Assembly (NCBI RefSeq): GCF_012272825.1
Contig: NZ_JAAWWS010000158.1
Location: forward strand, 15,956-48,255
Reading direction: 5' to 3'
Source: Wenzhouxiangella sp. XN79A
GTDB lineage: Bacteria > Pseudomonadota > Gammaproteobacteria > Xanthomonadales > Wenzhouxiangellaceae
DNA length: 32,300 nt
Shown: piece by piece, positions 1 to 32,300 of the stretch
How the letters are laid out: each line of letters starts with the position of its first letter
How positions within the stretch are numbered: position 1 is the stretch's first letter
Notes under the pieces: generated by a model
What the model saw: the letters and a program-made list of their open reading frames with translations, nothing else
Told to the model about the DNA's origin: nothing
Databases searched by the model: none
Made by a program: the position numbers and the translations under genes

Positions 1-325
1 CAGGGCCACCACCGGAACCGCCGCCGGAACCGCCGCCAGGGCCACCACCGGAACCGCCGCCGGAACCGCCGCCGGAACCGCCACCGGAACCGCCACCGGA
101 ACCGCCGCCGGAACCGCCGCCGGAACCGCCGCCGGAACCGCCACCGGAACCGCCGCCGGAACCGCCGCTGGAACCGCCACCGGAACCGCCGCCGGAACCG
201 CCACCGGAACCGCCACCGGAACCGCCACCGGAACCGCCACCGGAACCGCCACCGGAACCGCCACCGGAACCGCCACCGGAACCGCCACCGGAACCGCCAC
301 CGGAACCGCCGCCGGAACCACCGCC
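1..325 (-). repeat. 12-bp coding minisatellite (GGGS units) in the pilin gene
   Basis: At least 27 tandem 12-bp units, in frame with the pilin. Two unit variants alternate irregularly and differ only in a synonymous Gly codon (GGC or GGT). Nearly all units encode GGGS. Two, at 2 and 38, encode Pro in place of Ser, and one unit near 167 has a Gly to Ser change. Because the period is a multiple of three, copy-number change would lengthen or shorten the tail without breaking the frame. The array continues past position 1. Confidence 0.95.
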
Positions 326-784
326 GTCACCGCTCGGGGGCGCAGCGTCGCCCGAGCTGCGGCAACCGGCCGGCACATGCTGCGGATTGCCGGAAACCAG
401 TTCGCAGTTCCAGTCCGCGCCCGCCGATGCCGAGGCCATCGAGAATCGGAACTGCAGCACCGGATCGACGGCCGCGCCGGTGTCCTGGGTTTCGATCACC
501 ACCGACCCGTCGCCGGCCACTCGAAGGTCGGCGCAGTACCGGGTTTCGCTGAAGTCGATACCGGCCGCTTCGGAGCTGGACGGTGCCTGTCCGCGTCGCA
601 TCGCGGTCTGGGCGACGGCCAGCCGGGCCGGGCCGGCGAGGTTCAGGCATTCGCTGACCTTTGCGCGCACGGTGTAGTTGGTGTAGCTCGGCACGGCGAT
701 GCCGAGCAGCGTGGCGATCAGGCCGACAACGATCAGGATCTCCAGGATGGTGAAGCCGGACTGGTTGGTTTGACGATGCTGCAT
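1..784 (-). CDS. Type IV pilin with (GGGS)n C-terminal tail, partial at the 3' end
   Basis: Predicted major-pilin-like subunit of a type IV pilus, exported to the inner membrane and processed by prepilin peptidase. The ATG at 782-784 is preceded by GGAG seven bases upstream. The protein has a 10-residue leader ending in Gly10, then the class III signal GFTILE (Phe11 is +1, Glu15 is +5) and a hydrophobic N-terminal helix to about residue 35. A globular domain follows with four cysteines (C46, C84, C127, C141), enough for two disulfides; the last pair has the spacing of a pilin D-region loop. After Cys141 a normal pilin would end. Here a short linker leads at residue 154 into pure Gly-Gly-Gly-Ser repeats that fill the remaining 108 codons and leave the window still in frame. 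The real C-terminus is not visible, so a further domain beyond the repeats is possible. Pilin identity is clear; the role of the tail is unknown. Confidence 0.88.
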   Translation of the reverse strand, partial: MQHRQTNQSGFTILEILIVVGLIATLLGIAVPSYTNYTVRAKVSECLNLAGPARLAVAQTAMRRGQAPSSSEAAGIDFSETRYCADLRVAGDGSVVIETQDTGAAVDPVLQFRFSMASASAGADWNCELVSGNPQHVPAGCRSSGDAAPPSGDGGGSGGGSGGGSGGGSGGGSGGGSGGGSGGGSGGGSGGGSGGGSGGGSGGGSSGGSGGGSGGGSGGGSGGGSGGGSGGGSGGGSGGGSGGGSGGGPGGGSGGGSGGGP

Positions 785-836
785 GGTGGACTCCGGGGCG
801 GCGCACAGGCGCTCGGGTAACGATTCACCCTGGATA

Positions 837-852
837 TGCAACTCTCGGGCCA
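837..852 (-). promoter_or_regulatory. Putative sigma54 (-24/-12) promoter of the pilin gene
   Basis: On the minus strand the sequence reads TGGCCCGAGAGTTGCA. It matches the RpoN consensus TGGCAC-N5-TTGCA with one mismatch and has the required GG-N10-GC spacing. It lies 52 bases upstream of the pilin start, which would leave an untranslated leader of about 40 nt. RpoN-dependent pilA promoters are established in Pseudomonas and relatives. No activator-binding site was identified. Confidence 0.6.
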
Positions 853-939
853 GATCCTGCCCCGCCCCTGCCGCCAGGCCCTGCGGCGTTCTCGTCCGCT
901 GCTTGTCCGCCGCTCGTGGGCTCCGAGCGACGCTCTGCG

Positions 940-1539
940 TCAATCCTCGACGCCGTGCCGTGCGCCGGTCCAGCCACCTTCGCCGAGCAGCCGCTGGCCC
1001 AGCGCGCGCGGTGCGTCCTCGAGGTCGGTGGCCAGGGAGTCGTTCCAGCGGTTCAGGAAGCCGTACAGGCAGATCGCACCGAGCATTTCGACGATCTGGT
1101 CCTCGCTCCAGTGCTCGCGCAGTCGGGCCATGATCCCGGCATCGACCCCGTTCGGCACGCTGCCGGCGGCCAGCGCGAACTCGAGTGCGGCCCGTTCGGC
1201 GTCACTGTACAGCGGGCTGGTCCGGTAGTCCCAGAGGGCATCGAGCTTGTCCTGCGACAGGCCGCTGATGCCGGCGGCGATCAGCGAATGCGCTTCGCAG
1301 TACTGGCAACCGGCCGCGCGGCTGGCGAAGTGGGCCAGCAGCCGCTTGGTGGCCGGATCGACGGTGCCGTCCGGGTCCATCACCGCCGAGGTCAGGGTGC
1401 CGAAGGCCTTCACGATTTCGGGGCGGCGCTGCATCGTCAGCAGACTGTTGGGCACGAAGCCGAGAATCTCGGCGAAGTGGTCGAAGGTCTCGGCCAGTTC
1501 GGGGGTGGTCTCGCGGGGCAGCGGGTCCAGGAAGGCCAT
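940..1539 (-). CDS. AhpD-like / carboxymuconolactone decarboxylase family protein
   Basis: A 199-residue cytoplasmic protein of the AhpD-like, peroxidase-related all-helical family. The diagnostic feature is the CxxCxxH redox motif (Cys78, Cys81, His84, context GCQYCEAHS), which in AhpD supplies the proton-relay and disulfide chemistry for peroxide reduction. The N-terminal part (ETFDHFAEILGFVPNS) is typical of the peroxidase-related subfamily. The ATG at 1537-1539 has GGAG eight bases upstream. It is a single gene on the strand opposite the DUF456 gene, so no partner reductase is visible and the electron donor is unknown. Substrate is not predictable; an antioxidant role is inference from the motif. 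Confidence 0.82.
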   Translation of the reverse strand: MAFLDPLPRETTPELAETFDHFAEILGFVPNSLLTMQRRPEIVKAFGTLTSAVMDPDGTVDPATKRLLAHFASRAAGCQYCEAHSLIAAGISGLSQDKLDALWDYRTSPLYSDAERAALEFALAAGSVPNGVDAGIMARLREHWSEDQIVEMLGAICLYGFLNRWNDSLATDLEDAPRALGQRLLGEGGWTGARHGVED

Positions 1540-1613
1540 GCGGTTTCTCCGTCGGTGTCGGGGCGGTCAGGATGAGAGAATGGGACCGGGTTTGCAACGG
1601 ACGTCTTGCAACG

Positions 1614-2126
1614 ATGGAAACGCTGGTCGAACTGCTGTCGGGATCCGCCGTCTACCTGGGCTGGTTGATCGCCGTTGTGCTGGTGCTGATCGGGCTGGCC
1701 GGCGCCATCCTGCCGGCGCTGCCGGGCACGCCGGTGGTGCTGGCCGGACTGGTGCTGATGGCCTGGCTGGGCGACTTCGAGGCCGTGCGCCCGGTCACCC
1801 TGGTCTGGCTGACCCTGCTGACCCTGCTGTCGCTGATCATCGACTTCCTGGCCACCGCCGAGGGCGCACGTCGTTTCGGCGCGGGACGCGCGGCGATCCT
1901 GGGGGCCACGCTGGGCGTGCTGGTCGGGCTGTTCTTCGGCCTTCCGGGGCTGCTGCTCGGGCCGTTCGTCGGCGCCGTGCTCGGCCACATGGCCGGCCGT
2001 GCCCGGCTCGACGACTCGCTGCGCGCCGGCGTCGGCGCCAGCATCGGCGTCCTGGTCGGCACCGTCGCCAAGGTCGTCATCAGCGTCATCATGATCCTCT
2101 GGTTCGCCATCGCCTGGTGGTTGTAG
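1614..2126 (+). CDS. DUF456 family integral membrane protein
   Basis: A 170-residue protein made almost entirely of hydrophobic, glycine-rich helices (roughly five membrane segments). It includes the loop GAILPALPGTPVVLAG and a later glycine-rich GLPGLLLGPFVGAVLG, both typical of DUF456 proteins. The function of this family is not known. I chose the ATG at 1614 because the first hydrophobic helix follows directly. An in-frame ATG at 1572 would add 14 charged residues, and neither start has a convincing ribosome-binding site. The gene converges on the alpha/beta hydrolase gene downstream. Confidence 0.78.
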   Translation: METLVELLSGSAVYLGWLIAVVLVLIGLAGAILPALPGTPVVLAGLVLMAWLGDFEAVRPVTLVWLTLLTLLSLIIDFLATAEGARRFGAGRAAILGATLGVLVGLFFGLPGLLLGPFVGAVLGHMAGRARLDDSLRAGVGASIGVLVGTVAKVVISVIMILWFAIAWWL

Positions 2127-2187
2127 CGGTCGCGGCTGCCACGGCTCCACCGAGGGCCGCATGCGCCGCGGCACGACGAGGTCTCCG

Positions 2188-2865
2188 TCAGTCCGGTTCC
2201 GGAAAGTGCCCGGTCGACAGGAAGCCGTCGATCGCGGTGGCGACAGTCCGGGAGAGGACCAGGCCGGTGTGGGAGACGGGCAGGAGGAGGCGATCGGTTT
2301 CGCCGTCGAGGCGGGTTTCGAGTTCGGCCACGGTGCCGTCGTGCGGGCGCGGCAGAGGCTGGATCAGGCGTCCGGCGCCCAGGCCACGGGTCCCGGCGAT
2401 GACGCCGACGTCCCAGCCGCGGGGAGCATGCTGGACGCCGGCGTCCAGCGGGCCGGCCGAGCGTCCGACCAGGCGGCCCATCGCCGGCAGCCGAGCGAGC
2501 CTTCGGGCCACGGCCGATCCGTTGACCGGACTGCCGAGCAGGACCAGCCGCGCCGGGGCGAGGTCGGCGCCGAAGCGCTCGAGCATGCGCAGCGCGACCA
2601 GTCCGCCGAGGCTGTGGCCGACCAGGTGGGCCGGGCCAGTGCCGATGTACTCGCGAAGTGCCCGGGCGTTGCTGTCGAGAGCGTGCCGGACCGTTGCATA
2701 GCCGAAGCGGCGGACCCTCCAGCCGTTGCGGGCCAGTCGACGTTCCAGCGGCCGAAGGCTGAAGGCGCCGTACCAGAGGCCGTGGATCAGGACAATGGGC
2801 AGTCGATCGGGCGGGGACGCGGTCACGGGGTCGTCCGGTCGGGGGCACGAGGCCCGGGCTCGCAC
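2188..2865 (-). CDS. Alpha/beta-hydrolase fold protein (lipase-like)
   Basis: A 225-residue alpha/beta hydrolase. Visible elements are the oxyanion-hole strand end VLIHGLW (His28-Gly29), the nucleophile elbow GHSLGG (Ser85), a likely acid in HDGTV (Asp176) and a likely catalytic histidine in PVSHTGL (His199). This order and spacing resemble small esterases and lipases that act on acyl esters, but the substrate cannot be read from the sequence. No signal peptide or lipobox is present, so it is probably cytoplasmic. The start is uncertain: the frame opens with GTG at 2865, and a second GTG at codon 14 (2826) would remove a charged, proline-rich stretch. Neither has a clear ribosome-binding site. 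Confidence 0.8.
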   Translation of the reverse strand: MRARASCPRPDDPVTASPPDRLPIVLIHGLWYGAFSLRPLERRLARNGWRVRRFGYATVRHALDSNARALREYIGTGPAHLVGHSLGGLVALRMLERFGADLAPARLVLLGSPVNGSAVARRLARLPAMGRLVGRSAGPLDAGVQHAPRGWDVGVIAGTRGLGAGRLIQPLPRPHDGTVAELETRLDGETDRLLLPVSHTGLVLSRTVATAIDGFLSTGHFPEPD

Positions 2866-3021
2866 AGGGTAGCAGCCGGCAGACGGATGGAAAACGTCGA
2901 GGTCGAGCGAAGGCCCGGGCGCAGAAGCCCTGGATCGTCAACGGTCCGAAGCGGGTTCTGCATCGAAGCGATCGCTGTGCATTGCCCGGCGATCCGGATA
3001 GCCGGTGCGCTTCGCCGGACA

Positions 3022-3049
3022 CGAAAACGGCCGCGCGGGGCGCGGCCGT
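3022..3049 (-). terminator. Putative Rho-independent terminator of the DUF4397 gene
   Basis: A perfect 9-bp GC-rich stem (3027-3035 with 3041-3049) around a 5-base loop lies 44 bases past the stop codon of the minus-strand DUF4397/IPTL-CTERM gene. In the direction of that gene the stem is followed by TTTCGT. The U-tract is short, so termination is likely but not certain. Confidence 0.6.
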
Positions 3050-3093
3050 CGGACAGAACTGATGAGGTTCCGGGCGATCGCCGGTCGGTCGGA

Positions 3094-3924
3094 TCAGACC
3101 AGGCGGCGGATGCCGACCACGGCCAGACCGAGCACCAGCAGGATCAGGCCCCACTGCCCGAGTGTCGGAATCGGCGCGGCGCCGCCGGCTTCCAGCGGCA
3201 GGACAGCCGAGCTGCCGTCGCCGAACACGGCGATGGCGCCGACCGGCTGGTTGACGATGTCGCCGACCGCGAACACGGTGACCTGGTCCCCCGCATTCAG
3301 CGTGACCGGCGCCAGGTCGATCAGGGTCAGCGCGCCGCCCGGGGTGGTCACCTGCAGGTCGTAGGTGCCGGCCGGCACGGTCAGAAAGCCGGAATTGCCC
3401 TTGTACGGAACATTCGTCAGACCGCCGACCACGTCACCGCCGTCGGTGCGGATATCGACTTCGGTGGCGGCCGGGTCGCTGGCGAACGGTGCGGCATGCA
3501 CGATGCGCAGCCGGGCGTCGGTGCCGCCGCGGACCGGCTGGGTGTCGACCAGCGCGAACAGCTCCAGCGGCTGGTTGACGACATTGCCGATCGCGACCAC
3601 GGTGTAGTCGAGGCCGCTGTCCAGGCTCAGCGTGTCGGTGATCGCGACATCACCGCCCGGCGGCGTGCGGACGTCGACGGTGACGTCGAACGGGTCGGTC
3701 ATGCCGGTCAGCGGGGTGTAGCCGGTGAAGTTCTCGTAGACCACGCCGGTGAAGGCCTCGGAACCGTTGACGTCGATCGACACTGCCGTGTCGGCGACGA
3801 CCGGCGCGAAGGGCGCCAGGTGGCCGATGTTCACATTGGCACCGATGCCCTCCCCATCCTGTGCAACCACTCCGCCTGCCCCCAGACTCAGCGAAAGAAC
3901 GATGGAACTGATCGTCTTCTTCAT
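3094..3924 (-). CDS. DUF4397 repeat protein with IPTL-CTERM sorting signal
   Basis: A 276-residue exported protein. It begins with a Sec signal peptide (MKKTISS, hydrophobic core, cleavage near VVA-QDG). Two similar beta-rich modules with DUF4397 character follow, each containing phrases such as LRIVHAAPFA and VPAGTYDLQV. The protein ends in about 25 residues with the tripartite sorting signal IPTLGQWG, a hydrophobic helix and a basic end (IRRLV). This IPTL-CTERM signal is known to be recognised by exosortases of the XrtH type, so the protein is predicted to be anchored or released at the cell surface. The start at 3924 has AGGGA nine bases upstream; an upstream in-frame ATG at 3960 lacks this. 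It lies downstream of aspS but is separated by 144 bases and has its own terminator. Ligand and function are unknown. Confidence 0.87.
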   Translation of the reverse strand: MKKTISSIVLSLSLGAGGVVAQDGEGIGANVNIGHLAPFAPVVADTAVSIDVNGSEAFTGVVYENFTGYTPLTGMTDPFDVTVDVRTPPGGDVAITDTLSLDSGLDYTVVAIGNVVNQPLELFALVDTQPVRGGTDARLRIVHAAPFASDPAATEVDIRTDGGDVVGGLTNVPYKGNSGFLTVPAGTYDLQVTTPGGALTLIDLAPVTLNAGDQVTVFAVGDIVNQPVGAIAVFGDGSSAVLPLEAGGAAPIPTLGQWGLILLVLGLAVVGIRRLV

Positions 3925-3967
3925 TGGGTCATTCCCTAGGTGTTGATGGATATACAGCATCGAAAGC

Positions 3968-3998
3968 GTGAATCACGATCGTGAATCGAACGTGAATC
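3968..3998. repeat. Three GTGAATC direct repeats between aspS and the DUF4397 gene
   Basis: GTGAATC occurs at 3968, 3981 and 3992, spaced 13 and 11 bp, just upstream of the DUF4397 gene on its template side. The same heptamer occurs twice upstream of aspS (5892, 5903). The helical-turn spacing would suit an operator, but no regulator is identified. Confidence 0.35.
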
Positions 3999-4068
3999 AA
4001 CGTCGAATCGATCATCCATCGACCCTGGGTCGACCCGTCGCCGGTCGGTTCGAACGAGGGCCGTGCAA

Positions 4069-5844
4069 TCACTCCGATGAACCACCCATGACAACACCGA
4101 TGTGCAGCTCGCCCAGGGCCTCGGCCTCGATCGTCGACGGTGCGCCGGTCAACGGGCAGCCGGCGGTGGTGGTCTTCGGGAAGGCGATGACTTCGCGGAT
4201 CGAGTCCTCGCCGGCCATCAGGGCGGCAATCCGGTCGATGCCGAAGGCGATCCCGCCGTGCGGCGGACAGCCGTAGCGCAGGGCTTCGAGCAGGAAGCCG
4301 AAGCGGGCCCTGGCCTCGGTCTGGTCGATGCCGAGCACGTCGAACGCCGCCTGCTGCATGGCCGGGTCGTGGATACGGATCGAACCGCCGCCGATCTCGG
4401 CGCCGTTGAGCACCATGTCGTAGGCGCGCGACAGCGCGTCGGCCGGCTCCGCCCGGAGTCGGTCCGGATCGGCGACCGACGGTGCGGTGAACGGGTGGTG
4501 CAGGGCGTAGTAGCGGCCGTCCTCGGCGTCGAACTCGAACATCGGGAAGTCGACGACCCACAGCGGGGCCCAGCGGTCTTCGACCAGCTCGAGATCGTGG
4601 CCCACCTTCAGCCGCACCGCGCCCATGAAGGCCGCCACGGTCATCGCCGGACCGGCGCCGAACAGCAGCAGGTCGCCGTCACCGGCGCCGCTGCGCTCGA
4701 GCAGGCCGGCGGCCGTTTCGCCGTCGAGGAATTTCGCGATCGGCGACTGCAGGCCGTCCAGGCCGGCCGATGCATCGTTGATCTTGATCCAGGCCAGTCC
4801 CTTCGCCCCGTACTTGCCGGCGTGGGCGGCCAGCTCGTCGATCTGCTTGCGCGAAAGTCCGGCACCGCCCGGAACGCGCAGTGCAGCCACCCGGCCGGTC
4901 GGGTCGGCGGCCGGTCCGGCGAACACCTTGAACTCCGAGTCGACGACCAGGTCGTCGACGTCGACCAGCTCCAGCGCGATGCGCAGGTCGGGCTTGTCGG
5001 AGCCGTAGCGGCGCATCGCCTCGGCCCAGCTCATGCGCGGGAACGGGTCGGGCAGCTCGACCTGGAGCACCTCGGCGAACACCTGGCGAACCAGTCCTTC
5101 GGCCAGGCCCTGGACGTCGGCTTCTTCGACGAAGGCCATCTCGATGTCCAGCTGGGTGAACTCGGGCTGGCGATCGGCTCTGAGGTCCTCGTCACGGAAG
5201 CAGCGGGCGATCTGGTAGTAGCGGTCCATGCCGCTCATCATGAACAGCTGCTTGAAGATCTGCGGCGATTGCGGCAGCGCGTAGAAGCGGCCGGCATTGA
5301 CCCGGCTGGGCACCAGGTAGTCGCGCGCGCCCTCGGGCGTGGCGCGGGTCAGGATCGGGGTCTCGAGGTCGAGGAAGTCGCGCGTCTCGAGGTGATGACG
5401 GATGGCCGAGGTCAGCTTCGAGCGCAGCCGCAGGTTGTTCTGCATCCGCGGCCGGCGCAGGTCGAGATAGCGATACTTGAGCCGCACTTCCTCGCCGTCC
5501 TCGTCGGTCATCAGCAGCGGCAGCGCGGCCGAGCCGTTGAGCAGCTCCAGGGTCGCGGCCACGACTTCGACCTTGCCGGTCTTCATGTCGGCGTTCCACT
5601 GGCTTTCCGGGCGCATCCGCACCGTGCCGGTGATCCTGACGCAGAACTCGTTGCGCAGCGTCTCGGCGACCGCGAAGCCCTCCGGGTTGTCCGGTTCGAC
5701 GACCACCTGGACGATGCCGGCGTGGTCGCGCAGACCGATGAAGACCAGCCCGCCGAGGTCGCGGCGGCGATCGACCCAGCCGCACAGGGTGACGGTCTGC
5801 CCGTCGAGGGCCTCGCTGACCCGGCCGCAGAGATGGCTACGCAT
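4069..5844 (-). CDS. aspS: Aspartyl-tRNA synthetase
   Basis: Class IIb aspartyl-tRNA synthetase of 591 residues, the usual length for the bacterial type. It charges tRNA-Asp with aspartate in the cytoplasm. Visible in order are the N-terminal OB-fold anticodon-binding domain ([17 protein letters not shown]), motif 2 ([18 protein letters not shown]), the bacterial GAD insertion domain in the middle, and motif 3 near the end ([13 protein letters not shown]). The position that is His31 in the non-discriminating Pseudomonas aeruginosa enzyme is Leu here, as in E. coli, which suggests a discriminating enzyme (inference). The ATG at 5842-5844 has AGGAG upstream at good spacing. The fmdB gene sits directly upstream, a common arrangement, but the DUF502 gene often found between them is absent. 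Confidence 0.97.
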
Positions 5845-5891
5845 GGAATGACTCCTGGAAAATCGGAACGTGGATCGAATGTGGATGGACA

Positions 5892-5909
5892 GTGAATCGA
5901 CAGTGAATC
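5892..5909. repeat. GTGAATC direct repeat upstream of aspS
   Basis: Two copies of GTGAATC at 5892-5898 and 5903-5909, 11 bp apart, in the 130-bp gap between fmdB and aspS. Similar GTGGATC and GTGGATG words lie just before them. The copies match the three between aspS and the DUF4397 gene. This may be a regulatory site or leftover repeat; nothing more can be said. Confidence 0.3.
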
Positions 5910-5974
5910 GGGGACGAACGGACGATGCCGGGCCGGAGGTCGCCGGCCCGGCCCGGGACATCAGGCCGTAGCGG

Positions 5975-6289
5975 TCACGCCGCAGCCGACGAGGTCGTGC
6001 TCGACGAAGCGCTCGAGGTCGACTTGGCCGGCTTGGCGTCGCCGCCGGCGTCCTTGGACGAATCGGACTTGGCAGGCTTGTCGTCGCCGGCCAGGTTCTT
6101 CTTGCCGTCCTTCTTGAAATCGGTCTCGTACCAGCCGCCGCCCTTGAGCCGGAAGCCGGCCGCCGAGACGAGCTTGTCCAGCGCGTCCTGACCGCAGTCC
6201 GGGCAGGTGGTCAACGGGTCGTCGGAAATCTTCTGCAGCTTCTCGAGGCGGTGGCCGCAATTCGAACACTGGTATTCATAGATCGGCAT
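5975..6289 (-). CDS. FmdB family zinc-ribbon protein
   Basis: A 104-residue protein that begins with the typical FmdB start [12 protein letters not shown]. It has one zinc ribbon formed by two CxxC pairs (Cys8/Cys11 and Cys29/Cys32), then a [10 protein letters not shown] segment that ends the conserved family domain. The last 35 or so residues are a low-complexity tail of Lys, Asp, Ser, Thr and Ala, likely disordered. The family is a putative regulatory or nucleic-acid-binding protein without an assigned reaction. The ATG at 6287-6289 is preceded by GGGAGGA, a strong ribosome-binding site. It is the gene immediately upstream of aspS and probably co-transcribed with it. Confidence 0.9.
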
Positions 6290-6394
6290 GGGTTCAATCC
6301 TCCCGTCAGGTGGCGCCGAAATGGGGCCGCCCTGCGCAATTTTCGAGTCCCCGCTGTTCGGGGTGCGCGGCGATGCGCGGTTCAACCCGGTATT

Positions 6395-7093
6395 ATGACG
6401 CGTTTCCCCGCACCCCGGAGCCTGCAACCCTTGGGCGATCCCGCCACGAACCCGCCGCCGGCGCCCGAACAGATCCACCAGGCGCTGTGCGCCGGCGCGC
6501 TGAAGTCGGCGCGCCCGCTGGCTCGCGGCCACCAGGGCTGGTTGTTCGGGCTTGCCATCAACGGCTACCGGCTGGCCGTCAAGACGCCGGCCGGCGGGGC
6601 CGGCGCTTTCCTGCATCGGCGCACGCTGCGCCGCGAGCATCGGGCCTATCGACGCCTCGACGGCCTGCCCGGTTTCGCGCGTTGCCACGGCCTGTTCGAC
6701 GATCGATGGCTGGTACTCGACGAGATCGACGGGCGGCCATTTCGCGACGCCTCGGCCGACGGAGCCGTCGGAGCCGACTTCTTCGACCGCCTGCTCGAGG
6801 TCGTTCGGGCGATGCACGAGCGCGGCGTGGCGCACGGCGACTTCAAGCGCAAGTCGAACCTGATGGTCGATGCCGAAGGACGTCCGTGGATCGTCGACCT
6901 GGGCACCGCGGTGCTGCGTCGAGACCGGTTCGCGCCGCTCAACCATGCGCTGTTCCGGACCCTGGCCCAGACCGACCTGAACGCCTGGGTCAAGCTCAAG
7001 TACGGCGGGTATGCCGGGGTCAGCGAGGCCGATCGTGCCCTGTTGCGCCCGACGCTTCCGGAGCGCCTGGCCCGCGCGTTCCGCCGCGCATGA
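6395..7093 (+). CDS. Small protein kinase-fold protein (RIO/LPS-kinase-like)
   Basis: A 232-residue protein with a compact kinase fold. Readable elements are an ATP-binding lysine in LAVKT (Lys63), a conserved glutamate region after it, the catalytic loop HGDFKRKSN (Asp149, Lys151, Asn155) and the magnesium-binding motif as DLG (Asp168). HGD in place of HRD, and the small size, resemble RIO, LPS-core or APH-type kinases rather than eukaryotic-like Ser/Thr kinases. The substrate is unknown. The start is the ATG at 6395. A TTG at 6431 with CGGAG upstream is an alternative that would shorten the N-terminus by 12 residues. The stop overlaps the start of the GDT1-family gene (ATGA), indicating translational coupling. 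Confidence 0.75.
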
Positions 7094-7665
7094 TCGAGGC
7101 CCTGCTGATCAGCCTGGCCACCGTCGGCGTGGCCGAACTCGGCGACAAGACCCAGCTGCTGGTGCTGATGCTGGCCCGTCGCTTCCGGCGTCCGGTGGCC
7201 GTGGGCCTGGGCCTGGTCGCGGCGCTGGCGCTGTCCAACCTGGTCGCGGCGCTGTTCGGTCGCTGGATCGACAGCCTGCTGCCCGACGCGCTGCTGGCCT
7301 GGCTGGTCGGCGGCCTGTTCGTCGCCATCGGCGTCTGGACCGCGCTCGGGGACGAGGACGATGACGACGATGCAGCGCCGCCGGTGTCCGGCCGGCGCGC
7401 GTTCGCCAGCGTCTTCGGCGTGTTCCTGCTGGCCGAGCTCGGCGACAAGTCCCAGCTGACCACCGTCGGCCTGTCGGCGTCGCTGGCGGACTGGTGGGTG
7501 GTTGCACTCGGCGCCACGCTGGGGGCGGCCCTGGTCAACCTGCCGGTGATCTGGATCGGCCACGCCATGCAGTCCCGGCGGCTGGCCTCGGCGTTCCGCT
7601 GGGGCGGGGCGGGGCTGTTCGTGGTGATCGGGGTGGCGGTGATCCTGGCCGGGGGGCTGGGTTGA
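7090..7665 (+). CDS. GDT1/TMEM165 (UPF0016) family cation transporter
   Basis: A 191-residue inner-membrane protein built as two homologous halves. Each half starts with the family signature E-x-G-D-K-(T/S): [10 protein letters not shown] around Glu16 and [10 protein letters not shown] around Glu116. About six hydrophobic helices are present. The halves are joined by a cytoplasmic-looking acidic linker with seven Asp/Glu in a row (residues 88-94). Family members characterised in bacteria, yeast and plants carry Mn2+ or Ca2+ in exchange for protons, so export or homeostasis of manganese is the likely role (inference). It overlaps the preceding kinase-like gene by 4 bp. No yybP-ykoY-type manganese riboswitch was seen upstream. 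Confidence 0.88.
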
Positions 7666-7700
7666 CGTGAGGGACGAGGGGCCGGGAGGGACCAGGGTAG

Positions 7701-7790
7701 AGGGGCGAGTGAAGTTTGCACGCTGCTCGGTGGCTCACCCACTCGCCCCTAGTCCCTAGTCCTTAGTCCCTAGTCCCTAGTCCCTAGTCC
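7701..7790. repeat. Heptanucleotide repeat (CTAGTCC)6 within an imperfect palindrome
   Basis: Six tandem units of CTAGTCC fill 7749-7790 (the third is TTAGTCC). Just upstream, 7701-7711 is the perfect inverse of 7739-7749 (AGGGGCGAGTG against CACTCGCCCCT). The segment 7675-7707 looks like a decayed inverse copy of the heptamers. The element sits between convergent genes and could act as a bidirectional terminator. Its last unit supplies the stop codon of the OleD-like gene. Confidence 0.8.
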
Positions 7791-8767
7791 CTCGCGCTGC
7801 GTGCCAGCCTCGCCAGCCCCTCGTCCATCGACACGGCCGGCGCCCAGTCCAGGTCGCGCTTCGCCGCGGCGATCGAGAACCAGTGGGCGGTGGTCAGGTG
7901 GTCGACGACGAAGCGTGAGATCGGCGGGTCGCGCTTCAGGCGCAGGCCGCGCCAGAGCGCTTCGACGACGGTGGCCGCGGCCATCGCGATCTTCGGGTTG
8001 ACGGTGCCGATGCGCGGTGTCTCACCGGCGGCCTCCAGCAGGCCGCGCAGGATGTCGACGACCGGCCGCGGTTCGTCGTTGGTGATGAAGTAGGCCCGGC
8101 CGGCCGAGCGAGCCGGGCCGGCCAGGTCGTCGAGGGCCCTGACGTGCGCCTCGGCGGCGTTGTCGATGTAGACGGTGTCGATCTTCTTTTCCGGCGCCGG
8201 CAGCTTCAGTCGTCCGGCGCGGTTGCGCGCGATCAGCCGCGGCAGCAGATGGTTGTCGCCGGGGCCCCAGATCAGGTGCGGACGCAGCGCGCACACGCGC
8301 AGATCGCTGCCGTTCGCACCCAGCGCGATCCGTTCGGCCTCGGCCTTGGTCGCCGGATACGGCGCCGGGTGGTGGGTGGCCAGCGGCAGCGACTCGTCGC
8401 CGCCCTCGATATCGCCGCCGGCGTGGACCACGCTGGGCGAGGAGGTGTGCACCAGCAGGCCGACTCCGTGTTTCCGGCAGGCGTCGACCACGTTGCCGGT
8501 GCCGACGACATTGGCGGCGACGAACTCCGGGGCGTACAGGCCGGGGCCGGCCTTGGCCGCGACGTGGATCACCGCATCGCGGCCGCGGCAGGCGGCATTC
8601 ACCGCTTCGGCATCGGCGATGTCGCCGCGGTGCTGCTCGACCTCCAGCGCGTCCAGGGCCGGATAGGCCGAGCGGTTCAGCGTCGCGACCGTGTGCCCGC
8701 GTGCGAGCAGCGATTGGACCACGGCCTGGCCGAGAAAGCCGCCGCCGCCGGTGACCAGGATGTTCAT
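7784..8767 (-). CDS. oleD: OleD-like NAD(P)H-dependent 2-alkyl-3-oxoalkanoate reductase family protein
   Basis: A 327-residue extended short-chain dehydrogenase. It opens with the dinucleotide-binding motif TGGGGFLG (residues 6-13) and carries the catalytic YPATK (Tyr137, Lys141) with an upstream HTSSPSV serine/threonine site. The segment RPHLIWGPGDNHLLPRLIAR is highly characteristic of OleD and the 3-beta-hydroxysteroid-dehydrogenase group. OleD reduces 2-alkyl-3-ketoacids in long-chain olefin synthesis. The partners oleA, oleB and oleC are not in this window, so the pathway assignment rests on sequence resemblance alone; another 3-beta-HSD-like role is possible. The ATG at 8765-8767 has GGAGAG upstream. 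The TAG stop lies inside the CTAGTCC repeat, so the last one or two residues appear to be repeat-derived. Confidence 0.8.
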   Translation of the reverse strand: MNILVTGGGGFLGQAVVQSLLARGHTVATLNRSAYPALDALEVEQHRGDIADAEAVNAACRGRDAVIHVAAKAGPGLYAPEFVAANVVGTGNVVDACRKHGVGLLVHTSSPSVVHAGGDIEGGDESLPLATHHPAPYPATKAEAERIALGANGSDLRVCALRPHLIWGPGDNHLLPRLIARNRAGRLKLPAPEKKIDTVYIDNAAEAHVRALDDLAGPARSAGRAYFITNDEPRPVVDILRGLLEAAGETPRIGTVNPKIAMAAATVVEALWRGLRLKRDPPISRFVVDHLTTAHWFSIAAAKRDLDWAPAVSMDEGLARLARSARD

Positions 8768-8958
8768 TCGTCGTGCTCTCCGAAGGGCCGGGTGCGCAGC
8801 GGACGGTCCCAAGACCCCGCCGGGCGCGGAAATTCCGTATCCTACGCGGCTTGTCGCCTCGACGCGTCGGTGAAGCGCCTTCGCCGATGTCGCGGCGCGC
8901 CTTTGTTTCGGGCGCGTCCGCCCGCATTGTTGTCCGCATTCGATCAAGGTCTCCTGCC

Positions 8959-10629
<1,671 letters not shown>

Positions 10630-10670
10630 GCGCTTCGATCGACGTCGCGCCATCGGCATCTGGATGATGG

Positions 10671-10911
10671 GCGCGAAGACGCGAAGACGCGAAGAGAAAA
10701 GCAAGAAGCAGGGTCCGGGAAGGAGGTTGGCGGATCTTCCCGTGCGGCGGGAAGCGGGTCGGCCCGCTTCCTAGGAACGGCTCGCACCGAAGGGAACGCG
10801 CCAGTCGTTTCGGGCTGCTCGCGCCTTGGTCCCGAGCGGAATTCAGGCAGGCTAAAAAAAGACCTTCTTTTTCTTTTCTGCCTTTCTCTTCGCGTCTTTG
10901 CGTCTTTGCGC
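10671..10911. repeat. Inverted repeat pair of GCGAAGAC/GTCTTTGC type in the ettA-yceH gap
   Basis: Left arm 10671-10701 consists of GCGAAGAC-type octamers. The right arm 10881-10911 is its inverse, matching at 28 of 31 positions, with about 180 bases between them. The intervening DNA has no supported gene and includes an A/T-rich stretch near 10854-10880 that is unlike its surroundings. Related copies occur on the far side of yceH. This accounts for the 323-bp gap between ettA and yceH. Confidence 0.75.
10854..10873 (-). terminator. Possible terminator downstream of yceH
   Basis: Read on the minus strand, an A/T-only 7-bp stem (10866-10872 with 10856-10862) with a 3-base loop ends in a run of seven T. 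It lies 80 bases past the yceH stop. The stem is weak, so this is tentative. Confidence 0.35.
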
Positions 10912-10952
10912 AATTCATCTGGGGAATCGAGCAGCCAGGCCCGAACGAAGCC

Positions 10953-11603
10953 TCAGTCTTCGAGCCGGGCTTCGAGGTCGGCGACGCGGGCTTCGAGGGC
11001 TTCGATTCGGGCGATGAGGTCCGGGGAGGCGCTCGATTCGGCCAGGGCATCGTCGGCCTGCGGGGCGGCGCGGCCGGCCTCGGCGGTCACCGGGCCGCAC
11101 AGGCGGTGCATGTAGCGGTCCTCGCGCTGGCCCGGGCCCTTCGGAATGCGGATCGCCATCGGCGCATCACCGCTGCACAGCCGTTCCAGCGCGTATTCGA
11201 CGTCCTCGAGTTCGTCGAAGCGATGCAGGCGCGATGAACGGCTGAACAGCTCGGCCAGGGTCTGCGGACCGCGCAGCAGCATCAATCCGATCAGCGCCTT
11301 CTGCTCGCGGGTCAGCTTCAGACCCGACTCGACGCGATGAGCATATCGAGCCGCCCGCGCGCCGTACTCGCTCTTGGCCAGCCCGCGCGTTTCCAGCTTG
11401 CGCAGCGCCTGGCCGACCTGGCCTTCGGTCAGGTTCATCTGCGGATGCCGGCTGGTCTTCTGGTTCGCCGCCGTGCGCGCCGCGTTCTCGGTCAGTGGAT
11501 ACGTTTCCGGCGTCGTCGCCTCCTTTTCGATCAGGCACCCCAGCACCCGGGCCTCCTCTTGCGAAAGCGGTTCATCCAATGGCAGCGGCGCGTCGTCGTT
11601 CAT
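10953..11603 (-). CDS. yceH: YceH family (DUF480) protein
   Basis: A 216-residue protein of the conserved YceH/DUF480 family, which folds as paired winged-helix domains. Family-typical text is visible: EARVLGCLIEKEATTPETYP, LTENAARTAANQKTSR and KLETRGLAKSEYGARAARY. Its biochemical role is not established; a DNA- or protein-binding regulatory function is inferred from the fold. The last 30 residues form a heptad-patterned helix (LIARIEALEARVADLEARLE), likely a coiled coil for oligomerisation. The ATG at 11601-11603 is the family start. The gene is isolated between two blocks of inverted repeats. Confidence 0.92.
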   Translation of the reverse strand: MNDDAPLPLDEPLSQEEARVLGCLIEKEATTPETYPLTENAARTAANQKTSRHPQMNLTEGQVGQALRKLETRGLAKSEYGARAARYAHRVESGLKLTREQKALIGLMLLRGPQTLAELFSRSSRLHRFDELEDVEYALERLCSGDAPMAIRIPKGPGQREDRYMHRLCGPVTAEAGRAAPQADDALAESSASPDLIARIEALEARVADLEARLED

Positions 11604-11698
11604 GGTCGGGGCTCCGTTCTGGGGTGGGTGGCGAATTCGGTTAGATGATAGTCGCGAAGAGGAGAAAGGGCGCGAAGGGAAAAGGAAAGAAACACAGG

Positions 11699-11767
11699 CT
11701 TCAGGGTTCGGGTTTCAGGTTTCAGGAAAAACCACAAGCAACAATCAACAACCAACAACCAACAACC
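11699..11767. repeat. Two short heptanucleotide tracts (TTTCAGG and AACAACC)
   Basis: Positions 11699-11726 hold four heptamers (CTTCAGG, GTTCGGG, TTTCAGG, TTTCAGG). Positions 11747-11767 hold three exact AACAACC units with a decayed fourth before them. Both share the 7-bp period of the CTAGTCC tract at 7749-7790 but not its sequence. Base composition here is much lower in GC than in the genes. Confidence 0.7.
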
Positions 11768-11847
11768 AGAATGCGTTCTCTCGCAGAGGCGCGGAGGCGC
11801 GGAGAAGACAAAGAACGGATAGAGCCATCGGCCCTGGAATGAACAGC

Positions 11848-11918
11848 CTGTGGGAGTGAGCTTGCGAGCGAAAGCCAGTGGCTGGACCGGGATCGCTCGC
11901 AAGCTCACTCCCACAGGC
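11848..11918. repeat. REP-like palindrome
   Basis: A perfect 25-bp inverted repeat (11848-11872 and 11894-11918) flanks a 21-bp loop that itself contains the short palindrome AGCCAGTGGCT. The arm carries the motif GTGGGAG...GAGCTTGCGAGCGA, the style of REP elements mobilised by RAYT (TnpA-REP) transposases. It is clearly related to the elements in the array at 31916-32300. No RAYT gene is in the window. Confidence 0.8.
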
Positions 11919-12097
11919 GGGGAGGGCCTTCGCGGCTCGTGGGGGGAGATCGGTTTTCCATCCCGGCCTGGTTTCCTCTGCGCCTTCGCGTCTCTGCGAG
12001 AGAACGCTCTTGACTGGCTTTTCCTGTTGGCTTTTCTCTTCGCGCCTTTGCGTCCATCCTCCGAACGCCGCTTGCGAAAGTGCCGAACGAAGCCGAG

Positions 12098-12964
12098 TCA
12101 GTCCGGCGAGAACGACGGCCGGAAGGGTCGGGGGTTCCAGCCGAGCTGTTCGCGGGCGGGGGTGTCGTCGACGGCCAGGTCCATGCGCTGGCGGCGGATC
12201 ATGGCCGGGGTGACGGTCGTCATCCGGCCGAACAGGTGGGCGACGCGCAGGCCCGTGGTCAGCAACGGCGCGGGGACCTGGACGATCGACGGATCGGCGC
12301 CGGCGGCCGAGGCGATCCGGCGGACGAAGTCGGGGTAGGGCAGGGTCTCGCCGCCGCCGAGGTCGAAGACTTCGAAGCCGCGGCCCTGGCGGGCGACCAA
12401 CGTGGTCATCAGCCGGGCCAGATCGTCGGCGTGGACCGGCTGGCGCAGGCCGCGGCCGGCGATCGGCAGCCGGCGTTTCGTCCGGGCGGCCTCGGCGATT
12501 ACCGAGATGTTGCGATCGTGCCGGCCGCCGTAGATCAGCGTCGGTCGCAAGAGCGTGACGTCGGCGGCGCGGCGCTCGGCCCACTCCCCGAGCCGCAGCT
12601 CGGCGTCGGCCAGTTCGCGCATCATCGCGCGCTCGTCGGGATCCGGCGAGTCCTGCTTGAAGCGGACGCTGGCCGAGCCCAGCGCGATGACCCGGCGGAC
12701 CGCCGGCAGGCGCTCGAGCTGACGGCGGGCCAGCGACAGCGGACCGGCGCTGAGCAGCACGTGGGTCTCGACCTTCAGCGGCTCGCGCGCCAGATCGTGC
12801 TGCATCCACATCACGTTCGGCAGCTCGGCATCGGGCACCCGGCGCGACACCGCGATGATCGGCACGCCGGCCTTGGAGAGCCGCTCGAGCAGGCCGCGGC
12901 CGACCGCGCCGGTGGCGCCGAGCACCAGCACCGGCGCCGGGCCGCCCGCCAGGCCCGGGATCAC
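12098..12964 (-). CDS. Atypical SDR / NAD(P)-binding epimerase-like protein
   Basis: A 288-residue Rossmann-fold protein. The N-terminus has the nucleotide-binding motif VLVLGATGAVGRGLLERL. A later PTLIYGGRHDRNI and QPVHADDLA are typical of extended and atypical SDRs (NAD-dependent epimerase/dehydratase-like). At the place of the usual catalytic Tyr-x-x-x-Lys I see MRELADAELRL, with neither residue, so it may bind the nucleotide without classic SDR catalysis. The start is a GTG at 12964 that overlaps the TGA of the glycosyltransferase gene (GTGA), giving translational coupling. It is the last gene of the long minus-strand LPS operon, which suggests a nucleotide-sugar or lipid-linked role (inference). 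Confidence 0.8.
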   Translation of the reverse strand: MIPGLAGGPAPVLVLGATGAVGRGLLERLSKAGVPIIAVSRRVPDAELPNVMWMQHDLAREPLKVETHVLLSAGPLSLARRQLERLPAVRRVIALGSASVRFKQDSPDPDERAMMRELADAELRLGEWAERRAADVTLLRPTLIYGGRHDRNISVIAEAARTKRRLPIAGRGLRQPVHADDLARLMTTLVARQGRGFEVFDLGGGETLPYPDFVRRIASAAGADPSIVQVPAPLLTTGLRVAHLFGRMTTVTPAMIRRQRMDLAVDDTPAREQLGWNPRPFRPSFSPD

Positions 12965-13809
12965 GAGGCCCTCCGCTCGCGGCGCGCGGCGAACGGCGCG
13001 CGCAAGGTTTCGCTGACTTTCAGCGCCAGCCACCACAACGGTCGCTGCCAGGCCCGGCGGCCGGTCGCGATATGACGGGTCAGGTACAGCCACAGGCCGC
13101 GGTGCTTGGCGCGCAGGATCCGGACGTGCTGTCCGCTCGACGACGCGCCGCCGACGTGGCGGACCGTTACCTCGGGCACCCAGCGCAGCGTGCCGCCGGC
13201 CGCCCGCAGGCGGGCGAACAGGTCCAGGTCCTCGAAGTGCAGCGGATAGTCCGTGTCGAAGCCGCCGACGGCCTCGAACGCCGTGCGACGGACCAGCATG
13301 CAGGCGCCCGAGACGCCTTCGATTTCGATCGAGCGCTCGGGCGCCGGGGTGTGGGTCCGGTCGATCCCCGATATGCCGGGCAATACTTCGCCGAGAATGC
13401 GCAGCGCGCTCGGTTCGCGGCGCCGGCTGGCGCGCTGCTCGCGCCCGTCGGCGCCGACCACGCGCGGCCCGAGCAGCACGCACTCGGGATGTGCGTCCAG
13501 TTCCGCGATCAGCCGGGCCAGGTCGTCGGCTCGGAGCTCGGCATCGGGGTTGAGCAGCAGCAGGAATTCGCGCTCGGCGCCGGCCGCGGCGCGGTTCATG
13601 CCGGCGGCGAAGCCGAGGTTGGTGCCGGCGCGGTCGATCGTCAGCCCGGGTGCTTCGATGCCGTCCAGGCTGTCGTCGCTGGAGCCGTTGTCGACAATGC
13701 GGATCTCGGCCGCCGAATCGGCATCGACGGCCAGGGCGTCGATGCAGCGGCGCAGGCAGTCGCCGGCGTTGTAGTTGACGATCAGCACGGAGACGCGCGC
13801 CAGCACCAT
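12961..13809 (-). CDS. Family 2 glycosyltransferase (rhamnosyltransferase-like)
   Basis: A 282-residue GT-A fold glycosyltransferase. It begins RVSVLIVNYNAGDCLRRCID, the hallmark of GT2 enzymes such as the WbbL group. It has the nucleotide-sugar metal-binding region LLLLNPDAEL (DXD-like) and a GACMLVRRTAFEAVGGFD acceptor-side motif, followed by FEDLDLFARLRAAGG with its conserved ED. It likely transfers a sugar such as rhamnose from a nucleotide sugar to LPS, O-antigen or another surface glycan on the cytoplasmic face; the exact sugar is not predictable. The start at 13809 lies 14 bases after the methyltransferase stop. The final residues form a basic tail. The gene sits between the methyltransferase and SDR genes in one operon. 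Confidence 0.87.
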   Translation of the reverse strand: MVLARVSVLIVNYNAGDCLRRCIDALAVDADSAAEIRIVDNGSSDDSLDGIEAPGLTIDRAGTNLGFAAGMNRAAAGAEREFLLLLNPDAELRADDLARLIAELDAHPECVLLGPRVVGADGREQRASRRREPSALRILGEVLPGISGIDRTHTPAPERSIEIEGVSGACMLVRRTAFEAVGGFDTDYPLHFEDLDLFARLRAAGGTLRWVPEVTVRHVGGASSSGQHVRILRAKHRGLWLYLTRHIATGRRAWQRPLWWLALKVSETLRAPFAARRERRAS

Positions 13810-13823
13810 CCCGGCCGCGCCGC

Positions 13824-14753
13824 TCAGCGACCCGTCAGCCACCGGCGCAGGCGCGTCCACGGTGAATCGGCTCCGCGTTCGAGGTCGGCCAGTCGTTCGC
13901 GCAGGCGCTCGATCTCGCGCTCGCGTTCGGCCAGCAGCTCGCCGGCCCGGATGTGCCTGGCGACCTCGTCGTTGTAGTGGGCGTAGACGCTCTCGGCCGT
14001 ATCGGTGAACAGCGACAGCGCCGGCGGCGCGGGCAGGTCCACGCCGTCGCCGGCGGCCATGGCCAGGAAGTACAGCGGCTCGACGTGCGGACGCGGATCC
14101 CGGCTCACGCCGCGGTCGTCGTCGGCGGTCAGGTGCTCGGCGCCGGTCGGCGCATCGTCGTCCAGCGCCCAGACCAGCGAGTGGAACATCAGCTTCTGAC
14201 CCGAAAGCCGATAGTTCGGGAAGTGGCGGCCCAGCAGCGCTTCGAGTTCGTCGCGGTACAGCTCGCGGACGTGGAACTCGTTGTCGTAGCCGGTCAGGTC
14301 GGAGTAGGTGCGCTTGTCCGGCGAGGACAGCAGCAGCACGCCGTCGGGTTTCAGCACGCGGCGGAAGCCGGCCAGCAGGTCGTCGTGCTCGGCCAGGTGT
14401 TCCAGCGTTTCGAACGACACGACCACGTCGAAGCGGTTCTCGTCGAAGGGCAGGTCCAGCGCATCGGCCTGCTGGAAGCTCAGGTGATCGGCGGAGTAGC
14501 GGCGCCGGGCGTGCGCCACGGCCTTCGGGTCGACGTCGACGCCGACGACCGACTTTGCCGCATCGGCCAGCAGGTGGCTGCCGTAGCCTTCGCCGCAGGC
14601 GCAGTCGAGCACGTCCTTGTCGCGGACCAGGCCGCGGGCCCAGGCGTAGCGGTGCCAGTGCTCGTAGACGATCTCGCGCACGCACTCGGGCGTGAAGCGC
14701 TCGCCGGTGAACTCCAGCGCGTCGTCGGATCCGGGTGCGGGCTGCGCGGCCAT
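13824..14753 (-). CDS. SAM-dependent class I methyltransferase with C-terminal coiled coil
   Basis: A 309-residue methyltransferase. The SAM-binding motif I is VLDCACGEGYGSHLLA. The acidic loop end of motif II is GVDVDP, and motif post-I/III text is FDVVVSFETLEHL, followed by LKPDGVLLLSSP. After the catalytic domain (to about residue 245) comes a region of alternating charged residues, REREIERLRERLADLER, a predicted coiled coil. The protein ends WTRLRRWLTGR, an ending often seen in O-antigen and polysaccharide-modifying enzymes. It starts 3 bases after the lptB stop. Together with the downstream glycosyltransferase it probably methylates a surface glycan or caps chain length (inference). Confidence 0.87.
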   Translation of the reverse strand: MAAQPAPGSDDALEFTGERFTPECVREIVYEHWHRYAWARGLVRDKDVLDCACGEGYGSHLLADAAKSVVGVDVDPKAVAHARRRYSADHLSFQQADALDLPFDENRFDVVVSFETLEHLAEHDDLLAGFRRVLKPDGVLLLSSPDKRTYSDLTGYDNEFHVRELYRDELEALLGRHFPNYRLSGQKLMFHSLVWALDDDAPTGAEHLTADDDRGVSRDPRPHVEPLYFLAMAAGDGVDLPAPPALSLFTDTAESVYAHYNDEVARHIRAGELLAEREREIERLRERLADLERGADSPWTRLRRWLTGR

Positions 14754-14755
14754 CG

Positions 14756-15475
14756 CTACAGCCGGAATTCCTTGCCGAGGTAGACGTTGCGTACGTCCTC
14801 GTCGGCCAGTACCGCGTCCGGCGGGCCCTGGGTCAGCACGCGGCCTTCGGAGATGATGTAGGCGCGGTCGCAGATGCCGAGGGTCTCGCGGACGTTGTGG
14901 TCGGTGATCAGGATGCCGATGTCGCGGTCGCGGAGATGGGCGACGATGCGCTGGATCTCGCCGACGGAAATCGGATCGACGCCGGCAAAGGGTTCGTCGA
15001 GCAGGATGAAACGCGGCTCGGCGGCCAGCGCGCGGGCGATCTCGACCCGCCGCCGCTCGCCGCCGGACAGGCTCACGCCCATCTGGTCGGCCAGGTGGCC
15101 GACCGCGAACTCGTCCATCAGGCGGGTCAGCTCGGCCTCGCGGCCGTCGCGGTCCAGGTCCTTGCGCAGTTCCAGGATGGCCAGGATGTTGTCGCGCACC
15201 GACAGCCGGCGGAAGATCGAGGCTTCCTGCGGCAGGTAGCCCAGGCCCAGTCGGGCGCGGCGGTGCATGTTGGCCCGGGTGATGTCGGTGTCATCGAGCT
15301 CGATCCGGCCGCCGTCGGCCGGGACCAGGCCGACGACCATGTAGAAACAGGTGGTCTTGCCGGCACCGTTCGGGCCGAGCAGACCGACCACTTCGCCGCG
15401 GTGCACCTCCAGCGATACGCCGTGGACCACGGCGCGTCCGCGATAGCGCTTGACCAGGTTCTCGGCGCGCAGCAT
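14756..15475 (-). CDS. lptB: LPS export ABC transporter ATP-binding protein LptB
   Basis: A 239-residue ABC ATPase that powers LPS extraction from the inner membrane with LptF and LptG (not in this window). All motifs are present: Walker [11 protein letters not shown]-loop YLPQEASIF, signature LSGGERRR, Walker [14 protein letters not shown] and switch His in [10 protein letters not shown]. The sequence is very close to known LptB proteins, for example the [17 protein letters not shown] stretch. Its ATG overlaps the last base of the lptA stop (TGATG), so the two are coupled. In most gammaproteobacteria rpoN follows; here a methyltransferase gene does. Confidence 0.97.
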
Positions 15476-16203
15476 CAGCGGTCGTCCGGGTCCGTGGCCG
15501 GGTCTTCATCGGCCGGCGGTTCGGGGTCCGGCTCGGACTCGGACTCGGCTTCGGACCGGGCCTCGACCTGGACCCGGACCGCAGCGGCCTCGTCGCTGCC
15601 GCTGTCGTCGCCTGCGCCGTTGCCGGTGGTCGATTCCGGAGTCGGCTCGGCCCCGGTTTCCTGCGGTGGCGGCGTGACCGTCGACCGCGGATCGGACATC
15701 GTCTCGGGCTCGATGATGACGCGCACCCGATCGTTGCCGGTGCTGCGGCCGGCCAGGCTCTCGGCGGTCAGGTCGTAGACCAGTTCATCGCCGGTGAACT
15801 CGCCCTGCTGGTGGCGGATGACCGCGTTGCCGGTCAGGGTGACGACGTTGGCCAGGACGTCGTAGTGCAGCGCGGTCGATTCGCCGGTGACGATCGAGCC
15901 GTCGCTGAGCTCATCGCGCCAGGTGATCGGACTGCCTTCGAGTTCGACCTCCGAAATCTGGCCGTCGAGCTGGCGGAGCACGCCGCGGTCGGCCTGCACG
16001 GCCATGGCCCCGCGGGTGATCGAGACATCGTTCTCGAACCGCGTCACACCGGCGCGCAGATCGTAATGGCTCTCGACCGCGTAGATGTCGATCGGCGGTT
16101 CGACCTCAGCGTCGTCCTGGGCCCGGACTGTCGTCGTTGCCGTCGCCGCGACGAGCGCCAGCAGCGGCAGCAGTACCCGCGTCGCGATAGGTCGCGTGAA
16201 CAT
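15475..16203 (-). CDS. lptA: LPS transport periplasmic protein LptA with long acidic tail
   Basis: A 242-residue periplasmic bridge protein that passes LPS from LptC to the outer-membrane LptD. It has a Sec signal peptide (cleavage near VRA-QDD) and an OstA-type beta-jellyroll domain with text such as [17 protein letters not shown] and [16 protein letters not shown]. The domain ends at about residue 160. The last 75-80 residues are a low-complexity, strongly acidic, Pro/Ser/Glu/Asp-rich tail, much longer than in E. coli LptA (185 residues). I chose the ATG at 16203 because it gives a clean signal peptide and has GGAG ten bases upstream; an ATG at 16227 is possible. The 5' end lies inside lptC (98-bp overlap). 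Confidence 0.93.
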
Positions 16204-16732
16204 CGTTTTGAAGCTCCAGCCGGTCATCGTTCAACAAGTAGACAAGAGTACCACCGACCAGCTCGCTTCCCGCCTGCGTGAAGCGCACCGTCTCCGGCGC
16301 GGTCAGGCGCCCGGTCCGGCGATCGTAGTCCAGCCGCTCGGTCTCGATCCGGATCTCGCCGCGCGGATCCGGTCGGGTCAGCACCACGGCGCCTTCGAGC
16401 TGCAGTTCCTCGTCGGCGCGCGCCAGCCGGCCGCGCTCGGCCCGGCCGCGCCAGTCGGCGGGTTCGCCGGGCACGACGAAACGGGGGTCGACCAGCAGCG
16501 CGGTGCGGGTCTTCGGGTCGTGTTCCAGACGCGGGCCGGCCACACGCAGCGTCTGTCGGCCGGTTTCGTCGAACACAACGGCATCGAAGTCGGTCAGGGC
16601 ATAGTCGAACGGCACGGCCGGCCGGCCGGTGCCGGCGTCCCCGCCGTCGATCTGCCGGCCGATCCACCAGTTCGCCAGCACGGCCAGCACCAGCACGGCG
16701 CTGGCCAGCCACCAGGTCCGGCGGCGGCTCAC
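16106..16732 (-). CDS. lptC: LPS export protein LptC
   Basis: A 208-residue bitopic inner-membrane protein. One N-terminal transmembrane helix (WWLASAVLVLAVLANWWIG) is followed by a periplasmic OstA-like domain that receives LPS from LptB2FG and hands it to LptA. Family-like phrases are DFDAVVFDETGRQTLRVAG and LDYDRRTGRLTAPETVRF. The start codon is GTG at 16732, seven bases after the kdsC stop. The C-terminal 30 residues, rich in Ala, Gly and Arg, lie over the lptA start and may be a by-product of that overlap. Confidence 0.92.
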   Translation of the reverse strand: MSRRRTWWLASAVLVLAVLANWWIGRQIDGGDAGTGRPAVPFDYALTDFDAVVFDETGRQTLRVAGPRLEHDPKTRTALLVDPRFVVPGEPADWRGRAERGRLARADEELQLEGAVVLTRPDPRGEIRIETERLDYDRRTGRLTAPETVRFTQAGSELVGGTLVYLLNDDRLELQNDVHATYRDAGTAAAAGARRGDGNDDSPGPGRR

Positions 16733-16739
16733 CGCGGCG

Positions 16740-17282
16740 TCACCCGAAGCTGTTCCGCCACTCCGACAGCTTGCCGCGGGCGGTCAACAGCAGTTCGCAG
16801 AGCTCGCGCACCGCGCCGCGGCCGCCTGCGCTGGGTGCGACGAAGTCGCACTGGCCGGCGATCCACGGATCGGCATCGATCGGGCAGGCCTTGAAGCCGG
16901 CGTCGCGCAGCGCCGGCCAGTCGACCAGGTCGTCGCCCATGTAGGCGGTGTGGCGGGCATGGACACCGGTCGCGTCGAGCAGTTCGGCGAACGCCGCGCC
17001 CTTGTCCTCGCGGCCCTGGACCAGGTGCTCGATGCCCAGCTCGGCCATGCGCTTGCGGACCAGTCGGGATTCGCGCGCGGTCAGGGCGGCGACCCGGATG
17101 TCGTAGCGCATCAGCGCCTTCAGGCCGAGCCCGTCGCGGGAGTAGAAGGCCTTGATTTCCTGGCCGGCGTCGTCGCGGTACAGGCGGCCGTCGGTCATCA
17201 CGCCGTCGATGTCGAACACGGCCAGGCGAACGGATTTCGCCTTCTCGAGCAGGTCGTCGTCGACCGGGGTCGGTTTGTTCAT
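16740..17282 (-). CDS. kdsC: 3-deoxy-D-manno-octulosonate 8-phosphate phosphatase KdsC
   Basis: A 180-residue HAD-superfamily phosphatase (C0 subtype, no cap domain) that dephosphorylates Kdo-8-phosphate to Kdo for LPS inner-core synthesis. The nucleophile motif is FDIDGVMTDG (Asp24, with Asp26 as acid/base). Further motifs are the Thr of AALTARES, a lysine in GREDKGAAF and the metal-binding GDDLVDWPAL. The conserved FYSRDGLGLKAL is specific to KdsC. The ATG at 17280-17282 lies 11 bases after the kdsD stop. Confidence 0.96.
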   Translation of the reverse strand: MNKPTPVDDDLLEKAKSVRLAVFDIDGVMTDGRLYRDDAGQEIKAFYSRDGLGLKALMRYDIRVAALTARESRLVRKRMAELGIEHLVQGREDKGAAFAELLDATGVHARHTAYMGDDLVDWPALRDAGFKACPIDADPWIAGQCDFVAPSAGGRGAVRELCELLLTARGKLSEWRNSFG

Positions 17283-17293
17283 CACGGGCTCCT

Positions 17294-18331
17294 TCAGACC
17301 ACGCCGGCCTGCAGCAGGTCCTGGAAGTTCAGTGCGCCGACCAGGCGGTGCTCGGCGTCGACCACCAGCAGGCCCTGGATGCGGCGGGCCTGCATCTGTT
17401 CCACCGCGCTGGCGGCCAGCGCGTCCGGGCCGATGGTCTGCGGCGAGGCGGTCATCAGTTCGCGCACCGGCGTGGTGCGGATGTCGCCGATGCCGTCCAG
17501 ACCCCGGCGGAGGTCGCCGTCGGTCAGCACGCCGACCACTCTGCGGTCGTCGTCGATCACCGCGCACAGGCCCAGCCGGCCGCGGGTGATTTCGACGATG
17601 GCGTCGGACACGGTCCGGTCCGGCCCGGTCTTCGGAACCGCTTCGCCGGCGTGCATCACGTCGCTGATGTGCAGCAGCAGCCGCTTGCCCAGCGAGCCGC
17701 CGGGGTGCGAGCGGGCGAAGTCCTCGGCGGTGAAGCCCCGGGCTTCGAGCAGCGCGATGGCCAGCGCATCGCCCATGGCCAGCTGGGCCGAGGTCGACGC
17801 GGTCGGCGCCAGGCCCAGCGGGCAGGCCTCGCGGTCGACGCCGGTGTCGAGGTGGACATCGGAATGACGCGCCAGCGTGGAGTCCGGGTTGCCGGTCATC
17901 GCGATCAGCGTCACGCCCAGCCGCTTGATCATCGGCAGCAGCGCCAGCAGCTCGGCGGTTTCGCCCGAGTTCGACAGCGCCACCAGCAGGTCGCCGGCGC
18001 GGATCATGCCGAGGTCGCCGTGGCTGGCCTCGGCCGGGTGGACGAAGAAGGCCGGCGTGCCGGTCGAGGCCAGCGTGGCCGCCAGCTTGTGGCCGATGTG
18101 GCCGGACTTGCCCATGCCGGTGACGATCAGGTGGCCGTGGCCGGCCAGGATTCGCCGGCAGGCCTCGACGAAGGCATCGTCCAGCCGCCGGCCCAGCGCG
18201 GTGATCGCCCGGGCCTCGGTGTCGAGCACTTCTCTGGCGCGCGCCAGCAGCGCGGCCGCATCGATCGGCGGGGCGCCGACGCCGGGGGCGGCATCGGAAG
18301 ACGGCGTCGAGTCGTGAGCTGAATTCGCCAT
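17294..18331 (-). CDS. kdsD: Arabinose-5-phosphate isomerase KdsD
   Basis: A 345-residue isomerase converting ribulose-5-phosphate to arabinose-5-phosphate, the first committed step to Kdo. It has an SIS sugar-isomerase domain (about residues 45-180; TGMGKSGHIGHKLAATLAST and the SNSGET phosphate-binding loop) and two CBS domains (about 215-340), the standard architecture. The LGLAPTASTSAQLAMGDALA stretch is strongly conserved in KdsD. The N-terminus carries about 20 extra Ser/Pro/Ala-rich residues. A TACACT -10-like box ends six bases before the ATG and no ribosome-binding site is visible, so a leaderless internal transcript is possible. Confidence 0.96.
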   Translation of the reverse strand: MANSAHDSTPSSDAAPGVGAPPIDAAALLARAREVLDTEARAITALGRRLDDAFVEACRRILAGHGHLIVTGMGKSGHIGHKLAATLASTGTPAFFVHPAEASHGDLGMIRAGDLLVALSNSGETAELLALLPMIKRLGVTLIAMTGNPDSTLARHSDVHLDTGVDREACPLGLAPTASTSAQLAMGDALAIALLEARGFTAEDFARSHPGGSLGKRLLLHISDVMHAGEAVPKTGPDRTVSDAIVEITRGRLGLCAVIDDDRRVVGVLTDGDLRRGLDGIGDIRTTPVRELMTASPQTIGPDALAASAVEQMQARRIQGLLVVDAEHRLVGALNFQDLLQAGVV

Positions 18332-18337
18332 GCCGCT

Positions 18338-18343
18338 AGTGTA
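18338..18343 (-). promoter_or_regulatory. Possible -10 box for a leaderless kdsD transcript
   Basis: TACACT on the minus strand, six bases before the kdsD ATG, in the 35-bp yrbG-kdsD gap. Spacing would place the transcript start at the A of the ATG. No convincing -35 element is visible. The same arrangement is seen before dusB. Confidence 0.3.
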
Positions 18344-18366
18344 CCCCGCCGTTCCTTCCGTACCGC

Positions 18367-19326
18367 TCAGCCCAGCGCCTCGTACAGCACCACGAACTGG
18401 TAGACCAGGTAGGCCGCCAGCAGTACCGCGCCCTCGCCGCGCCCGACGCGCTTGGAGGTGTAGGCCGCGATCGCCAGCACCACGAAGATGCCGGCCATCA
18501 CCGACAGGTCCCGCCAGAGCAGGATCGGCTCGATCGTCATCGGATGGATCAGCGCGGCGATGCCGAGCACGCCGAGCAGGTTGAACAGGTTCGAGCCCAG
18601 GATGTTGCCGATGGCCAGGTCGTCTTCCTTCTTCAGTGCGCTGGCCACGGCCGCGGCCAGCTCGGGCAGGCTGGTGCCCAGGGCGACCACGGTCAGGCCG
18701 ATGACGGCCTCGGACACGCCGATCATCACCGCCATCGCGACCGCGCCGTCGACCAGCATCTGGGCCGAGACCGGCAGTACGATCAGGCCCACGACGGTCC
18801 AGATCACCGCCGTCTTCGCCGGCATGCCCTCGGGAATCTCGGCCAGCAGCGCCTCGGTGGTCGGGTCGCTCCTGGTCTGCGCGACCATGCGGAAGGCCAT
18901 CGAGGCGAGGAACAGGAACAACCCGCCGATCAGGATCACGCCGTCGACCCGGCTCAGCGCGCCGTTGGCCATCAGCACCGCGGTCAGCACGGTGACCACG
19001 GCCAGGATCGGAAACTCGCGGCGGCGCGCCGTGGCCTCGACGGCCATCGGGTAGATCAGCCCGGTCAGGCCCAGGATCAGGCCGACATTGGCGATGTTCG
19101 AGCCCAGTGCATTGCCGACGGCCAGCGAGGGATTGCCTTCCAGGGAGGCGAGCGCCGAGACGACCATTTCCGGCGCCGAGGTGCCGAAGCCGACGATGGT
19201 CAACCCGACCACCATCGGCGAGACGCCGAAGTTCCGGGCCAGCGCCGAGGCACCCTCGACCAGCCGGTCGGCCGACCAGATCAGCAGCACGAAGCCGGCG
19301 GCCAGCTGCAGCAGTGCGATCGTCAT
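18367..19326 (-). CDS. yrbG: Calcium/sodium antiporter YrbG-like protein
   Basis: A 319-residue inner-membrane protein of the CaCA exchanger superfamily with about ten transmembrane helices in two inverted halves. Each half holds the ion-binding alpha-repeat: GFGTSAPEMVVSA with GNALGSNIANVGLILG, and ALGTSLPELAAAVAS with GNILGSNLFNLLGVLG. It probably exchanges Ca2+ for Na+ or H+. It is the first gene of the minus-strand LPS operon, as in E. coli (yrbG-kdsD-kdsC-lptC-lptA-lptB). The ATG at 19326 has AGGA ten bases upstream. It is divergent from ibaG across 140 bp, and the mla genes that separate the two in E. coli are missing here. Confidence 0.93.
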   Translation of the reverse strand: MTIALLQLAAGFVLLIWSADRLVEGASALARNFGVSPMVVGLTIVGFGTSAPEMVVSALASLEGNPSLAVGNALGSNIANVGLILGLTGLIYPMAVEATARRREFPILAVVTVLTAVLMANGALSRVDGVILIGGLFLFLASMAFRMVAQTRSDPTTEALLAEIPEGMPAKTAVIWTVVGLIVLPVSAQMLVDGAVAMAVMIGVSEAVIGLTVVALGTSLPELAAAVASALKKEDDLAIGNILGSNLFNLLGVLGIAALIHPMTIEPILLWRDLSVMAGIFVVLAIAAYTSKRVGRGEGAVLLAAYLVYQFVVLYEALG

Positions 19327-19466
19327 GGGGTGCGTCCTGCGCGGGCGGATGGAACCATCGATTCGTTTACCATGTCGGATTGAGCCTTCGGACACGCTCC
19401 GCTCGCGCGGGGCGCGCCCCGTTATCCATCATCTCGGGAAAACCGCCGACCAGGGTCAGGCCCATC

Positions 19467-20977
<1,511 letters not shown>

Positions 20978-21419
20978 CGTCGATGAGTTGCAGTCCGAGG
21001 CGGGGCCTGCGTCCGCGACCGGCCGCCTCGGCGGCGCCGAGGCCCGAGATCCGCCGTCCGGATCGGCTTCGGCGTGGTCGCCTCGAACCCGAACGTCGCA
21101 GACAGCTTCGGCGAGTGATCGTCGACGACTTCGGAATTGCGTCCGCCGTCGCCGACCTCCCGGCCCATCGTGACCAGGACGACCTGGCCTCGGGTCGTGG
21201 TCGCGAACGGGCGGTTCGGCAGGCCGCGGCGGGCCGCATCGAGCGATGTCGCCGAAGGTCCGCAGGTCGTGCGCAGGTGCTGATGTTCCCTTGCTGCGGG
21301 CAGTGCCGCGGTCTGTTCGTAGGCTGCCGCCGCTGCGGGTGCACCGAGCGCGCGTCCCGGGCCGGTCGATCCGGAATGCCGTACGCTGAGCCAGCGCGCC
21401 ATCAAGGTGCCGGCGGCCG
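20978..21419. other. 442-bp intergenic region without a supported gene
   Basis: Between murA and the hydrolase gene the DNA stays GC-rich and holds open frames on both strands. The longest is a minus-strand frame of 166 codons at 20905-21405, which runs back into murA and has no recognisable domain. No RNA, repeat or terminator was identified. It may be the remnant of a decayed gene. TACGCT at 21381-21386 could be a -10 element for the hydrolase gene. Confidence 0.4.
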
Positions 21420-22259
21420 ATGAAGACCCTGCTCGCCGTAGCCGCCGCCCTGGTCGCGATCTACCTGGTGCTCGTGGCGTTCCACGCGCTGAAGCAGCGC
21501 AGCCTGATCTACTACCCGACGACGATTCCGCTGGACCTGGCCCGGGCGCAGGCCGCGGCGCTCGGCGGTGAGCCCTGGACCGGTCCCGACGGTCAGTGGT
21601 GGGGCTGGACGCGCGAGGCCGCGGGCGCGCATCCGGAGGCGTCGCCGAAGCGCGCGCTGGTCTTCCACGGCAATGCCGGCATGGCCTTGAACCGCGGCGA
21701 CTATGCCGACCTGCTGGCCGGGTTTGCCGAATCCGGCCCGTGGAGCGTCTACGTGTTCGAGTATCCCGGCTACGGGCCGCGCAGCGGCGAGCCCGGCGAG
21801 GAGGCCTTCGCCCGCGCGGCCGATGCGGCCGTCGATCAGCTGCGGGTCGAGGATCCGGCCCCGCTGCTGATCCTCGGCGAGTCGATCGGTAGCGGCGTGG
21901 CGGCCGGGGTTGCGCACCGCCGTCCCGAGGCCGTCGACGCGCTGGTCCTGATCACGCCGTTCGATTCGCTGGTGAACCTGGCGCGCCATCACATGCCGTA
22001 CCTGCCGGCCGGGCTCCTGCTGCGGGATCGATACGACAACATCGAAGCCCTGGGCGGCTATCGGAAGCCGCTGGCGGTGATGACCGCCGGGCAGGACCGC
22101 ATCGTGCCGGTCCGGTTCGCGGACCCGCTGCTGCGACAGCACGCCGGCCCCGTACTTCACGCGACCCAGTCGGGTGCGGATCACAACACGCTGGATTTCG
22201 ATCCGGCCGATCCGTCGTGGCATTCGATCGATCGCTTCCTGAACGCCGAGCTGCGGTAG
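21420..22259 (+). CDS. Membrane-anchored alpha/beta hydrolase
   Basis: A 279-residue alpha/beta hydrolase with one N-terminal hydrophobic helix (residues 3-22), probably an uncleaved anchor. The conserved QRSLIYYPT after it resembles the ABHD13/BEM46-like group. Oxyanion-region text is VFHGNAGMALNRGDY. The nucleophile elbow is GESIGSG (Ser155), the acid lies in MTAGQDRIVP and the histidine in GADHNTL near the C-terminus. All three catalytic residues are therefore present. The substrate is unknown. The ATG at 21420 has AAGGTG eleven bases upstream. Confidence 0.85.
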   Translation: MKTLLAVAAALVAIYLVLVAFHALKQRSLIYYPTTIPLDLARAQAAALGGEPWTGPDGQWWGWTREAAGAHPEASPKRALVFHGNAGMALNRGDYADLLAGFAESGPWSVYVFEYPGYGPRSGEPGEEAFARAADAAVDQLRVEDPAPLLILGESIGSGVAAGVAHRRPEAVDALVLITPFDSLVNLARHHMPYLPAGLLLRDRYDNIEALGGYRKPLAVMTAGQDRIVPVRFADPLLRQHAGPVLHATQSGADHNTLDFDPADPSWHSIDRFLNAELR

Positions 22260-22286
22260 CCGGTGTCTGCACGCGCTGACCGTTTC

Positions 22287-22328
22287 GATGGATCCTCGCA
22301 GGGCCTCTGACGGGCTGTCGGATCCATC
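22287..22328. repeat. 9-bp inverted repeat between the hydrolase and MATE genes
   Basis: GATGGATCC at 22287-22295 is mirrored by GGATCCATC at 22320-22328, with a 24-base loop that has further self-complementarity. It could end the hydrolase transcript or act upstream of the MATE gene. There is no T-run. Confidence 0.35.
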
Positions 22329-22391
22329 CCGGACGGCCGCCCGTCGTGCCCGCTCGGCTACACTGTCGGATCGAGGAAAAGGTCCGTTCCG

Positions 22392-23810
22392 GTGCAATCC
22401 CACCTTCCGAATCCACCGTCTCGGCCCCCGGGTTCCGGTCTGGGCTACGAGGTCCGCCGCACGCTGCTGCTCGCCACCCCGCTGATCATCGGTCAGGTTT
22501 CTTCCTTCGGGATGAACTTCGTCGACACGGTGATGGCCGGGCGGCTGGGCACGGTGGCGCTGGGCGCGATCGCGGTCGGGTCGTCGGTGTGGGCGGCCGG
22601 CCTGCTGTTCTCGCTGGGCGTGCTGATGTCGGTGTCGCCGGCCGTGTCGCAGCTCGACGGCGCCGGGCGGCGCGGCCAGGCCGGGGAGATGACCCGGCAG
22701 GCGCTGTGGATCGCGCTGGTGCTGGGCATCGGCATGTTCTTCGCGATGCGCGAGATGAATTGGGTGGTCGGGCTGCTGGACGTCGACGAGGCGGTGGCGG
22801 TCACCGCGCTCGGGTATCTGGACGCCATCAGCTGGGGCGCGCTGGCGCTGACCGGCCAGCTGGTGCTGCGGTTCTTTTCCGAGGGCAGCGGCGACACCAA
22901 GCCGACGATGTACATCGGCCTGCTGGGCATCGCGCTGAACGTGCCGCTGAACTACGTGTTGATGTTCGGCAAGCTCGGGTTCGAGCCGATGGGCGCGGTC
23001 GGCTGCGGCTGGGCCACCGCGATCGTGTTCTGGATCCAGTTCCTGGCGCTGCTCGCCTATGTCGCGAAGCGGCCGCGGTTCGCACCGTTCGCGCTGTTCG
23101 AGCGGTTCAGCGGGCCGTCGTGGCGGGAGATCCGGGGCCTGCTGGCGGTGGGCCTGCCGATCGGCGTCATGGTGTTCTTCGAGGGCAGCCTGTTCATCGC
23201 CACGGCGCTGTTGATCGCCACGCTCGGAGCGGTGCCGATCGCCGCGCACCAGGTGGCGATCAATATCGCGTCGATGGCGTTCATGGTGCCGCTGGGCATG
23301 GCCGGGGCGATCACCGTGCGGGTCGGCAACGCGGTCGGGCGGCGCGACCGGGAGGGTGCCCGCCGGGCCGGGCTGGTCGGGATCGGGATCGCCGGGGTCT
23401 ACGGTGCCGTTTCGGCCACGCTGATGCTGCTGCTGGCCGAACCGATCGCGCGGATGTACACTGCCGAGCCGGAGGTCGTGGCGCTGGCGTCCAGCCTGTT
23501 GCTGTGGGCGGCGATCTTCCAGGTGTCCGACGGCTTGCAGGTGGCCTCGGCCGGCGCGCTCCGCGGCCTGAAGGACACCCGCTGGCCGATGCTCTACAGC
23601 CTGGTCTCGTACTGGGGGGTGGGGGTGACGCTGGGCTGCTGGCTGACCTTCTGGCGCGACTGGGGACCGCACGGCATGTGGGTCGGGCTGATCGCCGGGC
23701 TGAGCGTGGCGGCGGTGCTGATGGGCACGCGGTTCTGGCGGGTGTCGGGGGCCTACATCCGGCACGGGCGGGAGGCGCTCCCGCATCGCGACGACCTGCC
23801 GCTCCCCTGA
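22392..23810 (+). CDS. MATE family efflux transporter (NorM-like)
   Basis: A 472-residue inner-membrane protein with about twelve transmembrane helices in two MATE halves. NorM-like text is seen in helix 1-2 (PLIIGQVSSFGMNFVDTVMA) and in the second half (AAHQVAINIASMAFMVPLGM). Members extrude cationic drugs and metabolites using Na+ or H+ gradients; the substrate is not predictable. The start is taken as the GTG at 22392, with a purine-rich GAGGAAAAGG segment upstream. TACACT at 22359-22364 is a possible -10 element. The gene is a single unit between the hydrolase and sppA genes. Confidence 0.93.
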   Translation: MQSHLPNPPSRPPGSGLGYEVRRTLLLATPLIIGQVSSFGMNFVDTVMAGRLGTVALGAIAVGSSVWAAGLLFSLGVLMSVSPAVSQLDGAGRRGQAGEMTRQALWIALVLGIGMFFAMREMNWVVGLLDVDEAVAVTALGYLDAISWGALALTGQLVLRFFSEGSGDTKPTMYIGLLGIALNVPLNYVLMFGKLGFEPMGAVGCGWATAIVFWIQFLALLAYVAKRPRFAPFALFERFSGPSWREIRGLLAVGLPIGVMVFFEGSLFIATALLIATLGAVPIAAHQVAINIASMAFMVPLGMAGAITVRVGNAVGRRDREGARRAGLVGIGIAGVYGAVSATLMLLLAEPIARMYTAEPEVVALASSLLLWAAIFQVSDGLQVASAGALRGLKDTRWPMLYSLVSYWGVGVTLGCWLTFWRDWGPHGMWVGLIAGLSVAAVLMGTRFWRVSGAYIRHGREALPHRDDLPLP

Positions 23811-23954
23811 CTTCTGGCCCTTGCAGCCCGGATCGCGGGCTGGAAGAATCGTCTCGCGTTCCGGCCTGGAACGAATCACGACTTCATCGTGGCAGACTGC
23901 CCTGCGTACGTTCCGATACTTCGCCCCGACTCCTGGCCCATACCGATACCGACC

Positions 23955-25820
23955 ATGACCGAATCCAAGCAATCCAATTTCCTGGTCCGCCTCTGGCGCG
24001 GCTTCTGGGGCGGCGTGACCACGCTGCGCATGTTCGTGTTCAACATCCTGTTCCTGCTGGTGCTGGCCTTCCTGATCCGCGGCATGCTGTCCGGTGACCG
24101 GATCACGGTCGAGGACGACACCACGCTGGTCATCGCACCGGTCGGCCTGATCGTCGAGGAATACACCGGCGCGCCGGCCGAGCGTGCGATCAACGAGGCG
24201 CTGGGCCAGCAGCTTCCTGAAACGCGGCTGCGCGACCTGCTGCGCACGCTGGAGCTGGCTGCCGACGACGACCGGATCGTCCAGGTGCTGCTGCGCACCG
24301 ACCGCCTGCTGGGCCTTTCGGCCGGCACGATGACCGAACTGGACGCCGCCGTGAAACGTTTCCGTGAATCGGGCAAGCCGATCGTCGCCTTCGGCAGCAG
24401 CATGACGCAGGCGCAGTTCGGCCTGGCCTCGATGGCCGACGAGATCTGGCTGGACCCGGACGGCCTGCTGCTCATCGAGGGCATCTCTCGCTTCCGCAAC
24501 TACTACGCCGACGCGCTGGAGTTGCTGCGCGTGGACGTCAACCTGTTCCGGGTCGGTGAGTTCAAGTCGGCGGCCGAGCCGTACATCCGCAACGACATGT
24601 CCGAGGCCGACCAGGAAGCGGCCGAATTCTGGATCGGGGGACTCTGGCAACAGTACCTGGAGCTGATCGCGGCCAACCGCGGCCTGCCGATCGAGCGACT
24701 GATCGAGCAGACCCAGAACCCGGTCGAGATGGTGGTCTCGGCCAACGGTGATCCGGCCGCGGCCGCGCTGGACGCCGGTTGGGTCGATCGTCTGATCACG
24801 CGCCCCGAGGCGCGCATCGAGCTTGCAGATCGCGGTGCGCCCGACGACGACAAGGGCTTCCGCCAGATCGGCATGGATGACTACCTGGCGGTGCCGCGCA
24901 CGCCGAAGGTTCCGCGTGACCGGGTCGGCATCGTCGTGGCCTCCGGTTCGATCGTCGAAGGCAGTCAGTCGCCGGGCATGATCGGCGGCGATTCCACGGC
25001 CCGGCTGCTGCGCAAGGCGGCCGACGACGACTCGATCAAGGCGGTGGTGTTTCGAATCGACTCCGGCGGCGGCAGCGCGTTCGCCTCGGAAATCATCCGC
25101 CAGGAAATGATGGCACTGCGCGAGACCGGCAAGCCGGTGATCGTCAGCATGGGCGACGTGGCGGCTTCCGGTGGGTACTGGATCGCGATGGGCGCCGACG
25201 AGGTCTGGGCCTATCCGAACACCATCACCGGCTCGATCGGGATCTTCGGGATGTTCCCGACCTTCCAGCGCACGCTCGAGACCGTGGGCATCAACACCGA
25301 CGGCTTCGGCACCACGCCGCTGGCCGGCGCGCTGCGTCCCGACCTGGCGATGTCGGATACCGTGGGTGAGTTGTTCCAGTCGGTGATCGAGCACGGCTAC
25401 CGCGAATTCATCGGCCTGGTGGGCGAGCATCGCGACATGACGACCGCAGAGGTCGACGAGGTGGCCCAGGGGCGGGTCTGGACCGGCGCCCAGGCGCGCG
25501 ATCGGGGCCTGATCGACCAGCTCGGCACGCTTGACGAGGCGATCGATGCCGCGGCCCGCATGGCCGGCCTGTCCGACGACTACGGCACGCTCTACGTCGA
25601 GCCGAAGATGAGCCCGTTCGAGGAGTTCCTGGCCCAGATGGGCGCCGAGGCCATGGTCCGCGCCGGGCTGGATCTGCCGACCCACCCGATCCGGGCGCTG
25701 TTCGGCAACGCGCTGTACGACCAGGTGACCGGCGATCTGACCGTTATCGCCGGGACTCGCTCGAGCCGCCCCGGCATGCCGGAAGTGGTCGCGCACTGCC
25801 TGTGCGAGTCGCCGCTCTGA
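23955..25820 (+). CDS. sppA: Signal peptide peptidase SppA, 67K type
   Basis: A 621-residue inner-membrane serine protease that degrades cleaved signal peptides. One N-terminal transmembrane helix (about residues 25-44) leads to two tandem S49 peptidase domains, as in E. coli SppA. The Ser-Lys dyad is split between them: Lys204 in GEFKSAAEPY of the first domain and Ser405 in DVAASGGYWI of the second. This is the arrangement of E. coli (Lys209, Ser409), so the enzyme should be active. I chose the ATG at 23955. An in-frame GTG at 23889 would add 22 proline-rich residues, and neither has a clear ribosome-binding site. Confidence 0.96.
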   Translation: MTESKQSNFLVRLWRGFWGGVTTLRMFVFNILFLLVLAFLIRGMLSGDRITVEDDTTLVIAPVGLIVEEYTGAPAERAINEALGQQLPETRLRDLLRTLELAADDDRIVQVLLRTDRLLGLSAGTMTELDAAVKRFRESGKPIVAFGSSMTQAQFGLASMADEIWLDPDGLLLIEGISRFRNYYADALELLRVDVNLFRVGEFKSAAEPYIRNDMSEADQEAAEFWIGGLWQQYLELIAANRGLPIERLIEQTQNPVEMVVSANGDPAAAALDAGWVDRLITRPEARIELADRGAPDDDKGFRQIGMDDYLAVPRTPKVPRDRVGIVVASGSIVEGSQSPGMIGGDSTARLLRKAADDDSIKAVVFRIDSGGGSAFASEIIRQEMMALRETGKPVIVSMGDVAASGGYWIAMGADEVWAYPNTITGSIGIFGMFPTFQRTLETVGINTDGFGTTPLAGALRPDLAMSDTVGELFQSVIEHGYREFIGLVGEHRDMTTAEVDEVAQGRVWTGAQARDRGLIDQLGTLDEAIDAAARMAGLSDDYGTLYVEPKMSPFEEFLAQMGAEAMVRAGLDLPTHPIRALFGNALYDQVTGDLTVIAGTRSSRPGMPEVVAHCLCESPL

Positions 25821-25850
25821 CCGCGCAGGGCTGACCGACGGACACGAACG

Positions 25851-25880
25851 ACCGGCCGGGTGCGCGAGCGCCCGGCCGGT
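25851..25880. terminator. Hairpin between convergent sppA and lipoprotein genes
   Basis: A perfect 10-bp GC stem (25851-25860 with 25871-25880) around a 10-base loop sits 30 bases after the sppA stop and 19 bases before the end of the opposing lipoprotein gene. It could serve both strands. No T-run follows on either side, so this is a candidate only. Confidence 0.5.
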
Positions 25881-25899
25881 CGGTGTCGGGGCTTCGGAT

Positions 25900-26298
25900 T
25901 CAGCGGTCGGGCAGGGTGGCCGGCGGCAGCCAGCCCTCGAGACGCGCCAGCGCTTCGAGATCGGGCAGTTCGCCCTGGGCGCGGATCCGCTGCTGGCGAA
26001 GCTGCACGGCGGTCTGCGGATCCGGAGCCGGTTCGGCGTCGAGCCGTGCCGAGACGCGTTCGATCGTCGCCCGCCGCTCGCGGATCATCTCGCCGAGACC
26101 GTAGGCCTCGTCGGGCGCCGGCACGCTGCAGGCGGCCGGCACCGGTGCGCCTTCCAGCCCGAGCCGGAAGCGGGCCGGGTCCGAGCAGTCCGGCGCGTCG
26201 TTGCCTGACGGTGAGGAGGCGCAGCCGGCCAGCACCACGAGGCCGACGATCGGGATCGCGGTGCGAAGGCATGCGGCGTGGAAACGCGTTCGGTTCAT
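25900..26298 (-). CDS. Hypothetical lipoprotein
   Basis: A 132-residue predicted lipoprotein. A basic N-terminus and hydrophobic stretch end in the lipobox LAGC (Cys26), so the protein should be lipidated and tethered to the inner or outer membrane. The residues after the Cys are Ala-Ser-Ser, not Asp, which favours outer-membrane sorting (inference). The mature part has two more cysteines (in APDCSD and PAACSV), possibly disulfide-bonded, and a charged helical region (IRERRATIERVSARL). No family was recognised. It is a single gene, divergent from the DUF457 gene across 50 bp. Confidence 0.75.
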   Translation of the reverse strand: MNRTRFHAACLRTAIPIVGLVVLAGCASSPSGNDAPDCSDPARFRLGLEGAPVPAACSVPAPDEAYGLGEMIRERRATIERVSARLDAEPAPDPQTAVQLRQQRIRAQGELPDLEALARLEGWLPPATLPDR

Positions 26299-26348
26299 CG
26301 ATGAAGGTCCCGTACACTCCGGTTCTCTGCCGCGAAGGATAGCAGTCG

Positions 26349-27362
<1,014 letters not shown>

Positions 27363-27398
27363 GCGCAACGGCGCTGAGCGTCGTCGGGCCGATCGGCG

Positions 27399-28898
27399 TC
27401 AAGCGGGCACGGCACGCTCGCGTGCCCAGTCCCGCAGCTGCTGGATGGGCTCGGCCATCATGACCGACAGCGGTCGGGTGTCCTGGATGGCTTCGAGGAT
27501 GTCGCGGTTGGTCAGTTCGCGGGCCTCGGCATGGGCGCTGTACAGGCCGCTGACCACGGCATGCTCGAGTTCGGCGCCGGAAAATCCGTCGGCGGCTTCG
27601 GCCAGGGCGTCGAGATCGTAGAGCATGGGCTTGATGTCGCGCCGGGCCAGGTGGATGGCAAACACCTCGCGGCGGGTGGCGTGGTCGGGCAGGTCGACGA
27701 AGAAGACTTCATCGAAGCGGCCCTTGCGGACCAGTTCCGGCGGCAGCGCGGTGATGTCGTTGGCGGTGGCGACCATGAAGACCCGGGTGTCGCGTTCGGC
27801 CATCCAGGTCAGCAGGGTGGCCAGCATGCGCTTGGAGGTGCCGCCGTCGTTGTCGCCGGTGGCCATGCCCTTCTCGATTTCATCGATCCACAGCACGCAG
27901 GGCTCCATGCGGTCGGCACCCTCGAGAGCGCGGCGCAGGTTGCGCTCGCTCTCGCCGTGGAAACGATTGAACAGCGCGCCGGCATCGAGGTGCAGCAGCG
28001 GCACGCCGAAGAAGCCGGCCACCGCGCGCGCGGCCAGTGACTTGCCGCAGCCCTGCACGCCCAGCAGCAGCAGGCCCTTCGGTGCATCGAGCCCCTTCGG
28101 CGGGTCGGCGGCGACGAACACCGGCTTGCGTCGCTCCAGCCATTTCTTCATGCGCGGCATGCCGGCCACGGCGGTAAACCGCTCGGTGTCGAGTTCGAAG
28201 CTCAGCGCGCCGGACGCATCCAGCAGGTCGAACCGCGTCTTCATCAGCTCCGGCAGGTCGGTCTCGTCGAGTACGCCGTCGTCGTGGATGGCGTTGCGAA
28301 CCAGCCGCCGCGCGTCCTTCATGGCCAGGCCGTTGAGGTTCAGCACCAGCCGCTCGATCATGTCGGGGTCGACCCGGGCCTGGGCGTGACCGCGACCGTC
28401 GGTCCATTCGACCGCCTGCTCGTGGATCATTGCCTCGAGTTCGGCACGCGACGGCGTGGTCAGATCGAAGCGCACGGCGCGGGGTTTCAGCGAATCGGGC
28501 AGGGCGATGTTGTGGCCGACCAGCACCAGCGTGGCGCCGGGGCGGTCGTGATCGCGGCTGATCTCGCGCGCCAGCCGGGCGATGACCGGGTCGTTGAGGA
28601 ACGGATGGAAGTCGGCCAGCAGGAAGATCGCGCCGTCCTGGCGCTGGTCGATGTGCCGGAGCAGTTCGGCCGGCTGGTCGAAGGTGCCGTCCAGCCCGCT
28701 CTGGCTGCCGAGCCGCTTCAGGCCGCGGGCGGCCGACCACAGGAAAACCGGGCGGGCCACTTCGCGGGCGACGTGGCGCAGCAGCTCGGCGGCGCGCGGC
28801 TCGTCGTGGGTGTCGATGAGGATCAGTCCGGCACCGGCGCGGACGTGGACGGCGAGTTCGTGCTTGTCGGCGCTCAGCGCGCAGTCGGAACGGGACAC
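27399..28898 (-). CDS. Ycf46-like AAA+ ATPase
   Basis: A 499-residue cytoplasmic AAA+ ATPase closely resembling cyanobacterial and plastid Ycf46. The N-terminal 220 residues look like a degenerate ATPase-like domain (LILIDTHDEPRAAELL, DGAIFLLADFHPFL). The C-terminal half is a full AAA+ module: Walker A GVQGCGKS (280-287), Walker B CVLWIDEIEK (Asp339, Glu340), sensor 1 MVATAND and the arginine-finger region RKGRFDEVFFVDLP. Homologues have been linked to carbon utilisation in cyanobacteria, but their target is not settled. The start is a GTG at 28898 without a clear ribosome-binding site. It follows the ParA-like gene on the same strand, probably in one operon with the thioesterase and lipoprotein genes. 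Confidence 0.9.
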   Translation of the reverse strand: MSRSDCALSADKHELAVHVRAGAGLILIDTHDEPRAAELLRHVAREVARPVFLWSAARGLKRLGSQSGLDGTFDQPAELLRHIDQRQDGAIFLLADFHPFLNDPVIARLAREISRDHDRPGATLVLVGHNIALPDSLKPRAVRFDLTTPSRAELEAMIHEQAVEWTDGRGHAQARVDPDMIERLVLNLNGLAMKDARRLVRNAIHDDGVLDETDLPELMKTRFDLLDASGALSFELDTERFTAVAGMPRMKKWLERRKPVFVAADPPKGLDAPKGLLLLGVQGCGKSLAARAVAGFFGVPLLHLDAGALFNRFHGESERNLRRALEGADRMEPCVLWIDEIEKGMATGDNDGGTSKRMLATLLTWMAERDTRVFMVATANDITALPPELVRKGRFDEVFFVDLPDHATRREVFAIHLARRDIKPMLYDLDALAEAADGFSGAELEHAVVSGLYSAHAEARELTNRDILEAIQDTRPLSVMMAEPIQQLRDWARERAVPA

Positions 28899-28954
28899 GG
28901 CGGGTCCGGAACGGGAAAACGGCGCACGATCATGCGCGAAACGGGCGCGGCGGG

Positions 28955-29209
28955 TCAGATCCGGAACAGGTCGTTGTCGTCGCGACGGGGGTCGTCGGAC
29001 TCACCGTCCTCGGAAGCATGCTCGGCGTCGTCGTCGACCTCGTACTCTTCGTAGGCCCACTCCTCTTCGTCGTCCGATGCTTCATCGTCCCAGGCCGGCG
29101 CGCCCCGACCCGGATGAGCCGGCTCGTCGTCGTGTCGATAGGGGTTGCGATCGTCGGCGCCCGGACCTGCAACACGCAGGAAGACCTGCGTCAGCAGGTC
29201 CGTTACGCT
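28955..29209 (-). CDS. Acidic 84-codon tail in the -1 frame of the ParA-like gene
   Basis: Open frame of 84 codons and a TGA stop, in the -1 frame relative to the ParA-like gene, starting at the slippery site. It encodes [15 protein letters not shown], then a highly acidic stretch (for example [20 protein letters not shown]) and ends DDNDLFRI. Between the ParA stop and its own stop this frame contains no ATG, GTG or TTG. The nearest possible separate start is a GTG at 29255-29257, inside the ParA gene, where GGAGGA touches the GTG and so is too close for normal initiation. The simplest reading is that this is the C-terminal extension of a frameshifted ParA of 296 residues. An independent overlapping gene of 100 residues, or a sequence error, remains possible. 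Confidence 0.6.
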
Positions 29210-29215
29210 TTTCCC
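29163..29215 (-). other. Candidate programmed -1 ribosomal frameshift signal
   Basis: Slippery heptamer GGGAAAA (29215 down to 29209) is in the phase G-GGA-AAA, the X-XXY-YYZ form. A 7-base spacer GCGTAAC contains the zero-frame stop (TAA, 29205-29203). Then comes a two-tier stem-loop: an 8-bp outer stem (29201-29194 with 29170-29163) and a perfect 7-bp inner stem (29191-29185 with 29180-29174) with a TCTT loop. Shifting by -1 reads directly into the acidic tail frame. The hairpin has no T-run after it, so it does not look like a terminator. Confidence 0.65.
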
Positions 29216-29844
29216 CGGGACTTCCGGCTGGTGATCCAGTGGACGATGGTTTCCCACTCCTCCCAGTCGTGCTCGGCCATGTAGGCCGGGAGGTCGTTGA
29301 CCGACAGGCCGCTTTCGAAGGCGCGCACGTAGTTCATCGAATCGCGCAGGCGTCCGACGACCGGTGCCTTGTAATGTTCGAGAAAGCCTTTCAGCTCGCG
29401 GTAGATGATGGTGTGCGGCTTGACCCGGTTGGCGATCAGGCCGACCTTGGCTTCGCCCTCGGCGATGGGCTTGAGCGAGAACAGGTGGCCGAGGAAGCGG
29501 TGGGCGGCGTTCATGTCGATGTACGACGGCAGCACCGGAATCAGCACCGTCTGGGCGCGGCGCACCAGGTTGCCCATTTCGGGGCCGTGAATGCCGGCCG
29601 GCGAGTCGAGGATCAGGAAATCGGTGCCGGACGGCGCGCGAACCGGCCCCTCGGCTGCGTTCAGCGAAACGATCTCCGGGTAGTCCTCCGGGCGTGTCGC
29701 ACTCCAGTCGGCCGAGGACTGCTGCGGATCGAGATCCCCGAGTGCGACCCGGTGGCCTTCCCAGGCCAGCGCGACGGCGAGATTGGTGGCGATCGTGGTC
29801 TTGCCGCACCCGCCCTTGGCGTTCAGGACTGCAATCGTGCGCAT
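29203..29844 (-). CDS. ParA/MinD-family P-loop ATPase (small type)
   Basis: A 213-residue ATPase of the ParA/MinD superfamily. The deviant Walker A motif is AKGGCGKTT, with the signature lysine Lys10 and the P-loop Lys15. [13 protein letters not shown] (switch I region) and [10 protein letters not shown] (Walker B) follow. Such proteins dimerise on ATP and use DNA or the membrane as a matrix for positioning cargo. No ParB or centromere-like repeat is seen nearby, so the cargo is unknown and an orphan positioning role is more likely than chromosome segregation. The ATG at 29842-29844 has a strong AAGGAG at good spacing. The gene ends ...SRGKA-stop at a -1 slippery site, after which a frameshift would add 84 acidic residues. 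Upstream are a lipoprotein and a thioesterase gene, downstream a Ycf46-like ATPase gene. Confidence 0.9.
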
Positions 29845-29893
29845 GTCGGCTCCTTAGCAACGAGAGGCGATCGGTGCCTCCGATCATGCCAAC

Positions 29894-30322
29894 TCAGCGG
29901 CTCCGTGTCACGTCCGGAAGGCCCGAATGCAGCATCCAGCGTTCGCGCTCCTCGTCCCAGCGCCAGGATTCCACGTACTCCACGCTCCGTTCCCGGGCGG
30001 TGTGAACGTGATACAGACGCAGCTCCACCAGGCGATCCATGCCGCTGCCATCCTCGATCGCGACGATCTGCCGGACCCGGTACTGGCTGACCTGGAACTG
30101 CTTGAGGCGGTCCACGTCGAGCTGGCTGATCGGGTTGTCGACCAGCCAGTCCGGGTGCATGAAATCGACCAGCGCGTCGAACTGGCTCCAGCGAACCAGC
30201 GCCTCGTAGCGCTGCAGCGTCTCGGTCTGGCGCTGCTCCTGCGAGCCGGTCACCGGGCAGCCGGCCAGCAGCAGGCCGGCCAGCATCGCCAGCACCAGGC
30301 GGGCAGTGGCTTGAGTCTTCAC
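29894..30322 (-). CDS. Hypothetical lipoprotein
   Basis: A 142-residue predicted lipoprotein. A short basic N-terminus and hydrophobic segment end in the lipobox LAGC (Cys22). The mature domain is rich in aromatic and charged residues (FMHPDWLVDNPISQLDVDRL, VESWRWDEERERWML). It resembles small NTF2-like or cystatin-like alpha+beta folds, but no family is assigned with confidence. The start is a GTG at 30322 overlapping the thioesterase stop (GTGA), so the two are translationally coupled. It probably belongs to the same transcript as the ParA-like and Ycf46-like genes. Confidence 0.82.
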   Translation of the reverse strand: MKTQATARLVLAMLAGLLLAGCPVTGSQEQRQTETLQRYEALVRWSQFDALVDFMHPDWLVDNPISQLDVDRLKQFQVSQYRVRQIVAIEDGSGMDRLVELRLYHVHTARERSVEYVESWRWDEERERWMLHSGLPDVTRSR

Positions 30323-30807
30323 GAGGGCAGGTCTCCCGGGTTCATGGCCAGGCCAGCATACCGGGCCTCGAGGCGGGCCGCTACCGCATCGCCGTCGGGG
30401 CCGGCGAGAACGATCTCCGGCGCCAGCGCCAGCCGTCCCTTGCCGCGGGCGCGAACGCCGTCGAGGAACTCGGCCACTGCGTCCTCGGCCGGCCAGTCGC
30501 ACACGGCCCGGAAATCCTGCGTCACCGGCGCCAGGAAGCGCACCTCGCAGCGGCCGATGACCAGCTCGGCGGCCAGTCCGGCGCGGCGCAAGGCCAGCCG
30601 GGGCAGCGACCAGCCGGCCAGCGTCATCAGCGACATCATCGCGCCGCCGAACGCCGTGCCCTTGTCGTTGACGTTGGGTGCCAGCGGTGCGGTCAGTTCG
30701 ATGCCGGCCTCGTCGAGCCGGGCGATCGCCAGCCCCATCGCGGCGCCCAGCGGGATCTGCCGGGTCAGGGTGTCGGTCAGCCAGCGGCATTCGTCGGAGT
30801 GGGGCAT
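30319..30807 (-). CDS. Hotdog-fold thioesterase (YiiD C-terminal domain type)
   Basis: A 162-residue single-domain protein of the putative thioesterase group (YiiD_C, PF09500 type). The central helix segment NVNDKGTAFGGAMMSLMTLAGW is the family hallmark. It carries the N and D-K-G-T residues that occupy the place of the hotdog active site. EVRFLAPVTQDFRAVC is a typical hotdog beta-strand pair. It likely hydrolyses an acyl-CoA or acyl-ACP thioester; the substrate is unknown. It is the first gene of the minus-strand operon and diverges from dusB across 97 bp. The start is the ATG at 30805-30807. Confidence 0.85.
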   Translation of the reverse strand: MPHSDECRWLTDTLTRQIPLGAAMGLAIARLDEAGIELTAPLAPNVNDKGTAFGGAMMSLMTLAGWSLPRLALRRAGLAAELVIGRCEVRFLAPVTQDFRAVCDWPAEDAVAEFLDGVRARGKGRLALAPEIVLAGPDGDAVAARLEARYAGLAMNPGDLPS

Positions 30808-30892
30808 TCGGGCGTCCGTGGGAAAGGCTGGCGGCAGGATACCCGGCCGGCGTCCGTTGCGTGTTCGGCCGGGGCCGGTTCGGCGCGTTCAG

Positions 30893-30898
30893 TACACT
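30893..30898 (+). promoter_or_regulatory. Possible -10 box for a leaderless dusB transcript
   Basis: TACACT ends six bases before the dusB ATG, and no ribosome-binding site is visible. This would place the transcript start at the ATG itself. No -35 element of good quality was found. The layout matches that before kdsD. Confidence 0.3.
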
Positions 30899-30904
30899 AT
30901 CGCC

Positions 30905-31906
30905 ATGACCGTTCCCGTTCTCCGCATCGGCCGTCACGAAATCGCCCCGGCGCTGGGTCTGGCGCCGATGGCCGGCGTCACCGACAAGCCGTTCCGGCTG
31001 CTCTGCCGGCGGATGGGCGCGGGGCTGGCGACGACCGAGATGACCTCGGCCAATCCGCAGCTGCGGGGCTCGCGCAAGTCGGCGGAGCGGCTGGACCACG
31101 CCGGCGAACCCGGACCGATCAGCGTGCAGATCGCCGGGACCGAGCCGGATCAGATGGCCGAGTTCGCCCGTTACAACGTCGATCATGGCGCCGAGATCAT
31201 CGATATCAACATGGGCTGCCCGGCCAAGAAGGTGTGCAGGGCCTGGGCGGGCTCGGCGCTGATGCGCGACGAGGCCCTGGTGGCGGCCATCCTGACCGCC
31301 GTGGTCGATGCCGTCGACGTGCCGGTGACGCTGAAGATCCGCACCGGCTGGGCCGCGGACCGGAAGAATGCGCCGGTCATCGCCCGGATCGCCGAGGATG
31401 CCGGCATCGCCGCGCTGGCCATCCACGGCCGCACCCGCGATCAGAAATACCAGGGCACGGCCGAGTACGACACGATCGCCCGGATCAAGCAGGACCTGAG
31501 CATCCCGATCTGGGCCAACGGCGACGTCGACGATCCGGACAAGGCCCGTCGCGTGCTCGAGCACACCCGCGCCGACGGCCTGCTGATCGGCCGAGCCGCC
31601 CAGGGGCGACCGTGGATCTTCGAGGAGATTCGCCACTACCTCGACACCGGCGAGCATCTTCCGGACAAGTCCCCCGAGCAGGTCGGCGCCATCCTCGTCG
31701 AACACCTCGAGGCCCTGCACGCCTTCTACGGCGCCGAGCGCGGCGTGCGGATCGCGCGCAAGCACCTGGGCTGGTACGTCAAGGCGCATCCCGGGCGGGA
31801 AGCGTTCCTGGCGTCGATCAACCGGGTGAATGACGCCGCCGAGCAGGTGCGGCGGACGCGGGAGTATTTCGAAGGGTTGGCTGCGGTGCTGGGTTCGGCG
31901 GCCTGA
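30905..31906 (+). CDS. dusB: tRNA-dihydrouridine synthase DusB
   Basis: A 333-residue FMN-dependent enzyme that reduces uridine to dihydrouridine in tRNA (position 17 in E. coli). TIM-barrel FMN-binding text at the start is LGLAPMAGVTDKPFRLL. The catalytic cysteine is Cys105 in DINMGCPAKKV. LKIRTGWA and AIHGRTRDQKYQGTAEY are typical of DusB, and ANGDVDDPDKA with GRAAQGRPWIF forms the phosphate-binding end of the barrel. Length is normal. In many gammaproteobacteria fis follows dusB; here the gene is followed at once by a REP array, so fis is absent at this site or lies beyond the array. Confidence 0.95.
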   Translation: MTVPVLRIGRHEIAPALGLAPMAGVTDKPFRLLCRRMGAGLATTEMTSANPQLRGSRKSAERLDHAGEPGPISVQIAGTEPDQMAEFARYNVDHGAEIIDINMGCPAKKVCRAWAGSALMRDEALVAAILTAVVDAVDVPVTLKIRTGWAADRKNAPVIARIAEDAGIAALAIHGRTRDQKYQGTAEYDTIARIKQDLSIPIWANGDVDDPDKARRVLEHTRADGLLIGRAAQGRPWIFEEIRHYLDTGEHLPDKSPEQVGAILVEHLEALHAFYGAERGVRIARKHLGWYVKAHPGREAFLASINRVNDAAEQVRRTREYFEGLAAVLGSAA

Positions 31907-31915
31907 GGGGCCCTG

Positions 31916-32300
31916 TCCGCGAGCAAGCTCCCTCCAGCAGTCGATTCCGGCGAGACGCTGCTTCCGCCTGTTGGAGGCCGCTTGCGGGCGAAGGGTGGCG
32001 GGGGCGGTTCGCGCGCAAGCGCCCTCCAACAGGTGGATCTGGCGGAGGTTCCTGTTGGAGGCCGCTTGCGGGCGAAGGTCGGCCCGGCCGGTTCGCGAGC
32101 AAGCTCCCTCCAACAGTCGATTCCGGCGAGGCGCTGCTTCCGTCTGTTGGAGGCCGCTTGCGGGCGAAGGGTGGCCCGGCCGGTTCGCGAGCAAGCTCCC
32201 TCCAACAGTCGATTCCGGCGAGACGCTGCTTCCGCCTGTTGGAGGCCGCTTGCGGGCGAAGGGTGGCGGGGGCGGTTCGCGCGCAAGCGCCCTCCAACAG
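31916..32300. repeat. Array of nine alternating REP elements, 92-bp period
   Basis: Nine 25-bp elements alternate in orientation: 31916, 31968, 32008, 32052, 32092, 32144, 32184, 32236 and 32276 (starts). Forward elements read CTGTTGGAGGCCGCTTGCGG... Reverse elements read TTCGCGAGCAAGCTCCCTCC... or the variant TTCGCGCGCAAGCGCCCTCC... Each forward-reverse pair encloses a 15-bp spacer, and pairs are joined by a conserved 27-bp spacer, once shortened to 19. The unit repeats every 92 bp, except one 84-bp step. The array begins 10 bases after the dusB stop and runs off the window. The paired palindromes are the BIME arrangement of REP elements. Confidence 0.9.

Follow-up and report, generated by a model that had tools for sequence, protein, structure and literature searches.

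A candidate programmed -1 ribosomal frameshift site at the end of a ParA-family ATPase gene in Wenzhouxiangella

The end of a ParA-family ATPase gene in Wenzhouxiangella sp. XN79A is very probably a programmed -1 ribosomal frameshift site, from which two isoforms are predicted. The gene lies within a stretch of 32,300 nucleotides, which is referred to here as the window. An earlier note on this DNA had proposed a programmed frameshift that gives ParA two alternative C-termini, and comparison with related genomes supports that proposal at the sequence level through a conserved heptamer and spacer, a covarying hairpin, and a sister clade that carries the tail in frame. To our knowledge, few frameshift sites in the host genes of bacteria have been firmly proven. 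PMC4066793 reports 69 candidate frameshift gene clusters in enterobacteria.

The ParA gene and the layout of its 3' end

A sequence motif, family profiles and the fold of an orthologue all identify the window gene as a ParA/MinD-type ATPase. ATPases of this type share a deviant Walker A motif, KGGxGKT, which is read directly in the window protein as KGGCGKT. Two Pfam families, CbiA (64.7 bits) and AAA_31 (53.1 bits), match it above their cut-offs, and the profile NF041546, named 'ParA family partition ATPase', scores 132.8 bits, which is below its curated cut-off of 180. The nearest solved relative by sequence is ParF/ParA of plasmid TP228. ParF is the top fold match (TM-score 0.75/0.83) to the AlphaFold model of the Wenzhouxiangella limi orthologue, a model of that protein and not of the window's own. 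The features at the gene end are as follows.

29203..29844, minus strand: ParA-family ATPase open reading frame, 213 aa, ending SRGKA-TAA (direct read; Pfam)
29255..29257, minus strand: -1-frame GTG that arises from the conserved ParA Glu-Trp; candidate internal start under a rival reading
29209..29215, minus strand: slippery heptamer G_GGA_AAA, in phase (direct read; comparison of carriers)
29203..29205, minus strand: frame-0 TAA within the spacer, overlapping the -1 codon GTA, which is no start codon
29162..29202, minus strand: stimulator-like hairpin, outer stem 29202-29194/29170-29162, inner stem 29191-29185/29180-29174
29162..29206, minus strand: conserved core of the -1-frame tail, 15 residues (carrier alignment; frame-match score)
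28955..29161, minus strand: acidic extension of the -1 frame, in the window only, 68 codons plus TGA (codon score)

The final ParA codons read CGG GGA AAA GCG TAA. G29215 closes codon 210, and GGA (29214-29212) and AAA (29211-29209) form codons 211 and 212, placing the heptamer in phase. The spacer occupies the seven nucleotides 29208-29202 of the minus strand and contains the TAA, and the hairpin loop lies at 29184-29181. The earlier note had described an in-phase GGGAAAA at 29215-29209, a 7-nt spacer holding the zero-frame TAA, a stem-loop at 29201-29163 with an 8-bp outer and a 7-bp inner stem, a -1 frame open for 84 codons, and products of 213 and 296 residues. Direct reading reproduces this description exactly to the base and adds a ninth, outermost pair to the outer stem, 29202-29162. 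The hairpin has a minimum free energy of -36.8 kcal/mol, with a z-score of -6.3 against 100 mononucleotide shuffles, and window positions 28900-29400 match no Rfam RNA family up to E = 1. Past the heptamer, the -1 frame of the minus strand runs from SVTDLL to DLFRI and closes at TGA 28957-28955, giving a predicted frameshift product of 212 + 84 = 296 aa.

Conservation of the heptamer and hairpin

At least 154 loci, comprising 124 distinct ParA genes, were gathered through protein searches (relatives, family, order and class), region fetches, and a scan of named genomes that contributed its best 80 matches; 30 of the 154 loci were dropped for carrying a gene identical to one already kept. Near relatives from the named-genome scan are mostly listed as Wenzhouxiangella or Wenzhouxiangellaceae. 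Some are listed only as Gammaproteobacteria, and one locus of the window's genus (L075) is listed under Lysobacteraceae. The close set consists of 40 ParA genes, 36 from the window's family (L001-L036) and four from the same order (L037-L040). Within it, 18 rows have a -1-frame tail (the carriers), six have an in-frame tail, 14 are tail-less and two are odd (L006 and L028). Carrier labels were given on visual inspection of the tail peptides, not under a blind rule, and the heptamer was visible at the time. Among named genomes, W. limi (L093) has an in-frame tail and W. sediminis (L089) has none, and the named carriers are metagenome-assembled. In two tail-less rows, L032 and L034, the contig ends 13 and 28 nt past the stop, so the label is based on the absence of the heptamer and on the few codons present. 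No tail was recognised in the remaining 84 distant ParA genes, whose products are about 203-219 aa long and in many cases stop close to 'KRSQP'; these include five genes from the window's family (L041-L045, 47-52% identity) that lack a tail and were kept off the tree.

Another 17 genomes share the window's layout of heptamer, spacer, hairpin and -1 frame, although L007 among them is without the 5' stem arm, and ParA identity to the window among the 18 carrier genomes ranges from 67 to 100%. Together with the fold score of the hairpin, this recurrence exceeds chance. L007 was excluded from ungapped alignments, which therefore use 17 of the 18 carriers. A search pattern derived from the alignment, GGGAAARNNNTRACGRAYCTG, which misses carriers L007 and L011, occurs once per genome in 16 of 43 family genomes, each time spanning the end of the ParA match, and in only one of 369 class-drawn genomes, namely the window's own (G000).

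The heptamer is conserved beyond coding need. Every carrier has G_GGA_AAR, written as GGA AAG in 13 and GGA AAA in five, and GGA is invariant (18/18), whereas it encodes 27 of the 281 Gly residues of codons 1-203 in the carrier ParA genes. Codon invariance of this kind is seen in only 2 of the 81 columns of these genes whose amino acid is invariant (Met and Trp excluded). Between the last ParA Trp and the stop, neither the 22 close non-carriers nor the 84 distant genes hold a GGGAAAR in phase. With homopolymers allowed, other heptamers of the form X_XXY_YYZ stand near the gene end in three of the 22 non-carriers (GGGGGGA in L006, CCCGGGC in L029 and AAAAAAG in L038) and, from the last Trp to the stop, in none of the 84 distant rows. 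Because these three non-carriers have such a heptamer without a -1 tail, a slippery form alone says little. In L038, a tail-less gene from the same order, the in-phase A_AAA_AAG sits right before the stop and the -1 frame shuts after about 10 codons. An overlapping A_AAG_GGN is also present in 7 of the 18 carriers. According to PMC4066793, G_GGA_AAG is one of the three most efficient heptamers in E. coli given a stimulator, and V_VVA_AAR is placed in the efficient class. The same paper describes earlier E. coli work in which G_GGA_AAA, the heptamer of the window, was inefficient, and lists CCCGGGC as one of three motifs under its threshold.

In 17 of the 18 carriers, the stem starts 6-7 nt past the heptamer, within the 5-8 nt downstream at which stimulators generally begin, according to PMC4066793. 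Across the 17 aligned carriers, the outer stem is paired in 92.8% of 153 cells, and pairing drops to 18-47% when the partner column is slid by 1-3 positions. Nine outer-stem cells carry double changes (GC/AU and CG/UA), compared with a shuffled mean of 3.3; one of 500 shuffles is equally high, and the covariation score itself was reached in none of the 500. Two further measures, the number of pairs with a double change (three, as high in 100 of 500 shuffles) and the number of further pair types (seven, 462 of 500), are not unusual. A fold z-score of -2 or lower, from mononucleotide shuffles, is found in 13 of 18 carriers, none of the six in-frame rows, 2 of the 12 tail-less rows with enough sequence, and neither odd row. 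The in-frame clade has z-scores from -1.3 to +0.8, and all six of its rows have neither GGGAAAR nor the hairpin. In L007 (positions 2130-2191), an in-phase deletion of 9 nt has taken away the 5' stem arm, but the heptamer is untouched and the -1 frame stays open. The tail-less row L040 has a strong hairpin of its own (z -3.8), unrelated to that of the carriers, right after the ParA stop. A Shine-Dalgarno-like (SD-like) stimulator lies 6-17 nt upstream in 14 of 18 carriers, although not in the window's own gene. It is also seen in 5 of 14 tail-less rows, in both odd rows and in 11 of the 84 distant rows, and in none of the six in-frame rows.

The -1-frame tail, its history and its gene neighbours

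The conserved predicted product of the -1 frame is a tail of 12-15 residues, often amphipathic in appearance and typically of the form xTDLLxxxxxRxxGP. It opens with [VLM]T[DN]L[LF] in 17 of the 18 carriers and with LIGDLW in L007, the carrier with the deletion. A matching peptide, LL[AS]AAMQRLT[GR][GA], is encoded in frame 0 in the six rows of the in-frame clade. Scored against these six in-frame tails, the carrier tails have a mean BLOSUM match of 18.7 in the -1 frame, -2.3 in frame 0 and -2.9 in the +1 frame; the -1 match beats 95% of its own shuffles in 13 of 18 carriers, and frame 0 is slightly higher in L018 and L020. Over 14 tail codons, stops interrupt frame 0 in 8 of 17 carriers and neither the -1 nor the +1 frame in any of the 17. 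Parsimony steps at the three -1 codon positions number 45, 27 and 56. Tail codons 8, 9 and 12 are hydrophobic in 50 of 51 cells, a value reached in 8 of 300 null draws, whose mean is 39.4. The earlier note had called for orthologues to be checked both for the signal and for protein-level selection in the tail. The heptamer, stem and -1 frame did prove conserved; the tail pN/pS of 0.74 in the -1 frame, a weak test in which 126 of 1000 column shuffles reach this value, falls short as proof of selection, with frame 0 at 0.81.

The mean helical moment is 0.51 in the -1 frame versus 0.38 and 0.23 in the other frames, with only 7 of 18 peptides beating their own shuffles at 0.05, a mixed result as evidence for an amphipathic tail. 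The AlphaFold model of the in-frame W. limi orthologue is confident in the core, and its tail is loose, with a short helix, H217-225, at pLDDT ~42. The -1 reading of 28958-29257 matches no Pfam or NCBIfam family up to E = 1. The two odd rows have ends of their own. L006 (genome G011) encodes a tail-like peptide, GLIQRLQKVFGLM, in frame 0 past its TAG stop and beside a run of GGGGGGA in phase, which may point to a different route of recoding or to a tail in decay. L028 has a different in-frame C-terminal extension at ParA residues ~210-235, also amphipathic-looking (SAIGHWLSTAIKLAM).

For the earlier note, the point of the frameshift was a strongly acidic tail, perhaps recruiting the AAA ATPase encoded downstream, and neither part of that idea holds up across genomes. 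The acidic extension looks translated in the window, since it has the best codon score of the six frames (0.332 per codon versus 0.276 for the last 66 ParA codons, with training on the window alone). The 68 codons were found in one of six genus genomes, which is the window's own, and at one of 154 loci, and are a local add-on found only in the window genome. An acidic tail as a conserved feature was rejected: the other 17 carriers have tails of 15-23 residues, and the window tail has 83 (84 with the preceding Ser). The downstream AAA ATPase was matched at only 2 of 154 loci, L001 and L002, a count for which the close-set stretch past the stop spans 13-1497 nt, such that copies farther away would escape; it was rejected as a general partner. 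The conserved neighbours stand upstream of ParA.

29897..30268, minus strand: lipoprotein-like open reading frame upstream of ParA, named from its LLAGC stretch; start codon provisional
30319..30807, minus strand: YiiD_C thioesterase-like open reading frame upstream of ParA (Pfam YiiD_C, 121.3 bits)

The lipoprotein-like frame, which belongs to no Pfam family, has a tblastn match in all 18 carriers, and the thioesterase-like frame is matched in 17 of the 18. Farther along, window positions 32051-32300 hold a tandem array of period 92 (2.7 copies, 93% matches) that runs to the window end.

On the tree of the ParA core, for which the state count leaves out L006 and L028, the -1 state occurs on both sides of the deepest split within L001-L036. 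The in-frame rows form a single clade (100/99) sited among -1 rows, its link to the adjoining -1 row being weak (86/36), and the tail-less rows of the L001-L036 group fall in three places. With the odd rows excluded, the three tail states amount to five changes, a count that weak support on a number of inner branches makes approximate. Most simply, the -1 arrangement would have arisen once, at the base of L001-L036, with later losses and one in-frame conversion. Loss of the tail in several lineages on this tree implies that the tail is dispensable.

Competing explanations, proposed mechanism and known systems

Several other explanations of the gene end can be weighed against these data. The frameshifting could be real and serve regulation only, through pausing, mRNA stability or ParA level, leaving the tail peptide without a job. 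The weak pN/pS and the loss of the tail in several lineages would fit, but hydrophobic positions are maintained through codon change, and a six-row clade without the signal keeps a matching tail in frame; we regard this as unlikely. Less likely again is a separate small protein, translated from an internal -1-frame ATG or GTG, or else by ribosomes that reinitiate on the codon across the stop. The GTG that the earlier note placed at 29257 is indeed present, and all 18 carriers have ATG or GTG at this position, -51; this codon, however, stems from the conserved ParA Glu/Gln-Trp, so that no other cause is needed. At the stop overlap, ATG (3 of 18) or GTG (2 of 18) could serve as a start, whereas the codon is GTA or TTA in four carriers and CTG in nine. 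Initiation accounts for neither the invariant GGA-AAR nor a hairpin at frameshift spacing, and the sister-clade tail is fused to whole ParA.

A reading of the hairpin as a transcription terminator, with a -1 frame that is open by chance in a G+C-rich genome, is very improbable. In favour of this view, the hairpin lies close behind the stop, overlapping open frames are common in the window, and the +1 frame is open across the tail too (17/17). Nevertheless, over the 12 nt past the stem, T runs have a maximum length of 0-2 in 15 of 18 carriers and of 3-4 in L003, L008 and L010, and on this ground the terminator reading was rejected; a terminator scan of the window stretch found none, and chance leaves both the GGA invariance and the matching in-frame tails unexplained. 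Finally, an error of sequencing or assembly, or a pseudogene tail with a frameshift, has a negligible claim, because although the G/A run is a typical site for the single-base error that the earlier note had warned of, the same frame relation in 18 genomes of 67-100% ParA identity contradicts it.

A programmed -1 frameshift would operate as follows. Most ribosomes would terminate at the TAA, releasing ParA of 213 aa. A share of them would be stalled by the hairpin while GGA occupies the P site and AAA the A site; these would slip to GGG and AAA, bypass the TAA and append the tail, whose conserved core would be a short, often amphipathic helix-like peptide. Two isoforms are likely given the known rules of -1 frameshifting and the conserved signal; the slippage itself and the coexistence of both forms we infer from the known behaviour of such signals. 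By analogy with the C-terminal helix of MinD, it is about evenly likely that the tail anchors the isoform carrying it at the inner membrane or on a partner. A tethering tail would allow the frameshift to fix the ratio of free to tethered ParA, in which case translation itself would set the soluble/bound balance of a positioning ATPase. Slightly more tentative is a fuller scheme, in which frameshifting would equip a fixed fraction of ParA with a membrane- or partner-binding helix, one gene would supply a tethered, MinD-like form and a soluble, ParA-like form that possibly co-dimerise, and one lineage would have made the arrangement permanent by a frame-restoring change. Heptamer and hairpin occur together in 17 of the 18 carriers; with the in-frame clade as a natural control and the natural lineages of loss, cause and effect are directly testable.

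Among the matches listed from the open PMC literature, none describes ParA frameshifting by title or abstract start, in agreement with the earlier note, which knew of none, and a search of that literature found no paper that combines Wenzhouxiangella with frameshift. The word 'ParA' occurs neither in PMC3711429 nor, as a whole word, in PMC4066793, nor in PMC5009743 up to character 300,000 of 475,107. The predicted site resembles those of dnaX and the IS3 family (IS911) in its in-phase X_XXY_YYZ heptamer, in its hairpin, here at 6-7 nt, and in an upstream SD-like element, here in 14 of 18 carriers and not in the window. It differs in belonging to another gene family and in that the ParA shift, just before the stop, would add a short conserved tail. 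The dnaX frameshift yields the shorter product. The carboxysome protein CsoS2 is similar in that -1 frameshifting creates two C-terminal isoforms of one host protein, as described in PMC5009743; its shifted product ends 3 residues past the shift, whereas the ParA shift would lengthen the protein. ParF/ParA of TP228 and small ParA proteins are the top sequence and fold matches, and the solved ParF chain, at 206 aa, is shorter than the tailed ParA form. MinD shares the ParA/MinD fold, and its short C-terminal peptide is paralleled by the predicted ParA tail, often amphipathic in appearance. In MinD, this C-terminal membrane-targeting helix tethers the protein and is always present, whereas the ParA helix would be optional and made by frameshifting, with putative membrane binding.
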